Shown here: positions 1-64,000 of the stretch, one piece after another
Position numbering within the stretch: position 1 is the stretch's first letter
How the letters are laid out: every line of letters begins with the position of its first letter
Source: Halorussus ruber
GTDB lineage: Archaea > Halobacteriota > Halobacteria > Halobacteriales > Haladaptataceae
Reading direction: 5' to 3'
NCBI RefSeq assembly: GCF_004765785.1
Contig: NZ_SBIT01000001.1
Span: 434,001-498,000 of the forward strand
Length of the DNA stretch: 64,000 nucleotides
Notes under the pieces: generated by a model
Database searches by the model: none
What the model was told of the DNA's origin: nothing
Seen by the model: the letters and a program-made list of their open reading frames with translations, nothing else
Position numbers and translations under genes: made by a program

Positions 1-585
1 ATCACGGAGGGCATCCCCACCCAGGACATGGCGAAGGTCAACAAGCGCCTGAGCGAGGTCGACACTCGCCTCATCGGTCCGAACTGTCCGGGCATCATCA
101 CCCCCGGCGAGGCCAAACTCGGCATCCTGCCGGGCAACATCTTCGAGTCCGGCGACGTGGGGCTGGTCTCCCGGTCGGGTACCCTGACCTACCAAGTCGT
201 GGACAACCTCACGAGCCGAGGAATCGGTCAGACCACCGCCATCGGTATCGGCGGCGACCCCATCATCGGCACGGACTTCATCGACGCGCTGGAACTGTTC
301 GAGGCCGACCCCGACACGAAGGCGGTCGTCATGTGCGGCGAAATCGGCGGCGAGGACGAGGAGGAGGCCGCCCGCTACATCGCCGAGAACATGGACACCC
401 CGGTCGCTGGCTTCATCGCCGGTCGGACCGCCCCGCCGGGCAAGCGCATGGGCCACGCTGGAGCTATCGTCTCGGGGAGCGGTACCGGCACCGCCGAGAG
501 CAAAATCAACGCGCTGAACGACGCTGGCGTCCCTGTCGGCGACACGCCGAACGAAGTCGCTGACCACATCGAAGACTTCCTGTAG
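1..585 (+). CDS. sucD: Succinate-CoA ligase alpha subunit (3' part, cut by window start)
   Basis: The reading frame is open from base 1, so the gene is truncated by the window edge; 194 residues are visible. It contains the GPNCPG motif and, near residue 152 of the fragment, the GHAGAI motif whose histidine is phosphorylated during catalysis in this family. The enzyme couples succinyl-CoA cleavage to nucleotide triphosphate formation in the TCA cycle and works as a heterodimer with SucC, which should lie just upstream outside the window. The carboxy terminus (VADHIEDFL) looks natural, so only the start is missing. A pyrimidine-rich run (tctctctttctcccg) follows the stop and could serve as a terminator. 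Confidence 0.95.
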
Positions 586-684
586 TCTCTCTTTCTCCCG
601 TTTTCTCTCGTCTCTACGCCTTTCTCTCGAAGCGTAATCCGCCGGGGGCACAGCACTTACCCGTGACAGGCCCGTAGCAAAGGT

Positions 685-939
685 GTGAAGACTCCCCAAC
701 CACTTCGGTCGGCCGCCGACGAAGAGGACGACCTGACCATCGCCCGCCGGGAGTACGACGACGAGAGCGTCGTCACCGTGGACTTCGGCCGAGGCGTCGA
801 GGCGAAACTCGACATCCTCGGCGACACGGCCATCGTCGTCGCTGGCGACCGGCAGTTCGAGTTCGCGGTCCCCGACGAGGCGACCGAGTTCACGACCAAC
901 GAGGGCATGCTCGTCATCAGAGAGAAGCGCACCGAGTGA
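685..939 (+). CDS. Small acidic haloarchaeal protein (DUF7127-like, Hsp20-like fold suspected)
   Basis: This 84-residue protein starts with GTG; no ATG lies in frame upstream close by. Alternating hydrophobic positions (VVTVDFG, AKLDIL, AIVVAG, FEFAVP, LVIREKR) suggest a compact beta-sandwich of the alpha-crystallin type, as annotated for short haloarchaeal DUF7127 proteins. That assignment is from memory and unverified. No catalytic motif is visible. It sits alone between sucD and a convergent MscS gene. Confidence 0.7.
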   Translation: MKTPQPLRSAADEEDDLTIARREYDDESVVTVDFGRGVEAKLDILGDTAIVVAGDRQFEFAVPDEATEFTTNEGMLVIREKRTE

Positions 940-962
940 GCGCCTGCGGAGGGTTCTGCGGT

Positions 963-1535
963 CTATTCTGGCGACTCTGACGTTGCTGTCGAGTCCGCCG
1001 CCGCGGTCTTTTTGATCCACTTCTCCTCGACAGAGCCGTTGCCGAGGACCACCACGTCGCCGCTTTCGACCTCCAGTCGCGTCTTTCGGAGGCCGATGTC
1101 CAGCACGACGCCCGACACGTCGGCGGTCTCGACCCTGTCGCCGGGGTTGAAGTCCGGGTCTTTCAGGAGGTAGACCCCGGCCACCGTGTCGGCTATCACG
1201 TCCGAGAGGGCGTAACTGACACCCAGCGCGACGAACCCGGTCGCGGTGCCCAGACTCGCCGCGATGTCGCCCATGCCGAGGAGTTTCAGGAAGGTGAGCG
1301 CGGCCCCGAACCAGAGGAACACCGCCGCGACGGTGGCGAACAGGTCGGCGACGAGTTCGTTGTCGGCGTAGACGCGCCCGAGAATCGACCGGACGACCCC
1401 GAGCGTGAGTCGGATGGCGACGTAGGCGACGACCAGAAAGACCAGCGCGGTGAGGAGGCGCGGAATCGCGTCCACGAAAGTCGCCCGGAGGTCGGCGAGG
1501 ACCTCGGCGAGCGGACCGTCCGCTGACACCTGCAT
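963..1535 (-). CDS. MscS-family mechanosensitive channel (small)
   Basis: The 190-residue protein has an amphipathic N-terminus, then about three membrane segments (near residues 20-45, 62-82 and 90-115), then a short soluble beta domain with the typical PGDRVE motif of MscS middle domains and the segment DIGLRKTRLE. MscS channels open under membrane tension and release solutes on osmotic downshift, a relevant role for a halophile. It is shorter than E. coli MscS (about 286 residues) because the C-terminal alpha/beta domain is missing, as in many haloarchaeal homologues. The stop lies 23 bp from the stop of the preceding convergent gene. Confidence 0.85.
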   Translation of the reverse strand: MQVSADGPLAEVLADLRATFVDAIPRLLTALVFLVVAYVAIRLTLGVVRSILGRVYADNELVADLFATVAAVFLWFGAALTFLKLLGMGDIAASLGTATGFVALGVSYALSDVIADTVAGVYLLKDPDFNPGDRVETADVSGVVLDIGLRKTRLEVESGDVVVLGNGSVEEKWIKKTAAADSTATSESPE

Positions 1536-1647
1536 GCCGACGTACTACTCGGGCGAGCGACAAGAGGTTTCGGCAGGGGAGAGTCGGAGTCGCGGGGTCG
1601 AACGGCGAGGATTGAGTTTCGAAAGTCCTCGCGCGGTTCGCGGTCGC

Positions 1648-1698
1648 CGGAAGACAAACTGCGTCTTCCGAGGTCACCCTCGCTCCGCTCGCGTGACC
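1648..1698 (-). repeat. Fragment of dispersed hairpin repeat (two stem-loops)
   Basis: Bases 1648-1670 form an 8-bp stem (cggaagac / gtcttccg) with a 7-nt loop. The next hairpin has ggtcac / gtgacc arms around a 15-nt loop. The same pair of hairpins, in the same order, recurs at 63916-63960 in the opposite orientation, and the first hairpin recurs at 18127, 18228 and 18265. Confidence 0.75.
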
Positions 1699-1837
1699 GC
1701 GCCCCGCGCTCGCTCTTTCAGTCCACCAGGAAATCGCCTGTGTCACCGAGCGAAGCAGGTGGTTGGCACGCTGTTCTCAACCACAGTTCCAAAAGAGATG
1801 GAGGACAACTAGACCTATGTCTGAGAAATATACAATT

Positions 1838-1852
1838 TCTTAGGAAATAGAA
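1838..1852. terminator. A+T near-palindrome between genes
   Basis: atttcttaggaaat lies in an A+T island after the MscS/DUF7577 gap. The shape recurs in other islands (17866, 25228, 42640, 55306) and may act in termination or DNA bending. Confidence 0.3.
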
Positions 1853-1875
1853 AAGTTCCCTAAACCCGCAGAAAC

Positions 1876-2202
1876 CTACCCCTTCAGTTCGCCGAGGCAG
1901 TTCTGGCAGTAGCGCGCGCCGGTCATGTTCGACGCGCCGCAAGTCGAGCAGACGTAGGAGTCGGCGGTGGGGACCGAGTCGCCCGCCGCGGGCGACCCGC
2001 GGCCGTCGGCCCGAATCGGTCCCTTGTCGAGGGCTTCGGCGGCGGCGCTCGACACGTCTCGTGGTGCCTCGTCGCTCTCGGCGAGTCGCATCAGGAGGGC
2101 GTCGTCGCGGAGTTTCTCCAGTCCGCGCATCAGTCCCAGAAACAGCAAGGTCGGCGAAGCGATGACGAAGCAGGCGACCAGTAGTCGGAGGGCGAGGTTC
2201 AT
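1876..2202 (-). CDS. Membrane-anchored zinc-ribbon protein
   Basis: This 108-residue protein has one N-terminal membrane segment (residues 3-25), a short charged helix, an unstructured linker and a C-terminal rubredoxin-like zinc ribbon: CSTCG near residue 86 and CQNC near residue 101. This is a common haloarchaeal layout (DUF7577-type, from memory). The ribbon should face the cytoplasm if the N-terminus is outside. No partner gene is evident and its role is unknown. Confidence 0.75.
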   Translation of the reverse strand: MNLALRLLVACFVIASPTLLFLGLMRGLEKLRDDALLMRLAESDEAPRDVSSAAAEALDKGPIRADGRGSPAAGDSVPTADSYVCSTCGASNMTGARYCQNCLGELKG

Positions 2203-2315
2203 GTGCGAGAGCCTCGGCCGATACTTATTAATTGTTCCGATTATTTGAAGCCATGCCGGTTGCTACCGAACCGACTGACAGTTGGAGAGAGTAAGCCAAG
2301 CGGATTCGGCTGGAT

Positions 2316-2603
2316 TTACGCTTCGTCAGTATCTGCCGCCGACTCCGAGCGAGCGAGGAGTCGGCGGTCGATTCGTGACCGGGCCGTCGGCGAGAGGTCC
2401 GCGAGTCGTACTCGCTGGCTCGCCCGGTCGTACTTCAGCAGGCCAGCCTCGGCCATGACCGCCAGGTGGTGGCGGTCCAGCGAGACGAGGAGGCGCTCGG
2501 CGCTCTCGGCGGTGGACCGCGCCACCTCGTCGGCGAGTTCGTCGAGCGCCACCGACTCGCGTTCGCACAGGAGCGCCAGCGCCGCGCGCCGACACCAAAC
2601 CAT
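2316..2603 (-). CDS. DUF7344-like winged-helix protein, start uncertain
   Basis: From the ATG at 2603 the protein has 95 residues. The core (LALLCERESVALDELADE, then LLVSLDRHHLAVMAEAGLLKYD) matches the helix-turn-helix pattern of haloarchaeal DUF7344 proteins, which are probable transcription regulators. A TATA-like run tatataaatatc lies only about 10-20 bases upstream of this ATG, too close for a normal archaeal promoter unless translation starts further in. The frame is also open upstream to an alternative start at 2654, and another frame there encodes FALSPER, resembling the usual start of this family. A start-site error or frameshift is possible. Confidence 0.6.
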   Translation of the reverse strand: MVWCRRAALALLCERESVALDELADEVARSTAESAERLLVSLDRHHLAVMAEAGLLKYDRASQRVRLADLSPTARSRIDRRLLARSESAADTDEA

Positions 2604-2640
2604 AGAGATATTTATATATCCCGGTACGCTCGGGTGAGAG
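2604..2640 (-). promoter_or_regulatory. Probable TATA box upstream of the DUF7344-like gene
   Basis: The minus strand reads gggatatataaatatctct before the ATG. This is a clear TATA-box-like element in G+C-rich DNA. The short distance to the ATG implies either leaderless translation from a later start or use by another transcript. Confidence 0.45.
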
Positions 2641-2806
2641 TGCGAACATCCCACACAGTAGGCGAGTGTCGAGTCACGTCTGACCGGCGGCGACGCTCGA
2701 GCACGAAATAGAGTCGGGAAAAGAAATCCGGACGCAGTCGCCGAGCGACGGCGGCGAGGCGTCCTCGGGCAGGCGTCGGAGTGGATGACAGTCCGCGGTC
2801 GGCAAA

Positions 2807-2870
2807 TCCGGATGTCGGCGGGTCCGGATGTCGGCGGGTCCGGATGTCGGCGAGTCCGGGCGTCAGCGCA
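2807..2870. repeat. 16-bp tandem repeat, four units
   Basis: Units tccggatgtcggcggg at 2807-2822 and 2823-2838 are identical; the units at 2839 and 2855 diverge progressively. The last unit runs into the 3' end of the DUF7511 gene (stop at 2863), so the array may have grown from the gene tail. Confidence 0.8.
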
Positions 2871-3093
2871 TCGCGTCGGGGTCCACGAATCCGTCGTCGT
2901 CGGCCGTAATCCACGCGGACATGCGCTCTACGCCAGAGGCCTCGGCGGGATAGATCGTTCGTCGGTCGGGGCGGTCGTCGTAGTTGACGACGACCGAGTC
3001 CAACTCGATGGAGGGCCGGTCGGCGCGCGGTTCGGTCCGGCAATCGGCGTCTGCGTCGGTCCGTGTGTCGAGGGTGTCGGGGTCCGTACTCAT
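2863..3093 (-). CDS. DUF7511 family small protein
   Basis: This 76-residue acidic protein has a disordered Asp/Thr/Arg-rich N-terminal third and a conserved-looking core (LDSVVVNYDDRPDRRTIYP, then MSAWITAD) that matches what I recall of haloarchaeal DUF7511. The function is unknown. It is monocistronic, with a palindromic TATA-like element 55-70 bp upstream. Confidence 0.7.
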   Translation of the reverse strand: MSTDPDTLDTRTDADADCRTEPRADRPSIELDSVVVNYDDRPDRRTIYPAEASGVERMSAWITADDDGFVDPDAMR

Positions 3094-3403
3094 GTTGCTC
3101 CGGCCGCATACGTGACTGCGGCCTGACTCGGTTAAGTATTTTCTATGACGTATATATATACGTTAGGGCCAATCAGGAGGCGAAATTAGATGTGACGGTG
3201 GGGGTTCCGAGCACGAATTCGAGCTGGAACGTGCCGAGAGAACACGCCACGTTCGTGTTGCCACCCCATCACATCCGCTTCCGTAAGGTAGTTTTCAGTC
3301 CCGTGTCAACGACGTATCGCGTTCCGGAGATGTCTCGACCGCGGGCGTTTTGCGCCTGTCGGAGAGTCTCACGAGATACATCTCTGGGGCAGGGAAACTA
3401 ACG
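3094..3403. other. Divergent promoter region
   Basis: This gap separates the leftward DUF7511 gene from the rightward DUF7282 gene. Apart from the palindrome at 3148-3163 and the A+T-rich tract ttaagtattttctatg (3132-3147), nothing gene-like is visible. The reading frame of the DUF7282 gene is open back to 3350, but the signal peptide begins at 3404. Confidence 0.5.
3148..3163. promoter_or_regulatory. Perfect 16-bp A+T palindrome (TATA/operator candidate)
   Basis: acgtatatatatacgt is its own reverse complement and lies about 55 bp upstream of the DUF7511 ATG. With the aaatac run next to it, it could be a TATA box, an operator or both. Confidence 0.45.
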
Positions 3404-4129
3404 ATGACAGGTACGACGCGAACGGTCCTCGTTGCGGCACTACTGGCGCTTGCAGTCTTCACGGGAGCAGCCCTCGCAAGCCCCGCAACCACGGCTATGA
3501 CGGACGCACAGGCGAACGAAACGACGACGAATACGACGACCACCACGACGACTACGGCGAACACCACGACCACCGCCACGACGAACGAGACGGCACCGAA
3601 CGAGACGGCGTCGGTGTCGGCTCCCGACCAGCAGTTCGACGGCGAGTCCCTCGACGTCGAGTCGGCGACCCTCCCCGACGGCGGCTTCGTCGTCGTCTAC
3701 AACCAGAGCGGCGCGGTTCTGGGCCACACCGACTACCTCGACGCGGGCGACCACGAGAACCTCTCGGTCTCGCTGAGTCCGACGCTCGAAGACCCGCAGG
3801 TGCTGGTCCTCGGCGTCTACCGCAACAACGGTAGCGAGACGTTCAACGCCTCGGAAGACAGCGTCTCGTACGAGACGGCCAACGGCAAGGAAGTCTCGGA
3901 CGTGAGCTACGTCTACTTCCAGAAGCGCGGCGAGGAGACGACCGCCGAGGAGTCCTCGGAGAGCGAGCGCTCCACCGCGACTGCGACCGAGACCGACGAA
4001 CCGACTACCTCCGAGTCCGGTGACGACACCGAGACCACCGAGTCCTCCGGCGACACCCCCGGCTTCACGCCGATTACGGCAGTCGTCGCACTCGTCGCGG
4101 CCGCACTGGTCGGCTGGCGACGGAGCTGA
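3404..4129 (+). CDS. PGF-CTERM surface protein with DUF7282 domain
   Basis: The 241-residue protein has a Sec signal (residues about 8-28 hydrophobic, then ASPATT), a Thr/Asn-rich linker with many N-x-T/S glycosylation sequons, a beta-rich DUF7282 domain (about residues 70-180, with LPDGGFVVVYNQ and VLVLGVYRN), a second Thr/Ser/Glu-rich linker, and a C-terminal tripartite PGF-TM-Arg tail (PGFTPITAVVAL ... WRRS). The tail is the archaeosortase A signal, so the mature protein is expected to be lipid-anchored at the S-layer face. The start at 3404 was chosen because the signal peptide begins there. A second DUF7282 protein is encoded at 58030-59199. Confidence 0.85.
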   Translation: MTGTTRTVLVAALLALAVFTGAALASPATTAMTDAQANETTTNTTTTTTTTANTTTTATTNETAPNETASVSAPDQQFDGESLDVESATLPDGGFVVVYNQSGAVLGHTDYLDAGDHENLSVSLSPTLEDPQVLVLGVYRNNGSETFNASEDSVSYETANGKEVSDVSYVYFQKRGEETTAEESSESERSTATATETDEPTTSESGDDTETTESSGDTPGFTPITAVVALVAAALVGWRRS

Positions 4130-4308
4130 CTCCTCGGGTCCGAGCGACGGACTCCGACGGTTTTCGGCTAACCGATTTTTGAACGACTGATTTCCAAACG
4201 ACTTCTTTTTCCAGTCTCGAACCGGCAGTTCTACTCGGCAAGTCGGCAGTCGCGGTGAAACCAACCTGACTCCCCAGACTTTTCCGAGTCCGGGGCGGGC
4301 GTACCGCC

Positions 4309-5502
4309 ATGGACGCGCCGGACTCGCCGACGACCACTTACGACCGAATCGACGACGCGCTGGACGCCAACGACGCCGACGCGTTCGTCCACGTCGGCGA
4401 TAGATTCGACGACTTGCTCCGCTATCTGACCCGATTCGGCGGACCTGACCGAGCCTACGCCTTCGTCTACGCGGACGGAGCGGCCCACCTCTGCGCACCC
4501 TCGCTCTTCGCAGAGCAAGCCGAGCACGAGTTCCCGGGAGCGACGGTTCACGCGGCGAGCGAGCAGCGCGCCTCCGACGCGGGAGAGCGGGCGCTGGAAG
4601 TCCTCGACGCGCAGGCCGACGACCGCGACGTAGCGACCGATAGCCTCCGAGTGCTGGTCCCGCCAGCCGTCTCCGTCGAGTCGTACCGAACGCTCGCGGA
4701 TGGAGTCGGCGAGGTCGTCGCGGCGTCGGTCGATGCGGGCCGAGCGCGGAAGACCGACGCCGAGCGCGCCTGCCACGCCTTCGTCCAGCGAGCGGCCCAG
4801 CGGGGAATGGCCCGCGCCGAGGCGGTCCTCGCGGCGGCAGAAATCGACGGCGACGAGGTCCGCTGGCGCGGCGAGCGCCTCACGACCGAGCGACTCCGCC
4901 GCGAGGTCAACGCCGCGCTGTCGCGGTCCGGCGTGACCGACGCCGGAAACAGCGTCATTGGCGCTGGCCCGACCTGTGCCGACCTCCACTTCACCGGGAA
5001 CGACGTGGTTCGCCCGGGTGAGACGGTCCTTCTGGACCTCTCACCGCGTGGTCCTCACGGCTACTACGCCGACCTCACGCGGACCTTCGTCGTCGGGGAC
5101 GCGGGCGAGTGGGAGACGACGGCCTACGAGGCGGTGGCGAAGGCGCAGGACGCCGCGCTCGCGGTGCTGGAAGGCGGCGCGGGAACCCGCGCCGGAGTGG
5201 CCCACGACGCCGCGACCGACGCGCTGGAGGAGTACGGCTTCGAAGTCGGTGACGTGGATGCGGGGATGTATCACAGTCTCGGTCACGGTGTCGGGATGAG
5301 TTTGCACGAAAGTCCGTCGTTGGCGGGTGATGCGGCTCTGAAGGCCGGAAACGTGGTGACGGTCGAACCGGGCGTCTACGATTCTGCGGTTGGCGGTGTT
5401 CGGATTGAAGACCTCGTGGTGATTACCGAAGAAGGGTACGAGAATCTGACCGACTATCCGCGGGAGATGGTTCCGGATTCCGACGGGAATGGACGGTTGT
5501 AG
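4309..5502 (+). CDS. M24 family metallopeptidase (Xaa-Pro peptidase-like)
   Basis: The 397-residue protein has an N-terminal creatinase-type domain and a C-terminal pita-bread domain. The five metal ligands can be seen: Asp243 (LLDLS), Asp255 (YADLTR), His326 (SLGHGVG), Glu353 (TVEPGVY) and Glu367 (RIEDL). Such enzymes are cytoplasmic dinuclear metalloproteases that cut Xaa-Pro or dipeptide bonds. It is monocistronic; the islet next to tRNA-Val begins about 30 bp beyond its stop. Confidence 0.9.
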   Translation: MDAPDSPTTTYDRIDDALDANDADAFVHVGDRFDDLLRYLTRFGGPDRAYAFVYADGAAHLCAPSLFAEQAEHEFPGATVHAASEQRASDAGERALEVLDAQADDRDVATDSLRVLVPPAVSVESYRTLADGVGEVVAASVDAGRARKTDAERACHAFVQRAAQRGMARAEAVLAAAEIDGDEVRWRGERLTTERLRREVNAALSRSGVTDAGNSVIGAGPTCADLHFTGNDVVRPGETVLLDLSPRGPHGYYADLTRTFVVGDAGEWETTAYEAVAKAQDAALAVLEGGAGTRAGVAHDAATDALEEYGFEVGDVDAGMYHSLGHGVGMSLHESPSLAGDAALKAGNVVTVEPGVYDSAVGGVRIEDLVVITEEGYENLTDYPREMVPDSDGNGRL

Positions 5503-5532
5503 GCGAGTCTATCGAAGTCGTATTTTCGGCAG

Positions 5533-5567
5533 GAATGGGCCGGGGTGGATTCGAACCGCCGACCTGC
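5533..5567 (-). repeat. Left attachment-site-like copy of the tRNA-Val 3' end
   Basis: These 35 bases match 8859-8893 at 33 positions (mismatches at 5540/8866 and 5546/8872), in the same orientation. They cover the T arm, 3' acceptor strand and flanking bases of tRNA-Val. A direct copy of a tRNA 3' end at the far side of a low-G+C segment is the usual footprint of integration by a tyrosine recombinase. No integrase gene remains inside. Confidence 0.75.
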
Positions 5568-5664
5568 CCACCAGGCCAAGCGAATACGGCCCACAAAAGG
5601 CCGTAGGTTGTCGCCAAGCAGCTTGGTGAAGCCTGGCGGTATAGCTCGCTGTACCACCCTCCGG
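5536..5664 (-). other. Structured tRNA-like segment, not a canonical tRNA
   Basis: On the minus strand this segment starts gccgg-ag-ggtgg and ends ccaccccggc-cca, giving a 10-bp closing stem with a 2-nt bulge. Inside are a ccaggc/gcctgg stem, a ccaag-ctg-cttgg hairpin and an acggcc-ttttgtg-ggccgt hairpin. A T-loop sequence (ggttcgaatcc) is present, but I could not fit it to a standard cloverleaf with or without an intron. It could be a decayed tRNA, a recombination product, or a structured RNA of the islet. Confidence 0.35.
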
Positions 5665-5842
5665 CATCGAAGGGCCGACGTCAGAATTGTCGCCTCACGT
5701 TCGTATCCTGGTGCGGGCTACTGCATTGAGCGGACTGCGTTCTGAACTCCCTCAACGCGGCAACCAACTGCTTACTACATTGGTTTTTTAGCGCAGTCTA
5801 CTACAGCCAAGAATAAGTCGTCCGACATAGCAACCACAGAGT

Positions 5843-6343
5843 ATGTCTCTAATCCGAATCATTACACAAGCTGGCCCTGGAGGAACCGTAGTGTCTGTTC
5901 TGGCCTACTCTATTGGAAAATACTGGTTTCCAAATATCACCAGAAACGAGTTAGTACTCGCAGCAGCAGTTTCCGGCTTCATATTCGCCCTCGTCTTGAA
6001 GTTGCTTAGTAAACAGGCAATCGGTTTCATTTCATTCCCGATAATTCTCCGTGCGAAACGGAGTATCGATGAGAAGAATGGTCAGGGGCACTTTTATTTC
6101 GACAATGAAGATAAGAAAGATGACTTCGACAAGTTCGACGGCCAAGTCTTCCAATACACTTGTCTATTCTATTCTGGATTGCTTGTTGCCGCAACATCTG
6201 TAATCCATGCTTTCCTGCTAACAGGCCGGCTGGCAACTCTCGGACTTCTCGCAGCTGCTTGTGTCTCTATTGTCGTACTATGTTGGTTACCAATTATAAA
6301 AATCAAAAAGACTATTCTAATGACTACAGTCATGTTTGATTAG
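5843..6343 (+). CDS. Islet membrane protein (unknown family), four predicted membrane segments
   Basis: The 166-residue protein has hydrophobic segments near residues 10-30, 36-55, 105-125 and 132-155. The central part (about residues 65-100: ENDGQ-like charged stretch with DNEDKKDDFDKFDG) is hydrophilic and very acidic, probably a cytoplasmic loop. I do not recognise the family. The stop codon abuts the ATG of the SMC-like gene (TAG then ATG), so the two are almost certainly translated together. In the islet context it could anchor or be activated by the ATPase, as membrane effectors are in several defence systems; that is inference only. Confidence 0.75.
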   Translation: MSLIRIITQAGPGGTVVSVLAYSIGKYWFPNITRNELVLAAAVSGFIFALVLKLLSKQAIGFISFPIILRAKRSIDEKNGQGHFYFDNEDKKDDFDKFDGQVFQYTCLFYSGLLVAATSVIHAFLLTGRLATLGLLAAACVSIVVLCWLPIIKIKKTILMTTVMFD

Positions 6344-8074
6344 ATGAAGGTAAATAAGATTCATTCCCGGGAATTTGCGAAAGACGAGTACGGCGGATTC
6401 GAACATACGAACATTGAGGGGGAGAATTTGCTCATTCAGGGCGGCAACCGCACTGGGAAGACTCTTACATTCAACGCGGTTCTGTACAACCTTCTCGGCG
6501 CTCAAGAAACGATTGATCTATCCACTGGCCGGAACAACAACGTGAGCCTTGAATTCACCGACGGAGCCGAATTCCGGCGGGGTAAGCTGGGTGCACGATT
6601 TCGGAAGGACGATATTGAAAAAAGTGAAGATGAAGCACAAGAAGAGCTCGCAGACTGGCTGGCAAACGATTTGTCCTCAGAGGTCTCAAGCACGGATATA
6701 ATTAAAAACCACTTTGTCCATACCCATATCGAACGAATGCCGCTATCGCGGCTCTCGGAAGACGCTCGGCTAAATCACGTTCGGTCGGCAGTTAATCAAG
6801 ACACTCAAGAGAGTATTGAGGAGACTGAGGAAGAAATCTCTCAACTAGAGGAACGAATCACAGAGATCAAGGCGAGTCTACGCCGGAAGAAGGAGGATAA
6901 GCGTGAGCGTGAGAACAACCTTCGGAGCAACGAAAACCAACTAGAAAAGTACCAAAAAGTAAAATCTCTTGCCGAGTCTGGTAAACTCGAAGACATCATC
7001 AAGACAATAGAATCTGACGAGGAGCTTCAAGAAACGCTCTCCGAATTATCGAAGAGGCAGGACTTCCTCCAGCGCAAGCAGAGAAGTAGGCAGAAGGATA
7101 AGAGACAGTGGGAACGATACCGAGAGTCAGAGAGGAACGAGATTATTGCTGAAGCGGTCAACGACTTCGTCTGCCCAGCCTGTAGCGGCCACGTTGATAC
7201 GGAATTAGCGAAGAACCGCATAGGGTCTCGATGCCCATTCTGTGCTGTTGACGGTCGTAGCGACGACATAAAGGCAGATGTCGACGAGAAGATTAGTCAC
7301 TCCGAAGAAGAGCTAGAAGAAATCGAGGGAGAACTGGAGGAAATCGCATCGGAGTTAGAAGAAGTCGACAAAGAAATTGCTAAAATTCACGAGGAGCGAC
7401 CCGAGCTGGGTGACATCGACGGCAGGATTGAACGAGTCATCCGGAATAACGGATACGACTTATCCAGTATCCTCGAAGAAACCGAAAAGCAGCTAGAACG
7501 CTATCAGTCGAGCATCGATGAGGCCGAGGAAGAGATCGCAGAGCGGGAAACCGAGATTGAGGAACTGGAAGACGAATTGAATTCCTCACAAGAACGTCTG
7601 GAGGAGGCTAAAGACGAGGTGGCAGAAATGCGGGATGAGAGCATTAACGCCGAGATTAATGAGTTCTCCGAAGAGTGGCAGGAGGTTTTCGAGGAGATAG
7701 CTGGCGAAATTGGACTAGAGATTCAGATAACGCAAGATGGTGACATCGAGATTCCTGGATCTGAAGGGCCCCGAAAGTACGACCGTGCAGGCGACCTGAG
7801 CGATGCGGAGATCACCTTCATGAACATCTCGTTTGCAGTTGCATACAATCGCTTCGTCCGAGAGGCGGAAGCAACGGAATGGTCGACAATCGTCTGCGAC
7901 GAGCCATTCTCGAACCTCGACGCGGAAGGTCGGGAGAACCTTCTTGAGTTCATCCAGTCATCTGACTTGCAGTTCATCTGCACCTCCTCTAACGAAGAGA
8001 TGCTGGAGGAGTTCCCGAAGACTGGGCAACTGACTCGGCAGCGGATTCAAGCCTCTCTCGGGAGGTACACATAA
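6344..8074 (+). CDS. SMC/Rad50-like ATPase, archaea-specific SMC-related type
   Basis: The 576-residue protein has an N-terminal ATP-binding lobe with Walker A GGNRTGKT (residues 33-40), a long coiled coil (about 135-260), a zinc-binding apex with CPAC (277-280) and CPFC (297-300), a returning coiled coil (about 310-440), then a C-terminal lobe with ABC signature GDLSDAE, Walker B TIVCDEP and D-loop SNLD. This is the Rad50/SMC plan in a miniature form. I recall haloarchaeal ASRP/Sph proteins with this layout. Two CxxC pairs in one chain differ from the single CxxC hook of Rad50. It overlaps the next gene by one base (TAATG) and follows the membrane-protein gene without a gap. Confidence 0.85.
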   Translation: MKVNKIHSREFAKDEYGGFEHTNIEGENLLIQGGNRTGKTLTFNAVLYNLLGAQETIDLSTGRNNNVSLEFTDGAEFRRGKLGARFRKDDIEKSEDEAQEELADWLANDLSSEVSSTDIIKNHFVHTHIERMPLSRLSEDARLNHVRSAVNQDTQESIEETEEEISQLEERITEIKASLRRKKEDKRERENNLRSNENQLEKYQKVKSLAESGKLEDIIKTIESDEELQETLSELSKRQDFLQRKQRSRQKDKRQWERYRESERNEIIAEAVNDFVCPACSGHVDTELAKNRIGSRCPFCAVDGRSDDIKADVDEKISHSEEELEEIEGELEEIASELEEVDKEIAKIHEERPELGDIDGRIERVIRNNGYDLSSILEETEKQLERYQSSIDEAEEEIAERETEIEELEDELNSSQERLEEAKDEVAEMRDESINAEINEFSEEWQEVFEEIAGEIGLEIQITQDGDIEIPGSEGPRKYDRAGDLSDAEITFMNISFAVAYNRFVREAEATEWSTIVCDEPFSNLDAEGRENLLEFIQSSDLQFICTSSNEEMLEEFPKTGQLTRQRIQASLGRYT

Positions 8075-8517
8075 TGAAAGACGAAGAGGGGAAGAACCAC
8101 CCCCACCTCCTCATGCTTGATGGATTCGATGGCGAGGTCGACGGGGAACTGAAGTACCAGAAAATCCTCTACAAATATCGGGTGAACGCACTCGAAGAGG
8201 AAGACTGGGGTTTTACGAGAGAACGTTGGGGCCCAACCGACCCGGGTTTCACTGAAATCATGCAGTCACTGGAGGACCTAAACCTCGCGGAAATAGACGA
8301 GAACGACCGGATACACATCTTTCGACTCACAAACGCGGGGGAAGAAGTGGCAGATGGCCTCAAACGAGGTCTCAGTAAGTTGGACCCAGGATTTAGTTCC
8401 CGGGTTCAGACAATTATGGGTATTGCTGAAACCGACAAGGACCGCTCCGGGTCGGAGATCGTTGAAGACGAAGTTGTGCAGGATGCGAAAGAGGAGACAG
8501 AGCAGTCACAGGTGTAG
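8074..8517 (+). CDS. Probable winged-helix partner of the SMC-like ATPase
   Basis: The 147-residue acidic protein has a pattern typical of winged-helix modules: an early helix (KYQKILYKYRVNAL), a WGPTDPGF turn, a recognition-type helix (FTEIMQSLEDLNLAEI) and a wing ending in FRLTNAGEEVADGL. The last 40 residues are disordered and Glu/Asp-rich. The gene overlaps the ATPase stop by one base, so production is probably coupled. SMC-type complexes usually have small winged-helix subunits (MukE/ScpB-like), so a structural partner is plausible; a transcription regulator of the islet is the alternative. No family was recognised with certainty. Confidence 0.65.
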   Translation: MKDEEGKNHPHLLMLDGFDGEVDGELKYQKILYKYRVNALEEEDWGFTRERWGPTDPGFTEIMQSLEDLNLAEIDENDRIHIFRLTNAGEEVADGLKRGLSKLDPGFSSRVQTIMGIAETDKDRSGSEIVEDEVVQDAKEETEQSQV

Positions 8518-8861
8518 GCGAATACGGACGTACACTTACTTATCGGACGTTTCACGCCGAGATGGCGTGACGAAAATTGTGACTCTCAGCCGGAAATTTC
8601 GCAGACTGAGTTACCTCATACGCGCATGTGTGTACTTCGGTAATGTTCTAACAGGTGGGGAACTTCATAGAGTCGATGGTTCGTTCCCCCTCGACTTCGA
8701 TATGGGAAACACTCTAGGTGGCAGACCCACTACTCCAAGGTGAAGCCGACCACGCCGGGTGGATTGGACAGTATCAACCGCTGACTTGGTGAGTTGGAAA
8801 CGAGGTAGAACTCCACCGTATCCACGTCTGGTGGTTAACTACTCGCCACGAACAGAGTGAA
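8518..8861. other. Gene-free right flank of the islet
   Basis: No credible gene. Bases 8655-8697 can fold into a stem with ggggaac / gttcccc arms, which may end the islet transcript. The remaining sequence keeps the lower G+C of the islet up to the tRNA. Confidence 0.5.
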
Positions 8862-8936
8862 TGGGTCGGGGCGGATTCGAACCGCCGACCTGCTCCGTGT
8901 GAAGGAGCTGTCATAACCGGACTAGACTACCGACCC
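8862..8936 (-). tRNA. tRNA-Val (anticodon CAC)
   Basis: All four arms fold: acceptor gggtcgg/ccgaccc, D arm gtc/gac, anticodon stem gctcc/ggagc with loop ttcacac (anticodon CAC, reads GUG), variable loop aggtc, T arm ggcgg-ttcgaat-ccgcc and discriminator A. It is 75 nt long, CCA is not encoded, and there is no intron. Its 3' end carries the att-like repeat that is duplicated at 5533-5567. Confidence 0.95.
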
Positions 8937-9047
8937 GCGCATTCCATGCTTTCCCCTTCCGGGACTTAAGACTTACTTTACGCTCGGAAAATCGGCCGTC
9001 GTCCGAGACTTTTCCCGAGGAGTCCCCTCGAAACGGTCTCGAACACC

Positions 9048-9281
9048 TCACACCCGGCGGCGGGCCTTTCGCACGGCGCGTCGAGCGCGGTCCACGGCCT
9101 CGTCCTCGGTCGCTTTCAGTTCGGCGAGCCACTTCTCGCGGCGGGTCGTGACCTCTTTCTCGCGGCCGGTGGCCGTCCGGAGGCGGCGCTCGACCGGGGT
9201 TAACTCCTCGCGCAGGCCGCGGGTGAGGTGCTTGCCAGCGCGGCGGGCGTAGTACCAGGCGTCCTCGAAATGTTTGTTCAT
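9048..9281 (-). CDS. DUF7553-like small basic helical protein
   Basis: The 77-residue protein starts at the ATG giving MNKHFEDAWYYARRAG; the longer reading with MRD is less likely. It is one long charged amphipathic helix rich in Arg/Lys/Glu, as in the haloarchaeal DUF7553 family (from memory). It is unusual here in being basic at the C-terminus (RRAVRKARRRV). Nucleic-acid or membrane association is possible. Its function is unknown. Confidence 0.7.
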   Translation of the reverse strand: MNKHFEDAWYYARRAGKHLTRGLREELTPVERRLRTATGREKEVTTRREKWLAELKATEDEAVDRARRAVRKARRRV

Positions 9282-9775
9282 ATCTCGCACACCATTGTGT
9301 TCTTACGGGAAGGACAGATATAGCTTTTACCCTCGTTCGGACCGCGCCGAAGTCCCTGTTCCGCGCGCGAGTCGGCGGTTTCGGGACTCGATTCGCCTCA
9401 CAGAACACCTCTACATTTGCTAAGAACAATTATTTATTTGTTTAGAAATTGTTTTTATTTCTTTCTGGTGGTGGTTCACTCGACGGAGCCAACCCGTGAC
9501 CGCCACCGCGCCCCGTGCCTCCTCGCCCGCCTTGCGCTCACTTCGTTCGCGCAGGACGGCCGCGACCCGATGACTAGCACACCGGTCGCGTCCGGTAGAT
9601 GGTCACGCCGACCGCACCCCGTCGATTTCCACAACGACCGCGTCCCGCGAACCGGGAAAATCCACGACGCTCGGTTGCTCGGCGAGGACCGCGAATCCCC
9701 GTCGTCGGCACCAATTCCGTCAAACTCCCGTGCCGTGTCAAAAACTGTTTATCGGCAGGAGGCTACAGTCCGGGT
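9282..9775. other. Gene-free stretch with A+T-rich island
   Basis: No gene is supported. Bases 9415-9472 are very A+T-rich (gctaagaacaattattta, gtttagaaattg) and resemble other islands in the window. Bases 9495-9570 hold G+C-rich sequence similar to intergenic repeat fragments (gcgctcacttcgttcgcg). The frame of the MBL gene stays open upstream to 9599, but the protein begins convincingly at 9776. Confidence 0.55.
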
Positions 9776-10765
9776 ATGTTCACGCGGCTCTCGATACCGA
9801 CGCCGTTCCAGGTCGGCCCAGTCAACGCCTACCTCGCCGGGCGGACGCTGGTCGACCCCGGACCGGGAAGCGAGGAGGCGTGGGCGGCCCTGCTCGACGG
9901 CCTCGAAGCCCGCGGGCTGGGACCGACCGACGTGGAACAAGTGCTTGTGACCCACCCGCATCCGGACCACTTCGGACTGGCGAGCCGACTCCGCGAGGAG
10001 GGGGCGCGAGTCGTCGCCAGTCCGACCACCGCGGAGGTCATCGCCGACTTCGGCGCGCGACTCGACTACGAGCAGTCGTACTTCGTGGACATGTTCGAGC
10101 GCCACGGGATGGCCCGCGAGACTGCCGAGACCGTCACCGACCTGCCCGAGGTCTTCCTCAAGGTCGCGCCCGGCGTCGAGACTGACCGCCGACTCGAAGA
10201 CGGCGAGACCGTCGAGGTCGCGGACACCGGCGTCACCGCCGAGGCCGTCCAAGGTCACGCACCCGGCGAGACCATCTTCACCTTCGAGACCGACGCCGAG
10301 TTGCGGGCCATCGTCGGCGACCACGTGCTGGCCGACATCACGCCCAATCCCCTGCTCCAGCCGCCCGTTCCCGAGGAGAGCGCGTCCGGCGCGGGAGCCA
10401 GCGCCCCGATACACGGCGAGCGCCCGCGGGTCCTCCCGGCGTTCAACCGCTCGCTGGCGACCCTCCGCGACCGGGAGTTCGACCGGTTCCTGCCGGGCCA
10501 CCGCGAGGAGATTCCGAACCCGACCGAGCGCATCGACCAGATTCTCGACGCCCACGAGGAGCGCACCGAGAACGTCAAGGAAATCGTCGCGGACGGCCCG
10601 ACCACCGCGGTCGAGGTCATGGAAGAGCTGTTCAACGACCTGCCCGCGACCGAGTACTTCTCGGGCATGAGCGAGGCGGTCGGCCACCTCGACGTGCTGG
10701 ACGAGCGCGGCGAGGTAGACGCCCGCGAGCAGGGTGGCGTGGTCGTCTGGGAGGTGGCGGCGTGA
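9776..10765 (+). CDS. MBL-fold metallo-hydrolase with C-terminal helical domain
   Basis: The 329-residue protein carries the zinc motif THPHPDH (residues 59-65, the HxHxDH signature), then a metal-ligand region (VQGHAPGETIF, VGDHVL) and LPGHREE near the end of the catalytic domain. A winged-helix-like tail (FNDLPATEYFSGMSEAVGHL) follows. This tail type occurs in LACTB2/glyoxalase-II-like haloarchaeal proteins. Substrate unknown, probably a thioester or phosphoester. Its TGA overlaps the GTG of the adenine deaminase (GTGA), so the two form an operon. Confidence 0.85.
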   Translation: MFTRLSIPTPFQVGPVNAYLAGRTLVDPGPGSEEAWAALLDGLEARGLGPTDVEQVLVTHPHPDHFGLASRLREEGARVVASPTTAEVIADFGARLDYEQSYFVDMFERHGMARETAETVTDLPEVFLKVAPGVETDRRLEDGETVEVADTGVTAEAVQGHAPGETIFTFETDAELRAIVGDHVLADITPNPLLQPPVPEESASGAGASAPIHGERPRVLPAFNRSLATLRDREFDRFLPGHREEIPNPTERIDQILDAHEERTENVKEIVADGPTTAVEVMEELFNDLPATEYFSGMSEAVGHLDVLDERGEVDAREQGGVVVWEVAA

Positions 10766-12498
10766 ACGACCTCCAGTCGGTCGCGCTCGGCGACGAGACG
10801 GCCGACCTCGTCATCACGGGCGGTCGGGTCTGCCTGCCCGAGAAGGGCGAGTTCCAGTCCCGGGACGTGGTCGTGGTGGACGACCGAGTCGCCGCGCTCC
10901 CCGAGGACGCCGACCCCGTCGTCGGCGAGGAGACGCAGGTCATCACCGCGAGCAACCGGGTCGTCGCGCCGGGGTTCGTGGACGCCCACACCCACCTCGA
11001 CCTCCACCAGACGTTCGAGAACGCGTACCACTACGTCGTGGAGGGCGGCACCACGACCGTCGTCTCGGAGGTCACGGGCTACGGCCCGGCCTTCGGCGCG
11101 GAGGGCGTCGAGCAGTTCCTCGCCGCCACCTCCTACCTCCCGGTCCGGGTCCGAGCAGTCGTCCCGCCCCAACCCCTGCTCGACACCTTCGAACCCCCGC
11201 GAGACGAGGGCGAGGACGCCGAGGCGCTCGTGGACCTCCTCTCGGACGACCGCGTGGTCGGGGTCGGCGAGACCGACTGGATTCACGCGGTCGGCCGGGA
11301 CACCCCCGCGGAGCGCCTCTACGAGCGCGCCGACGCCGAGGACAAGACCGTCTCGGGCCACGCCGCGGGCTGTTCGGGCGAGAAGCTCTCTGCGTTCGCC
11401 ACCATCATCGACGACGACCACGAGGCCATCTCCGGCGAGGACGTCATCGAGCGCGTCGAGAACGGCATCCACGCCATCGGGCGCTACGGCTCGATTCGTG
11501 ACGATATGGAAGCCATCGGCGAGGCCTACCCCCACGTCCCGACCGCGGAACTCTCGCTGTCGACCGACGGGATGTGGCCCCGCGAACTCATCGGCGAGGG
11601 CTACATGGACGTGGTGGTCCGCCGGGCCATCGAGGAGGGCGTCGAACCCGCGGACGCCATCCGGATGGCGACCCTGAACCCGGCCCGCCACTTCGGACTG
11701 GCCGAGGAGGGAGTCGGGTCCCTGTCGCCCGGAAGCGTCGCGGACATCGTCCTCATCGACGACCTCGACACGGTGAACGTCACCACGGTCGTCTCCGGCG
11801 GCGAGGTCGTCTACAACAAGGGCGAGTCGAAGGTCGCGCCCCGGACCCACGAGTACCCCGACCGCTTCTACGACTCGGTGAACGTCTCGACCGACCCCGA
11901 ACAGTTCCGGGTCCCGGCCGACGCCGCGAACGACGACGGCGAGATTCGGGCGGTCGAGTACCGCGGCGGCCTCCTCTCGGGCGAAACCGTCGTCTCTCCT
12001 CCCGAGGAGGACGGCGAACTCGTCGCCGACCCCGAGGAGGACCTCCTGAAGGCGACCCTGCTGGACAGGCATCCCAAAGGCGATGGAACCGGATTCACCG
12101 GGTTCGTCACCGGCCTCGGCCTCGACTCGGGCGCGGTCGCAACCAGCGTGGTCTGGGAGACCACCGGCGTCCTCGCAGTCGGCACCAACGACGAGGACGT
12201 GCGGACCGCGGTCTCACACGTCGAGGAGATGGGCGGCGGCTGGGCCGTGGTCGAGTCCGGCGAGGTCGTGGCGGAACTCCCGACGAGAGTCGCGGGCGTC
12301 TGCTCGGACCTCGAAGTCGAGGAGACCGCGAAGCTCTACGACGCCGTCGAATCCGCGCTCCGGCGACTCGGTGCCGAGGGCGACCGGCCCATGCTCGCGG
12401 TCCAGACGATGACCTTCCCCGGCGTCCCGCAACTCAAGTTCTCCTTCTCGGGCTACGCCGACATCATGCACCGTGAAATCGTCGGGCTGAAGCCCTGA
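10762..12498 (+). CDS. ade: Adenine deaminase
   Basis: The 578-residue amidohydrolase converts adenine to hypoxanthine in purine salvage. The first metal site is DAHTHLD with His76 and His78. Other ligands are in VGETDW and SGHAAG, and the catalytic acid region is LSTDGMWP. The second half holds the adenine-deaminase-specific C-terminal domain ending in a GYADIMHREIVGLKP tail. The length fits bacterial and archaeal AdeC (about 550-600). GTG start overlapping the MBL gene by 4 bases implies coupled translation. Confidence 0.92.
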   Translation: MNDLQSVALGDETADLVITGGRVCLPEKGEFQSRDVVVVDDRVAALPEDADPVVGEETQVITASNRVVAPGFVDAHTHLDLHQTFENAYHYVVEGGTTTVVSEVTGYGPAFGAEGVEQFLAATSYLPVRVRAVVPPQPLLDTFEPPRDEGEDAEALVDLLSDDRVVGVGETDWIHAVGRDTPAERLYERADAEDKTVSGHAAGCSGEKLSAFATIIDDDHEAISGEDVIERVENGIHAIGRYGSIRDDMEAIGEAYPHVPTAELSLSTDGMWPRELIGEGYMDVVVRRAIEEGVEPADAIRMATLNPARHFGLAEEGVGSLSPGSVADIVLIDDLDTVNVTTVVSGGEVVYNKGESKVAPRTHEYPDRFYDSVNVSTDPEQFRVPADAANDDGEIRAVEYRGGLLSGETVVSPPEEDGELVADPEEDLLKATLLDRHPKGDGTGFTGFVTGLGLDSGAVATSVVWETTGVLAVGTNDEDVRTAVSHVEEMGGGWAVVESGEVVAELPTRVAGVCSDLEVEETAKLYDAVESALRRLGAEGDRPMLAVQTMTFPGVPQLKFSFSGYADIMHREIVGLKP

Positions 12499-12520
12499 AA
12501 ACCGGGGGTCTGCTCGGTCA

Positions 12521-12805
12521 TCACTCTTCGAGCATCTCTTCTTCGGCCCCCGCGTCGCCGCCTCCGCCCTCCGGTGTCTGTGTCTGGGCCGTACTCGCTT
12601 GTTCGGAGTGCTGTCCCTCGGGATGCTCTCGGATGGTCCGAATCTGCTCGTAGGGGAAGAAGTTCCGGCCTGCCTCGCGGTCCAGCCAGACCCCGGTGTC
12701 GTAGAACTCCAACTTGTGGCCCTTGACCGGGGAAGTGACTTCTCGCTTGCCGCCTTGCTCGCCGTGTCGTTGCACCAGGTATACGGAGTAGACACTCTCG
12801 GACAT
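12521..12805 (-). CDS. Haloarchaeal hypothetical protein
   Basis: A 94-residue protein with a folded-looking first 60 residues (SVYLVQRHGEQGG, KLEFYDTGVWLDREAGRNFF, YEQIRTI) and a disordered Gln/Gly/Glu-rich tail. The mix of beta strands and PYEQIRTIREH suggests a small PH-like or SH3-like domain. I do not recognise the family. Convergent with adenine deaminase, 22 bp between stops. Confidence 0.65.
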   Translation of the reverse strand: MSESVYSVYLVQRHGEQGGKREVTSPVKGHKLEFYDTGVWLDREAGRNFFPYEQIRTIREHPEGQHSEQASTAQTQTPEGGGGDAGAEEEMLEE

Positions 12806-12895
12806 CGCACCGGGAGTACGACGGACCCGGCGAAAAGTGTGTGGGTAACTACCACCCTAACGATTAATCAGGTCGCCGTGGTACCGCGAGTCGGT

Positions 12896-13495
12896 ATGAG
12901 AACGACTGGCGCGGCGCTGGTGCTGGCCGTCCTCCTCGCGGTCGCTCCGCTCGCCGCGAGTCAAGAGACCGCGACGACGCGACAATCGGACCTCGACCTC
13001 CGCGAGGCCAACGTCGTGGGCGTCGAGTTCGAGCGAGGAGACGGCGACGACAGGAGCTTCGACGTCTCGGTGACGCTCTACCACGACGACGACGGCGAAC
13101 CGGGCTACGCCGACCGCTGGCAGGTCGAGACCCTGAACGGGACCGAACTCGGCAGGCGGGAACTGCTCCACGCCCACGGCACCCGCCCGTTCACTCGCTC
13201 CGAGCGCATCTCGGTCCCCGAACCCGTCTCGCTGGTCGTCGTTCGCGGCCACGACCAGACCCACGGTCTCGGCGGGCAGGCGATGGTCGTGGACCTCCGG
13301 ACGGGCGCGACCGAGGCCGTCGAGCAGGGACCGGACGCGCGGAACTTCAGCGAGTGTACCGCGGTCCGGCGCGCGGTGAGCAGCGAGACGACGACTGCGA
13401 GCGCGACGACGACAACCGCGACTGCCGGACTCTCGTCCGAGACCGACCTCGTGGACTGTCCGTGGGAAAAAGCGGCGAATCGGACGACCGCGTGA
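12896..13495 (+). CDS. Secreted or membrane-anchored hypothetical protein
   Basis: The 199-residue protein begins with a signal peptide (MRTTGAALVLAVLLAVAPLAAS). The rest is a soluble beta-rich domain (VVGVEFERG, SVTLYHDDDGEPGYADRW, SLVVVRGHDQTHG), then a Thr/Ala linker. Two cysteines (FSECTAV, LVDCPWEK) could form a disulfide outside the cell. The start at 12896 is set by the signal peptide; the frame is open further upstream. Family not recognised. Confidence 0.7.
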   Translation: MRTTGAALVLAVLLAVAPLAASQETATTRQSDLDLREANVVGVEFERGDGDDRSFDVSVTLYHDDDGEPGYADRWQVETLNGTELGRRELLHAHGTRPFTRSERISVPEPVSLVVVRGHDQTHGLGGQAMVVDLRTGATEAVEQGPDARNFSECTAVRRAVSSETTTASATTTTATAGLSSETDLVDCPWEKAANRTTA

Positions 13496-13513
13496 CTGCC
13501 GAACCGACGCCGA

Positions 13514-15115
13514 CTATTCGCAGATCTGCTGAGCGATGGCGTCGAACGCGTCGTTTATCTCCTCGACGGTTTCGGCCTCCACGAAGTTATCACTCACCGG
13601 GTCGGACGCCATCTGGCGTAGCTGAGACCGGTCGGTCAACTGTGGGATTCCGATAGTCATCACTCGAACGCCCGCCGATTTCGCATCACGTGTCACCTGT
13701 ACCGGATTCGGACCGGGGGTGTTGTGTTGTCCATCCGCGAGAACGACCATGACCTTCTTCGAGTTCTGCCGACCGTTCGTCCTGAGTTCGTTCAGCGCGC
13801 GAGCGACACCGCCGCCTAAATTCGTGTCCCCACGAGCGTCGAGGTTTCGCGCGAGGGACCGGACACGTCCGAAGTTTCCGGTCAACCCCGAGTCCAAACT
13901 CACGCCGCTTGCAAAGGAGACGAGTCCGACCCGGTCGTTTCGAGCCAGCAGACCGACGAGATTTATCGCACCGGTCTTGGCCTGGTTGAATTTCCCAGTC
14001 TGTTCGGTCATCGAACCCGACCGGTCCAGAACCAGCATCACGTCGTTCCGAACAGGGTCGCAGTCCGGCCGGTCGCCTCCCCCGCAGGGCACCTCCGAGG
14101 GGTTCTTGTCCGTGAAGAGGTCGCGGGCGCTGACGGGCCGCCCGTCGAACCGGACGTTGTACTTGTCCATCCACTGCTCCGGAACCGAGAAAGCCCGGAG
14201 GTCGCCCGTGAAAGCGTAGCAGTTCCACTCGCCTCGGTTGAACCCGTTTACGCTACAGTGGTCGATGTCGTCCTCCGCATCGACCGTCACCACGTCCGAG
14301 TCGATGTTCGCCATCTCCGTCGCGTCGAGTTTCTCGATGTTCCCGCCGACCGCGAACTGATAGGGATACAGCCGGTCGTTGGGCGCGTTGATACAGAGTT
14401 CGTGTTCGACTCGACCGCCGCCGTCCTGACCGCCGCGGTCGTCGTCCTGCTGTCCGCCGCCCTGCTGTCCGCCGCCTCCGCCTCGGCTACCGGGCCGGAC
14501 CTCGCTCCCGTTGTGGAACACGGTCGCCGGTCCGGCGAGTCGAAACTCGGAGACGTCCCCCGCGTACCGAAACTCGTCGGTGCCGCGTTTCGGCCCGACG
14601 TGACCGTATCCGCGGCCTCCTCGCACCTGGTCGCCGCTGTCCACCTGATTCAGCGAGTCCGTCACGCCGAACTCGTACACCGCGATGCCACCGCCGTCGC
14701 TCTCGATTCGAATCGTATTCGTGCCCTGTGCAGCCGGGAAATCGGCCCCGCTGACCGACCCCGAGGGGTGGGCGACGCCGCTCGTATTCAACCGATTGCC
14801 GTTTCGGTACACCGTCGCAGGCCCGGCGAGGACGAATCCGGTCAGTCGACCCGAATAGCTGAACGTGTCCGTCCCTCGCTTCGGTCCGACGTGTCCGTAG
14901 ACTCGGTTGCCGCGAACGTGGTCGCCCGAGTCCTCTTGACGGACTGACCCGCTGACGGTGAACTCGTACGCCGCGTGACCGCCCCCGTCTGACTCGACCC
15001 GAAGCGTGTCCGATTGAGCGCGCACGGCCGACGCCGACTGCGCGGCAAACGCTGCGAACCCCGCTGTTCCGAGGCCCTCCCTGAGGAATCGCCGTCTCGA
15101 AAACTCCCCCGACAT
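13514..15115 (-). CDS. Tat-exported von Willebrand factor A domain protein
   Basis: The 533-residue protein starts at 15115 with the twin-arginine signal SRRRFLREGLGTAGFAAF. Two repeated beta domains follow (each has YEF-x-VSG/VTD, VDSGDQVRG-like and GYGHVGPKRGTD motifs, about residues 30-115 and 120-200), then a Gly/Gln linker, a third related unit and a C-terminal VWA domain with an intact MIDAS start DRSGSM (364-369) and DTNLGGG. It should act outside the cell in metal-dependent adhesion or binding. Its repeats look like internal duplications. Monocistronic. Confidence 0.85.
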   Translation of the reverse strand: MSGEFSRRRFLREGLGTAGFAAFAAQSASAVRAQSDTLRVESDGGGHAAYEFTVSGSVRQEDSGDHVRGNRVYGHVGPKRGTDTFSYSGRLTGFVLAGPATVYRNGNRLNTSGVAHPSGSVSGADFPAAQGTNTIRIESDGGGIAVYEFGVTDSLNQVDSGDQVRGGRGYGHVGPKRGTDEFRYAGDVSEFRLAGPATVFHNGSEVRPGSRGGGGGQQGGGQQDDDRGGQDGGGRVEHELCINAPNDRLYPYQFAVGGNIEKLDATEMANIDSDVVTVDAEDDIDHCSVNGFNRGEWNCYAFTGDLRAFSVPEQWMDKYNVRFDGRPVSARDLFTDKNPSEVPCGGGDRPDCDPVRNDVMLVLDRSGSMTEQTGKFNQAKTGAINLVGLLARNDRVGLVSFASGVSLDSGLTGNFGRVRSLARNLDARGDTNLGGGVARALNELRTNGRQNSKKVMVVLADGQHNTPGPNPVQVTRDAKSAGVRVMTIGIPQLTDRSQLRQMASDPVSDNFVEAETVEEINDAFDAIAQQICE

Positions 15116-15238
15116 GTTAACCCAATCCACTTTCTGTTATTTAGTACATTCTGTATTTTTGACGACAGTACCGCGCGATAGTACGAACTCGACGGTCGAG
15201 TTACAGCAGAACGTTCCGCTCGAAAGACGACTCCGAGG

Positions 15239-15538
15239 TTACCGCGACCGGATGCGCGAGAGTCGGCCCCCAGACGCTTGCTCCTCGGCTTCGGCGGCCT
15301 CGCGCGCTCTCCGGTCTTTGAGTCGGTTGTAGGCGATGCCCGCGCCGACGACCAGCGCCATGATGGCGAGCGAGCGAAGTTTGGGCGCAATCGACGGTCG
15401 GTCGGTCCCGCCGCCGTCGGTCGTCGCGGCCCCGGACTTGCGCTTTCCCCCGAGCGAGAACGACCGCTCTTCGTCGCTTCCGGGGTTCGTGCTCCAACTG
15501 AACTCCGAGTCGTGGAAGTGGATTTCGAGAATTCCCAT
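15239..15538 (-). CDS. Small single-span membrane protein
   Basis: The 99-residue protein has a beta-like N-terminal part (MGILEIHFHDSEFSW), a linker, one membrane segment (about residues 56-72, SLAIMALVVGAGIAY) and a basic cytoplasmic tail (NRLKDRRAREAAEAEE). Family not recognised. Transcribed away from the methyltransferase at 15685. Confidence 0.65.
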   Translation of the reverse strand: MGILEIHFHDSEFSWSTNPGSDEERSFSLGGKRKSGAATTDGGGTDRPSIAPKLRSLAIMALVVGAGIAYNRLKDRRAREAAEAEEQASGGRLSRIRSR

Positions 15539-15684
15539 GCCCCGGAACTTCGCCGAGCGCGGACTTAGCGGTTGGGGCGGAGTGGGTGGGGTCGAGTGGT
15601 TGGGGCGGAGGAGGAGGAAGTGATAGGGGAGGCGGTCGGCTTCGACCGGCGAGATTTATCAGGTCCCCGCCAGAATCCCGCCTC

Positions 15685-16368
15685 ATGCAGACCTTCCTGA
15701 CGCTCGACTACGAGCAGGAAACCGCGATTCCGCCCGAGGAGGCCGACGTGCGAACCCCCGAGGCCTACGTCCGGCACTTCCTCGCCGAGTTCTCCGACGA
15801 GGGAGACGCCGTCTTCGACCCCTTCGCGGGGTTCGGCACCACCCTCGCCGTCGCCGAGGAGTTGGGCCGAGTGCCCTACGGCGTGGAGTACGAGGCCGAC
15901 CGCGCCGAGTTCGTCCGCGAGCGCATCGACCACTCCGAGAACGTGGTCTGTGGAGACGCACTCGACGTAGACCTCGCCGACGAGTTCCCGGCGTTCGACT
16001 GCTGTCTCACCTCGCCGCCCTACATGGAGCGGTCGATGGGGGTCAACCCCTTCCGGAACTACGCCGACGACAGCGAGAGCGACTACGAGACGTATCTGGC
16101 GGACCTCGCGGACCTGTTCGAGCGACTGGCTCTCCTCGCAAATCCGGACGCCAGCCTGCTCCTCGACGTGTCGAACATGAAGCACGCCGGGGAGGTCACC
16201 CCGCTGGCGTGGGACGTGGCGGAAGTCGCTTCCGAATCTTTCCACTTCGAGGGCGAAGTCGTCGTCGGCTGGGAGGGCGACGAGCAGGACGAGCGAGACG
16301 GCGGGCGGTACGGCTACGGCTACGACCACAGCTACTGTCTGGTGTTCAACGCGAAGAAGGCCGACTGA
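15685..16368 (+). CDS. Orphan DNA N4/N6-type methyltransferase
   Basis: The 227-residue protein has the SAM-binding motif DPFAGFGTT (residues 45-53) followed by the catalytic motif SPPY (110-113), i.e. order I then IV. The SPPY form is typical of N4-cytosine or N6-adenine amino methyltransferases. It is small and has no obvious separate target-recognition domain beyond the C-terminal third. No restriction nuclease lies nearby, so it is solitary. A role in RNA methylation by a related fold cannot be excluded. GTG/ATG choice: the ATG at 15685 follows closely after cgcctc and gives a sensible N-terminus. Confidence 0.8.
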   Translation: MQTFLTLDYEQETAIPPEEADVRTPEAYVRHFLAEFSDEGDAVFDPFAGFGTTLAVAEELGRVPYGVEYEADRAEFVRERIDHSENVVCGDALDVDLADEFPAFDCCLTSPPYMERSMGVNPFRNYADDSESDYETYLADLADLFERLALLANPDASLLLDVSNMKHAGEVTPLAWDVAEVASESFHFEGEVVVGWEGDEQDERDGGRYGYGYDHSYCLVFNAKKAD

Positions 16369-16377
16369 CTCGGCGGT

Positions 16378-17748
16378 TTAGACCGTGTACTCCGACTCCT
16401 CGAACTGGACGTACTTGCCGTTGCGGAACTTGCGCTTGGTCGTCTTGTACTTCGTGACGATCTTCGCGCCCGTCAGGCCGGAGGAGAGTTTGTACTTCAG
16501 TAGGCGGCCCTCGCCCTCGCCCGCCAGAATGTCGCTGGCGGCCGAGAACGCCTTGTCCCAGTCGCGCGGGCCGTAGTCGGCCACGATGTCCGCGAAGGTG
16601 ACGTTCCGGACAATCTCCTCGCCGATGGCGTCCTTCCAGCGGTCGTTGTAGGGGTCCAGACGACCCTTCCCGGCGAGTTCTCCGGCGATTTTGCCGGTCC
16701 GGACCGCGACGTGATAGCCGCCCTCGTGGAAGGCCGAGGTGGTGCCCATCGCGCCGCCAGCGACGGCGATGTTCGCCGCGGTGGGCGAGTCGATGGGCCG
16801 CGTCGAGGAGATAGGATACGTCTCGGTGCCCTTGCTCTTGCCCCGATTTCGGACCAGCGGGAAGTCGGCGAGGTCGTACTCGTCGCCGAACTGGCGGTCG
16901 AGGAGGCGCTCGATGTACTCGGCGGGCCGGGGGATGGCGTCGTCGTCGGGTCGAAGAAGGTCGTACTCCTCGGGGTTGTCCACGTCTTCGAGGTTCATCC
17001 CGATGGGCATAGTGAGACCGACGCGGGCAGTCGTCCCGTCGTTCGGGAAAATCCACGGATACGCCGTCTCGCCGGGCATGATTCCCCACCAGAACTTGAG
17101 CGAGTTCGGTTCGAACAGCTCCTCGGGGAACTCCCGGTACTCCTGATACGCGATGTGGTTGGCCTCGTTGGGGGCCACGACCTCCGAGATGGGGCGGTCC
17201 TCGGGCGAGAACCGGTCGAGCGCCCGCATCGTGACCTGTCGCTGGGGGCCGTCGGCGAGGACGAGATAGTCGGCCTCGACGTCCTCGCCGTCCGACAGGT
17301 GGAGGGTGTGGCTCGGCGCGCCCGTCAGGTCGGTCGTCACGTCGGTCACGCCGACGCCGACGCGGTACGCCGCGCCGGCGCGCTCCGCTCGGTCTCGCAT
17401 CCAGTCGTCCATCCGGGCGCGGTGGAAGGTGAAGCCGAACCCGTCGTAAGACGACTCGATGCCGGTGTCCTCCATGACGCAGGAGTTCTCCGGTCCGAGG
17501 AACTCGGTCCGGTCCAACTCTTGGAGGACGACGTGGTCGGGAATCTCCTCGAAGGGGATGCCCATGATGTCCACCCAGTAGTCGAGCATCCCTGCGGCGT
17601 CGGTCGAATCGGGTCCTAACTCCTCGCGGTCGGCGCGCGGAACTCCCTTCTCGACGAGGAGCGCGTCTGCTCCCTCCTCGGCGGCGGCCCGCGCGGCGGC
17701 AGTCCCGGCGGGACCGCCGCCGACGATAGCAACGTCGACTCGCTTCAT
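16378..17748 (-). CDS. Geranylgeranyl-reductase-family FAD oxidoreductase
   Basis: The 456-residue flavoprotein begins with the dinucleotide-binding motif VGGGPAG (residues 9-15) and an acidic beta-strand end (LLVEKG). It has a second FAD contact region (NIAVAGGAMGTTSAFHEGGY). Family members reduce geranylgeranyl chains of archaeal membrane lipids or related isoprenoids. A basic C-terminus (KYKTTKRKFRNGKY) suggests membrane contact. Haloarchaea carry several paralogues, so the exact substrate is open. Convergent with the methyltransferase, 9 bp between stops. Confidence 0.82.
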   Translation of the reverse strand: MKRVDVAIVGGGPAGTAAARAAAEEGADALLVEKGVPRADREELGPDSTDAAGMLDYWVDIMGIPFEEIPDHVVLQELDRTEFLGPENSCVMEDTGIESSYDGFGFTFHRARMDDWMRDRAERAGAAYRVGVGVTDVTTDLTGAPSHTLHLSDGEDVEADYLVLADGPQRQVTMRALDRFSPEDRPISEVVAPNEANHIAYQEYREFPEELFEPNSLKFWWGIMPGETAYPWIFPNDGTTARVGLTMPIGMNLEDVDNPEEYDLLRPDDDAIPRPAEYIERLLDRQFGDEYDLADFPLVRNRGKSKGTETYPISSTRPIDSPTAANIAVAGGAMGTTSAFHEGGYHVAVRTGKIAGELAGKGRLDPYNDRWKDAIGEEIVRNVTFADIVADYGPRDWDKAFSAASDILAGEGEGRLLKYKLSSGLTGAKIVTKYKTTKRKFRNGKYVQFEESEYTV

Positions 17749-18543
17749 ACCCCTACGGTTCTTCGCAGGATATTAAATGCTTGACCTTCCGATTTCGTGA
17801 TGAGACCTCCGGAGATTTTGGTCGGCGAATCGTGAAGGAAATTTAATTGTTTTCCTAATATGTGTATTTGATTGTTTAGGAAATGTCTGGGTATGTCTCG
17901 CAGTCGAACTCCCGGCAGATGGTTCTCGGACCACGTTTCAACTCGGAGGAAGGATGGTTCGATGTGACGCCGAGCGACAACGGAGGCCGTGGTGGTGTCT
18001 TCTGAAGCCCCGCCAGCTCTATCTCGGCGTGATTCGAACGCGAACAGTAGAGTTGGAGTGATGATGTCTTCTTGAAGCCCCCGCCCGCTCGCGGTCGCTG
18101 GCCGACATATCCGCTCCTCTCCGCACCGGAAGACAACCCGCGTCTTCCGAGCCTCGCCTCACTCCGTTCGGTGAGACACCGCCCGTCGCGGATAGGGGCC
18201 GCCCAGCGACCAAGCCCTTCGGGCGCTGGGAGACGAACCGCGTCTCCCAAGGTCACGTTCGCACCGGAAGACAATCCGCGTCTTCCGAGCCGTCACCTCA
18301 CTTCGTTCGGTGAGACTCCGCTCACGTGACCGCGACCGGGCGGCCCCTTCAGCCCCCCGTCGGTTGTTTCACCGAGCGCATCCCGGCGGTTGGTCGGCCG
18401 GGCGCGTCCTGTCGGAAGGTCCACCGAGCGCGACCGCCTCAGACCGGACGCGCCGCGTCGGTCTCCGACGCGGCGCGTCCGTCTGCCATCTGACACCATC
18501 TTCCTCCCGAAACCTAAGTGGAGTCCCGTCGTATCGGAGTTTC
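17749..18543. other. Long gene-free stretch holding repeat copy A
   Basis: Bases 17825-17885 form an A+T-rich island (aaggaaatttaattg, gtttaggaaatg). Bases 17999-18440 are a large minus-strand copy of the dispersed repeat. Several open frames run through it, but their peptides are low-complexity and track the repeat, so I do not call genes. The promoter of the serine hydrolase should lie within 18490-18543. Confidence 0.6.
17999..18440 (-). repeat. Dispersed modular repeat, copy A (longest)
   Basis: Read on the minus strand: tandem arms near 18375-18440 (gcgcccggccgaccaaccg), the box ctgaaggggccgcc (about 18339-18352), hairpins with ggtcac-type and ggaagac-type arms at 18265-18287, 18228-18248 and 18127-18149, and the end box gggggcttcaagaa (18069-18082). 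A second partial end box (ggggcttcagaag) lies at 17999-18012. Confidence 0.75.
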
Positions 18544-20625
18544 ATGCGTCAGAGAACCCGTTTACTGACAATTACGTTCGTCTTTCTCCTCGTCGCCGCG
18601 CAGGCCGCGCCCGCGCTGGCGGTCGCCGCGCTGGACGGCCAGAACGCCCAAGCGCAGGAGACCGACGCGCAGGAGCGCGGAGTCGATTCCCGCGAGGAGG
18701 TCGAGGCCTTCGTTGACACCGCGATGGCCGAGGACCTGAACGAACACCGCGTCTCGGGCGCGACCGTCTCGGTCGTCAAGGACGGCGAACTCCTCTTCGC
18801 GGAGGGGTACGGCTACGCAGACCGACGGAACCGGACCCCGGTCGCGGCGAACCGGACCATGTTCCGCATCGGGTCGGTCTCGAAGCTCTTCGCGTGGACC
18901 GCGGCGATGCAACAGGTCGAGCGCGGCCGCATCGACCCCAACGCCAGCGTGAACCGGTATCTCGACGACGTTCACGTCCCCGAGAGGTACGGCGAACCCG
19001 TCACGGTCGAACACCTCGCCACCCACACCGCCGGGTTCGAAGAGCAGTTGACCGGCGTCGGCGTCCGCTCGCCCGAGGACGTGCGACCGCTCGGCGAGAC
19101 CCTTCAGGAGGTGCCCGCTCGGGTCCGACCGCCGGGCGAGGTCACCTCCTACTCGAACTACGGCGCGGCGCTCGCGGGCCACATCGCCGCCAAGCAGGCT
19201 GGTACGCCCTTCAATCGCTACGCCGAGCGCGAACTCTTCGCGCCCCTCGGCATGACCCGCAGTACCTTCCGCCAGCCGGTTCCCGCCGACGTTCCCGGCC
19301 GCCTGTCGGAGGGCTACACCTACCAGAACGGGCGCTACGTCCGCGGCGAGTTCGAGACCATCGGCATCCCGCCCGCGGGGTCGATGAGCGCCACCTCGAC
19401 CGATATGGCGAACTTCATGATAGCGCACTTGCAGGGCGGGCAGTTCGAGGACTCCCGAATCCTCTCCGAGTCGGCCACCCGGCGGATGCACCGCCAGCAC
19501 TTCGCCAACCATCCCGCGCTCAACGGGATGGGCTTCGGCTTCTACGAGCAGAGCAAGAACGGCGTGCGCGTCGTCGGCCACGGCGGCGACACCCGACTGT
19601 TCCACTCGGGGCTGTGGCTGATGCCCGAGCGGGACCTCGGCGTGTTCGTCTCCTACAACTCGGTCGGCGGCGTGCAGGCCCGAGAGGAGTTCTACGACTC
19701 GTTCATGGACCGCTTCTTCCCGACCGAGGAGCGGCCCGTGACCGGCCCGGTCGCCCCGACCGTCGCCGACGGCGGCCAAGCGGAAGGGAGCGAGGCGAGC
19801 GCGAACGGCGGGGCCGAAATCGCCGACCCGGAACTCTCGGCGTTCACCGGGGCCTTCCGCACGACGCGAATCTCCTCCACCGACTTCACGAAGGTCGCCG
19901 CGCTCAACGGCGACTTCCGGGTCCGACCGGCCGAGAGCGCCGAGGGAGTCCTCGTGACCTCCCGGCCCGGGCAGGGCACCCAGCGCTGGATTCGGACCGG
20001 CCCGACCGTCTTCGAGGAGGTCGGCGGCGACGGCCGGATGGCCTTCCGCGTCGAGGACGGCCGGGCGAGCTACGTCTTCTTCGACGCCGCCGCGCCCCAG
20101 AGCTTCGAGCGCATCGGGTGGTGGGAGACCACTCAGATGCAAGCCGGACTGTTCGCCGCGGCGCTCCTGATTTTCGCCTCCGCGATTCTGGGGTGGCCCG
20201 CCGCGGCCCTCTGGCGTCGCTTCCGCGGCTGGCGACGCCGGAGGCGAGGGCGTGGAGGCAGGGGGAGGAGTCCCGTGAGCGCGGACGGCGATGACCGACT
20301 GGCCGCGAGCGACCGTCCCCGCGCGGCCCGCTGGCTGGCCGGGTTCACCGCACTACTCGGTATCGGCTTCGTCGTCGGATTCCTCGCGGTCCTCCTCACG
20401 GACCCTTTCAGCATCCTCGTTCTCCCGCCGAGCCTGCAAGCCCTGCTCTTCGTCCCGCCGGTCTTCGCGCTCGCCACGCTCGGCGTCGTCGCCGCCGCGG
20501 TCCTCGCGTGGACCGACCGCTACTGGGGTCCGGTTGGTCGTGTCCACTACTCGCTGGTCGCGGCGGCGCTCGTCGCCTTCCTCTGGCAACTCGCCTACTG
20601 GAACATGCTGACCGCGTGGCTCTGA
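18544..20625 (+). CDS. Secreted serine hydrolase (beta-lactamase/class C fold) with C-terminal membrane segments
   Basis: The 693-residue protein has a signal peptide (residues 1-28), a serine-hydrolase domain with SVSK (Ser111-Lys114), Tyr203-Ser-Asn205 and HGG (His346-Gly348) matching the SxxK, YxN and KTG-equivalent motifs of class C penicillin-binding folds. A beta-barrel-like middle domain (about 420-520) and four hydrophobic C-terminal segments (about 530-690) follow. The family covers esterases, D-aminopeptidases and PBP-like proteins. Archaea lack murein, so an esterase or peptidase role at the cell surface is likelier. The start was set by the signal peptide. Confidence 0.85.
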   Translation: MRQRTRLLTITFVFLLVAAQAAPALAVAALDGQNAQAQETDAQERGVDSREEVEAFVDTAMAEDLNEHRVSGATVSVVKDGELLFAEGYGYADRRNRTPVAANRTMFRIGSVSKLFAWTAAMQQVERGRIDPNASVNRYLDDVHVPERYGEPVTVEHLATHTAGFEEQLTGVGVRSPEDVRPLGETLQEVPARVRPPGEVTSYSNYGAALAGHIAAKQAGTPFNRYAERELFAPLGMTRSTFRQPVPADVPGRLSEGYTYQNGRYVRGEFETIGIPPAGSMSATSTDMANFMIAHLQGGQFEDSRILSESATRRMHRQHFANHPALNGMGFGFYEQSKNGVRVVGHGGDTRLFHSGLWLMPERDLGVFVSYNSVGGVQAREEFYDSFMDRFFPTEERPVTGPVAPTVADGGQAEGSEASANGGAEIADPELSAFTGAFRTTRISSTDFTKVAALNGDFRVRPAESAEGVLVTSRPGQGTQRWIRTGPTVFEEVGGDGRMAFRVEDGRASYVFFDAAAPQSFERIGWWETTQMQAGLFAAALLIFASAILGWPAAALWRRFRGWRRRRRGRGGRGRSPVSADGDDRLAASDRPRAARWLAGFTALLGIGFVVGFLAVLLTDPFSILVLPPSLQALLFVPPVFALATLGVVAAAVLAWTDRYWGPVGRVHYSLVAAALVAFLWQLAYWNMLTAWL

Positions 20626-20644
20626 GTCGGGCGGGGCGCGTTTC

Positions 20645-21892
20645 TCAGTCGTCGGCCGCAGTCGCCCGCGAGGGCCCGCTGTTGCTCTCGACCAGTCGAA
20701 TCCCGACCAGTCCCGCCGCCGCGAACGCCAGCACGCTCCCGCCGAGGAAGGCCGTCTCGTAGCTCGCAACCGTGGCTACTGCGCCGAAAATCGGCGGCCC
20801 CAGCACGCCGCCGACCCCCTTCGCGGTCGAGCGCAGGCCCATCAGTTCCGACTCGCGCTCGGCCGGAGCCACGTCGCCGATGAACGCAATCGCGCCGGTC
20901 GTCATCGCCGAGAAGGCGGCCGCGATAATCACGAAGCCGATTCCCGCAATCGCCATCCGCGCGAGGAGGGCGTCGGGCGCGGTCGCCAGTCCCGCCACGA
21001 CGGCGTAGAGGCCGCTCCCGGCCATCCCGACCGTGACGAGGGGTTTCCGGCCCACCGAGTCGGCGAGTCGGCCGAACAGGACCATGAAGACGGCCTGCCC
21101 CGCCGGGTTGATTGCCAGTAGCGCGCCCATCACGAACTCCGAGACGCCGACATGCTCGACGAGGTAGGGAGCCATCAGGCTCATCACGCCCAGCACGGTC
21201 ATGTTCCGGAGCGCCAGCGCGACGTAAAGCCACCCGAGACCGTTGGTCGTGAGGTGGTCGCGCTCGCCCGCCGCGGGGAAGAGTCGCTCTTTGACCTCGG
21301 TCCGAATCTCGCTCAGCGAGGGTTCCCTGTCGGGGTTCGGAGTGGGGTCGGCGACGAACGCGACCGCGAGCGTCGAGACCAGACTCACGCCCGCGATGAC
21401 CAGATACAGTTCTTGGGGCGCGAGCAGACCCAGAAGCGCGCCGACGGTCAACTGCCCGCCAGCGAATCCGACCGCGCGAGTGCTGTTGAAGAAGCCGACC
21501 GACTTGCCCCGGCCCGTCTCGCCGCCGTGGACGCTCACGATGGTCAACATCACCGGGGCGAAGCCCGAGGCGAAGACGGCGTAGAGGCCGCGCGTGCCGA
21601 TGGGTCCCCAGACGCCCTCGGTGACCGTCAGGGGCAGGACCGCGAGGGTCGCCAGCGCGCCCGAGACCACCATCACGGCTCTGCGCCGCCCGGTCACGTC
21701 GGCGAGCGCGCCCCAGACCGGCGAGAACACCATCATCCCGAGGAAGTAGGCCGTCAACACCATGCTGACCGCGAAGGCCGACCCCTGCCTGCCGACGTAC
21801 ACCGCCAGCGCGGTGCCCATCAGGATGCCGCTGGCGAATCTGGTCGCGGCCCCCACGCCGATGAGCAGTCGCTGTCGCCGGTCGGTCGTCAC
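20645..21892 (-). CDS. MFS transporter
   Basis: The protein is 415 residues from the GTG at 21892 (VTTDRRQRLLIGVG), chosen because twelve membrane segments begin right after it; the frame is open further upstream to 22027, through a palindrome that is unlikely to be coding. The loop between TM2 and TM3 has the MFS motif A form (GALADVTGRRRAV) and the matching motif in the second half (GRLADSVGRKPLV). Substrate unknown, probably drug or metabolite efflux. Convergent with the serine hydrolase (19 bp between stops). Confidence 0.88.
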   Translation of the reverse strand: MTTDRRQRLLIGVGAATRFASGILMGTALAVYVGRQGSAFAVSMVLTAYFLGMMVFSPVWGALADVTGRRRAVMVVSGALATLAVLPLTVTEGVWGPIGTRGLYAVFASGFAPVMLTIVSVHGGETGRGKSVGFFNSTRAVGFAGGQLTVGALLGLLAPQELYLVIAGVSLVSTLAVAFVADPTPNPDREPSLSEIRTEVKERLFPAAGERDHLTTNGLGWLYVALALRNMTVLGVMSLMAPYLVEHVGVSEFVMGALLAINPAGQAVFMVLFGRLADSVGRKPLVTVGMAGSGLYAVVAGLATAPDALLARMAIAGIGFVIIAAAFSAMTTGAIAFIGDVAPAERESELMGLRSTAKGVGGVLGPPIFGAVATVASYETAFLGGSVLAFAAAGLVGIRLVESNSGPSRATAADD

Positions 21893-21976
21893 GCCCGAGG
21901 CTTGCTCGCGGGCGGGTAAACCCCCTCCGGAACCCGGAGGGAATTGCCGACGTTCGCGCTCGTTCGCGCGCAAAGT

Positions 21977-22022
21977 ACTATATGAATGTCGCAGTCGCAT
22001 GCGACTGCGACGTTCGTATAGT
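21977..22022. promoter_or_regulatory. 46-bp near-perfect palindrome between MFS and S9 peptidase genes
   Basis: The core 21988-22011 (gtcgcagtcgc-at-gcgactgcgac) is a perfect inverted repeat without a loop. Outer arms actatatgaat / gttcgtatagt pair too if two G-U pairs are allowed. It lies 6 bp past the peptidase stop and about 85 bp before the MFS start, so it could be a terminator for the former or an operator for the latter. Confidence 0.65.
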
Positions 22023-22027
22023 CGCAA

Positions 22028-23905
22028 TCACTCGTCGTCGGGCCGATGCGGCCGACTGCTCCCGTCGTCGGGGTTGACTTCGAGGTACTTGGCGAACAGG
22101 TCGGCGACCCGCGAGTAGGCGTCTACGACGTTCTCGCGCTTGAGGAACCCGTGGGGTTCGTCGTCGTAGGTCTGGAACTCGTAGGTCTTGCCGTGCTTGT
22201 CGAGTTCCTCGACCAACTGCTCGGACTGGCTGAGGGGGACGCGCACGTCCTCCTCGCCGTGGAGGACCAGCAGGGGTGCCTCGATGTCGGGCACGCTCCG
22301 GATGGGACTGGCCTCCCGATAGTTGTCGATGTCGGTCGCGGGGAAGCCGAGTTCGCGCTTCATGAGTCGCCAGCCCACGTCGTCGGTGTCGTCCACGAAC
22401 GTCTCGTAGTCGTAGACGCCGTAGAAGGCCGCCCCGGCGTCGAAGCGGTCGGTCTTCCCGAGGGCGTTGACCGTCATCAGGCCGCCGCCGCTCCCGCCGA
22501 AGATGCCCGCGCGGTCGGGGTCCACCGCGGGGTAGGCGTCGGCCAGCGCGTCGGCGGCGTTGACCACGTCGTCCAAGTCGCCCTCGCCCCACGCGAAGTC
22601 GTTGCGATTCCGGAACTCGCGGCCGAAGCCCGACGAACCGCGGTAGTTGGGTTCGATGACGGCGAACCCCTGCCGAGCGAAGTACTGCGCGCGGTAGTTG
22701 TACTCGTAGCCGTCGAAGGCGGTCGGGCCGCCGTGGGGGTGGACCAGCAGGGGAATCGAGTCGGGGTCCGCCTCGTCGTGGCCCTCGGGCAGGTAGACCA
22801 TCGCGTGAATCTCGACGCCACCCGTCGAGTCGTAGGTGATCTCCTCGGGGTCCACGAACCGGGATTCGAGGCCCGCCGGGGGTCGCCCCGCCACGCGCTC
22901 GCCGGTCGAGACGTTCCGGACCTCCGGGGGCGTGGTCGGGTCCGCGGCGACTGCGAGAACGTCGCCTTCCCGCCACTCGGGGAAGTAGCGGTCGCCGGGT
23001 TCGTCGGTCAGCGCCTCGACCTCGCCCGAGTCGGCGGCGACGGTCCGGATTTCCACCTTCCCGTCTCGGGTGGCCGTGAACGCGAGTTTCTCGCCCGAGG
23101 AGTCCCACGAGGGCGCGCCGAGGTCGGTGCCGCGCTCCGCGACGAGTTGCTCCGGCTCCTCTCGGTCGGGACCCGTGAGGTAAATCGCGTCGAACCCGGT
23201 CTCGTCGTGGACGAACGCGAGTTCCTCGGAGTCAGAGTCGGAACTGGGCCGAGGCCGGGGCGCGTAGGCGTTCACCGAGTCGCTGGCGAAAACCGGTTCG
23301 ACCCCGCCGTCCCGACTCACGCGGACGACCTGACTCGCGCGGTCCGTGAGGTCCTCGTGGCGCGTCCGGACCGCGTAGAGGGCGTCGCCGTCGGCCCATC
23401 GGGGGTCCTGATAGAGGAACTCGTCGTCGCGCAGGACCTCGACGCGGCGGCCGTCGGCGGAGGCGACCGCGAGGCTTCCGGGCGACCAGTTGTCGGTCAC
23501 GAACGCGATTTCGTCGCCGTCGGGCGAGAACCGCGGTCCGGCGTCGGCGGCGTCGTGGTTGGTCACGCGGGTCTTCTCGCCGGTCTCGGCGTCCGCGGTC
23601 CAAATCGAGAGGCCGTCGTCGTCCTCTCCGGCGTAGGCAATGTTCTCGCCTTCGGGGTGCCAGTCGAACCACCGCGGGTCGAGGTGGGTGTAGCGCTGAG
23701 CGAGGAGGCCCCTGCTGGTCAACTTGCGGGTCTCCTCGCCGTCCTTCAGGTAGAGGTCGGTGCGATGCTCGCGGGAGGCGGCGTAGGCGAGGCGATTGCC
23801 GTCGGACTCGTTCGGTTCCGGAATCGCCTGCTCGGCCATCTCCGCGGTGACGGCGTCGGCCAGCAGGTCGTCGGATTGGGTGTCTCTGAGGTCGCGTCGG
23901 TACAT
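22028..23905 (-). CDS. S9 family prolyl oligopeptidase
   Basis: The 625-residue enzyme has an N-terminal seven-bladed beta-propeller (WD/TolB-like blades such as DPRWFDWHPEGENIAY, PRFSPDGDEIAFV) and a C-terminal alpha/beta hydrolase. The nucleophile is Ser472 in GGSGGG; Asp is in GEEDVRVP and His in DEPHGF. It degrades oligopeptides in the cytoplasm. The ATG at 23905 was chosen although the frame stays open for another 1.1 kb antisense to the amidohydrolase. Divergent from that gene with 105 bp between the starts. Confidence 0.92.
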   Translation of the reverse strand: MYRRDLRDTQSDDLLADAVTAEMAEQAIPEPNESDGNRLAYAASREHRTDLYLKDGEETRKLTSRGLLAQRYTHLDPRWFDWHPEGENIAYAGEDDDGLSIWTADAETGEKTRVTNHDAADAGPRFSPDGDEIAFVTDNWSPGSLAVASADGRRVEVLRDDEFLYQDPRWADGDALYAVRTRHEDLTDRASQVVRVSRDGGVEPVFASDSVNAYAPRPRPSSDSDSEELAFVHDETGFDAIYLTGPDREEPEQLVAERGTDLGAPSWDSSGEKLAFTATRDGKVEIRTVAADSGEVEALTDEPGDRYFPEWREGDVLAVAADPTTPPEVRNVSTGERVAGRPPAGLESRFVDPEEITYDSTGGVEIHAMVYLPEGHDEADPDSIPLLVHPHGGPTAFDGYEYNYRAQYFARQGFAVIEPNYRGSSGFGREFRNRNDFAWGEGDLDDVVNAADALADAYPAVDPDRAGIFGGSGGGLMTVNALGKTDRFDAGAAFYGVYDYETFVDDTDDVGWRLMKRELGFPATDIDNYREASPIRSVPDIEAPLLVLHGEEDVRVPLSQSEQLVEELDKHGKTYEFQTYDDEPHGFLKRENVVDAYSRVADLFAKYLEVNPDDGSSRPHRPDDE

Positions 23906-24010
23906 GGCCGTGGTATCGAGTGACGCGGGTTTATTTTCCGGGGTAGCGGCGAGGGTCGGGAGGTACTTCGAACCGAAATCCTCATATCCTCGTTTTCTCA
24001 CCTTCGAGGT

Positions 24011-25213
24011 ATGCGAGCAATCGTCAATGGGACGGTCCACACGGTGGCGGAGCGAGGAACGATAGACGGCGGCACGGTTCTCCTCGAAGAGGGCGAGATT
24101 TCGGCGGTCGGCCCCGACGAGGAGGTCGAGGTCCCCGACGACGCCGAGGTATTCGACGCCGAGGGTGCCCACGTCACGCCCGGCCTCATCGACGCCCACA
24201 GCCACGCCGGGATGGCCGAGTGGGGCGAACCCGAGGACGGCGACTTCAACGAGGTCTCGGACCCCGTGACGCCGCAGGTCAACGCCCTCGACGGGTTCCA
24301 CCCGCGCGACGACGAGTTGAAACACGCCTTCCAAGGCGGCGTGACGACCGTCTCGGCCCGGATGGGGAGCGCGAACGTCGTCGGCGGCATCATCTGCTCG
24401 ATGAAGACCTACGGCAAGGTGGCCGACCGAATGCTGATTCGGGAGGACGGCATGAAGGCCGCCTTCGGCGAGAACCCCAAGCGGTTCCACGGCGACGAGA
24501 AGGACCGCCAGCCGAGTACGCGCCCCGGCGTCGCGGCCACGCTCCGACAGGCCCTGATGGACGCCGAGGACTACGTCGAGCGCCGGGAGTCGGCCCGCGA
24601 GGAGGGCGACCCCTTCGAGCGCGATTTGGGGATGGAGAACCTCGCCCGCGTCATCGAGGGTGAGTTGCCCCTGCGAGTCCACGCCCACCGCGCCGACGAC
24701 ATCGCCACGGTGTTCCGCATCGCCGACGAGTTCGGCATCGAGAATTTGTCCATCGAACACGCGACCGAGGGCCACGTGCTGGCCGAGGAGTTCGTCGAGC
24801 GCGACGTGCCGGCGGTCGTGGGGCCGACCATCTCCTCGGCCAGCAAGTACGAACTCCGCAACATCACCTTCGAGACGCCGGGCATCCTCCACGACGCCGG
24901 GGTCAAGGTCGCCATCCAGACCGACGCGCCGGTCCTGCCCCAGGAGCATCTGGACGTCTGCGTCGGACTGGCGGTCCGCGAGGGCCTGCCGAAGGACGTG
25001 GCGCTGAAGACGGTCACGCGCCACCCGGCCGAGATTCTGGGCATCGAGGAGCGCGTCGGGACGCTGGAGGAGGGGACCGACGCCGACCTCGTGGTCTGGG
25101 ACGGGCCGATGTTCGAGTTGGACTCGGACGCCCAGCAGGTGTTCGTGGAGGGCGAGCGCGTCTACGACAGCGAGCGCGACGACGTTGACCCGCGCGAAGA
25201 GTACGCTTGGTAG
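24011..25213 (+). CDS. Imidazolonepropionase-like amidohydrolase
   Basis: The 400-residue metal-dependent hydrolase shows His63 and His65 (DAHSHAG), a further His region (RVHAHRADD), IEHATEGH and the catalytic Asp in QTDAPVLP. It is related to imidazolonepropionase and isoaspartyl/dipeptidase-like amidohydrolases. With the divergent S9 peptidase it could share a peptide or amino-acid degradation task. The substrate is unresolved. Confidence 0.88.
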   Translation: MRAIVNGTVHTVAERGTIDGGTVLLEEGEISAVGPDEEVEVPDDAEVFDAEGAHVTPGLIDAHSHAGMAEWGEPEDGDFNEVSDPVTPQVNALDGFHPRDDELKHAFQGGVTTVSARMGSANVVGGIICSMKTYGKVADRMLIREDGMKAAFGENPKRFHGDEKDRQPSTRPGVAATLRQALMDAEDYVERRESAREEGDPFERDLGMENLARVIEGELPLRVHAHRADDIATVFRIADEFGIENLSIEHATEGHVLAEEFVERDVPAVVGPTISSASKYELRNITFETPGILHDAGVKVAIQTDAPVLPQEHLDVCVGLAVREGLPKDVALKTVTRHPAEILGIEERVGTLEEGTDADLVVWDGPMFELDSDAQQVFVEGERVYDSERDDVDPREEYAW

Positions 25214-25337
25214 GATAGAGACATAATTTTATTTTTCTAAGCATTATTTATAATCACTAAAGACGCATTTATATTTCAAAAGTCCGGATAAGTATCCAGT
25301 CGAAAATAATTTACGATGGACATAACAACACGGCGGC

Positions 25338-27569
25338 ATGGGAAAATCGCTCTTCTTAGCCGTCGTCCTTCTGTTCTCGATGGCTGTTCCCGTGGGTGCC
25401 ACCGTGGGCCAGCCAGCGGACCACCACGTGCAGGCGGCGACCGACAGTGACGTTCGAGAGTCGGATCGGACCGAGTGGAACGTTACGGTGAACGAGACGG
25501 AACCGGACCTCAACCGTCTCGGCGTTTCCGGCGAGTTCGTGTTCGTCGGTGGGGCGAGCTTCCCCTCTTCGGGACCGACGATCTCGCCCGCCGTTCACGT
25601 ACTCGTCGGGAACAACACCACGAATCTCGCGGCGACCAAGGTCGTCGCAGACGCCGAGTGGACCGAGGAGAGTTCCAAGCGGTTCGACGGCCGGGTCGTC
25701 GGCGACACGCTGGTCGTCCGGTACGGACGGACGATTTCTGCCGTGGCGAAACGAGGCGGAAAGTGGAAGCAGTTCGACCTCGGAACGCTCGACGCGCAGT
25801 TCGAGACGATGTTTGCGACGGACTCGGCGGTCTTCGTGGTCAGTAAAGCTGGTATCCGAAAGTACGGCGTCGGGACGAAACCGACGGAACTGGCCCGGTA
25901 CGAGACCGAGTACGAACTCGAAAGCGCGGACTACGCCGACGGGACGATAACCTTCGAGACCCTCGACGACACCGATTGCGAAGCCGAGGGAGCAAGCGGC
26001 TGCTCGGGGGAAATCGACGACGGGTCTCGGTACGGGGCCTTGGACACGGGCCTGAACGAGCGGTGGACGCAGTTCGTCGCAAACGAGTACGTTCTCACCG
26101 AGCGAGTCGGCGACCTACTGCTCACGCAGCCCGGAAGCAAGGCCACGTTCTACGCCCGCGACGTGACGACCGGGGAACCGGCGTGGACGTGGGAGGCTCC
26201 GAACAGCGGTTACATCGCCGAGCGAATGCGTGGCGACGTCCGCTTCTGGACGAATCACAACCAAGAGTTCATCGTGGACCCCGATACCGGTGACGTGCAG
26301 TGGAGCTACCACAACGACGATATTCTCTACGATAGCCCGTCCCGAGTGTTGTTGCACGTCGATGGCGAGTACGTCCTCAGAAACCACTCTACCGGCGAAG
26401 TTCTGGCCCGCCATTCCGGACCGGAACCGCCGAGGCTGGACTCGTGGAAGTGGAACAGCGTCGCAAAGATAGACGGCGGGGCGTATCTCTCGTTCACGGT
26501 GGACCCGGCACCGACCCGCGTGTTCGTCAACACGACGACCGGTGAAACCGCGACGACGTTCGACCCGCCGGAGCGAGTCGTGACCGCCTACGAGAAGGCC
26601 GAGGAGTTGCCCGACGAACTGCGCTATCTGACCTACTCCGTCGAGACGATGGGACCGCCGGGAAGCTTCTCCATGGCGGTCAGCATTCGCGGGGAGACGA
26701 ACACCTCCGACCTCTACAAGACGAGCGTCTTCGCCCATCCGACCGACCGCGAGTGGTTCGAAGTCGAAGGCGACTCCTCCGGTCGCAATCTGGCGGTCGG
26801 GTCGATGGTCCAGACCGACGGAGTACTCCTGTACACGACAGTCGAAGAGCAGTCGGAAGCCGAGGGCGTGCGGCGATTCGAGGAGGTCCACGTCAGGAGC
26901 CTCAACGGGACGTATCTGGGACGAGCCACCTTCTACCGGACGGACCTCGGTAAACCGATGCCCGAGAGCAGGGAGATACCGGGGCGGTCGCTCGACAATC
27001 AGTACAACGAGAATCTGACGCGGGAGAACTACCAAGTCCAGATGGCCGCCAGCGGTCCGAGCGGTGAAGTGCAGTACGTCGAACCGTACGGCCACGAGGG
27101 AGACCGCCGGAAAGTCCTCCGGTTCGGAATCGAGGAGGTCTCCCCCGAAAACGTGACCGCGAGCGTCGAAGTCTCCTGTGGTGACGGCGGACCGCAGGCA
27201 GTGCTGAACAATCCCACGTCGATGCCGCTCGTGTACTCGGTCGGCGGTGTCGCCGACGAGGTGAGGGTCGGAGCCGACGAGTCGCGGACGGTCGAGCTTT
27301 CGGACGACGGAGAGTACACGTTCGAGGTCGGGACGACCCTCGGTGACCCTGTCGAGTTAGAGTTCGCGGCCTCCGGCGATAGTTCGGTCGAGGGCGACAC
27401 GGTCGTCACGGACTGCGGTCAGAAGAGTGCGAAAGCGATGGCGGACGAAACCCGCTCGGCGGACGATACTTCGGGGACCGACGGGTCGGTTCCGGGATTC
27501 ACCCCGCTGGCGTCGGTCCTCGCGCTCCTGATAGTGTTCGGTCTCGGATACGTCGTGCGGGAAGGGTAG
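25338..27569 (+). CDS. Large PGF-CTERM surface protein with PQQ-type beta-propeller
   Basis: The 743-residue protein has an N-terminal signal peptide (residues 1-22), propeller-like repeats (for instance YGALDTGLNERWTQFVA, TTGEPAWTWEAPNSG, DTGDVQWSYHN) resembling PQQ/WD40-like blades, a C-terminal beta-sandwich (about 610-690) and a PGF-TM-basic tail (PGFTPLASVLALLIVFG). It should be exported by Sec and processed by archaeosortase A. Several N-x-T/S sequons suggest glycosylation. Ligand unknown. Confidence 0.82.
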   Translation: MGKSLFLAVVLLFSMAVPVGATVGQPADHHVQAATDSDVRESDRTEWNVTVNETEPDLNRLGVSGEFVFVGGASFPSSGPTISPAVHVLVGNNTTNLAATKVVADAEWTEESSKRFDGRVVGDTLVVRYGRTISAVAKRGGKWKQFDLGTLDAQFETMFATDSAVFVVSKAGIRKYGVGTKPTELARYETEYELESADYADGTITFETLDDTDCEAEGASGCSGEIDDGSRYGALDTGLNERWTQFVANEYVLTERVGDLLLTQPGSKATFYARDVTTGEPAWTWEAPNSGYIAERMRGDVRFWTNHNQEFIVDPDTGDVQWSYHNDDILYDSPSRVLLHVDGEYVLRNHSTGEVLARHSGPEPPRLDSWKWNSVAKIDGGAYLSFTVDPAPTRVFVNTTTGETATTFDPPERVVTAYEKAEELPDELRYLTYSVETMGPPGSFSMAVSIRGETNTSDLYKTSVFAHPTDREWFEVEGDSSGRNLAVGSMVQTDGVLLYTTVEEQSEAEGVRRFEEVHVRSLNGTYLGRATFYRTDLGKPMPESREIPGRSLDNQYNENLTRENYQVQMAASGPSGEVQYVEPYGHEGDRRKVLRFGIEEVSPENVTASVEVSCGDGGPQAVLNNPTSMPLVYSVGGVADEVRVGADESRTVELSDDGEYTFEVGTTLGDPVELEFAASGDSSVEGDTVVTDCGQKSAKAMADETRSADDTSGTDGSVPGFTPLASVLALLIVFGLGYVVREG

Positions 27570-27629
27570 GACTTTCGTTTCTCTTTCTGCTGTCGGGAAT
27601 AGTTGGCCGGAAAACCAGCGATGATTCTG

Positions 27630-29615
27630 TTACGCCAGCCAGTCCACGGGCTTGGTGTCGTAATCGACCTCCGTCGCAGCGATGTCCTCGACTTCGCTCC
27701 ACGGCAGGTCCTCCATCGTGAATTGCTCGCCGTCGTAGCGCAGGAGCTTGCCGACCTCCTCGGGTTCTGGCTCGCGGTCGCGTCGGCGGGCGATTTCGGC
27801 GTCCCTGTCGTCGACTTCCTTCACGATGGTCTTGAGGTTCACCGGGCGACCCCAGAGGTCGAAGACGCGCTCTAAGGTCCGCTTGGCCTGCTCTACGTCC
27901 AGCATCACGCCGTTGTAGTGGTGGCCCAACAGCAGTTCGTTGCGGTTGTTGTAGTTACCGTCGTACACCGCGATGGTGGGCTTGCCGAAGTTGGTGAACT
28001 GGAGCATCAGCTTCTTCTTGACGTCCTCGTAGTCCGTGCTGGCGACCCGGTAGTCGCCCGTGGTCTGGCTGAACTCGTAGGTGAAGTACTGGTTGTCGTT
28101 GACGAACTCCTGAGTCAGGTAGCTGTCGAGGAAGGTCACGTCGTTGTTCGAGGCCCGCACGTCCCGCATCTTGTCCCAGCCGGTGGCGTAGTCCACGTCG
28201 GCGATGGCCTCCTCGACCGAATCGAATCGGGCGTCGTCCACGATGTAGCGCGCGAACTGCTCCAAGTCCTGCTGGGCGACCGACCGGAGGAACCCGCGGT
28301 TCTGGCGCTTGCACAGCGAGAAGTGCCGTTCCGCGAGGCCCCGGTAGGTCAGGACCTTCCACGGGTATCGCTCGATGTCGATGTCCCCCTCCTTCGCGGC
28401 GTCGAGCGCCTCCCCGTCCACCTTCTCCGGCGCGAGGTCGTCCAACTCGTCCAGATTCTCGGGGTCGATGCTGTCGATTCGCGGGTCGGGCGCGAGCAAG
28501 TCCTGCACCCGCTCGAAGTCCACGGTGTCGTGGAAGTTGCGCCACGTGACGCCCTCGACGCGCAGGAGCTTCCGGCAGACCTCCCGGCGGTTCTCGGTGT
28601 TCTCGATGTACTCCCACAGCTCCTTGCCGAGCTGGTAGGGGTTCAGCCCCGGCGAGTTGAGGACGCGCGCTTGGTGGTCGGCGTAGCTCAGGAACTCGTC
28701 GTCCCCGGCGAAGGCCTCCTCGCCCATCATCATCGACTCCCAGTAGGCGGCCCACCCCTCGTTCATGACCTTCGTCAGCTTCTGGGCCGCGAAGTAGTAG
28801 GACTCGGCCCGGAGCATCTCCAAGACCTCGCGCTGCCACTCTTCCATCTCCTCGGCCTTCTCTGTCTCCTCGTCGTAGGCCTTGCCGTGGTCCCGGAGGA
28901 AGGCCAGCACGTCCATCTCGGGTTCGTCCAACTCGGCGGCGTCGGCCTGCTCGTCCATCCACTCCTCGTCGAACACTTGGCGCTTGACCTCCTCCGAGAG
29001 GTCCATCTCGTCTAACTTCTCGGCCAACTCGTCGTTCTCGATTTCTTCGTCGTCGTCGCCTCTCTGCTCGTACTGGCGCTTGAACGGTTCGTGCTGGTCG
29101 ATGTTGTCTTCGAGACACAGCACGCTGTCTATCCACTGCTCGACCTCCTCGCGGTCGATGTCCGAGTCGGCCATGTACTCCTCGATGCGCCGGGCGTGGC
29201 GTTCGAGCATCGCCGCGGCGTCCAACTCGTCGGCGAACATCCGGTACCACCGGTTCTCGGCGAAGAAGTCGCTGTGGGCCTCGACGTGGGTGATGACCGC
29301 CTTCTGGTCGGCGACGGCGTTGGACTCCTGGAGGAAGGCGTGGGACGGGTCGTCGTTGATGACGATTTCGAAGGCCTTCCCGCCGGTGTACTGGCCCTGC
29401 TTCTGCTGGCGGTCGTACTGCATGCCCCATCGCCAATGGGGGTAGCGCTCTTGGAACCCGTTGTACGCGATGAGTTCGTTCATCTCGTCGTAATCGACCA
29501 CCCAGTAGTTCACGTCGTAGGGGTCGAGGCCGAGCTTGTGGGCCAGATTTCTGGCCTCGTCGGCCGGTTCCTGTAGCGGTTCCGCCGCCTGCTTGGTTCG
29601 GGGTCGCTCTCTCAT
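27630..29615 (-). CDS. spoVR: SpoVR family protein
   Basis: The 661-residue protein belongs to the SpoVR/YcgB family (for example DPYDVNYWVVDYDEMNELIAYNGF near residue 30 and long charged helices). Haloarchaea do not sporulate; in bacteria and archaea the family is co-encoded with PrkA and YeaH. It ends the operon prkA1-prkA2-yeaH-spoVR, 31 bp behind yeaH. Biochemical activity is not established. Confidence 0.93.
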   Translation of the reverse strand: MRERPRTKQAAEPLQEPADEARNLAHKLGLDPYDVNYWVVDYDEMNELIAYNGFQERYPHWRWGMQYDRQQKQGQYTGGKAFEIVINDDPSHAFLQESNAVADQKAVITHVEAHSDFFAENRWYRMFADELDAAAMLERHARRIEEYMADSDIDREEVEQWIDSVLCLEDNIDQHEPFKRQYEQRGDDDEEIENDELAEKLDEMDLSEEVKRQVFDEEWMDEQADAAELDEPEMDVLAFLRDHGKAYDEETEKAEEMEEWQREVLEMLRAESYYFAAQKLTKVMNEGWAAYWESMMMGEEAFAGDDEFLSYADHQARVLNSPGLNPYQLGKELWEYIENTENRREVCRKLLRVEGVTWRNFHDTVDFERVQDLLAPDPRIDSIDPENLDELDDLAPEKVDGEALDAAKEGDIDIERYPWKVLTYRGLAERHFSLCKRQNRGFLRSVAQQDLEQFARYIVDDARFDSVEEAIADVDYATGWDKMRDVRASNNDVTFLDSYLTQEFVNDNQYFTYEFSQTTGDYRVASTDYEDVKKKLMLQFTNFGKPTIAVYDGNYNNRNELLLGHHYNGVMLDVEQAKRTLERVFDLWGRPVNLKTIVKEVDDRDAEIARRRDREPEPEEVGKLLRYDGEQFTMEDLPWSEVEDIAATEVDYDTKPVDWLA

Positions 29616-29646
29616 GCTGTGGCCTCCTGACTGTCGTTACTGCGAA

Positions 29647-30957
29647 TCACGATTCGGCCTCCGTGCTGAGGATTTCGTAGATGGCGTCGGTCACGTCCTC
29701 GGGGCTGTTGACGAAGCTCACCGCCACCTCCGAGGAGTCGCCGAAGTAGTCTTGGACCTCCTCGGCGTGGGTCGCGTTGATGGCCTTCCCGTCGGGTTGA
29801 GTCTCGACGTAGGCGTGGAGGTTCGCCGGAATCTCCTCCATCATCGGGATGACGTTCTCGCTGGTGTCGTTGCGGGAGTTCTCGCTGTCGCCCGCCGCGA
29901 ACACGTAGCGGTTCCAGTCGGTCCAGGGGTAGCGCTCGTCCAGAATCGCGGCGGCGAGTTCGTAGGCCGACGAGATTTTGGTCCCGCCGCCCGACCGAAT
30001 CCCGAAGAACTCGTCGCGCTCGACCTCCCACGCCTCGGCGTCGTGGGCGATGTAGACGAACTCGGCGTTGTCGTACTTGCCCGTCAGGTACCAGTCCAGC
30101 GGCGTGAAGGTGCGCTCGACCAACTCGCGCTTCTTCTCGCGCATCGACCCGGACACGTCCCGGATGTTGACGACGACGACGTTCTTCTCGCGCTCCTCGA
30201 TGATTTCGGGGTAGCGGTAGCGCTCGTCCTCCTTCCGGAAGGGGACGTGGCTGATGCCCTCCTCTTTGATTTTCTGGGCGGTACTCCGACGGGTGACGTT
30301 CTCCTCGACCTCCTCGATGGAGGACCACTCGGTCTTCTCGTCGTCGGGAATCTGGCTGTAGGCTTCTTCGAGCCAATGCTTCGAGACGTTGATGGCGTTC
30401 TCTCTGGCCCACGAGAACGTCTTGTCCGGTCCCCAGCCGTCGATTCGGAGGACCTCCTTCAGGAACTCCGGGTCGAAGTCCATCGCCAGCTTTCGTTTGA
30501 GGCCCTCCTTGAACATCCGCTCGAAGTCCAGCGTCGAGTCGGGACCCGTCCGGGTCATGTCGGTGAAGTCGCCTTCCTTCTCCTCGATGACCTCCTTGCC
30601 CTTCGGTTCCAAGTCGAGGCCCAACTCGTCGTCCAACTCCTCGGCGAACTCCTCGGGGTCCATCTCGTAGTAGTCGTGGTCGCCCGACTCGTCGCCGGGG
30701 TCGCCCTCCTCGTCGCCGTCGCCGGGTTGTGGCTGTGGCTCGCCGACGGGGTCGCCCACGTCGGGTTCGCCCTGCCCGATGCCGCCCTCGTCCCGCTGGT
30801 CGTAGGCGAACTCCGGCAGGTCCACGATTTTGATGGGGATGTTGATTTCGTCGGGCAGGCTCTGGCCGAGGTCGCCGTACTGGATGAAGTCGGCGAGGTC
30901 TTGGCGCTTGGCTTCCCCGACCTCACGATACCGCTCTAAGTCCTCTCTCAGTCCCAT
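29647..30957 (-). CDS. YeaH/YhbH family protein (DUF444, VWA-like)
   Basis: The 436-residue protein has an acidic disordered N-terminal third and a C-terminal VWA-like domain with an intact MIDAS (RDVSGSM near residue 262) and [10 protein letters not shown]. In bacteria YeaH works with the PrkA kinase YeaG in the nutrient-stress response. It sits between the second prkA (43 bp) and spoVR, consistent with one transcript. The MIDAS suggests metal-dependent binding, perhaps to the kinase or its substrate. Confidence 0.93.
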
Positions 30958-31000
30958 TCCTGAATCACCTTGCTTGGTCCCGCCAGCCGGGACACGCTGT

Positions 31001-33385
31001 TCAGTCCCATTTGTAACTCACCTGCCCCATGACGTGCTGGCTGGTCAACTCGGCCGACGCCTCGCTGTAGCCGAACATCTCTACCATGTTCTGAACCGTC
31101 TCTTCCTTTACTTTAGCCGTCTCCGTATTGCTCGGCGGGTCGGACCAATGGTTCGGGTCGAAGTCCTCGTAGACCCGACGCACGTCGTCCCAGTCGTAGT
31201 TGGCCAGCACCGTCTTGATGATGGGAATCTCCTTGGGGTCGATGTCCGTCACGGAGAAATCCTCGTCGCGGTTCTCCCACGCGTGGCGGTTCAAGGCCGT
31301 GATGACCTTGTTGCGCCGGAACTCCTCGACCGCCGGCGAGGGGCCGTGGTTCGGGCCGTAGCTCTCGGGCGAGAACCGCCCGAGGTGGTCGGTCTCGAAC
31401 ACCTTCATCTTCAAGGCGTCGGGTTCGACGCGCTCGCCCCGGTCGTTCTCGACCTGCTCGTCGGTGGCCCACGCGTAGACGTGTTCGATGTACTCCTCGA
31501 CGGTGTCCTCGTCCACCCGCTTGTCGCGCATCATCGCGTCCAGCACGTCCTCCTCCTGTTGCTGGAAGACGTGGTTCTTGACGGGCACGAGGCGGTTCTC
31601 GTACTCGGTGCGCTCGGCGGTCGAGAACACGGGCGCGCCGGTCAGGTCCTCGGCCATCGCGTTCAGGATGTCTCGGGGCATGATGACCTCCTCGACCGCG
31701 TACTCGACGTGGTGGCGCTCGCTCTCGTCGTTGAGGAGGTCGGCGATCACGTCCCGCGTGTAGGTCACGGGGATGCCCTGCTCGCCGTCGTCGGGGTCGT
31801 CGCCGAACTCGAAGTCGTCCTTGTCGAGGCGGTCGTCGCCGTCCAGCAGGTAGCCCCGGTCGAACAACTTGGCCTTGTCCACCAGGTCGAGTCCGGCGGG
31901 CACGTCCTCGCCGTCGAGGCGGGTCACGACGCTGTAGAGCGCCGCGGCCTCGATGGCGTGAGGAGCCAACTCGCGCTCGCTGACGCCGGCGGCGTCCTCG
32001 TCCCGCCGGACGCTGACCGAGAGGGGTTCCCGAATCAGGTTTTCGAGTTCGTCGTAGCTCTCGGCCTGCCAGACGTCGGTCTCGTTGGTCAGTTCCCGGC
32101 GGATGAGTTCCGCTTCGAGGCTCAGGTTGGTCAGGTACTTGAACCGCCGCCGGTCGAGGCGGCGCTTCAGGGCCTTCAGGGGGTCTGCGCCCCCGGCCTC
32201 GGCGTGCTGGTTGAGTTGGGCCTCCAAGTCGGGGTTGGAGATGATGAGCAACTGGGTGTCGATGTCCATCTGGATGCCCTTGTCCAACTTGACCGTCTTC
32301 TCGTCGGGGACGTTGAGCAACTTCTGGAGGAGGTCGGCGTGCTGGGCGGCGTCCTCAACGATGGTCAGCAGGCCGTTGCCCTGCGAGAGGACCCCGTCGT
32401 AGCTGAACGCTTGGGGGTTCTTGCGCCCCCGCGAGTCCAACTCCTGCAACATCCCGCGCATCCACGACCCGACCAACCGCTCTTTGGGCGGGCCGGAGTC
32501 CTCGGAGTGTAACACCCCGATGCCGTGGCCGATGTCCACGACGTAGTTTTTGACTCGGAGGTGGTTCTCGTCGGTGATGGCCGAGAAGAGGTCGTCCTCG
32601 CCCGTCCGGCGGTACTGCTCTTCGAGGTAGTCGTAGGCCTCTCGACTGAAGGGGTCGAGGTCGCTATCGATTTTCACGTCGATGTGGTCGGCGACGCCCT
32701 CGTTGACCTGCCGGAGGATGCGCTCGCGCACCTCCTCGGGGAACACCGTCAGGGGATTGGTCTGGACCGGACTCTGGAACCAGTTCTCCTCGTCGGCGGC
32801 GGCGCGCTCCTCGCCGTAGCTCAGGCCCTTCGCTTCGGTCGCGCTGGCGATGTTCCACTCGATGGTGTATCGGCGTCCCGCCTCGGTCTTCGAGAACTCC
32901 CGGAGTCCGTTGACGAGACACCGCTTCAACTCCGATTTGCCGGTCGCGGTCGGGCCGTCGAACCAGATGATTTTCTCGGCCTTGCCCCGCTCCGCGGCGA
33001 TGGACCGCAGGTCGTCCACGAAGGCGTTCAGCACCTCCGTGTTGCCCAAGATTGCGTGTTCGCCGTCGTTGGCGGGGTCGTCGAAGAACTTGTATCGCTG
33101 TTTCTCCTCGCCCTCCTCGATGACGGTCCGGGTACCCATGGATTCGATGGCTTCCAGCAGGTACTTGCTGGCGTGGGCCGCGACTGTCGGATTTCGGAAC
33201 GCCTCCTCGACGAACTCGTCGAGGCGCTTTGGCTCCTCGTAGGTCTCGCGGAGTTCGCGGTCGGCCGCCTCGATGAACTGCTGGCCGTCGGGTGCCTCGT
33301 CGGGGTCCAGTCCCTCTCGGCGGTCGGGAGACTCCTCGCGGCCAGTGTCGTCGCGGCCGGTCCGGTCGTCGTGGCCGGTCGCCAC
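31001..33385 (-). CDS. prkA: PrkA family serine protein kinase, second paralogue
   Basis: The 794-residue protein has a disordered N-terminus, an AAA+ domain with Walker A GPTATGKS (144-151) and a C-terminal PrkA kinase-like domain. GTG start, only 2 bp after the stop of the first paralogue, so translation is coupled. It is longer than the first copy by about 100 residues. It may phosphorylate or unfold targets in the stress response; in E. coli YeaG and YeaH act together. Confidence 0.92.
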
Positions 33386-33387
33386 GG

Positions 33388-35451
33388 TTAGTCCTCCATC
33401 TCCGCGCGGGCGACTTCCGCACCGGCGAACTCCAGCACCTCCTTCGCGCCGTCGCGGGAGTAGCCCTGGTCGATGAGCGCGTCTATCCAGGCGTTCTGCT
33501 CGTCGTCGTCCATCTCGTTACTCGACACCAGCGCCGAGAAGTTGATGTTGTGCTTCTTGTCCTCCCAGAGCTTGCGTTCCAGCGCGCGGCGCAGGCGGTC
33601 GTTGTCCTGCGGGTCGAAGGGCGACCCCTCGCGGGCGCGCCGGGAGACCCAATTGCTCACTTCCTGGCGGAAGTCGTCTTTGCGGTCGCGCGGGATGTCG
33701 AGTTTCTCCTCGACCGCCCGGAGGAAGCTCTCGTCGGGTTCCTGCTCGCGGCCCGTGAGTTCGTCCTCGACCGTATCGTCGTCGATGTAGGCCATCACGT
33801 GGTCCATGTACTTCTCGCCCTGGCGCTGGATTTCCTCGATGTCGTAGGCCAGCGCGTGGCGGACGTCCTCGATGGCGCGGTCCTTGTACTCCTCGCGGAC
33901 CATCTCGAGGTAGCGGTAGTAGGTCTCGAAGTTCTCCTCCGGAATGGAACCGTGGTTTTCGAGGTTCTCCTCGAAGTGGTTGAACACCGAGAGGGGACTG
34001 AGGAACCCGCGGTCGCGGTGAGTCGAGTTCATGATCGCCTCCGCAATCTCGTCGCCGATGAACCGGGCCGAAACCCCTTCCATGCCCTCGCCGATGTCGG
34101 CGGACTCCTCGCCCTCCTCGCGGAGCTTTTTGACGTCCACGTCCTCGCCGTCCTTGATTTCCCCGTTGTAGGCCTTGACCTTCTGCATCAGGTCCACCAT
34201 CTCGCTGTCGGGTTCCTCGATGCGAGTCAGGACGCCGAACAGTCCTGCCATTTCGAGGGTGTGAGGTTCGATGTGAACGTCGGGCACGTCGGCGTTGAAC
34301 AGCATCTTCCGGTAGATTTCGGCTTCCTCCTCGTACTCGAGGACGTAGGGGAAGTCGATGCGCTTGGTCCGGTCGTTGAACGCCTCCATCTTCTCGTCGC
34401 CCTTCTTGTCCCGGTACTCGGGCATGTTCGTCCGGCCGACGATGACCTGGTCGATGTCGATTCGGGGGTTGTTCTTCGGCTTGATGGTCTGTTCCTGCGT
34501 GGCGTGGAGGAAGTCGTACAGGAACTCCCGCTGGAGCTTCAGTAGCTCCTCCCCGGAGAAGATGCCCCGGTTGGCGTTACAGAACGCCCCGGAGTAGTCG
34601 AACGCGCGGGGGTCGGACTCGCCGTAGATGGCGATTTTCGAGTAGTTGACGTCGCCGGTCAACTCGGTCTCGTCCTGATTCTTCTTGTCCTTCGGCTCGA
34701 AGGTCTCGACCGCTTGGCGCTTGTTCTCGTCGGCGGTCAGGCGGATGACCTCGACGTGGTTCTCCAGCACCTGCTGGATGTCGTCGTCGTAGTACGCCAG
34801 CAGTTCGTCCATGTAGAACGCCGACGCGGGGTCGAGGCTCTGCTCGTTCTGGATGGTGTAGGGCGCGTCGAGGTTCTCGTTCAGGTCGTCGATGACGCGC
34901 TGGCGCTGTTCGAGCGGCAGGAGGACCAGCGGGTCCTGATTCATCGGCGACCGGACCGTGTCGTCGGCGGGGTCCTGGTCGTGAATCACGTCGCAGAGGT
35001 TGGTCCACTTGTAGGTGTACATCCGGCCCTCGTCGCTGAGGGTGTAGTCCTCGAAGTAGGTCCGGACCTGTCGGTCGAAGTCGGACTTCCCGGACCCGAC
35101 CGGGCCGAGGAGCAACTTGATACGCTTCTCCGGGCCGAGACCTCGCGCGCCGGACTTGACCTTGTTGACGAACTCGTGGATGGCGCGGTGGATTTCGTGG
35201 CCGTAGAAGGTGTTCTCCCCGTCGTGGAGCGGGTCCTCCGAGGCGAGGAGGTACTCGACTACCCCGGCCTCCTCGTCGTACTCGGTGCCGTAGTAGTCGA
35301 ACATGTCGGCCACTCGCTGGTGGGCGTTTCTGGCGATTTTCGGGTCGTCGTACACCTCCTCCAAGTACCTGTCGAAGGACTTGGTCTCACGGAGGTCTTC
35401 GGGCATCGATTCCTGGTAGCGCTGGCTGAGTTCTTCGAGTGTTTCTGTCAT
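33388..35451 (-). CDS. prkA: PrkA family serine protein kinase, first paralogue
   Basis: The 687-residue protein starts at the ATG at 35451 (MTETLEEL), the only sensible start; the frame is open 93 bp further. The AAA+ Walker A is GPVGSGKS (116-123). It follows the standard PrkA arrangement: AAA_PrkA then PrkA kinase domain. It is the promoter-proximal gene of the four-gene operon. The minus strand has gataaacatttgtg about 95-110 bp upstream, a possible TATA box. Two tandem, diverged PrkA copies suggest a hetero-oligomeric kinase. Confidence 0.93.
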   Translation of the reverse strand: MTETLEELSQRYQESMPEDLRETKSFDRYLEEVYDDPKIARNAHQRVADMFDYYGTEYDEEAGVVEYLLASEDPLHDGENTFYGHEIHRAIHEFVNKVKSGARGLGPEKRIKLLLGPVGSGKSDFDRQVRTYFEDYTLSDEGRMYTYKWTNLCDVIHDQDPADDTVRSPMNQDPLVLLPLEQRQRVIDDLNENLDAPYTIQNEQSLDPASAFYMDELLAYYDDDIQQVLENHVEVIRLTADENKRQAVETFEPKDKKNQDETELTGDVNYSKIAIYGESDPRAFDYSGAFCNANRGIFSGEELLKLQREFLYDFLHATQEQTIKPKNNPRIDIDQVIVGRTNMPEYRDKKGDEKMEAFNDRTKRIDFPYVLEYEEEAEIYRKMLFNADVPDVHIEPHTLEMAGLFGVLTRIEEPDSEMVDLMQKVKAYNGEIKDGEDVDVKKLREEGEESADIGEGMEGVSARFIGDEIAEAIMNSTHRDRGFLSPLSVFNHFEENLENHGSIPEENFETYYRYLEMVREEYKDRAIEDVRHALAYDIEEIQRQGEKYMDHVMAYIDDDTVEDELTGREQEPDESFLRAVEEKLDIPRDRKDDFRQEVSNWVSRRAREGSPFDPQDNDRLRRALERKLWEDKKHNINFSALVSSNEMDDDEQNAWIDALIDQGYSRDGAKEVLEFAGAEVARAEMED

Positions 35452-36033
35452 CGTATCACGCTTGTTGGGAGAGGCGAGAGAGGCGAACGGCTGACCGGTG
35501 GTTCGGCATTTCGCGGTCGAGATATGTGGTAGGTAGACACGCACAAATGTTTATCGGCCTCTATGGCAAGTGACAACTCATCCCATTCGCGGCGCTCCCG
35601 CCGCCGCTTTCCCACCCCGGAACTTCGTTCGGTCTCGCTCGCGTGCGAGACGCCGTCTTGCTGGCCGGACATGTGCGTGCCATCCCCACTCCCCATTCAC
35701 GGCGACAAGACGGCGGAGGGCGACGAGTTCGGGCGGTCGTGAATGGGCGTCGGTATGTTAGTCTGTACCGCGTGGGTCGCTACCACCGATACTATTTAAT
35801 GGATGGGATGAAGCGATATATAATTGTTGGCGCATACCATGGGAGTGTATGACTGAATTAACGCCCCGGGTCGGTCACGACTATACCCGGTGATGGGTGT
35901 CGGTCGCGCGCGCTTCTCGGTGTCGAACGGTACCATATATCACGTTTAAATAGGGGCCGACGCTGGCGGCGTTCGGACGCTCTCCTCGCCCGCGACCGGC
36001 AGGTCCTTACCCGACAGGCCCCAATCGCCGGGC
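35452..36033. other. Gene-free regulatory stretch upstream of the prkA operon
   Basis: Contains the operon promoter region (35540-35565) and an inverted repeat cccattcacg (35692-35701) / cgtgaatggg (35738-35747). Bases 35780-35960 are A+T-rich with several TATA-like runs (gatatataattg, accatatatcacg, tttaaatag), the last probably serving the DUF5820 gene. One frame at 35643-35852 is open, but I see no reason to call it a gene. Confidence 0.5.
35692..35747. promoter_or_regulatory. 10-bp inverted repeat upstream of prkA operon
   Basis: cccattcacg and cgtgaatggg are exact reverse complements separated by 36 bp. It could bind a dimeric regulator or form a stem in a transcript. About 240 bp from the prkA start, so a link is uncertain. 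Confidence 0.4.
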
Positions 36034-36429
36034 GTGACCGAACGCGACTTGCCCGAGGGCTGGACCGTCTGGAACGACGAACCCGGCGGGCGACAGGTGC
36101 TGGCCTACCGCCCGGACGTGTTCGACACCGAGCAGTTCCCGCCAGCGTGCCTCCCCACGCTCTACGTCGCCGCGGGTGCGCCGAACCGCCCCGCCGCCGA
36201 GTCGGAACTCAACCCGACCGAGGTCTGGCGCGTGGAGTTCTTCCTCGAACCCGAGGTCGAGATGGTCCCGGCGCGAACCTTCGACACCCGCGAGGAGGCG
36301 CTGGAGGGTGCCCGCGAACTCGCCGACGAGTTCGCTCGCGGCGACCTCGACTACCGCGGCGCGTATCAGGTCCCGCGCGACGACTATCTGGACGAGTTGG
36401 ACGAGTTGACAGGCGGCGACGGCGAGTGA
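36034..36429 (+). CDS. DUF5820 family protein
   Basis: The 131-residue acidic protein starts with GTG. It has the pattern DLPEGWTVWNDEPGGRQVLAYRPDVF, an aromatic-rich middle and helical C-terminus (EEALEGARELADEFARG). I recall this as DUF5820, a haloarchaeal family of unknown function. Followed by a short copy of the dispersed repeat. Confidence 0.75.
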   Translation: MTERDLPEGWTVWNDEPGGRQVLAYRPDVFDTEQFPPACLPTLYVAAGAPNRPAAESELNPTEVWRVEFFLEPEVEMVPARTFDTREEALEGARELADEFARGDLDYRGAYQVPRDDYLDELDELTGGDGE

Positions 36430-36441
36430 CAGTTTCCAGTC

Positions 36442-36545
36442 GGGGCGCGCTCGGTGGACCAAACCACGAGGATGCGCTCGGCCGACCAACCGCCAGCGAA
36501 AGCCCGATGACACAGTCGATGTGGGCGGGGGCTTCAAGAAACGTT
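36442..36545 (+). repeat. Dispersed modular repeat, copy B (short form)
   Basis: Tandem arms gcgctcggtggaccaaac and gcgctcggccgaccaacc (36444-36492) are followed by the end box gggggcttcaagaaacgtt (about 36526-36544). The middle hairpin module is missing. It lies between DUF5820 and UPF0179. Confidence 0.75.
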
Positions 36546-36674
36546 CACGACTATGATTCTGCGGTCAGGATTCGATATTCCGGGAGTACCAGTATCCAAA
36601 CAAGCGTTTTCCAATCCGTCCTCTCACTCTGTCGTGACGAGAGCCTTAACCCGGAGGCCCGCATACGCCCCGTC

Positions 36675-37124
36675 ATGTCATCCATAACCCTCATCGGAAC
36701 CCGCCTCGCCGAAGCCGGACAGGAGTTCGTCTATCGGGGCGAGGCCGCCGCCTGCGAAGGCTGTCCCTACCGCGACCAGTGCCTGAACCTCTCAGAAGGC
36801 GTCCGCTACCGCGTCAGCGACGTGCGGGAGGGTGCCCAGACCCTCGACTGCGGCGTCCACGACGCCGGGGTCACGGCGGTCGAGGTCGAGCCGGTCGGCG
36901 TGAAGGCCAACGTCCCGGCGAAGAACGCCTACGCCGGGAGTAAGGCCAGTCTGGCGGGACCGTGCCCCCACACCGAGTGCCCGAGCCACGAGTTCTGCGA
37001 ACCCGCGGGTGCGGACTTCGACGAGGACTACCAGATTGCGGAGATTCTGGGCGACCCGCCACACGACTACTGCATGCTGGACCGAGACCTGACGCTGGTC
37101 GAGTTCGCGCCGGAAGAGGAGTGA
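36675..37124 (+). CDS. UPF0179 family protein (Fe-S cluster or zinc candidate)
   Basis: The 149-residue archaeal protein has conserved cysteines CEGCPYRDQC near residues 28-37 and further cysteines CGVHD, CPHTECPSHEFC near residues 99-111 and C(ML) near 140. The cluster pattern suggests metal or iron-sulfur binding. UPF0179 is archaeal and uncharacterised. The start was chosen at the ATG before SSITLIGTRLAE; the longer frame upstream runs through the repeat and is not credible. Confidence 0.85.
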   Translation: MSSITLIGTRLAEAGQEFVYRGEAAACEGCPYRDQCLNLSEGVRYRVSDVREGAQTLDCGVHDAGVTAVEVEPVGVKANVPAKNAYAGSKASLAGPCPHTECPSHEFCEPAGADFDEDYQIAEILGDPPHDYCMLDRDLTLVEFAPEEE

Positions 37125-37446
37125 GATAAAACGTATCTAGCGGTGTTTTAGAAATATTTTCGTGTTTCTAATGACAATATTTCTTTCCATATCCGACTTT
37201 AGTGGCCTTCTGTCACAACCGAGGGCGACCGCGCACCGGAACCGCGGGCCACGCCCTCCCCAACCGATTGCGTTGCTCGCTTTGCTGTCTCCGAAAATCT
37301 CCGATTTTCGGGATGACGAGAGAGTTTCACTCGCTCGAACCACGCTACTCATCCCTCGCGCGAGGATGGCAGACACCCGTGGTCTGCCAGCGCGCGCCGA
37401 CAATCCTTGAGTCGGCACCTCGAACAAAACGAATCTCGCTTCTCGG
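37125..37446. other. Convergent intergenic stretch with A+T island and hairpins
   Basis: Bases 37125-37195 are A+T-rich (gttttagaaatatt, tttctaatgac), likely terminators. Two stems follow: ccgaaaatc-tcc-gattttcgg (37291-37311) and tggcagac-acccgtg-gtctgcca (37367-37389). No gene is credible here. Confidence 0.55.
37291..37311. terminator. 9-bp hairpin between convergent genes
   Basis: Perfect stem ccgaaaatc / gattttcgg with a 3-nt loop. Placed between convergent UPF0179 and pepF, so it may help end either transcript. Confidence 0.35.
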
Positions 37447-39228
37447 TCAAAACTCCTCCAGATACCCCGCGAACGCTTCCGCCGCACGCTCGTAGGGGTC
37501 GGCGCTCGTCACGTCGACGCCGAGCGCGTCGAACTGGTCCAGCAGGTCCCGCTGGCCCGTGTTTCGGAGGAAATCCCGGTATTCCGCCGGGGTGAGGCTC
37601 CCCTCGCGGAGTCGGTCGCGGACCACCAGCGCGCCCGTCGCGCCGAGGACGTACTGGAAACTGCTGTAGGGCGGTCGCAGGCCCCTGCCGAGCCAGTTCC
37701 GGCCCGCGCGGTCCTCGTAGACCACGTCCGGCCGGAACTCCCCGAGGAGGTCGGCGTAGACCTCGCGGATGCGCTCGGCGGAGAGGCTCTCGCCGTCCTC
37801 GACCGCGGTGGCGAGGCGGTGGTCGAACGCCGACCCCATCGCCGACCCGTAGAGGTTGCCGCCCAGAAACTCCAGCAGGCGGTTCTTCGCGTGGGCGGCG
37901 AGCGCGCCGCCCTCCTCCAGCCAGTACTCGGCCAGCAGAATCTCGTGGAGAATCGACGGAATCTCGCAGATTGCGGTCGGGCAGGTCGCGTATCGGGTCG
38001 GTCCCTCGCTGTAGTAGGCGGCGTTGAGCGCGTGACCGAGTTCGTGGCAGACGTACGAGGCGGTGCGCGCGTCCTCGCGGTAGTTCGCCAGCACGAACGC
38101 GCCGTCTTCCGCCGAAGACGGGCAGTAGGCCGGGATGTCGGTGCGCTTGTTCCGGGTCGGGAAGGCGTCGATGCGGCGCTCTTCGAAGAACGACCGCGCG
38201 CGAGAGACGTACTCCTCGCCGAGGGGTTCGAGCGCGCCGAGGACGTCGGCCTTCGCCTCGTCGTAGGGAACCTCGGGGTCCGGCGCGTCGGCAATCGAGA
38301 CGTTGAGGTCCCACGGTCGTAGCTCCGCGACCCCCAACCGCTCGCGGCGCACCGATTGGGCGCGGTGGTACGGCCCCAAGTTATCCCGAACCGCCGACAG
38401 CATCGCGTCGTGGACCGCGCCCGGCAGGTTGGGTTCCAGCCCCGACTCGGGGTAAGTCTCGCGGAAGTCCCGATCCCGAATCGAGTCGTACCCCCGGACC
38501 TCGACCTCGGTACTCGCGGCGGCCAGCTTCTCGGCGTAGGCCCGCGCGAGGACGTTCTCGAAACGGTCGAACTCCTCGCGGTAGGTTTCGTACACCCGAC
38601 GGCGATAGTCGCGGTTCGGGTGAGTGACCTCCTCGCGGTAGTTGCCGTACCGGAGCGCAACCTCCGTTCCGTCCGGCCGCTCGACGCTCGCCGGGTCGAA
38701 GTCCTCGGTCGTCACCTCACGAATCACCCGGGTCGGCGCTGACCGGGCCTCGCCGTGGGCCGCGATGGCCTCCTCGGCGTCGGGCGACCGGACGCGCTCG
38801 GCCCGCTCGCGGAGGTGTTCGGCGTATCGGCGGTAGTCGTCGTCAAGTTCCGCCACGAACGCGTCGAGGCGGTCGGCGTCGGTCTCCCGCAGTCGGCGGA
38901 GCGCGCTCCCGACCGCTGGCTCGAACGCGGATTCGAGGGTTCGGAACTGGCGCTGGAGGTCGTCGGCCTCCTCGGACTCGGTGTTGACGTTGCCGTAGAG
39001 CGTGGCGTAGAGGTCGAGGCGCTGTTTCCGGCGGTAGCAGTCCTCGACGCGTTCGAGGAGCGCCCGGAGGTCGGCCGCGGTGTCGAGCGACCGGTCGGCG
39101 CTGGATTCGAGCGCGTCGAGTGCTTCGCGGAGCGCCGCCGCGGCGTCCTCCCACTCGGCTGGCGAGGCGAAGATTCTGGTCAAGTCGAAGCGATACTCGG
39201 GGTTCACGTCGTCTCTGGCTGTTGACAT
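37447..39228 (-). CDS. pepF: Oligoendopeptidase F
   Basis: The 593-residue M3 zinc peptidase has the HExxH motif in VCHELGHALN with the third ligand downstream (YWLEEGG). It cuts oligopeptides in the cytoplasm. The start ATG at 39228 (MSTARDDVNPEY) lies inside the terminal sequence of the adjacent IS200/IS605-type element: minus strand gggaggATGTCAACAGCC. That end thus supplies both a purine-rich ribosome-binding site and the start codon. An alternative ATG at 39240 is in the element too. The native 5' end may have been lost or replaced. Confidence 0.93.
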   Translation of the reverse strand: MSTARDDVNPEYRFDLTRIFASPAEWEDAAAALREALDALESSADRSLDTAADLRALLERVEDCYRRKQRLDLYATLYGNVNTESEEADDLQRQFRTLESAFEPAVGSALRRLRETDADRLDAFVAELDDDYRRYAEHLRERAERVRSPDAEEAIAAHGEARSAPTRVIREVTTEDFDPASVERPDGTEVALRYGNYREEVTHPNRDYRRRVYETYREEFDRFENVLARAYAEKLAAASTEVEVRGYDSIRDRDFRETYPESGLEPNLPGAVHDAMLSAVRDNLGPYHRAQSVRRERLGVAELRPWDLNVSIADAPDPEVPYDEAKADVLGALEPLGEEYVSRARSFFEERRIDAFPTRNKRTDIPAYCPSSAEDGAFVLANYREDARTASYVCHELGHALNAAYYSEGPTRYATCPTAICEIPSILHEILLAEYWLEEGGALAAHAKNRLLEFLGGNLYGSAMGSAFDHRLATAVEDGESLSAERIREVYADLLGEFRPDVVYEDRAGRNWLGRGLRPPYSSFQYVLGATGALVVRDRLREGSLTPAEYRDFLRNTGQRDLLDQFDALGVDVTSADPYERAAEAFAGYLEEF

Positions 39229-39275
39229 CCTCCCGGCCATGACGGGCGAGGATTCCCGCGTTGGGATATTGTGGT

Positions 39276-40499
39276 TTACGACGTGACGTGTTCTTGAGGT
39301 GCAACCGCACCAGTTTCCTTGTCAAACAGGTACGTCGATGGCTGTGCCAACCAGCCGTTACTCCTATCTCCCCCATCACAGGCGAGACTCGGAGATACTT
39401 TCTGTCGAATGTTCTCAGCACCGTTCACGTCTGCGTTTGCCACCGTCCCGCAGCTATCACACACGTACAATCCGCGTTCAATTCGGTTCGCATCACATTT
39501 CTGACCACAGTACGAACACGACTTCGACGTATCGCGCTCAGACACCTGCTCAACCTCGATACCTTCCATCTCTGCTTTGTACGTCAGCAGGTTGGTGAAG
39601 CGGTCGAACGCCCACGAATGCAGGTTGAGGTTGCCGTGCTTTCCCCAGTTTTTCGACTCGCCGTTCTCCTCGTCCTCACGGATACCGGAGAGGTCGCCCA
39701 CCACAATCGTCCCGACTCCCTCCTCCACGCATCGGTCAACGATGTGTTTGGAGAGCGTGTGGAAGTAGTGGGTGCGGCGAGCCGACTTTTTGTGATTTAG
39801 CCGCGTGGCCTGTTCGGAGTCCGAGTCGTCACACCGGGCGAGACGCTTGCTGAAGTAGTAGTCGTCCTGCTTCAGACAGTTGAGTGGATACAACTCGGCA
39901 TGGCCGTCTTCGTAGGCAAGGGCGGCGAAGTTGCTGATACCAAGGTCGATGCCCACGGTCTTCTCGCCGGGTGATTCTGACACTTCGATTTCAACTTTGC
40001 AGACGAAGTGCAGTTCCCATTCATCGCCCGTCCAGACGGCTCGAACCTGTTGGACGTTCTCCACGGTGGAGAGGTCAACGTCGGGTCTAGTTCGGTATTC
40101 ACAGAGGATGAAGTCCGACCAGTAGTTTTTGAGGTTCGAGCCTTTGGAGAGTCGGACGCGATTGTACTGGGTATCGAGTTTGAAACTCATCTGCTTGAAC
40201 GTGACTGTGCTTCGGGGATGTTCGTCGCCGTGTTTGCGGTAGCCGGGCGGGTTTGCGTTCGTGTCTCCGTTGCGTCGGTTGGCGTACCAGCCGGTGAACG
40301 CCTCAGCGAGTTCCTGAAGAACACGCTGACTTGACTGAGAATGGAGGTCATCGTAGCGTTCGTGGCTCTTGAGGTACGCGGTGAGTTCGTCGTGGTCTGG
40401 GATGTAGCCGATTTCGTCCCAGACTCGACTGATTGTCCACCGGCCGACGTTCCAGAGTTTCGAGGCTGAGAACCCGAGCGAATCCAGGTCGTCGGACAC
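39276..40499 (-). CDS. tnpB: TnpB, RNA-guided nuclease family
   Basis: The 407-residue protein has the RuvC-type first Asp in VGIDLGISN, the zinc ribbon CSYCGQKC ... CDSCG and the last catalytic Asp in NADVNGAENI. At the second acidic site it reads VVGDLSGIR, where many TnpBs have Glu before Asp-Leu. The called start is a GTG at 40499, but homologous-looking sequence continues upstream in frame (VTRTYTASIRNQPQ) back to an ATT at 40556, so the true start may be non-canonical or mutated. The associated guide RNA should overlap the 3' end of the gene and run to 39229. Confidence 0.85.
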   Translation of the reverse strand: MSDDLDSLGFSASKLWNVGRWTISRVWDEIGYIPDHDELTAYLKSHERYDDLHSQSSQRVLQELAEAFTGWYANRRNGDTNANPPGYRKHGDEHPRSTVTFKQMSFKLDTQYNRVRLSKGSNLKNYWSDFILCEYRTRPDVDLSTVENVQQVRAVWTGDEWELHFVCKVEIEVSESPGEKTVGIDLGISNFAALAYEDGHAELYPLNCLKQDDYYFSKRLARCDDSDSEQATRLNHKKSARRTHYFHTLSKHIVDRCVEEGVGTIVVGDLSGIREDEENGESKNWGKHGNLNLHSWAFDRFTNLLTYKAEMEGIEVEQVSERDTSKSCSYCGQKCDANRIERGLYVCDSCGTVANADVNGAENIRQKVSPSLACDGGDRSNGWLAQPSTYLFDKETGAVAPQEHVTS

Positions 40500-40558
40500 C
40501 TGTGGCTGGTTCCGGATGGACGCCGTGTAGGTGCGAGTGACGACCTGCTTCGCAATAT

Positions 40559-40574
40559 TTTGCCTATATAGGCA
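40559..40574. repeat. Perfect palindrome at the tnpB 5' end
   Basis: ttgcctatataggcaa is its own reverse complement, inside a longer a+t context caatatt...ggcaatatt. It may be the left-end subterminal palindrome recognised by TnpA or a promoter operator. Confidence 0.5.
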
Positions 40575-40600
40575 ATATTACTTAAGAGTTCCGAGAAGCG

Positions 40601-40973
40601 GGGAATATCCTGCCGTGCCATCGAACGGTGGTTTGTGAAGGGTCGTGTCGGATTTATCCTCGCCCTGAACGGCGGGGCTTTCTCCTTGACTCTTCGTAAA
40701 CTCATGGCTGTCTGGTGTAACTCGATTCAGAAGCGATACTGGCGACTGACCGAACGCTGGCCGAGCGGGGCGAACGCCGGTCGAGCGAAGCGAACGTTGG
40801 CCGAGCGGAACGAACGCCGGTCGGGAGAAGTTAGCGGGTCATCGGTCGCCTGCCGTTGTCCGGAGTTATCTCGCCGGGGTGATAATTCTATCCCTCGAAC
40901 CGGTCGCGTTCGGACGCCGACGAATCCGCCGCGAGAGACCTAGATTCTTTGTCCTGTAGTCCTTGCCACGTGT
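40601..40973. other. Gene-free stretch with IS-like remnant and short repeats
   Basis: The minus strand at 40652-40684 reads aaagccccgccgttcagggcg then aggata, similar to terminal hairpins of this IS family, so an older insertion or the true left end may lie here. Bases 40735-40830 hold about four degenerate copies of a 24-bp unit (gaacgctggccgagcggggc / gaacgccggtcgagcgaagc). Confidence 0.5.
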
Positions 40974-41477
40974 ATGGCCGCCGACGAGGAGTCCCCCGAA
41001 GGGGAGGTTTCCGGGGAACAGGTTTCGGCGTCCGACCCGTTCCCGGAGCGACTCCTCGGGGTCAGCGAGTCGCTGATTCGGTACGTCGAAGTCGTCGCGG
41101 CGCTGGTGCTGGTCGCGCTGTTCGCCATCGGCGTCTTCGACCTCGGGTTACAGATTCTCCAAAGCGCCATCAGGGGAGACATCACCGACCCCCTCGTCGT
41201 CGTGAGCTTCATCGACACCGCGCTGTTGCTGTTCATCATCGTGGAGGTCTACCAGACCGTCGTGGCCTACACGCAGGAGAGCGAGACCCGCCGCATCGTC
41301 CGGTTGGTCATCTACACCGGGGTCATCGCCATGGTCCGGAAGGCCATCATCTTCCGGACCGGCGAGTACGGGTCCGAGCGCGCCGCGCTGTTGGCCTCGG
41401 CCGCCTACACGCTCATCATCGTCGGCCTCGCCGTGTTGCTCCTCGTGGAGCGGCGGAGTGGCGAGGAGATACTGTGA
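40974..41477 (+). CDS. psiE: PsiE family membrane protein (phosphate-starvation inducible type)
   Basis: The 167-residue protein has a charged N-terminus and four membrane segments (about residues 42-62, 82-102, 115-132 and 142-160) with the PsiE pattern (VEVYQTVVAYTQE, RLVIYTGVIAMVRKAII). PsiE is induced by phosphate starvation in bacteria; its molecular role is unknown. Stop to SBDS start is 54 bp. Confidence 0.88.
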   Translation: MAADEESPEGEVSGEQVSASDPFPERLLGVSESLIRYVEVVAALVLVALFAIGVFDLGLQILQSAIRGDITDPLVVVSFIDTALLLFIIVEVYQTVVAYTQESETRRIVRLVIYTGVIAMVRKAIIFRTGEYGSERAALLASAAYTLIIVGLAVLLLVERRSGEEIL

Positions 41478-41531
41478 GGAGCGACTCGACGGACGCAAGG
41501 TTATTTTAGACGTGGGGCACTACCGTACCCT

Positions 41532-42257
41532 ATGATACCACTCGAAGAGGCGGTGACTGCCCGCCTCGAATCTCACGGTGAGCGGTTCGAGGTGCTGGTA
41601 GACCCCGACGCCGCGCTCGAAATCAAGCGCGGCGAGTTCGAGGGCGACTTAGAGGACGTCATCGCGGCCGAGGACGTGTTCGAGAACGCGAGTCGCGGCG
41701 ACCGACCGGCCGAGAGCGCGCTGGAGGAGGTCTTCGAGACGACCGACCCCCTCGAAATCATCCCGCAGGTTATCAAGGACGGGGAGATTCAGATCACGGC
41801 CGAACAGCGCCGCGAGATGCAGGAGCAGAAGCACAAGCAACTGATAAACCGCATCACGCGCAACGCGGTCAACCCCCAGATGGACAACGCGCCCCATCCG
41901 CCCGAGCGCATCGAGTCCGCGCTGGAGGAGACCGACTTCCGCGTAGACCCGATGGAACCGGTCGAGACGCAGGTGGACGACGCGCTGGAGGCGCTCCGGC
42001 CGGTCATCCCAATCCGATTCGACGAGGTTACAGTCGCGGTGCAGGTGCCCGCCGACTACGCCGGGAGCGCGCAGGCCAAGATTCGCCAGTTCGGCGACCT
42101 CGAACGCGAGGAGTGGCAGAACGACGGCGGCTGGGTCGGCGTGCTGACTTTCCCGGCCGGGATGCAAAACGAGTTCTACGACCTCGTGAACGAACACACC
42201 AGCGGCGAAGCCGAGACGCGCATCATCAAGGACGAGGACGACATCAGCATGCGGTAG
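41532..42257 (+). CDS. Ribosome assembly factor SBDS (Sdo1)
   Basis: The 241-residue archaeal SBDS protein has the N-terminal FYSH domain (residues 1-85), the middle helical domain (AEQRREMQEQKHKQLINRI) and the C-terminal ferredoxin-like domain. It helps release anti-association factor 6 from 60S-type subunits. The length matches the archaeal family. Followed by repeat copy C and then a convergent FUN14 gene. Confidence 0.93.
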   Translation: MIPLEEAVTARLESHGERFEVLVDPDAALEIKRGEFEGDLEDVIAAEDVFENASRGDRPAESALEEVFETTDPLEIIPQVIKDGEIQITAEQRREMQEQKHKQLINRITRNAVNPQMDNAPHPPERIESALEETDFRVDPMEPVETQVDDALEALRPVIPIRFDEVTVAVQVPADYAGSAQAKIRQFGDLEREEWQNDGGWVGVLTFPAGMQNEFYDLVNEHTSGEAETRIIKDEDDISMR

Positions 42258-42793
42258 GCCAGCGACGCGCCCGGCGGTCGCCGGGCGTGGCGCGGTCGTT
42301 TTCCGGGCGCTCGGTGTGATTTTCAACAGGGCGCACCCGGTGGGACTTTCCACCGGAGCGCGCTCGACTGACCAACCGGCGAGGACGCGCTCGGCTGACC
42401 TACTGACAAGGACGCGCTCGACCGACCAACTTCCGGGCGGGATGAAGGGGCCGCGCGCTGGCGGGCCGCAGGCCCGTGGTCGTCTCAGCGACCTCTATCT
42501 GACGCAACTACGTCCGTCAGATATGTCGCTGAGCGACCGCCAGCGCGTGGGGGCTTCAAGAAACGTTTCCCACCTCCGTTTTACCGCTCGCGCTCGGAAT
42601 CCCGCCGAGAAGCGCAAGCTACTCTAAAGTAACTATTTAATTATCTAAGAATTTCTTTTGATTGCGTAAGACAACTCTATAATTCCCTAACGACGCGCTC
42701 GGACACGACTCGCTGGTTCGAAAACCGATTCGGGAACGAAATACGCCGTCGAAAAAGCGGGGGAGTCGAGAAGCCGAACAGCCGATTCGCGGA
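42258..42793. other. Gene-free stretch holding repeat copy C and an A+T island
   Basis: Copy C of the dispersed repeat spans 42352-42571. Bases 42620-42700 are A+T-rich (aactatttaattatctaag, cgtaagacaactctataatt). The open frame at 42316-42627 follows the repeat and is not called. Confidence 0.6.
42352..42571 (+). repeat. Dispersed modular repeat, copy C
   Basis: Three tandem arms (gcgctcgactgaccaaccgg, gcgctcggctgacctactg, gcgctcgaccgaccaac), the box gggatgaaggggccgcg (42438-42454), a different middle module with tatctgacgcaactacgtcc and tcagatatgtcgctg, and the end box gtgggggcttcaagaaacgt (42547-42566). Confidence 0.78.
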
Positions 42794-43114
42794 TTACCCC
42801 TTCCGGAAGCCGAGCAGGAAGCCGCCGGTGAATCCGGCTCCCACCGAGAGCGTCGAGAGGATGGTCGTGACCCACGACGGCGGGGCACCGCTCTGGGCGG
42901 TTTCGCCCACCTGCAGGACGCCCGCGGTCAGTCGATTCCAATCGACCGTCAGGATGCCCCGCGATTCGAGGAACTTGAAGAGGGCGAGTTCGAGTCCGAC
43001 GATGACGGCGAGGAGTTTGGCGATTTTCTTCGCCGCGAACCCGATGACGCCGCCGACGACGGCCCCGGACCCGAACTCGAGTCCGAGTTGCTGGGGGTCG
43101 ATGCCGAGTTGCAT
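42794..43114 (-). CDS. FUN14 domain membrane protein
   Basis: The 106-residue protein has Gly-rich helices typical of FUN14 (GSGAVVGGVIGFAAKK, SVGAGFTGGFLLGF) and two to three membrane segments (about residues 18-50 and 85-104). The ATG at 43114 gives MQLGIDPQQLG; a TTG upstream is less likely. Eukaryotic FUNDC1 acts in mitochondrial quality control; the archaeal role is unknown. Confidence 0.82.
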   Translation of the reverse strand: MQLGIDPQQLGLEFGSGAVVGGVIGFAAKKIAKLLAVIVGLELALFKFLESRGILTVDWNRLTAGVLQVGETAQSGAPPSWVTTILSTLSVGAGFTGGFLLGFRKG

Positions 43115-43342
43115 AGTGGTCAATGCCTCATTGACAGTTTAAACCCTTTGTGGTAACACAACTCCCGTCCGAAATCGACAACCGAGCAATCAGTCGGACT
43201 CCTCTCCGATTCTCCCCGCCTGCTTCACCCGACGCATGATTGAAAAGGGTTGGGGACGTACCCGGAGATATGCGTACCGCGGCACGGGCAACCGAGGTGA
43301 AGGCCCGGCGAGGCTAACGCCAGCGAGGCCAGCGTCGTCGGC

Positions 43343-43699
43343 GTGGACATCAGCGGCCGCCACGAGGAGTCCGGCGAGTATCTGATGGTCGCCGCGGCGG
43401 TCCACGCCAGCGTCGGCACGGCGCGACTCCGAAGCGTCGAGGGGCTGGGGTTCGCCACCAGCGACGACCCGCCGACGTTCGAGAACGCCGCCACCGTCAT
43501 CGCCGACGCGGTCGCGGAACTGCCCGCGCCGCCCGAGGGACCTGTCGTCGCAGAACACGGCGAGTTCTACGAGGAGCCGGAGGTTCGCGTCGAGCAGTTC
43601 CTCGGCCCGAGTTTCAAGTACGTCGAGAGTATAGCCGAACGCGAAACCGTTCAGGCCGCACACCACGCCGCCTACGCCGCTCGAAAACTGTTCCTATGA
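43343..43699 (+). CDS. DUF2209 family protein
   Basis: The 118-residue protein begins with a GTG giving MDISGRHEESGEYLMVAAAVHA, the conserved start of archaeal DUF2209 as I recall it. An in-frame TGA lies shortly upstream, so no earlier start exists apart from rare codons. The C-terminus (QAAHHAAYAARKLFL) overlaps the hflX start by 4 bases (ATGA). The family may be a nucleic-acid binding or nuclease-like fold (VDISG start), uncertain. Confidence 0.72.
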   Translation: MDISGRHEESGEYLMVAAAVHASVGTARLRSVEGLGFATSDDPPTFENAATVIADAVAELPAPPEGPVVAEHGEFYEEPEVRVEQFLGPSFKYVESIAERETVQAAHHAAYAARKLFL

Positions 43700-44991
43700 A
43701 AGCGATAATCGTCAAGCGAGTCGATTCAGGCACGCCAGATACCGAAGAGATACGAGACCTCGCCCGCGCGGCGGGCTACGAGATAGCCGGGGAGTTCACC
43801 CAGTCCAGGAAAGAGGACCCCGGGCTACAGGTCGGCGAGGGGAAGGCCGCCGAAATCGGGGCCGCGGTCGCCGAGACTGGGGCCGAGGTCGTCATCTTCG
43901 ACAACGAACTGGGGCCGTACCAGACGTACAACCTCGGCCAGAAGTTCCCCGAGGACACTAAGGTCATCGACCGGTTCCGGCTCATCCTCGAAATCTTCGG
44001 CCAGCGCGCCCAGACCCGGAAGGCTCAGTTGCAGGTCGAGTTGGCCGAGCTCCGGTACGAACTCCCGCGGGCCGAGGCCAAGACCAGCCTCGCCAAGCGC
44101 GACGAGCGGCCGGGGTTCATGGGGTTGGGCGAGTACGACGAGAGCCGCGAGCAGGACATCAAAGACCAGATTTCCCGCATCAAGGACGAACTCGACTCCA
44201 TCGCCCGGACCGAGGCCGACCGCCGAGACCGGCGACGCGAGTCCGGCTTCGACCTCGTGGCGATGGCTGGCTACACCAACGCCGGGAAGTCCACGCTGAT
44301 GCAGAGCCTCGCGGAAGACCTCGAACTCGGCGAGAACGAGGAGTTGCACCCCGACCTCGACACCACGGCGGAAGCCCAGGACCGCCTGTTCACGACGCTC
44401 GGAACCACGACCCGGAAGATGGACATGGAGCGACGGGACGTGCTTCTGACGGACACGGTCGGGTTCATCAGCGACCTGCCACACTGGCTGGTCGAGTCGT
44501 TCAAGTCCACCCTCGACGCGGTGTACTACGCAGACCTCGTCCTGCTGGTCGTGGACGTGAGCGAGCCGATAGAGGAGATACGCGAGAAGCTCATCACCAG
44601 CCACGACACTCTCTACGAGCGCAACGAGGCCCCCATCGTGACGGTCCTGAACAAAATCGACGCCGTCAGCGAGGACGAACTCGCCGAGAAGACCGAGGCC
44701 TTGTCGGCGCTCGCGCCGAATCCCATCGCGGTCTCGGGCGAGGAACAGCTCAACCTCGACGGTCTGCGCGAGCGCATCGACCGCGAACTGCCCGACTGGG
44801 AGCGCGAGAAGTTGGTCCTCCCGATGACCGAGGACACGATGAGCGTGGTGTCGTGGGTCCACGACCACGCTCGCGTCAACGACGTGACCTACGCCGACGA
44901 CGAGGTGGTCGTGGACTTCGAGGCCCGGCCCGCCATCGTCCAGCAGTCCAGAGCCAAGGCCGGGGAGTTGGCGAGCGCGCCCTCGGCCTGA
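43696..44991 (+). CDS. hflX: GTPase HflX
   Basis: The 431-residue protein has the HflX N-terminal domain, a coiled linker (RAEAKTSLAKRDE, GEYDESREQDIKDQISR) and a TrmE/Era-type GTPase domain with G1 GYTNAGKS (192-199), G3 DTVGFISDLP and G4 NKID. HflX binds large ribosomal subunits and can split stalled ribosomes under stress. ATGA overlap with the DUF2209 gene shows translational coupling. The length is as expected. Confidence 0.93.
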   Translation: MKAIIVKRVDSGTPDTEEIRDLARAAGYEIAGEFTQSRKEDPGLQVGEGKAAEIGAAVAETGAEVVIFDNELGPYQTYNLGQKFPEDTKVIDRFRLILEIFGQRAQTRKAQLQVELAELRYELPRAEAKTSLAKRDERPGFMGLGEYDESREQDIKDQISRIKDELDSIARTEADRRDRRRESGFDLVAMAGYTNAGKSTLMQSLAEDLELGENEELHPDLDTTAEAQDRLFTTLGTTTRKMDMERRDVLLTDTVGFISDLPHWLVESFKSTLDAVYYADLVLLVVDVSEPIEEIREKLITSHDTLYERNEAPIVTVLNKIDAVSEDELAEKTEALSALAPNPIAVSGEEQLNLDGLRERIDRELPDWEREKLVLPMTEDTMSVVSWVHDHARVNDVTYADDEVVVDFEARPAIVQQSRAKAGELASAPSA

Positions 44992-45148
44992 TACGTTTTA
45001 GCTCGGCTAGCCAGCCGTAACTTCCGTTATTCGGCGCGAAATGTCCGTTATCGACTCCCATTCCACCGCCAGATTCGGGCGATTTTCGGGTTGTCTCGAA
45101 CACCGCGCCGAGGGCAGTCAATAACAAAAAGCCCGCCGCCCTCAAAAC

Positions 45149-45814
45149 GTGACGACGACCCACTCGATGGACCCCGAACGAAACCGCACGCCGACCGGCC
45201 CCGTTTCCGTTCGCTCTCGGGACCAGTTCGTCGCTGGCGTCGTGCTGGACCAGCGTCGGCGCTACGCGCTCTACTACCTGCACGAGTCGTCCGGTCCGGT
45301 CGGACTCGACGACCTCGCCGAGCAGGTGGCGGCGTGGGAACGCGAGACGACGCCCGACGAGGTCGCGAGAAACCACGTCGAGTCGGTTCGCTCGTCGCTC
45401 CGCCGGAGCCATCTCCCGTATCTGGCCGACCGCGGGCTCGTCACCTACGACGACCGGCGACACGTGGCGACGGGACACGTCGAGGACCCGGAGGTGGCGG
45501 TGTTTCTGGCCAACGACCCCCGGACGGAGGTGTCGTGGTACCGGGTGTACCTGACGCTGACGGCGGTGTCGGCCGTCCTCGTCGGACTGGTCTGGCTCGA
45601 CGTGTCGCCGTTCGACCGCGTCGGTCCGGTCGTCGCGGCCGCGCTGGTCGTGGGACTGTTCGCGCTGGCGAGCATCGGCTACTGGTACGACGTGCGCCGG
45701 TGGCGACGGCGGAGCGAGGACACGCCGCCCGACTTTCTGGTCAGTCTGGAGAGAGACGTGGGGTTCGACCGGGGGGACGACGAGGAGGCAGAGGAGGACG
45801 AAAATCGGCGGTAG
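45149..45814 (+). CDS. DUF7344 membrane-anchored winged-helix protein
   Basis: The 221-residue protein (GTG at 45149, or ATG at 45167) has an N-terminal DUF7344 helix-turn-helix domain (LDQRRRYALYYLHESSGPV, LDDLAEQVAAWE, SLRRSHLPYLADRGLVTYD) and two membrane segments (about residues 130-150 and 155-175), then a charged acidic tail. It is a likely membrane-tethered transcription regulator. Convergent with moaC. Confidence 0.8.
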   Translation: MTTTHSMDPERNRTPTGPVSVRSRDQFVAGVVLDQRRRYALYYLHESSGPVGLDDLAEQVAAWERETTPDEVARNHVESVRSSLRRSHLPYLADRGLVTYDDRRHVATGHVEDPEVAVFLANDPRTEVSWYRVYLTLTAVSAVLVGLVWLDVSPFDRVGPVVAAALVVGLFALASIGYWYDVRRWRRRSEDTPPDFLVSLERDVGFDRGDDEEAEEDENRR

Positions 45815-46318
45815 CTACAGTTCGGTCTTGACTTTCTCGACCACGCGAACGTTGCGAATCGCGGTGTCGGGGTACTGACCGTCGTCGTTCTTCTCCGCAG
45901 ATTTCACCATGTCCCAGACCACGTTCAGTCCGGTGGTGACGCCTTCGAGGGCCTCCATCTCGCAGCCGGTCTTGCCGGTGGTCTCGACCGCGACTTCGAG
46001 CGCGACGTGGTCGTCGTGGAGTTCGAAGTCGGTCTCGACGTTCGTGATGGGAATCTGGTGGCACATCGGGATGGTCTCCCACGCGTGTTTGACGGCCTGT
46101 ATCGCGCCGACCCGGGCGGTCGCCAGCACGTCGCCCTTGCTCACGTCGTTGGCCTCGATGGCGGCGACGGTCGAAGGTTGGAGGCGGATTTCGCCCGCCG
46201 CGACCGCCCGGCGGGCCGTGTCGGGTTTGTCGCCCACGTCCACCATCTGGACCTCGCCCTCCTCGTCGGTGTGGGTCAGGTCTGTGGTATCTCGTTCACT
46301 TTCATCATTCATCGTCAT
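45815..46318 (-). CDS. moaC: Cyclic pyranopterin monophosphate synthase MoaC
   Basis: The protein has 165-167 residues depending on the ATG used (46318 or 46312). It has the MoaC motifs VDVGDK, AAGEIRL, PMCHQIPIT and GKTGCEMEAL; it makes cPMP for molybdopterin. Its start overlaps the 3' end of nnr by 8-14 bases, so the two are co-translated. The frame stays open upstream inside nnr but homology begins here. Confidence 0.93.
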   Translation of the reverse strand: MTMNDESERDTTDLTHTDEEGEVQMVDVGDKPDTARRAVAAGEIRLQPSTVAAIEANDVSKGDVLATARVGAIQAVKHAWETIPMCHQIPITNVETDFELHDDHVALEVAVETTGKTGCEMEALEGVTTGLNVVWDMVKSAEKNDDGQYPDTAIRNVRVVEKVKTEL

Positions 46319-47753
46319 CACCCCAGATAGCGCGGGGGAGCGCATCCAGCAGGTCCGAGGCCAACAGGCCGCCGTGGCGCGCGTCCTCCTCGTCCACAAG
46401 TTCGGCCGCCCGACCGTTGGCGTAGGCCGCCATGCAGGCCGACTGGAAGGGGTCGTGGGCCGCGAGCAAGCCCGCCGTCGTGCCAGCGAGAGTGTCGCCC
46501 GTGCCGCCGACGGTCATGCCGGGGGTTCCGGCCCGCGAGATGCGAGTCCGGTCGCCGTCGGAAATCACGTCGTCTTTGGCTTTCGCCAGCACGACGTGGC
46601 CGAGGTCGTCGGCGAACGCCTCGACTTCGTCGGCGCGGTCGGCGAGCGCGTCGGCGCTCTCGATTTCCGGGCCGCCCATCTTTTCGAGTTCCTTGCGGTT
46701 GGGGGTACAGACCAACGTCGCGTTTGTATCGACCTCCGGAACCACGGGGAGGGCGTCGGCGTCCACGACCGCGCGGCCGGAGAACTCGGCGAGGAACTTC
46801 TCGGCGGCTTCGAGGGTCTCGTCGGCGTTGCCCAGCCCCGGCCCGAGGACCACCACGTCGTCGTAGCTCTCGGCGGTGTCCACGAGGTCGGGGACCTGCT
46901 CGGGTTCGAGGCGCTCGCCCTCGTAGGCCTGCACGATGAGGTCCTCGGCGTAGCCCTGAATCTGGGGCGCGACCGGGCCGGGCGCGGCGACGAACGAGAG
47001 GTTCGCTCCCGCCCGGAGCGCGGCCTGCGCGGCGAGAGCGGGAGCGCCGGTGTAGGGGCCGCCGCCGACGACGTAGGCGCGGGCGTCGTCTGCCTCTGGT
47101 CCTTTCCGTACCGGGAGCATGTCGCCCGGGCCGACGTAACGCTGGGCCGCTTCGGGGATGCCGATGTCGGCGACGGTGACCTCGGCGTCGAGGGCGTCGA
47201 GGCCGGGTTTCCGGTCGTGGAAGGTGACCACGCGGTCGGCTTGGACGGCGGTGCCCTCCGCGTCTCCGGTGTTGGCATCGACGCCGGAGGGGACGTCTAC
47301 CGCAATCACGGTCGCGTCGTGCCGGTTGATTCGCTCGGCGGCGGTGGCCTCGGGTTCCCGGAGCGCCCCCGTCACGCCGGTTCCGAGCATAGCGTCCACG
47401 AGTACGTCGCAGTCGGGGAGAGAGAGGTCTCTGGAGTCGCCGACCTCCTCGGTGGCGTAGTCGGCCTGCCGGAGCGCGTCCCAGTTCTCGCGGGCGATAT
47501 CGGTCGAGATGGTCTCGGCCCGCCCGAGCAGGTGGACCGACACGTCGTACTCGTCCAAGAATCGCGCCGCGACGAGGGCGTCGCCGCCGTTGTTGCCGCG
47601 CCCGGCGACGACTGCCACCCGCGCGCCGGGAGTTGCGACCGCCCGGACCTCGCGGGCGACAGCGTTGCCGGACGACTCCATCAACTGCTTCTGTGGCACG
47701 CCGAGGGCGGCCGCGTTCGCGTCCACCTGTGCCATTCGCTCCGAGGATATCAT
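46305..47753 (-). CDS. nnr: Bifunctional NAD(P)H-hydrate epimerase/dehydratase
   Basis: The 482-residue fusion has an N-terminal epimerase domain (YjeF_N; GRGNNGGDALVAARFL, DVPSGVD) and a C-terminal ADP-dependent dehydratase of the ribokinase fold (GPGLGN, AGTPGMTVGGTGDTLAG). It repairs damaged NADH/NADPH hydrates. The ATG at 47753 was chosen for MISSERMAQVDANA; the upstream extension to 47831 is not homologous-looking. Operon with moaC. Confidence 0.92.
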   Translation of the reverse strand: MISSERMAQVDANAAALGVPQKQLMESSGNAVAREVRAVATPGARVAVVAGRGNNGGDALVAARFLDEYDVSVHLLGRAETISTDIARENWDALRQADYATEEVGDSRDLSLPDCDVLVDAMLGTGVTGALREPEATAAERINRHDATVIAVDVPSGVDANTGDAEGTAVQADRVVTFHDRKPGLDALDAEVTVADIGIPEAAQRYVGPGDMLPVRKGPEADDARAYVVGGGPYTGAPALAAQAALRAGANLSFVAAPGPVAPQIQGYAEDLIVQAYEGERLEPEQVPDLVDTAESYDDVVVLGPGLGNADETLEAAEKFLAEFSGRAVVDADALPVVPEVDTNATLVCTPNRKELEKMGGPEIESADALADRADEVEAFADDLGHVVLAKAKDDVISDGDRTRISRAGTPGMTVGGTGDTLAGTTAGLLAAHDPFQSACMAAYANGRAAELVDEEDARHGGLLASDLLDALPRAIWGDDDE

Positions 47754-47863
47754 GCCCGGGGATTCGGCGGGGACGGCGTTAAGTCCTGTCGTGTGCGCCG
47801 TTCCGGATCCGGCTTTCGCGGAGTGGGACAACTCGCGGGACGCGCTGAGAACCGCGGTCCTCG

Positions 47864-47980
47864 GGATGCGCCGACTGTCTCAATCCACGGGATACGCCGC
47901 CTGTCTCAATCCACCGGATGCGCCGACTGTCTCAATCCACCGGATGCGCCGAGAACCTCAATCCACGGGACGCGCCGTAG
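47864..47980. repeat. 26-bp tandem repeat, four and a half units
   Basis: Units ggatgcgccgactgtctcaa plus tccacg/c start at 47864, 47890, 47916, 47942 and partly 47968. No spacers are present, so it is not a CRISPR array. Conservation is high in the first three units and lower in the fourth. Confidence 0.85.
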
Positions 47981-48024
47981 CCGGGGGCGGCCGCATCTGC
48001 GGTGCTGGCACGGCCGCCCCCGGC
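47980..48024. terminator. Perfect 14-bp G+C hairpin
   Basis: gccgggggcggccg (47980-47993) and cggccgcccccggc (48011-48024) are exact complements with a 17-nt loop. No T-run follows in either direction, so a terminator role is only one option; it may also be a cruciform or protein-binding site. Confidence 0.4.
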
Positions 48025-48301
48025 CACAGCGGGGAGGCACGGGGCGCGGTGCTGTGGCGGTACGGCGGCGGTGCGGCGGCGTTTCCGAGCGTCGTGGAGT
48101 GGTTCGCTCCCGCCCCTACCGTCCTTCTCACGGCTCCCCGAAATTACTGCACGTGTAACGGATAGAATTGTAAAATTGTCTTAAGAACTGAAAAACACGT
48201 CTAAATAAATCAAATACGTTTCTCTATCGCCTTCATCGAATCCGCCTAGCCAGCACGGATAAGAGTCTCGCGGCCCCAACCTTTGGCGGGGGAAATTACT
48301 C

Positions 48302-49873
48302 ATGTCCAACGACGACCACTACCGACAGGGAGGCCGCGACACGCGAAATCGACAGGGTGACCGCGACGCGCGAAGCCACGAGGAGCGCGGACGCGGTGAC
48401 CAGCGACGGGGGCACCGAGGCGGTCGAGACCAGCGAGACGACCGAAGTCCGGAGCAAGTCGAGCGAGAGGTCAAAGAGCGAATGACGGGCGGGGAGGCTG
48501 TCGTCCCGACCGGCGCGCAGTCCGACCAGACCCGGCAGGCGAGCTTCCGCTTCGGCGGCGAGGGCCGACACGAGGGCGACCACGTCCCGCGGGAGCGCCA
48601 GACCGGCCAGTCCTCGCAGGGCCGACAGCCTTCGCAGGGTCAGCACTCCTCGCAGGGCCGACAGCCTTCGCAGGGTCAGCAACAGAGTTCACAGTCGCGG
48701 GGGCGACAGCAGGGTTCACAGTCGCAGGGCCAACAACAGAGTTCACAGCCGCAAGGCCGGTATCGGTCGCGCCAGACCACGCGCCGATACCAGCACCGGC
48801 AGTCGCCGCAGGGCCAACAGCAGGGTCGGCAGTCACAGCAGGGCCGTCAGTCACAGCACGGCCAGCAGTCCTCGCAGGGTCGTCAACAGAGCCAGCGGTC
48901 ACCGCAAGGCCAGCAATCGCAACGGGGACAACAGCAGAGCCGCCAGTCTCCTCAGGGCCAGCGACAGGGCCGTCAGTCGTCGCAGAGCCGCCAACCCTCC
49001 CAGGGCCAGCAGTCCCGCGACCCGCAGTCCGCGGAGGGAAGCCGCCACAGCCTCCGATTCGGCGGTGAGCCTCGACACGAGTCGGGCCACGCCGAGCGAC
49101 CCCACGGCGGCGAGCAGTTCTCGCAGGAGGAGCGCCAGTCGAGCCAGCAGGGTGGGCAGTCCGGCCAGCGAGGCGGGCAGCACTCCCAGTCCGGTCGAGG
49201 GCAGTCCCGGCAGGACTACGCCGCCGAACCGCCACAGCGACGGCCGTCGCCCCAGCAGTCTCACCAGACCTCGGGCCAGTCTCGACAGCAGACCGGGCGG
49301 CAAACGCGACAGCAGTCCGGCCGCCAGACCAGCCAGCAACAGTCCGGACAACAGGGCCGCCAACACCAGTCCGGCCAGCAGACCCACCAGTCCGGCCAGC
49401 GGACGACGCCGAAGCAACCGCACCAGCGACCGACCGGACAGGGGTCGTACTCCCAGCGACTCGAACAGTCGCGCCGGATGACCGGCCAGTCCGGACAGTC
49501 TCAGTCGAGGCAGTCCCAGTCCGGGCAGTCTCGGTCTGAGCAGTCCCAGTCCGGGCAGTCTCGGTCTGAGCAGTCCCGGTCCGGGCAGTCTCAGTTCGGG
49601 CGCTCCCAGTCCGACCAGTCCCACTCGGAGCAGGTCCGAACCGGTCCGTCCGGGACGCCCCAACAGCGCGACCAGCGCCAGCGGTCCCAGACCGGTCGAT
49701 TCGAAGGTCGTCAGCGAGGAGACGCCAGCCGCCAGCAGGGTGGTGACATGGGAGACCAGCGCCACGGCGACCAGCGTCACGACGACCAGCGACGGTCCGA
49801 ACGCGACCGCTCGGACCAGTTCCAGAGCGAAGGACGCCACCGCGCCGAGAGTCACCGCGACGACTGGTATTGA
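48302..49873 (+). CDS. Long Gln/Ser/Arg/Gly-rich disordered protein
   Basis: The 523-residue protein is almost wholly low complexity. Short blocks repeat many times (GRQPSQGQ, QSSQGRQ, QSGQS, RSEQSQSGQ). Two similar ordered-looking blocks stand out: SFRFGGEGRHEGDHVPRE (about residue 80) and SLRFGGEPRHESGHAERP (about residue 248). The last 50 residues are Asp/His/Arg-rich and end in HRDDWY. Codon use keeps the high G+C. No signal peptide or membrane segment. A phase-separating or desiccation-type scaffold is conceivable. A second protein of similar style lies at 54516-55262. Confidence 0.7.
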   Translation: MSNDDHYRQGGRDTRNRQGDRDARSHEERGRGDQRRGHRGGRDQRDDRSPEQVEREVKERMTGGEAVVPTGAQSDQTRQASFRFGGEGRHEGDHVPRERQTGQSSQGRQPSQGQHSSQGRQPSQGQQQSSQSRGRQQGSQSQGQQQSSQPQGRYRSRQTTRRYQHRQSPQGQQQGRQSQQGRQSQHGQQSSQGRQQSQRSPQGQQSQRGQQQSRQSPQGQRQGRQSSQSRQPSQGQQSRDPQSAEGSRHSLRFGGEPRHESGHAERPHGGEQFSQEERQSSQQGGQSGQRGGQHSQSGRGQSRQDYAAEPPQRRPSPQQSHQTSGQSRQQTGRQTRQQSGRQTSQQQSGQQGRQHQSGQQTHQSGQRTTPKQPHQRPTGQGSYSQRLEQSRRMTGQSGQSQSRQSQSGQSRSEQSQSGQSRSEQSRSGQSQFGRSQSDQSHSEQVRTGPSGTPQQRDQRQRSQTGRFEGRQRGDASRQQGGDMGDQRHGDQRHDDQRRSERDRSDQFQSEGRHRAESHRDDWY

Positions 49874-49932
49874 GGTCGTCGCGTCCGCGAAGTCGCTCTT
49901 TCCGAAAAATTGCTTCTTTCGCACTCGCCGCG

Positions 49933-50226
49933 CTACCGCCGAATCCGGAAGCCGTCTTCGCCCTCGGGAGTTCCGTACTCGACGTTCACGTCGTCCACGT
50001 CGGCGGCGGGGCTGCCGGTGTGACACCACTCGACCATCTCCTCGACCGTGGGCTCCGGTCCCTCGAAGACGGCCTCGACCCGGCCGTCCGAGAGGTTCTG
50101 GACCCACCCGTCTACTCCCTTCTCGCGGGCTGTGTCGCGGGTGTTCGCCCGGTAGTAGACGCCCTGCACTTTCCCGGAGACGAAGACGTGCGCTCGGGTT
50201 CGGTCGTCGGTGGAACTGTCGGACAT
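49933..50226 (-). CDS. acyP: Acylphosphatase
   Basis: The 97-residue protein shows the family signature: VSGKVQGVYYRANTRD with the catalytic Arg, and GWVQNLSDGRVEAVFEG with the catalytic Asn. It hydrolyses acyl phosphates. Length is typical. Next gene in the same direction upstream is ogg, 78 bp away. Confidence 0.95.
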   Translation of the reverse strand: MSDSSTDDRTRAHVFVSGKVQGVYYRANTRDTAREKGVDGWVQNLSDGRVEAVFEGPEPTVEEMVEWCHTGSPAADVDDVNVEYGTPEGEDGFRIRR

Positions 50227-50304
50227 GGTTCGGGTCGGTTGTTCGGCGTTCTCGCTTAAACTGGTTGGGTACTCGAACTGGTGGGATGCGTCGAAGAGAA
50301 CTCT

Positions 50305-51225
50305 CTACCCCTGATTCCGGAGATAGTGAAACACGTAGGTCTGGGCGTAGCCAGCGTACTCGCCGCCGAACCGCTCCCGAATCGCCCGCGAGGTCTTGGC
50401 GTACGACCCCCTGTCGCAATCGGGGTAGTAGTCCGCGATGGCGGTCTGAATCCACGTGTCGAGCGGGACCGCCTCCAGATAGCCCAGCGAGAACAGCAGG
50501 ACGCAGTCGGCCACCTTGTCGCCGACGCCGACGAACGCTTGGGCGGCCTCGCGGGCCGCCTCGTAGTCGAGTCCGAGGACGTCGTCGGCCGTGGCCTCGC
50601 CCGAGGCGACCAACTCCGCCGAGCGCCGGACGTAGGGCGCGCGGTAGCCCAACCCTAACGCACGCAGTTCCTCCTCGGTCGCGCTGGCGAGGCGGTCGGG
50701 GGTCGGATAGGCGTGATAGCGTTCCCCGTCGAACTCGACTTCCGCGCCGAACTCCCGGGCGAGGGCGGTCTGCATCCCGTGGATTCGCCCGACCCGCATC
50801 TGGGCCGAGCAGATGAACGAAATCAGACAGGGGAAGAAGGGGTCGTCCACGATTCGAAGCCCGCGGTAGGCGTCGGTCGCCGACGCGAGGAGTTCGTCGT
50901 CTGGCAGCTCGGCGAAGATGGCCGGGAGGTCGTCGTCGAGGCGCAGTCGCTCGGTGAGAAGCGGGTCGGCGTCGGTGGTGGCCTCCCACTCCAGCAGGCC
51001 GTCGCGCTGGCGGACGCGGACCACGTCGGGGTCTCCGCTGGCGCGTCCGCTTCCGGCGGACTCGCCGACGACGGTGTAGTACCACGCCGACCCGCCGTAG
51101 GGGTCGGCCTCCTCGTAGGCGCGGTCGTCGTCGCGCCGCCAGAGGAAGGTCTGGCCGCTTTCGAGCGTCGCCTGCAGGTCGAAACCTCCCGAGAGGTCGG
51201 CGACAGGTATCGAACCGGAGTGCAT
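50305..51225 (-). CDS. ogg: Ogg1-type 8-oxoguanine DNA glycosylase/lyase
   Basis: The 306-residue protein has an N-terminal antiparallel domain (DLQATLESGQTFLWRR) and the HhH-GPD motif GVGDKVADCVLLF with catalytic Lys237 and, 19 residues later, Asp256 in VPLDTWI. The spacing matches human OGG1. It removes oxidised guanine and nicks the abasic site. Transcribed with acyP. Confidence 0.92.
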   Translation of the reverse strand: MHSGSIPVADLSGGFDLQATLESGQTFLWRRDDDRAYEEADPYGGSAWYYTVVGESAGSGRASGDPDVVRVRQRDGLLEWEATTDADPLLTERLRLDDDLPAIFAELPDDELLASATDAYRGLRIVDDPFFPCLISFICSAQMRVGRIHGMQTALAREFGAEVEFDGERYHAYPTPDRLASATEEELRALGLGYRAPYVRRSAELVASGEATADDVLGLDYEAAREAAQAFVGVGDKVADCVLLFSLGYLEAVPLDTWIQTAIADYYPDCDRGSYAKTSRAIRERFGGEYAGYAQTYVFHYLRNQG

Positions 51226-51311
51226 CGCGGAACCCTCCGGCCCCCGAAGGTGGAAAGCTTTCGTTTTAGGGCTAAACTTGATACTGTTGGCGCTACAACT
51301 TCTACGTGGCT

Positions 51312-51767
51312 ATGAACTGCAGAGTTGTCGTGGAAGCCGCAGTCCCGGTCTACGACGTGGAGACCCCGGACGAGGCCGTTCGGATCGCCATCTCGAAGAC
51401 CGGCGAGTTGCTCAACCCGGACCTCAACTACGTCGAAATCAACATGGGCGAGCGGTCCTGCCCCCATTGCGGGGAGGAACTCGACCCCGCCTTCATCGCC
51501 GCCGACGAGAGTCTCGTCGCGCTGGAGTTGGAGATGACGGTGTTCAACGTCGAGCGCGAGGAACACGCCTCGCGCATCGCCCGGAAGGAGATCGGCCAGC
51601 GTCTCGAAAACATCCCGCTGACCGTCCTCGAAGTCGAAGTCATCGAGGAGGAAGACGAGGAGGACGAGACCGAGGCCGAGGAAGACGTCGAGGTCGAGTC
51701 CGAGAGCGAGCGCGACCGCGACGAAGACGACGAGGTCCTTCCCGAGTTCGAGGACCTCATCGACTGA
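51312..51767 (+). CDS. DUF555 (UPF0212) family protein
   Basis: The 151-residue archaeal protein (ATG at 51312; GTG at 51306 also possible) has CPHCGEE near residue 54, a zinc-knuckle half, and alternating strands (VVVEAAVPVYDV, LEMTVFNVE). The acidic C-terminal tail is disordered. Its TGA stop lies at the exact junction with the second IS605-type element (the element end reads tgacatccgctc), so the stop codon may be element-derived. Function unknown. Confidence 0.85.
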   Translation: MNCRVVVEAAVPVYDVETPDEAVRIAISKTGELLNPDLNYVEINMGERSCPHCGEELDPAFIAADESLVALELEMTVFNVEREEHASRIARKEIGQRLENIPLTVLEVEVIEEEDEEDETEAEEDVEVESESERDRDEDDEVLPEFEDLID

Positions 51768-51789
51768 CATCCGCTCAGGGCTGAAGCCG

Positions 51790-52565
51790 TGGGGTTCCCC
51801 ACTGGGGGTTGAGCCTACGGAAACAGAGAGGTTCGCAGGTTCGTCGTCGCGTGGGACGAGGACCTGCGTTTCGGGCCGTGCCAGTCCGACCCCCGCCACG
51901 ATGGCGCGGGAAATCTTGTGGAGGCGGTCGTCCACCTTCCGCGCTTCCGCGTCACCGATGCGCTCGACTACCTGCTTACCTTGCCGCGGTTTTGCCTTCC
52001 CGATAGACTTGCGGAGTTGCTTGTAGTGTTCGCGTATGCGACGCACTTCCTCACCGTAGAAGGTGGTTTTGCGGTCGGAGAGAAACGCTGTCGTGGCGAC
52101 CCACCGTGCGCCCATGTCGATAGCCAGTACGTCGGCGTACTCGTCTTGAACGGTCACAGACCGCTTGACGACAAGATCGACGTACCAGTCACCGTCTCGG
52201 CGCACGAGTTCGCTGTCCCGAATATCACCTTCGCGGACGAGCTGGTCGTCTTTTCGGGGAATGTGGGCCGGACACCAAGTCGAGTTGCCTCGTCCGCGCT
52301 CGGGGTCGTAAACGGGGACTCTGACCCACCACGACGAGAGAACAGTATCCTCGTCGTAGGCTACGTCGAACACGTCGTTGCGAAGCACGACAGGTTGCTC
52401 GGTGTCGGGATTTTGGTCTTTTTGTCGCTGTACTTTCGACGCCTGTTGTTTGGTCGCAGAGTAGAGGTCGGCGTCTCCGCCGTGAACCTCGGTCTGGAAC
52501 GCCTCATATTCACGGGCAAGCAGGTCGGCCTTCCTGTTGGTCAGCGAGTGGAGTTTGACCCGCAC
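51790..52565 (-). pseudogene. tnpB: TnpB, internally deleted
   Basis: From the GTG at 52565 the frame matches TnpB through the first RuvC Asp (VLAIDMGARWVATT) up to HKISRAIV (about 51905). The sequence then jumps to unrelated residues (AGVGLARPETQVLVPRDD) and to the element end. The catalytic Glu, the zinc ribbon and the last Asp are all missing, roughly 150 residues. The frame has no stop of its own before the element end. The product cannot be an active nuclease. Confidence 0.8.
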
Positions 52566-52591
52566 CGTGGTCGAGACGGTCCGTTACATGC

Positions 52592-52987
52592 CTACTCACC
52601 TGCTTGGGCGTCGATGTACTCTTCGATGACCTCGATGGACACGTTGCCCGCGCTTGAGACGAAGTACGAGCGCGTCCACAGCGAGGGCAAGCCGACGTCG
52701 AACTCGTCGCGGAGGTGGCGCGAGGAGTAGCCTTTGACCTGTTGCACGATTTTGTTTGGGGCGAGCGTGGAGTCGCCCGTGATGAACAGGTGTACGTGGT
52801 CGGAGCGAATCGCCAACTCCAGTCTCTCTAAGCCGAGTTCGGCGGCTTTCTCCTCGATGAGTGCTTCGAGACGGTCACGTACGTCGCCTTCGAGTACCGA
52901 TTTGCGGTACTTCGGACACCAGATGAAGTGGTACTGGAGTTTGTGTATGTTGGTACGCTCCCGGTCGAACCCACGAGGTACCGTCAA
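52592..52987 (-). CDS. tnpA: TnpA, Y1-HUH transposase of IS200/IS605
   Basis: From the TTG at 52987 the protein has 131 residues; further TTG/GTG starts upstream (to 53035) are possible. It has the HUH motif in HVHLFI and the catalytic Tyr region in WTRSYFVSSAG. This enzyme cuts and joins single-stranded element ends. It looks intact. tnpB begins 26 bp downstream in the same direction. Confidence 0.88.
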   Translation of the reverse strand: MTVPRGFDRERTNIHKLQYHFIWCPKYRKSVLEGDVRDRLEALIEEKAAELGLERLELAIRSDHVHLFITGDSTLAPNKIVQQVKGYSSRHLRDEFDVGLPSLWTRSYFVSSAGNVSIEVIEEYIDAQAGE

Positions 52988-53140
52988 TATACACAAATTC
53001 CCACCTAAAGATGTTACGCAATTATCCACCCCCAACCGTGGCTATGAACGGGGACAGTTTCCTCGTTGTCGGCCGCATCCCACCCGTAAACGAGTGGGAT
53101 GTCGCCTCGCTACCGCTGTAACCAGTGACTCTGCCAGTCC

Positions 53141-53174
53141 CGCGCCGGTGCCGCCAGTCGGCGGCACCGGCGCG
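53141..53174. terminator. Perfect 15-bp hairpin
   Basis: cgcgccggtgccgcc and ggcggcaccggcgcg pair completely around the loop agtc. It sits between tnpA and the convergent-side UPF0058 gene, near the IS boundary. It may block transcription reading out of or into the element. Confidence 0.45.
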
Positions 53175-53299
53175 GAAATCGTTTTCGAGCAGGAACTCTC
53201 GACTATCGCAGTTCTCGTCCCGGTCGCAGTTCTCGTCCGCAGAACAGTCGCGCCGCTAGCGAGTCGTCGCGGATTCGGGAGGAAGCGTCGTACCGCAGT

Positions 53300-53539
53300 T
53301 CAGTCGGCCTTGGCGGCGACTTTCTCGTCCGCCTCGGCTTCGCTCATTTCGGACGTGATTGCGTTTGCCATGGCGAAGACTGCTGCTTTGTGGTCTGTTT
53401 TCGACTTGTGAATAGAAGTTGGTCGTACGCCAAGGGAATCGTACTCGCTAAGGTCGACTTCGGTGCTGTTCTCCTCTTCGAAGTAGTTTCCGACCTCCGC
53501 CAGCAGGCCGTGAAGGTGGATGAGTTCCTGCTTCTTCAT
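53300..53539 (-). CDS. UPF0058 family protein
   Basis: The 79-residue helical protein (MKKQELIHLHGLLAEV; then YDSLGVRPTSIHKSKTDHKAAVFAMANAI) matches archaeal UPF0058, with conserved His/Lys positions. Function unknown. The ATG at 53539 is preferred over the longer reading. Upstream lies a cluster of palindromes (53645-53695). Confidence 0.85.
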   Translation of the reverse strand: MKKQELIHLHGLLAEVGNYFEEENSTEVDLSEYDSLGVRPTSIHKSKTDHKAAVFAMANAITSEMSEAEADEKVAAKAD

Positions 53540-53644
53540 AAGCAAACGAGGCTAACAGTTGCAGGGTTATAGTATTATCTTGAGTCCCGTTAACACGGTG
53601 TACGCATTTCTCCCGATTACGGGGCCACAATAGTACGTAACGCC

Positions 53645-53695
53645 TACCACCGTGGTATTGTGAAACAGTTTCATGAAGTTGTGTTCGTTTCACAC
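53645..53695. promoter_or_regulatory. Cluster of palindromes (operator candidates)
   Basis: taccac-c-gtggta (53645-53657), tgaaac-a-gtttca (53661-53673) and a gtg...cac repeat ending in gtttcacac (to 53695) lie side by side between the divergent UPF0058 and aIF2-beta genes. The closely packed dyads suggest a regulator binding site for one or both. Confidence 0.45.
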
Positions 53696-53790
53696 AGAAA
53701 GGCAACCTTACCGGTCGGCGCATCAGTCGATGGCTAACGACTCTGAGAGTCTGAAAGGTTTTTATCCGTATGCGCTCGTTACCCCCTCGT

Positions 53791-54198
53791 ATGGAGAGTT
53801 ACGACGACCACCTCGAACGGGCGATGGAGGAGTCGCCCGAGATTCAGGGTAGCGGCGACCGGTTCGACGTGCCCGAGGCCGACGTGCGCCAAGAGGGGAA
53901 CGTCACCGTCTACGAGAACTTTCAGGACACCCTCGACCGACTCGGCCGCGAGGAGGACCACGTCCTGAAGTTCCTGCAAGACGAACTCGGCACGAGCGCC
54001 CACATCGACGAGAGCGGCCGCGCTCGGCTGACCGGGGAGTTCAGCCAGCGCCGCATCGAGGACGCCCTCGAGGAGTACACCGACGAGTACGTCCTCTGCT
54101 CGGAGTGCGGACTCCCCGACACGCGACTCGAACGAGAACAGGGTGCGGTGTTGCTACGGTGCGAGGCGTGCGGCGCACGCTCGGCGACCAGTAGCTGA
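53791..54198 (+). CDS. Translation initiation factor aIF2 subunit beta
   Basis: The 135-residue protein has the N-terminal helix (YDDHLERAMEESPE), the central alpha/beta domain (HVLKFLQDELGTSAHIDESG, RLTGEFSQRRIEDALEEY) and the C-terminal zinc ribbon (CSECG ... CEACG). It is part of the trimeric factor that brings initiator tRNA to the ribosome. Its stop directly meets the stop of a convergent zinc-finger gene. Confidence 0.95.
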   Translation: MESYDDHLERAMEESPEIQGSGDRFDVPEADVRQEGNVTVYENFQDTLDRLGREEDHVLKFLQDELGTSAHIDESGRARLTGEFSQRRIEDALEEYTDEYVLCSECGLPDTRLEREQGAVLLRCEACGARSATSS

Positions 54199-54378
54199 CT
54201 ACTGGAACTGTTTCAGCGTCTCCAGGTCGCGCTCGGTCCGCGCGAACTCGGCGGTCCGGCGCGTGGCGTGACAGTTCGGGCAGTTGAACTGCTCGTCGTG
54301 GGACGGCAAGTCGTCGGGGGACTCCTCCCAGTCCTTGCCACACTCCGGACAAACCAGCCGCACGTAGGTTTCGTTCAT
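54199..54378 (-). CDS. Small zinc-ribbon protein (DUF7836-like)
   Basis: The 59-residue protein has CPECGKDW and CPNCHATRRT, two CxxC knuckles 23 residues apart. It resembles a transcription-factor-like or RNA-polymerase-associated ribbon. The start at 54378 (MNETYVRLVCPEC) is preferred over the ATG two codons upstream. Convergent with aIF2-beta with no gap. Confidence 0.8.
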   Translation of the reverse strand: MNETYVRLVCPECGKDWEESPDDLPSHDEQFNCPNCHATRRTAEFARTERDLETLKQFQ

Positions 54379-54515
54379 GTACAAAGAACCATGCGCGTGG
54401 CTGATAGAAAAAACTTGTCGCGGTATTCCAACTCGTGGGGCGGTAGCCGTCGAACCACCGACCCGCCAGCACGTCTAAGGCCGTTCTCGCGCAACCCTCG
54501 TTGGGGGTTGAGAGT

Positions 54516-55262
54516 ATGGCTAATCGACACCGAAGCGACCGACGGAACGACGACCAGAATCGAAGCGGACGCCACGAGAGCCACGACCGAGACCAGTCTC
54601 GGCGCGAAAGCGGCGGGCGAGGAGACGAAGGGAGCGGCCACCCGGCGGACGAGCGCCACTCGAACCAGTACGGAGACGCCGCCGACCGCGACCGACAGCG
54701 TCGCACCGGACACCGGAACCAAAGCGACGAGGCACCGCGCAGTCACCACGAGAAAAACGAGATAGAGGCGAAACACGACTTCACCGGTCACGGCCACGCG
54801 AACCGGTGGGGGAGCAATCGGACGACAGCAGTCCACGAGTCGGACCAATCCGGACGCGAGGGGCGTCAGAACCGGCCTGAGCGGTCCGGACGCGGAGGGC
54901 AGGAAAATAGACCGGAGCAGTCCGGACGCGGAGGCCAGCAAAACAGGTCGGACCAATCCGGACGCGGAGGCCGCCAGCGTCGCAAGCGAAGCGGACAGGA
55001 GAGCCACGACACCGGTTCGTCGCGCACCGGGAGCCAGCGCGGAAGCCACCGCGAGCAGGGGATTTCCGGACGGATGACCGGTCAGCGCGGCGAGTCCTCG
55101 CACCACTCCGACCCGCGCGACTCGACTTTCCGCGAGGAGGGCGGCGAGCGCGAACACCGCCACGGCGGCGAACACGGCACCAGCGAGCGCGACCACCGCT
55201 ACGGGAGTCGCCGGGGGCACGGGACCGAACGCCGAAAAGACGAGCGCCACTCCTCGGAGTGA
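54516..55262 (+). CDS. Second low-complexity hydrophilic protein (Arg/Gly/His/Ser/Gln-rich)
   Basis: The 248-residue protein is disordered throughout. It has repeats of DQSGRGG / EQSGRGGQ type in the middle (about residues 115-155) and an acidic-basic, His-rich C-terminal half. Like the 523-residue protein at 48302 it has no hydrophobic core, signal or membrane segment and begins with a DRRND/NDDH-style charged head. The two may be diverged paralogues, or independent. Convergent with the DUF7475-like gene. Confidence 0.68.
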   Translation: MANRHRSDRRNDDQNRSGRHESHDRDQSRRESGGRGDEGSGHPADERHSNQYGDAADRDRQRRTGHRNQSDEAPRSHHEKNEIEAKHDFTGHGHANRWGSNRTTAVHESDQSGREGRQNRPERSGRGGQENRPEQSGRGGQQNRSDQSGRGGRQRRKRSGQESHDTGSSRTGSQRGSHREQGISGRMTGQRGESSHHSDPRDSTFREEGGEREHRHGGEHGTSERDHRYGSRRGHGTERRKDERHSSE

Positions 55263-55387
55263 AATCTAGTTCAAGCAACTTCTTTAAGTTGTAAAGAAAT
55301 GAAAATCTTTCTTTAGGAATTGTTCTAAGTTCTTTCGCGTGCCGGGAACCCGCGCCGCCGCCGACCGCGATTAGACGAGTTCGCCTT

Positions 55388-55747
55388 TCAGACGAGTTTG
55401 CCTTCCCGGGCGAAGAGGTAGCTGATGAGAAGGAGGAAGGCAGTACTCAGCGCGCCGGTCACGAGGCCAATCGTCCGATACTGCATTCCGCTGAGGAGCC
55501 AGATGAAGCCGAGGACGAGGGTGTACACGACGCCGAGGACGTAGAGGACCGGCCGCCAGTACTGCGTCATGAAGAACGCCACGCCGAGGAGGAACCCGGC
55601 ACCGATCACGACGAACGGCGACTGGTCGGTCGTGACGCCGAGGTAGATGTGGATGGCCGCGAGGACGACGCCGAGCGCGACCGCGACCCAGTCCAGCCGA
55701 CTATCCATCTCGAGACGCACCACGCCCGACAACGAACGTTCTTCCAT
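55388..55747 (-). CDS. Four-span small membrane protein (DUF7475-like)
   Basis: The 119-residue protein has four hydrophobic segments (about residues 19-38, 43-62, 66-86 and 94-114) and short loops. The start could be at the first ATG (MEERSLSGVV) or at MDSRLDWVAV. I recall similar haloarchaeal proteins as DUF7475; function unknown. Confidence 0.72.
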   Translation of the reverse strand: MEERSLSGVVRLEMDSRLDWVAVALGVVLAAIHIYLGVTTDQSPFVVIGAGFLLGVAFFMTQYWRPVLYVLGVVYTLVLGFIWLLSGMQYRTIGLVTGALSTAFLLLISYLFAREGKLV

Positions 55748-55808
55748 GGCAATCCGTTAGGGGGGCTGGCGTGTTATAAACTTCCACGAGGCTCGACCCG
55801 TTCGAGAC

Positions 55809-56093
55809 TCAGACGGTGAACAGGTGTCCCTCGCGGGGCACGTCGAACAGTCCGACGCGAGCGCCAGCGTCGAGCCACGCGTGACCGTAGGAAAAGGAGG
55901 CCAGCGCGTTCACGAGGTCGTCCTCCTCGCGGAAGTGACGGCCGTCTTCGAGGTACGAACTCGCCATCTCCAGACACTCGGCCGCGGCCTCACCCATCGG
56001 GGTGTCCTCCGGCGGCGCGATTTCGGCGGCGTCGAGGGCCTCAGCGAGCAGGCCCTCGTATCGGTCGGTCTTCTCTTCGAGGTCGGCGGCCAT
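55809..56093 (-). CDS. DUF357 family protein
   Basis: The 94-residue protein is helical (KTDRYEGLLAEALDAAEIA, AAECLEMASSYLEDGRHF) and has the conserved tail DDLVNALASFSYGHAWLDAGARVGLF of archaeal DUF357. Function unknown. The preceding 41-residue gene lies 54 bp upstream in the same direction. Confidence 0.85.
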   Translation of the reverse strand: MAADLEEKTDRYEGLLAEALDAAEIAPPEDTPMGEAAAECLEMASSYLEDGRHFREEDDLVNALASFSYGHAWLDAGARVGLFDVPREGHLFTV

Positions 56094-56147
56094 ACCGCGT
56101 ATGGAACTGAGAGGGAAGTAAAAACTTCGACCTGAAGTGAAAGACGG

Positions 56148-56273
56148 TTACTCCTTTTCCGAGTCGTCTTCGGCCTCGGAACTGCTCGGTTCGCCGAACG
56201 TAGTCGCACCCGGTTCACCGAGGTCCTCGGGGCGGATTGTCGGTTCTTCGTCAGTCGATGTACTCTCGCTCAT
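56148..56273 (-). CDS. 41-residue acidic peptide
   Basis: ATG at 56273 and TAA at 56148 define a peptide (begins MSESTSTDEEPTIRPEDL, ends EDDSEKE) of strongly acidic composition. It starts 3 bp after the stop of the membrane-protein gene at 56277, so coupled translation is likely. Function unknown; it could be a partner or antidote of that protein, which is speculation. Confidence 0.5.
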   Translation of the reverse strand: MSESTSTDEEPTIRPEDLGEPGATTFGEPSSSEAEDDSEKE

Positions 56274-56276
56274 GGT

Positions 56277-56849
56277 TTAAATGTCGGGATAAATAGTTAA
56301 AAGCATTCCGACGAGAAGCATGGCGATTCCGCCGAGAAACGCGATTAGCGAGTACTCTATCCATCGCTCTTTTGCGTCTCGTTTTTCGACACCTTTGTCG
56401 ATCCATTTCGGATACCCGAGCGTGAGAACCCAGTTCAGGTACTCGTCTTCACGGAGGTTGTATTTCGTCAGTTTATCGAAGGCGTCCGTACTCACGCCTC
56501 CATCGACAGTCTGTATCATGTAGCTGAACAATGCGAACAGTATCGAACCGATGAACAACAGCACAGCGCCGATAGAGGGGATACTGACGTACGATTGCAG
56601 GTCTTGAAGATTCGAGGCGACTGCAATCAGGATAGTCAGAACAAGGCCATTGAGGCGGATGAGTCGGAAAGCCTTGTCCGACAGGTCCGAGAACGTTTCT
56701 AGCGTTTGCTCTAAGACGAGTTGCGCGTCGGAATGAGCGCGTTCAAGCGCGTCTGAATCGGGGTCACGGCACTCGGCGATTTGTTCTAATTCCTGCCTTC
56801 GGCTACTTTCCTCGTCGTCTGTCCCACTCGATATTATTATTACTAACGA
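56277..56849 (-). CDS. Membrane protein of unknown family, no canonical start codon
   Basis: The frame is open from 56849 (after an in-frame TAG at 56850-56852) to TAA at 56277, but has no ATG, GTG or TTG until a GTG at 56564. Upstream sequence looks coding: DDEESSRRQELEQIAECRD, then an amphipathic helix, then two adjacent membrane segments (NGLVLTILIAVAS and AVLLFIGSILFALF), a soluble region and a third segment (LIAFLGGIAMLLVG). ATA codons at 56832-56840 sit where a start is expected. The layout resembles SLATT-type two-TM proteins loosely. A+T content exceeds that of most neighbours, suggesting transfer. Confidence 0.55.
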   Translation of the reverse strand, partial: SLVIIISSGTDDEESSRRQELEQIAECRDPDSDALERAHSDAQLVLEQTLETFSDLSDKAFRLIRLNGLVLTILIAVASNLQDLQSYVSIPSIGAVLLFIGSILFALFSYMIQTVDGGVSTDAFDKLTKYNLREDEYLNWVLTLGYPKWIDKGVEKRDAKERWIEYSLIAFLGGIAMLLVGMLLTIYPDI

Positions 56850-56959
56850 CTATTTAGTCGCGGAATAAAAATGTGGATGAATGTTCTCCGAGATTTCAGA
56901 AACCGGAAAGCCGAGGAGACAACACAAGCTAAATACGCGCCCCATCGTAATATTGCAGT

Positions 56960-58012
56960 ATGAGCGAACAACCTCGCGTCGAGCATCGGAAACTCATCAT
57001 CTCCGGGAGCGGAATCGCGGGGCTGACCGCGGCCATCTACGCTGCGCGGTCGAACAACGACCCCCTGGTACTCGAGGGCGACGAACCCGGCGGGCAACTG
57101 ACGCTGACGACCGACGTGGAGAACTACCCCGGATTCCCCGAGGGAATCAGCGGCCCGGACCTCATCAACAACATGAAAGAGCAGGCCACGCGGTTCGGGG
57201 CCGAGGTCAAAAACGGCATCATCGAGGAGGTAGACGACTCCTCGCGGCCCTACCGCGTGGAACTCGCCAACGGCGACGTCTACACCGCCGACGCGTTCAT
57301 CGCGGCCTCGGGTGCCAGCGCCCGGACCCTCGGCATCCCCGGCGAGGACGACCTGATGGGCTACGGCGTCTCGACGTGTGCGACCTGTGACGGCGCGTTC
57401 TTCCGCGGCGAGGAGATGCTCGTCGTCGGCGGCGGCGACGCCGCGATGGAGGAGGCCAACTTCCTCACCAAGTTCGCCTCGAAAGTCTACCTCGTCCACC
57501 GCCGCGAGGAGTTCCGCGCCGAGGACTACTGGATAGACCGCGTGCAGGAGAAAGTCGAGGAGGGCGAAATCGAACTCGTCAAGAACGCCGAGGTCACCGA
57601 AATCCACGGCTCGGTCGAGGAGGGAGTCGATACCGTGGACCTCGTCCGTCACCCCGAGGGCTATCCGACCGACAAGTTGGACGACCCCGAGACCGAGGAG
57701 TTCGAGATGGACGTGGGCGCTGTCTTCCTCGCCATCGGCCACACGCCAAACACCGACTACCTCGAAGACACCGCGGTCGAGATGGACGACGCGGGCTACA
57801 TCCAGACCGAGGGCGGCAAGGGCGGCGGCCAGACGAAGACGGGCGTGCCCGGTATCTTCGGCGCGGGCGACGTGGTGGACTACCACTACCAGCAGGCCGT
57901 GACCGCCGCGGGCATGGGCTGTAAGGCCGCGCTCGACGCCGACGACTACCTCGAAACCGCCGAAATCGAGGCCGAGGAGGGCGCGACCGAGGCCGCGGCG
58001 GGCGACGACTAA
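56960..58012 (+). CDS. trxB: Thioredoxin reductase
   Basis: The 350-residue flavoprotein has SGSGIAG (FAD site, residues 15-21), the redox-active CATC (Cys140, Cys143), the NADPH site VVGGGDAAMEE and the final FAD contact GIFGAGDVVD. It reduces thioredoxin with NADPH in the cytoplasm. An acidic tail of about 15 residues is added at the C-terminus. Length and motifs are standard. Confidence 0.95.
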   Translation: MSEQPRVEHRKLIISGSGIAGLTAAIYAARSNNDPLVLEGDEPGGQLTLTTDVENYPGFPEGISGPDLINNMKEQATRFGAEVKNGIIEEVDDSSRPYRVELANGDVYTADAFIAASGASARTLGIPGEDDLMGYGVSTCATCDGAFFRGEEMLVVGGGDAAMEEANFLTKFASKVYLVHRREEFRAEDYWIDRVQEKVEEGEIELVKNAEVTEIHGSVEEGVDTVDLVRHPEGYPTDKLDDPETEEFEMDVGAVFLAIGHTPNTDYLEDTAVEMDDAGYIQTEGGKGGGQTKTGVPGIFGAGDVVDYHYQQAVTAAGMGCKAALDADDYLETAEIEAEEGATEAAAGDD

Positions 58013-58029
58013 GCCGAGGACTCGGTCGT

Positions 58030-59199
58030 CTAAGTCACCGTTTCTGTCGTCGTCTCCGCCGTTTCGTTAGTCGTCTCGTCAGTGACTTCGATCACGGCGA
58101 TGCCGTTGACCGCCTCCCGTGAATCGACCTTCGTGTACGGTCCGTCGGCAGTCCGGTTCGACGCGACGAAGTCGAACTGCTGGTTATCGTTCGAGTCCCG
58201 GTAGACGACCGCGACTAGTCGCTGGGACTGATTCAGCGATTGGTTGAGTTCGACTGTGACGTTCTCGCTCAGTCCGGGCGCGAGGTATCCGGACTGACCG
58301 AGTATACTCCCGACCACGTTCCCTTCGATGATACTCTCGTCGTGGACGACGACGAAACCACCTTCGGGGACGGTCACCGACTGCACGGTGACGGCCTCTC
58401 CGGTCGAGTCCTGACGCTCGAACGTGAGGCTCGCAGTGGGCGCTTCCGCCACGGTCGTCGTCGCGGGTTCCGTAACCGCAGTCGTCGTTTCGGTTGCGGT
58501 GGTCGTAGTGGTTGCAGGTGCGGCAGTAGTGGTTTCGGTTGCAGGTGCAGCAGTAGTGGTTTCGGTTGCAGGTGCAGCAGTCGTAGTTGCGGTAGTCGTC
58601 GTGGTCGCTGCAGTCGTTTCCGTCGCCACGGTAGTGGCTTCGGTCGTCGCTGTCGTCTCCGTCGGCGTTTCCGCCGTAGTGGTCCCCGCAGTCGTGGTTC
58701 CCGGGGTCGTGGTTTCTGTCGCCTCGGTCGTCGCGTTCGCCTCGGTCAGCGTCACGTTGGCAGTAACTGCCGTGTCTTCGGCGAACACGCCGTGCGTGAA
58801 CGTTCCCGCGGGGAACCCGGTCGTGTCGTCCGTCGTGACGTTGAACTGTATCGTCTGGGTCGCGTTCTCGGCGACCTCGACCAACTCGGCACCGATGACG
58901 TTTCCGGCGATTCGATAGCTGACCTCGCCCGCGAACGACTCGTCGCCCCTATTGACGATGTTCGCCGAGACGGTGTAGTTCGTCCCGATGCGGACTCGCT
59001 CCGGTGCTGTCAGGTTCTCGACCGAGACGCCAGTCGCTTGGGCGGTCGTCGTCCCCGCAGTCGTCGCTGTCGTCTCCTGAACTCGGGCGGTTCCGTCTGA
59101 GACTATCGCTCCGCTCGTGACTGCGCCCGCCCCGACGACTAAGAGCGCCGTAACGAAAACGGCGGTTACCGCTCGGCGGGGGTCGTCTCTCGGAGTCAT
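58030..59199 (-). CDS. Exported DUF7282 protein with CARDB-like domain and Thr-rich linker
   Basis: The 389-residue protein starts at 59199 (MTPRDDPRRAVTAVFVTALL, signal anchor). It has a CARDB-like adhesin domain (about residues 50-150), a long Thr/Ala/Glu linker with ETTTAAPAT repeats (about 155-265) and a C-terminal DUF7282 domain (about 265-370, VPEGGFVVVHDES, RLVAVVYRDSNDNQ). There is no PGF-TM tail, only a short Thr-rich end. It relates to the protein at 3404 in domain content. Confidence 0.8.
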   Translation of the reverse strand: MTPRDDPRRAVTAVFVTALLVVGAGAVTSGAIVSDGTARVQETTATTAGTTTAQATGVSVENLTAPERVRIGTNYTVSANIVNRGDESFAGEVSYRIAGNVIGAELVEVAENATQTIQFNVTTDDTTGFPAGTFTHGVFAEDTAVTANVTLTEANATTEATETTTPGTTTAGTTTAETPTETTATTEATTVATETTAATTTTTATTTAAPATETTTAAPATETTTAAPATTTTTATETTTAVTEPATTTVAEAPTASLTFERQDSTGEAVTVQSVTVPEGGFVVVHDESIIEGNVVGSILGQSGYLAPGLSENVTVELNQSLNQSQRLVAVVYRDSNDNQQFDFVASNRTADGPYTKVDSREAVNGIAVIEVTDETTNETAETTTETVT

Positions 59200-59596
59200 T
59201 GTGCTCTCACCCGGATGCTCTCGCGCATGGTAGAGAGTCACTCCGTATCGACGAATAGATGCTCTCGACCGTTCACGGGGTTATTTTCCTCTTAGGATTA
59301 CTCGGGCGAGAGTAACGGATTTTCTCAGTCGGAAAGCAGACCGAGAACCGGTGAAATCCATATTGTCGAGCGTCTAACTGTTCGTGTCCTCGTCGAAATT
59401 CAGGCTGTCGCTCGGGCATCGGACGTTTCTTTCTCTAATTCACAAATAAGAATATAGAATGCGTAATACTACCCCGGATAGAAATTTAATACATCACACT
59501 TCTCATCAAGAATTCGTTACGTCGAGAACGGTCGTCCTTCTTTATGGAGGAGTCAGTCCCACGTTTGCAATGCCCCGGTTGGGGGGCAGAGAAACT
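59200..59596. other. Divergent promoter region
   Basis: Gap between the exported DUF7282 gene and the Tat protein gene. Bases 59278-59300 and 59430-59500 are A+T-rich (ttattttcctcttaggatta, ttcacaaataagaatatag, agaaatttaatacatcac). No gene is credible; the upstream open frame to 59459 precedes the true start. Confidence 0.5.
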
Positions 59597-60145
59597 ATGA
59601 CACGAGAGAACTCCGCAGAAGAGACCGACGATACGCGGCGGTCGTTCATGAAGAAGGGCGTATTGGCGTCGAGTGCGGTCGCGCTCGGCCTCGCCGGTAG
59701 CGGGAGCGTTATCGGGCAGGAGAACGCAGCGAACCCGAACACCGCCTTGGTGTTCGTGAACGACTACAAGCCCGGCGTCAGCTTCAGTCCGGTGAGTCGT
59801 CTCCAGCAGCCGACGGTCGAGCAAATCCTCGGGTACGTGGACCCGGCGAACCCGAACGATCCTGACGCGTCGCCCGGTGCCGTCGTGGACCCGGACGACT
59901 GGAACGGCTACATGATTCACTACGAGGACTGCGGCCCGGGCAACTACGACGTCATCTTCCTGCGGGAGGGACTGCTCGAATCCGGACAGACCTACTCGTT
60001 CACTACCGACGCTGTCTTCTTCAGCAACAGACTCGGACTGCTCGAGGCGAGTATCCAGTCGGGGGGTGGCGGCGGCAACGGCGGTGGCGACGGCGGTGGT
60101 GGCAACGGCGGCGGTGACGGCAACGGCGGTGGCGACGGCGGGTGA
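59597..60145 (+). CDS. Tat-exported protein with Gly-rich tail
   Basis: The 182-residue protein begins at 59597 with TRRSFMKKGVLASSAVALG, a Tat signal. The mature domain (about 50-150) has NTALVFVNDYKPGVSFSPVS, a WNGYMIHYEDCGPGNYDVIFLREG core and one Cys. The tail is an Asn/Asp/Gly-rich run. It is followed by a paralogue at 60225 with a very similar mature domain. Family not recognised. Confidence 0.78.
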   Translation: MTRENSAEETDDTRRSFMKKGVLASSAVALGLAGSGSVIGQENAANPNTALVFVNDYKPGVSFSPVSRLQQPTVEQILGYVDPANPNDPDASPGAVVDPDDWNGYMIHYEDCGPGNYDVIFLREGLLESGQTYSFTTDAVFFSNRLGLLEASIQSGGGGGNGGGDGGGGNGGGDGNGGGDGG

Positions 60146-60224
60146 TGCTCGACCGCCGCGTCACGGTCCACCGAGGCTCGCATAGCCTAACCGAACTCAG
60201 CGCGCGAGCGCCACGGGGGACATA

Positions 60225-60911
60225 ATGCAAGAGAACGCACAGGAACCGAACACTGCCTTGGTATTCGTGGACAGCTACAAACCCGGAATCGGGTTCCGGC
60301 CGATAAGCCGCGTTCAACAGCCGACGGTCAACCAGATTCTCGGCTACATCGACCCGGCCAATCCGGACCCGGCGGACGGTGCGGTCGTGGACCCGGCCGA
60401 CTGGAACGGCTACATCGTCCGCTACCAGAACTGCGGCCCGGGCAACTACGAACTCGTCTTCCTGCGGGAGGGGCTGCTCGAAACCGGTCAGACCTACTCG
60501 TTCACTACCAACGCCGTGTTCTTCAACAACGAACTCGGCCTGCTCGAATCCGAGATACAACGAGGAGCAGGCCCGGCAGGGCAAGGAGCGGCCGAGGAGA
60601 CGACCGGAGACGAGACGCAAGAAGCAGAGCAAGAGGGGGCCGAAGAGACGGCCACGACTACCGAGGAGACCACTACGACCGCCGAGGAACCGGCCACGAC
60701 AACCGAGGGGACTCCCACGACCACCGAGGAACCGACGACTACGACCACTGGGGAGACGGCTACGACCACCGAGGAGACGACCACGCTGTCGGACCAGACG
60801 ACTACGGTCACGCGGGAGACGACGCCGCCGACCGAAACGACGACGACGCCGAACCAGACGACGACCCAAGAAGTCCTCGTGAACGCCACCGAGACGGGAG
60901 ACGGTGGCTGA
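60225..60911 (+). CDS. Paralogue without signal peptide, Thr-rich tail
   Basis: The 228-residue protein matches the mature domain of the preceding gene closely (EPNTALVFVDSYKPGIGF, GYIDPANPDP, NCGPGNYELVFLREGLLET) but starts at MQENAQ right after the point where the Tat signal would end. An in-frame TAG lies about 45 bp upstream, so no signal peptide can be added. Its tail is a Thr/Glu-rich mucin-like stretch of about 115 residues. It is a tandem duplicate that lost export, or its upstream part is a pseudogene. Confidence 0.72.
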   Translation: MQENAQEPNTALVFVDSYKPGIGFRPISRVQQPTVNQILGYIDPANPDPADGAVVDPADWNGYIVRYQNCGPGNYELVFLREGLLETGQTYSFTTNAVFFNNELGLLESEIQRGAGPAGQGAAEETTGDETQEAEQEGAEETATTTEETTTTAEEPATTTEGTPTTTEEPTTTTTGETATTTEETTTLSDQTTTVTRETTPPTETTTTPNQTTTQEVLVNATETGDGG

Positions 60912-60996
60912 GAACTCTCCTCGACTTCGGGCCGCTCGGCTCGCTTCCCGGACCGGTATCCGCACTTCTTTACGTCCGCCCGCGGAAGGAAGGACC

Positions 60997-61296
60997 ATGG
61001 CCGACAACGAAGTCGAGACCGTGACGTACACCATCGAATCGCCCGACGGTGACACCGAAGAGCTGACGCTGCCGACAGGCATCGTCGACGCGCTCCGCGA
61101 GGACGAGGGCGAGACCGACACCTCCGTCCTCGGCGACCTGACGATGCTCTCGTTCGCACAGCAGGCCCACGCCCTCGTCCACCACGCTCACGGGGAACCC
61201 GACGAGGAGACTCTCGCGCAGGAGGAGAAGACGATGGAACTGTTCGAGGAGCGATTCGGCCAGACGTTCGGCGAGATGACCGGTCACTCCCACTAA
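60997..61296 (+). CDS. DUF7545-like small protein
   Basis: The 99-residue acidic protein has VETVTYTIESPDGDTEELTLP and a helical second half ending in GEMTGHSH. I recall haloarchaeal DUF7545; function unknown. Confidence 0.7.
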   Translation: MADNEVETVTYTIESPDGDTEELTLPTGIVDALREDEGETDTSVLGDLTMLSFAQQAHALVHHAHGEPDEETLAQEEKTMELFEERFGQTFGEMTGHSH

Positions 61297-61484
61297 CTGT
61301 CGCTCGAATAGGATTTTTCAGCAAAAGTATATTTTCGACGAGCACTTTCAAGTACGGTTCCAACCGCACCACGAGTTACGGAACCCGTCTCCGATTTCTG
61401 TTCCACCGGGGCTTAAAAAGCATTGACTATAGCAGGCAACAATAACTCCCCAGCGGGATGCGAACGACGGTACGAACGACCGAA

Positions 61485-61637
61485 ATGTCCGCCGATGAGA
61501 ACAAAGTCCGGGTGCGTTGTCGTGACTGCTCGTTCGAGAAACTCGTCAGCGCCGAGGACGCGAAACCCGCCGAGGTTCTCATCGAACACGGCGAGCGGAC
61601 CGGCCACACCCTGACCATCGACCACGTCGAGGAGTAG
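61485..61637 (+). CDS. Small CxxC protein
   Basis: ATG at 61485 gives 50 residues (MSADENKVRVRCRDCSF to HVEE); an in-frame ATG at 61458 would add 9 residues. CRDC is a single CxxC pair. Its TAG at 61635 abuts the stop of the convergent reductase. Short haloarchaeal CxxC proteins of this kind are common. Function unknown. Confidence 0.65.
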   Translation: MSADENKVRVRCRDCSFEKLVSAEDAKPAEVLIEHGERTGHTLTIDHVEE

Positions 61638-62300
61638 TCAGACCACCGCGTACCGGAGCAGGACGCCGTCGTCGATTCGCTCCACGTCGTCCAGTTCCAA
61701 CTCGGGGAACTCCGCGACGAAGCCCTCGCCGTCGGCCAGCGTGGGGGCGTCCCGGCCGCCGATGACCTTCGAACCGACGAACACCCGGAGTTCGTCCACG
61801 AGTCCGCCCTCGAACAGCGAGAAGATGAGTTCGCCGCCGCCCTCGACCATCAGTTGCTCTATCCCTTCCCGGTCGAGCGCCGAGAGCGCCGCGTCCAACT
61901 CGACTCGCTCGTCGCCCGCGGTGATGAGTCGCGCGCCGGTCTGGGTCAACGCCTCGATTCGCTGGTTCGGCGCGGACTCCGAGACCAGCAGGTAGGTCGT
62001 CGCCGCGTCGTCCACAATTCGGGCGTCGGTGGGCGTGCGGGCCTTCGAGTCGGCGACGACCCGGACGGGGTGGGCCGACTCCTCGCGGTTCCGGCGGGCC
62101 GACTGGCGGTCGGGGTCGTCCAACGTCAGGTGCGGGTCGTCGGCGAGTACCGTGCCGACCCCGACCATGACGGCGTCGCTCCCGGCCCGAAGGGCGTCCA
62201 CCCGGTCGAAATCCTTCGGGCCGCTGATGGCTATCTGCTCGCGCCGCCGCGAGGAGAGTTTGCCGTCGGCACTCATCGCCGCGTTGACGACCACGCGCAT
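61638..62300 (-). CDS. RibD-C-type diaminohydroxyphosphoribosylaminopyrimidine reductase
   Basis: The 220-residue protein has MRVVVNAAMSADGKL, GSDAVMVGVGTVLADDP and MVEGGGELIFSLFEGGLVDELRVF, typical of the RibD C-terminal/archaeal 2,5-diamino-6-ribosylaminopyrimidinone phosphate reductase that acts in riboflavin and coenzyme F420 biosynthesis. Length matches the stand-alone archaeal enzyme. Convergent with the CxxC gene. Confidence 0.9.
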   Translation of the reverse strand: MRVVVNAAMSADGKLSSRRREQIAISGPKDFDRVDALRAGSDAVMVGVGTVLADDPHLTLDDPDRQSARRNREESAHPVRVVADSKARTPTDARIVDDAATTYLLVSESAPNQRIEALTQTGARLITAGDERVELDAALSALDREGIEQLMVEGGGELIFSLFEGGLVDELRVFVGSKVIGGRDAPTLADGEGFVAEFPELELDDVERIDDGVLLRYAVV

Positions 62301-62370
62301 ACCTCCGATAGCGCCCGGCCGGGAAAACCGCTTTCGGTCGATTTATGTCGCACACGATGGACGTTAGGGT

Positions 62371-63717
62371 GTGCGCCGCCACCGGGTTATCTTCGCCGTC
62401 GTCGTCGTCCTCTGTGCCAGCACGCTCGGATACAGTTACTTCTCCTCGCCCGCCGACGCCGCGGTCACGACCTACGAGCGACAGGCCGGACTCGCGGGCG
62501 ACCAGCGGGCCTCGGTCGTCCCGCCCCGCGAGAACGTGACCGTCGTCGCCGGGCACGGCATGAAGGGCGAGTCGGCCGCGCTGGTCGCGTTCGGCCCCGA
62601 GGGAGAGGTTCTCTACCACAACGACACCTTCCACGGCTACTTCGACGTAGACCCCGTGAAGGGGACTCGGACGACCGTCGAGTACGTCGCCGAGCGCAAC
62701 TACGACGGCGACGACTGCAACGGCAAGTGTACCGTCTCGGCAGTCGAGCGCGTCAACCTCACGACCGGGGAGATTACCCGCGTCTACTCCCGCGTCATCC
62801 CGGCCGACCGAGGAGCAAACTGGCACGACGTGGACCGACTCGGCGAGAACCGCCTCCTCGTCGGGGCAATCAACACCGACGAGGCCTACATCGTCAACAC
62901 GACCACCGGGATGACGACGTGGGAGTGGTCCACCAAGCAGGCCTACCCCATCTCGGGCGGCGGCCCCTACCCCGAGGACTGGGCGCATCTCAACGACGTG
63001 GAGCGACTCCACGACGGCCGAATCATGCTGAGCCTCCGGAACCAGGACTCGGTGGTCTTCGTGGACAAGCAGACCGGCGTCCAAGAGAACTGGACGCTCG
63101 GGAGCGAGAACGACTACAGCGTCCTCTACGAACAGCACAACCCGGACTACATCAACGAGTCGAACGGCGGTCCCGCGGTCATCGTCGCCGACTCGCTCAA
63201 CGACCGCATCGTGGAGTACCAGCGCGAGGGCGGAGCGAACGGCACGGACGGTCGGTGGGTCCAATCGTGGGTCTGGTCCGACGAGGAGATGCAGTGGCCC
63301 CGCGACGCCGACCGCCTGCCCAACGGGAACACCCTGATTTCGGACACCAACAGCCACCGCGTGCTGGAGGTCAACGAGTCGGGCGAGGTCGTCTGGAGCA
63401 TCGACTTCTACGCGCCCTACGAGGCCGAGCGCCTCGGCACGGGCGACGAGAGTACGGGCGGCCCGAGCGCCGCGAAGGCCGACCTCCAATCCCGCGGAGT
63501 CGAGCGGGCCGACCACTCGCAGGAGACCACCTCGGTCGCCGGGTTCACGCCCCGGAAGGTCACCAACAGCATCGCGTTCGTCCTCCCGCTCTGGATGAGC
63601 TTCGCCGACGCGCTGGTCGCGCTGGTGCTGGTTCTGACCCTGCTCGCGTGGGCCGTCATCGAGTATCGTGACTCCTCGGTCTCGGTCGCGTTCCAGTGGC
63701 CGATTCGGCTTCGATAG
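62371..63717 (+). CDS. Arylsulfotransferase-like membrane-anchored protein
   Basis: The 448-residue protein (GTG start) has an N-terminal membrane anchor (residues 6-24), a six-blade propeller with GANWHDVDRLGENRLLVG, WAHLNDVERLHDG and WPRDADRLPNGNTLISD blades, as in AssT-type arylsulfotransferases, and one C-terminal membrane segment (about 405-430). The catalytic His equivalent is not certain. Divergent from the reductase. Confidence 0.83.
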   Translation: MRRHRVIFAVVVVLCASTLGYSYFSSPADAAVTTYERQAGLAGDQRASVVPPRENVTVVAGHGMKGESAALVAFGPEGEVLYHNDTFHGYFDVDPVKGTRTTVEYVAERNYDGDDCNGKCTVSAVERVNLTTGEITRVYSRVIPADRGANWHDVDRLGENRLLVGAINTDEAYIVNTTTGMTTWEWSTKQAYPISGGGPYPEDWAHLNDVERLHDGRIMLSLRNQDSVVFVDKQTGVQENWTLGSENDYSVLYEQHNPDYINESNGGPAVIVADSLNDRIVEYQREGGANGTDGRWVQSWVWSDEEMQWPRDADRLPNGNTLISDTNSHRVLEVNESGEVVWSIDFYAPYEAERLGTGDESTGGPSAAKADLQSRGVERADHSQETTSVAGFTPRKVTNSIAFVLPLWMSFADALVALVLVLTLLAWAVIEYRDSSVSVAFQWPIRLR

Positions 63718-63801
63718 CTCCTCGATTGATCCCTGCAATCTCTCCTCCACATCCCTCTGACGCACCCTTCCGCCGCGAATCGGTCACCAACCGATTCGCG
63801 G

Positions 63802-64000
63802 CGAGCGCGCTCGGTGGAACAAACCACGGTCGAACGCTCAATTGACCAGCCGACAGGTCGCGCCTGATTGACCAACCGCCGTGGGTGGATGAAGGGGCCG
63901 CCCGGTCGCGGTCACGCGAACGAAGTGAGTGTGACCTTGGAAGACGCGGTTTGTCTTCCAGCGTTTACCGTGGTCGTCTGAGCAGGCCACTATTCGGCGT
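63802..64000 (+). repeat. Dispersed modular repeat, copy D (cut by window end)
   Basis: Tandem arms gcgctcggtggaacaaacca, tcgcgcctgattgaccaac (63808-63879), the box ggatgaaggggccgcc (63888-63903), hairpin ggtcac-15 nt-gtgacc (63910-63936) and hairpin tggaagac-gcggttt-gtcttcca (63938-63960). The end box is not reached inside the window. Confidence 0.75.

Follow-up and report, generated by a model that had tools for sequence, protein, structure and literature searches.

What kind of element is the repeat that recurs between genes in this part of the Halorussus ruber genome, and what keeps it there? The stretch of DNA analysed here (the window) covers 64,000 nucleotides (G000:C1:434001-498000) of a genome of 4.32 Mb (G000), and the original prediction, made from sequence alone, had described four copies of a dispersed repeat family in it, with shared boxes and arms, variable modules, an exclusively intergenic location, no likeness to IS ends, no coding frame and no recognisable identity. 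Most of this held. The arm units, left box and end box lie where they had been placed, the copies are found genome-wide with the same order of parts, and the family is unlike IS ends, non-coding and without an Rfam match. The intergenic location held as a mostly intergenic one, judged on crude gene calls, and the variable modules turn out to be nested hairpins. Three details needed correction: copy 1 lies on the minus strand, copy 2 lacks the left box and the palindrome, and copy 4 runs past the end of the window. What had not been seen is that a long-range hairpin, kept by compensatory changes, rises from the boxes as its base, that members of the family occur throughout a whole order, and that the hairpin is gone from one of the window copies.

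The four copies illustrate the range of forms that the element takes. Copy 1 (minus strand) has a left arm of three 26-nt tandem units (18361-18440; pattern matches at 18431, 18405 and 18379), a palindromic core delimited by sequence and pattern matches (18069-18353; left box at 18353-18340, end box at 18082-18069), and a right tail (18000-18068, assigned in the same way) with a second GGGGCTTCA box at 18011-18003. Its core carries a 5'-arm hairpin module with another module nested inside, an inner stem-loop and a tip module, and because of these inserts it matches the covariance model only weakly (18069-18244, E 2.8e-7). Copy 2 (36447-36540, plus strand) retains its arm units (36446-36526) and its end box with right tail (36527-36565), both supported by sequence and pattern matches, and is a deleted form of the element, one of two such among 30 arm loci. 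Copy 3 (plus strand) is complete, with three 27-nt arm units (42358-42440; sequence and pattern matches), a core hairpin running from left box to end box (42441-42562; model E 1.5e-26) whose predicted fold reaches -79.5 kcal/mol (z -8.15 against dinucleotide shuffles), and a right tail (42563-42600) recognised by its sequence and the tail consensus. Copy 4 (plus strand) begins with three arm units (63807-63887; sequence and pattern matches), followed by a core (63888-64000; sequence, box matches and model search) that the window truncates; its end box lies just beyond, at G000:C1:498054-498067.

Had the boxes occurred elsewhere in the genome at random frequency or without a common order, the original prediction would have been refuted; the genome-wide box search that it called for found them far above controls and in common order. 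The left box GATGAAGGGGCCGC has 83 exact sites in H. ruber (0 for the reversed control) and 123 when up to one mismatch is allowed (the reversed pattern gives 15), there are 107 sites of the end box GGGGGCTTCAAGAA (control 0), and none of the three motifs arose in 60 first-order Markov simulations of 64 kb. The order of parts is tandem 26-27-nt units, GGGTGG, left box, hairpin core, end box and a weakly conserved tail, which in some copies holds additional right arms with end box about 60-76 nt further on. Each element has two to five or more arm units, each with a small dyad, and the 30 arm loci, several of them in one array, comprise 23 with the left box, 5 with a variant frame and the 2 without palindrome. 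The element measures roughly 120 letters, simple copies being about 105-135 nt with P1/P2 inverted ends, and the core ranges from 47 to 290 nt (median 123) in 83 copies. In this set the inner stem is forward in 71 (68 by script plus three variants, L026, L035 and L046, assigned by eye), inverted in 2 (L038 and L070) and absent from 10, and a 5'-arm hairpin is found in 20 copies, a tip insert in 16 and an inverted 3'-arm module in 7. Left out of these counts were L006, L040 and L087, chance matches with no element, and L078, L086, L088 and L090, in which the box is present and the core is shortened or deleted. For the 75 copies with both neighbours called, the neighbouring genes were oriented ++ in 27, -+ in 18, -- in 15 and +- in 15, again on crude gene calls. 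Separately, a different GC-rich repeat (GAGGAGGCTGGGGAGGCGTGAGGC-like), also dispersed, directly adjoins the left arms on their upstream side in L005, L009, L010, L021, L072 and L076.

The folded copies share one architecture, which proceeds from P1 through a GGG/GGG internal loop to P2, then past a side hairpin or bulge to P4 and P5, and finally through a CnC/T internal loop and P6 to the tip. P1 is either TGAAG/CTTCA or GAAAG/CTTTC, P5 is variable, and TAT/ATA stands at the CnC/T internal loop; the arms of the inner stem differ among the window copies yet remain complementary. The covariance model (R1) was trained on 32 simple H. ruber copies, with L053, L085, L046 and L061 excluded, and covariation was assessed on 69 matches from other genomes (67 distinct), none of which had served in model building. 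Across these 67 copies, 96.8% of cells are paired as against 82.2 in shuffled controls, 24 of 34 pairs show change on both sides (14.1 shuffled), and cells with change on both sides number 277, compared with 65.7 +/- 6.3 in shuffled and 21-46 in slid versions. As the alignment was fitted to the model structure and the sequences are related, the shuffled and slid comparisons overstate the effect somewhat; the slid controls preserve relatedness, yet remain far below the observed covariation. The shape of the hairpin is conserved by compensatory change while its letters vary, and the mismatched GGG/GGG and CnC/T loops are retained across the order beside adjacent stems that vary. Mismatches on the plus strand favour G-T over A-C in the H. 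ruber copies (47 vs 21, p 0.001) and in other genomes (34 vs 14, or 24 vs 14 with the outermost pair removed, p 0.07). It is possible that this excess marks the plus strand as the folding strand, and it cannot separate RNA from single-stranded DNA. One copy, L046 (G000:C6, near 171636), has its CnC/T internal loop fully paired, as expected from arm-to-arm correction.

How far does the family reach? At E <= 0.001 the model finds matches in 17 of 18 Halorussus genomes, from a single one (G014) to at least 144 in H. ruber, with none in G009; high counts per genome are lower bounds because at most 150 candidates were scored in each. Within the order, matches come from 47 of 146 genomes, representing 19 of 57 genera, with 1-11 copies per genome outside the genus, and no match was found in 69 genomes outside the order (from 80 drawn from the phylum). 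The outer frame, GGACTGAAAGGGGC, is more widespread, being present in 72 of 146 genomes and 30 of 57 genera with a maximum of 68 per genome, and its reversed control gave one match in total. The P1 type is largely species-specific: exact GATGAAGGGGCCGC occurs 83 times in H. ruber against 0-5 in its relatives, and GGACTGAAAGGGGC occurs 16 times there against 51, 66 and 60 in G011, G006 and G013. The outer frame carries either a class A insert, which is the element studied here, or a class B insert (GACGYAAGCAC ... GCGCAGCGAG). Frames in other genera are often arranged head-to-head with a spacing of about 45-51 bp, as seen at L359-L362 and in G018, which has three inverted pairs 49-51 bp apart, an inverted pairing that is not usual in H. 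ruber. A structured class B insert was also observed at L301, L302, L305, L357-L363, L365, L366, L368 and L369, often head-to-head with class A or with another B.

Whether copies have been inherited in place can be judged from orthologous sites, which BLAST of the relatives' loci against those of H. ruber resolved into 12 pairs at 10 own-genome sites. For one pair (L169/L045) only one flank aligned, and L097/L080 and L145/L044 were dropped, their sites not corresponding or the match being to a fragment only. In all 12 pairs the element lies beside orthologous genes in both species with agreeing orientation, as derived from the coordinates of the loci. Core identity is 0.834 for orthologous and 0.824 for non-orthologous pairs (permutation p 0.12), the left arm retains some kinship (0.663 against 0.624 for the others, p 0.003), and the tail gives no orthology signal (p 0.43). 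Since sites and orientation are shared while the cores are no more alike than those at different sites, the stations are inherited and their cores turn over. At the orthologous site L095/L079, the inner stem is complete in one species, and the other has a hairpin without it, so that the stem is present or absent in hairpins that are otherwise similar and whose identity as a PATE is not established. The gene at 62371-63717 of the window is a neighbour common to some relatives, where it is accompanied by one arm unit and a hairpin of about 38 nt (G002), by arm-like units only (G004 and G015) or by none (G017); this is gain or loss of the element, with no clean insertion boundary. In G012 (L164) an element adjoins a gene whose window homologue (9728-11111) has none, in a comparison limited to this one flank. 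Nothing could be learned at the SBDS gene (41532-42257), since gene order differs downstream of it.

What might move such an element is less clear. Matches to Y1_Tnp (PF01797) occur in 10 of 18 Halorussus genomes, with 7 in H. ruber, and are absent from G001, G002, G003, G010, G011 and G016, which carry 31-109 copies. Spread by a Y1 transposase is not supported, as Y1 presence does not track copy number, and the element probably does not depend on a conventional IS200/IS605 Y1 transposase encoded by its carrier. No transposase with matching ends and no mobilising gene was found, in a family search confined to PF01797, and no target duplication, integration event or excised form was noticed in the copies inspected, which was not exhaustive. 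The window itself contains an IS200-type Y1 transposase gene (52592-53035, minus strand; PF01797, E 1.7e-35) and, at 39231-39400 on the minus strand, the Rfam sense overlapping transcript RNA sot0042, beside an ORF (39276-40499) that is possibly tnpB and remains unverified.

A distinct arrangement is found on plasmids, where matches are mostly from Haloarcula (10 of 13 records in one search, 12 of 17 in another). In 8 of 10 aligned plasmid loci, L319 and L324 being those without the arrangement, a conserved TATA-like box (AATAGTATATAAA-like) lies about 260-400 nt upstream of the element on the same strand, with conserved GC-rich non-coding DNA in between; on the element's other side, four of the plasmids carry a gene annotated as SOSS-B family. 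The fold of L317:3770-4180 has a z of -2.44. Neither this upstream domain, sought in the Halorussus genomes searched, nor a clear plus-strand TATA excess upstream of the 83 Halorussus copies was found. Part of the Haloarcula upstream sequence recurs in two small plasmids, of Natronobacterium and Halobiforma, with no recognisable element there. A conserved non-coding block with GGGTGAAAGCCC (L317 3740-4000, L328 2196-2334, L329 859-1034) is common to Haloarcula plasmids and the tiny pNB101 and pHLAJ5II, and may be an RNA or replication region in its own right. Downstream of L316, the right arm and end box are tandemly repeated at steps of about 70 nt, which yields alternative partners for the left arm.

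The family thus combines a shared fold kept by compensatory changes, an order-wide spread, an expansion in Halorussus, conserved sites and core turnover, with modules that are gained, lost, nested and inverted. The best single account of these features, to which we give roughly as much credence as doubt, is a family of interspersed, non-autonomous elements that occupy old intergenic stations, exchange their cores and are recognised in folded, single-stranded form, because nesting, inversion, head-to-head pairs and core turnover amount to reshuffling at the level of DNA. In this view, a protein would recognise the folded strand, either as DNA that becomes single-stranded in the course of replication, transfer or repair or, possibly, as RNA copied from it; such recognition would select for pairing plus fixed mismatched loops and would drive both the spread to new intergenic sites and the exchange of cores between sites. 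The protein is inferred, and no enzyme has been identified. Several observations speak against this account. The shared sites favour long vertical inheritance over frequent jumping, the Haloarcula plasmid copies occupy a fixed place behind promoter-like sequence, as an RNA gene would, neither an integration event nor a target duplication nor an excised form came to light, no mobilising gene was found and several copy-rich genomes lack Y1, and the G-T excess suits RNA equally well.

Close behind, though in our judgement less likely than not, comes the main rival, namely that the element is transcribed and that the product is a structured non-coding RNA domain defined by its fold. In Haloarcula plasmids it would then form the downstream part of a longer RNA, and in Halorussus it would be a high-copy RNA or UTR element. 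There are no transcript data. The Haloarcula plasmid arrangement is the best evidence for an RNA role, although it is inferred from sequence alone and the promoter-like box is confined to these plasmids; the fold of L317:3770-4180, the strong covariation around fixed internal loops, beyond both shuffled and slid controls, and the plus-strand lean of mismatches to G-T also fit. Against it stand the lack of a clear TATA excess before the Halorussus copies, the absence of a link to gene orientation, the absence of the upstream domain from all Halorussus genomes searched, and the inverted or nested modules, head-to-head pairs and wide copy-number differences, which resemble DNA rearrangement. What acts on the hairpin is inferred under either account, and the two could conceivably both hold.

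An unlikely alternative is that these are passive palindromes, selfish or neutral DNA with no recognised fold, in which template switching and gene conversion, between arms or between copies, maintain the complementarity. This would suit the orthologous cores that are no more alike than others, the two palindrome-less copies, which resemble slippage deletions between short G-rich repeats, and the now fully paired internal loop of L046. However, correction between arms should erase the GGG/GGG and CnC/T mismatches, and both persist across the order beside changing stems; moreover, mismatches lean to G-T on one strand, and the inner stem is almost always in one orientation (71 forward to 2 inverted).

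A role in chromosome organisation or replication, with the site being bound or cut in cruciform or hairpin form, is very unlikely: such a role has been proposed for bacterial BIMEs, and the more than 100 intergenic copies in both orientations and the SOSS-B/RPA-type gene adjoining the element in several Haloarcula plasmids are in its favour, but many haloarchaeal genomes lack the element, and copy numbers within one genus that span 0 and 1 to at least 144 leave no essential structural role. Other candidates were rejected. The box counts against controls and the Markov simulations rule out a chance or low-complexity artefact; the core lengths of 47-290 and stops in the arms argue against a coding function, and the lack of gene-orientation bias and of a clear TATA excess against a terminator or promoter. 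A known Rfam RNA family is ruled out by absent matches: at gathering score the sole matches in the window, sot0042 and a tRNA, both lie away from the element, permissive scans of 8 loci detected no family on it, and no Rfam 15 family fits. An origin on phages is disfavoured by the absence of matches in a phage collection and in three viral-contig scans.

Returning to the folded-strand element, a bolder version is possible, if unlikely, namely a cassette system in which structured hairpin inserts (class A, class B or empty) are repeatedly exchanged at fixed intergenic stations. Its parts would be the outer frame GGACTGAAAGGGGC...GGGGCTTTC, present in about half of the sampled haloarchaeal genomes, and a recombinase that reads single-stranded structure, which has not been identified; by analogy, it may be an archaeal counterpart in principle to integron attC chemistry. 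An element missing from the catalogues, with a very clear covarying fold and a home between archaeal genes, thus reaches at least 144 copies in one genome and 19 of 57 sampled genera of the order, its outer frame 30 of 57. If the folded strand is what is recognised, it would point to an archaeal system, of recombination or of RNA, that has so far escaped notice. With many copies, sites shared between species and cores turning over, the element offers a direct test.

How does it compare with known systems? No description of it was found in the open-licence PMC literature searched (subscription papers were outside the scope), the sole close analogue being that of PMC3119063. Its nearest relatives in kind, by analogy, are likely the haloarchaeal SMR-A and PATE elements and bacterial REP/REPIN, with SMR-A the closest. 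SMR-A elements of Haloquadratum walsbyi (HqIRS42, 43 and 55) are about 110 bp long with inverted ends, occur in dozens of copies with no target duplications reported, and sit inside PATE/IS605 palindromes, their mobilisation being unknown (PMC3119063). The simple copies of our element match this size and the inverted terminal repeats, and they too occur in dozens of copies with no target duplication noticed; the inner stem that is present or absent inside otherwise similar hairpins may parallel the lodging of SMR-A in palindromes of other elements. This is a likeness of kind only, with no sequence comparison. They differ in that the host of SMR-A is a PATE/IS605 palindrome, whereas here the host frame itself belongs to the family, and the relevant sections of PMC3119063 describe no branched fold with fixed loops and covariation across an order. 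PATEs are likewise transposase-free palindromic haloarchaeal elements whose cores are lost by deletion (PMC3119063), but they have palindromes near both ends and a terminal oligonucleotide in place of one large central hairpin. Like REPs, BIMEs and REPINs, the element is a tagged imperfect palindrome between genes in many copies (PMC3733652); the inverted pairs frequent among REPs have a counterpart in other genera but are not usual in H. ruber. REPs, however, measure 20-40 bp and carry GTAG or CGTC tags (PMC3733652), a definition of tag and size that is not met by an element of about 47-290 nt with a GGACTGAAAGGGGC or GATGAAGGGGCC tag (TGAAG/GAAAG plus GGGG), and some carriers lack any Y1 gene, unlike the REP/RAYT pairing. 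REPs have been reported in archaea (PMC12306157), in a paper whose main text contains no word starting with "halo". Finally, integron attC sites are folded strands whose unpaired positions are conserved and whose paired sequence and tip vary. Although neither attC boxes nor cassette arrays were seen at the element, it too has a fold in which unpaired positions are conserved while the pairing and the tip vary.

Follow-up and report, generated by a model that had tools for sequence, protein, structure and literature searches.

We have analyzed a window of 64,000 nucleotides from the genome of Halorussus ruber, in which a short hairpin, here called Y, occurs five times. All five hairpins lie where the preliminary description had placed them, and each has a 7-nt loop. 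Four are on the plus strand: GGAAGAC-AAACTGC-GTCTTCC at 1649–1669, with closing pair 1648/1670; GGAAGAC-AACCCGC-GTCTTCC at 18128–18148 and GGAAGAC-AATCCGC-GTCTTCC at 18266–18286; and GGGAGAC-GAACCGC-GTCTCCC at 18228–18248, closed by the pair T18227-A18249. In this last hairpin A-T is replaced by G-C on both arms, as had been claimed. The fifth is on the minus strand (GGAAGAC-AAACCGC-GTCTTCC, 63939–63959, with loop AAACCGC on that strand), in an element (L014) that continues beyond the end of the window; its T-A closing pair, at 63938–63960, had also been correctly described. The three central hairpins fall within a composite nested element at 18074–18350 (plus strand), where an outer stem GAAGCCCCCGCCCG.../...CGGGCGGCCCCTTC surrounds the modules X, Y and Z and two Y-W units that are described below. 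The fold of this element has a z score of −5.1 as DNA and −6.8 as RNA.

Several other features of the window can be noted. A separate long, GC-rich inverted repeat at 18442–18484 (GGACGCGCCGCGTCGG...CCGACGCGGCGCGTCC) lies ~60 bp upstream of a gene of the beta-lactamase family at 18544–20625 (PF00144). A Y1 (IS200-type) TnpA is found at 52592–53035 on the minus strand, adjoined by a frame at 50823–52565 (minus strand) that, judged from its sequence, begins with what looks like a TnpB-like stretch. A TnpB gene at 39276–40499 (minus strand) has OrfB_IS605 and Cas12f1-like TNB domains, and an Rfam sot0042 RNA at 39231–39400 overlaps the 3′ end of this gene (39231–40499, minus strand); it is likely the guide RNA of that TnpB.

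The window is too small to test the hairpins, a search allowing three mismatches giving 8 matches there against 5.4 expected, which carries little statistical weight. We therefore used the whole genome (4.32 Mb, 31 contigs). The pattern GGRAGAC-N7-GTCTYCC has 87 exact copies per strand, compared with 0 for the reversed control, and this settles the reality of the hairpins. The family in the Halorussus genome is thus larger than first noted, with ~100 copies. A related asymmetric pattern has matches in all 17 of the other genomes of the genus Halorussus, and in few genomes outside it. Haloarcula and a halobacterial MAG also carry the RANCCGC-type loop, there on other stems. Tandem arrays of Y units were seen in H. 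amylolyticus (L098, 726–984; three copies 119 bp apart) and in Haloarcula japonica (L224, 762–860; two copies 78 bp apart).

Covariation in the stem was studied using 97 copies listed from the H. ruber genome and 112 from its relatives, selected with only CRCY...AANCCGC...RAG fixed and the stem left free, in order to avoid circularity. Watson-Crick pairing was found at pair 0 in 97/97 copies (best shuffle 89), at pair 2 in 93/97 (90), at pair 3 in 89/97 (61) and at pair 4 in 96/97 (67). Changes on both sides occur at each of these four positions far above the shuffled and slid controls, with G-C, A-T, T-A and C-G all present at pair 2, and A-T, C-G and G-C at pair 3; the number of different stems with perfect pairing is 16 or more. 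Among 46 distinct Y sequences there are 56 cells changed on both sides, compared with 19 after shuffling and no more than 9 after sliding, a control that preserves the relatedness among copies; many copies descend from each other, so that these counts do not represent independent events. The preliminary description would have been refuted by a bigger alignment in which stem changes are not paired. The present alignment does not refute it, with about 7% of cells unpaired in the 46-sequence set.

The converse search was also performed, fixing CRCC and GAG[CG] while allowing any perfect 7-bp stem and any loop of 3–15 nt in intergenic DNA. This gave 39 hairpins. In 34 of them the loop is 7 nt long and either matches the RANCCGC type or differs from it by a single base; the other loops comprise one of 9 nt and four of 5 nt. 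Two control flanks gave no hairpins. Taken together, the tests with free stem and with free loop indicate conservation of the loop and flanks, together with a stem whose sequence is free provided that it is paired.

Next to Y, on its 3′ side, lies another hairpin, W, and the two together make up a double-hairpin unit (U) of the form ACC-Y-GAGC-W-GAC, of ~53 bp and mostly 50–58 bp in length. The preceding base is C in 71/71 cases and the right end is [ACG]GAC. The unit runs from ACC to GAC, and a terminal inverted repeat is not evident. These units occupy the loops of the bigger hairpins X and Z, which are often found without them: in 1.26 Mb there are nine X loops without an insert and seven with one. 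Of the Z loops, seven were found without and two with an insert. The empty X loop reads CTCTCCGCACC/GCCCG, and the filled X loops carry U at the point marked by the stroke. For empty Z loops, such as GTCACGTTCGCTTCGCTCACGTGAC, the window supplies a filled counterpart at 18252–18330. Loops that are otherwise alike are therefore observed with and without the unit, and in these the unit joins without duplication; in single-copy DNA, however, the flanks have diverged, so that the exact ends of insertions could not be set.

The X module has the form GGTCGCT[a-arm]ATAT[b-arm]...[b']ATAG..[a']AGCGACC, where the paired stems are specific to each copy and the internal-loop sequences ATAT and ATAG are conserved because they served as search anchors. 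In the window it spans 18093–18211 (plus strand), and carries in its apical loop a U unit of 53 bp, ACC-Y-GAGCC-W-AGAC, at 18125–18177 (plus strand). In 69 copies having 30 distinct a-arms, 749 of 828 pairs in the X stems are Watson-Crick, with 262 changes on both sides compared with 22–51 in slid controls, and the stems remain paired around inserts ranging from tens to more than 100 nt. Z is a hairpin bounded by GGTCAC and GTGACC. It lies 3′ of Y at 1672–1698 (plus strand; GGTCAC-cctcgctccgctcgc-GTGACC), adjoins the minus-strand Y at 63910–63936 (minus strand), and at 18251–18331 (plus strand) holds in its loop the second U unit, of 54 bp, at 18263–18316 (plus strand), which follows GTCACGTTCGC and precedes TCCGCTCACGTGAC. 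The spacing of 38 bp between 18228 and 18266 arises from this U unit in a Z loop adjoining Y, and three Y hairpins with exactly the same spacing were seen at G000:C6:205690-205786. Another double-hairpin unit, CGAAAATC-GGA-GATTTTCG TGATCA CGAAAGGCTTCGCCTTTCG AACGAC, lies inside W of some copies (L040 near 929, L075 near 992), and several families of this kind appear to exist. A k-mer estimate of the coverage of the mosaics was dropped, as it was dominated by codon bias.

The presence of the element is specific to particular lineages. At the 18127 site the flanking genes are conserved, and the intergenic stretch in seven syntenic relatives contains no such element. At the 1648 site the aligned flanks are separated by ~365 nt here and by 83–148 nt in three relatives. 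For a copy in H. amylolyticus (G011 C2:614823) no full-length element was found at matching sites in the relatives examined; at the matching site in G006 (L272) there is a short piece, TTCTTGAAAGCCCCCGCCCG, that resembles the 5′ end of the element and may be what is left of a copy or the product of an incomplete insertion. Almost all Y copies are intergenic. Based on gene calls made by a simple codon-usage script, 16/45 lie between convergent genes, which is an enrichment (P of about 0.001–0.008), and 9/45 between divergent genes, and their two orientations between co-directional genes are in the ratio 10:10. A viral source was rejected, as viral contigs gave no match to the element, and the only plasmid matches were in two Halorussus plasmids, to parts of the element.

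What maintains the pairing? The preliminary description held that the paired changes imply selection on the fold. That the fold is maintained is well supported by covariation above the controls; that selection is the cause is less certain, for template switching or hairpin exchange can also generate paired changes. Indeed the changes could be entirely mutational, resulting from template switching between the arms (quasi-palindrome correction) or gene conversion of whole hairpins, with no selection on the fold. One or two paired changes already distinguish copies whose right flanks are 94–100% identical (for example L014 from L064 and L049, and L011 from L044), so that a single event may alter the two arms together, and this is the main doubt attached to our interpretation. 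Arm chimeras of known subfamilies also occur, such as GGAGGAC/GTCCGCC, and the pairing is exclusively of Watson-Crick type, as expected from copying. In close copies the changes per site are about equal in rate for the loop (18/553) and the stem (30/1264), so that both processes may act. However, correction alone should allow the loops and junctions to drift, yet RANCCGC, CRCC and GAGC persist over the 16 or more perfect stems, and the X stems stay paired across their long inserts. This long-term conservation of loop and junctions argues against a mutational origin as the whole story, and as a complete explanation we consider it rather unlikely.

It had also been proposed that the hairpins have either an RNA or a cruciform-binding function, and a structured RNA, cis-regulatory or small, kept by selection on its fold would account for the conserved loops and junctions, the covarying stems and the multi-branch fold with its RNA z score, all of which are typical of RNA. 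If an RNA fold were under selection, G-U would be expected to be better tolerated than A-C on the functional strand. Yet the stems of Y, X and W together contain 19 G-T and 30 A-C mismatches in 2,203 pairs, a comparison that omits pairs 5–7, where the membership rule fixed the 5′ side and created a spurious A-C excess at the loop-closing pair. By contrast, tRNAs on the same contigs have 18 G-T and 0 A-C in 281 pairs, although the reliance of the tRNA finder on standard pairs biases this control toward G-T. With copies that are not independent, the contrast is a strong but not final argument against RNA. Searching Rfam with 17950–18500, at the gathering score and at E ≤ 1, gave no family matching the element; the weak matches (E ≤ 1) mainly involve the long hairpin at 18442–18484, which is a separate feature. 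Together with the equal orientations, these results do not support a function as RNA and narrow the earlier proposal to a constraint at the level of DNA. As the element is in addition missing from the matching sites of sister species, we regard a structured RNA as improbable. Transcription terminators or structures at the 3′ ends of mRNA would be consistent with the enrichment between convergent genes, but copies also lie between divergent genes, have no bias in orientation and do not recur at the matching site in relatives, making this explanation very improbable indeed.

Compensated stems with a constant loop point instead to a mobile DNA element that is recognized by its folded shape, and recognition of the hairpin at the DNA level during movement fits the data best. 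We consider it probable, if well short of certain, that Y forms one of the two halves of a small, non-autonomous unit of mobile DNA, which is recognized as a folded hairpin and spreads with a requirement for paired stems. The hairpins would most likely extrude from single-stranded or supercoiled DNA. Some recombinase or nuclease would then read the bases of the loop and junctions (RANCCGC, CRCC, GAGC and GAC) and demand a paired stem of any sequence, whereupon the unit would move; no enzyme with such a mobilizing role was found. Copies that are unpaired would fail to do so, and the stems would drift in sequence yet remain paired. Insertion of the unit in intergenic DNA, and also in X and Z loops, would generate the nested mosaics of ~300 bp. 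We infer that a protein recognizes the fold as DNA and that the paired stems are kept by selection for movement; correction of one arm from the other, or exchange of hairpins between copies, may contribute.

A narrower form of the mobile-unit explanation is that the unit is REPIN- or PATE-like, mobilized in trans by a Y1 transposase of the IS200/IS605 or TnpA-REP type. The two hairpins near the ends of the unit, the cleavage-like C at both borders, the seven Y1 matches in the H. ruber genome and the compensatory changes reported in REPINs (PMC3116915) are in keeping with this. But among the six full-length Y1 loci of that genome Y was never the end of an element (TnpB-only loci lay outside the screen). 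The ends of IS200/IS605 elements were accordingly rejected as the source of Y, since the hairpins around the Y1 loci differ from it, apart from one Y-like hairpin ~300 bp from the gene at L112. Moreover, a search with PF01797 found no Y1 match in five Halorussus genomes (G001, G002, G003, G010 and G011) that contain 17–33 pattern matches each, some of them due to chance given 1–4 per genome in the reversed control; the idea that copy number tracks the presence of Y1 was therefore also rejected. There is, in addition, no GTAG by the hairpin. We judge mobilization by Y1 to be unlikely. A broader extension of the mobile-unit reading is that the family represents a class of archaeal transposable element consisting only of structure-recognized DNA hairpins, mobilized by a non-Y1 enzyme and inserting preferentially where another extruded hairpin offers its loop, with nesting and growth of the elements as the result. 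This we advance tentatively, as possible but on balance doubtful.

The Y copies amount to a mutagenesis of DNA hairpins carried out by nature, with conserved loops and stems that are free but paired. Covariation among dispersed copies is in itself no proof of a functional RNA, and the combination of strand-symmetric mismatches with covarying stems offers a way to tell constraint at the level of DNA from that at the level of RNA. The Y-W family provides a testable route to a mobilizing enzyme in haloarchaea.

A literature search on repeat hairpins of Halorussus found no paper. Double-hairpin elements are reportedly present in the mitochondria of Allomyces, and we know of no sequence shared between Y-W and the organelle elements of Allomyces or Volvox. 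Nested palindromic repeats occur in Volvox organelles (PMC2670323); like Y-W, the organelle elements are hairpin units that have conserved loops and are nested by mutual insertion, but they reside in organelle DNA. In bacterial REPINs compensatory changes have already been described and are called common, and a hairpin intermediate has been proposed (PMC3116915); some TnpA-REP proteins read bases of the loop and require a perfect stem (PMC8266576). The REP/REPIN and RAYT systems share with Y the presence of many copies of a short extragenic palindrome, hairpins with compensatory changes, and mosaics (PMC3116915, PMC8266576). However, their flank is GTAG, whereas Y has CRCC on its 5′ side and GAGC on its 3′ side; a REPIN is an inverted doublet, whereas U consists of two different adjacent hairpins; and REP/REPIN sequences have a cognate Y1, where none was found for Y, whose host is archaeal. 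PATEs resemble U in having palindromes near their termini and in their terminal-only forms of ~52 bp; they have no terminal inverted repeats, and none is evident in U (PMC3119063). But their palindromes resemble ends of IS605 type, whereas Y is unlike the ends of the Y1 loci in H. ruber. The data thus do not support placing Y-W in either the REP/RAYT or the PATE group. Nested palindromes are likewise already known among haloarchaeal SMR-A and PATE elements. SMR-A of Haloquadratum is a short haloarchaeal element without a transposase gene that is described as inserting into palindromes of other haloarchaeal elements without target duplication, by an enigmatic mechanism (PMC3119063). It is ~110 bp long and homogeneous with prominent inverted terminal repeats, whereas U is ~53 bp with none evident and with variable stems. 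The location of U in the loops of X and Z corresponds to an SMR-A-like insertion into the palindromes of other elements.
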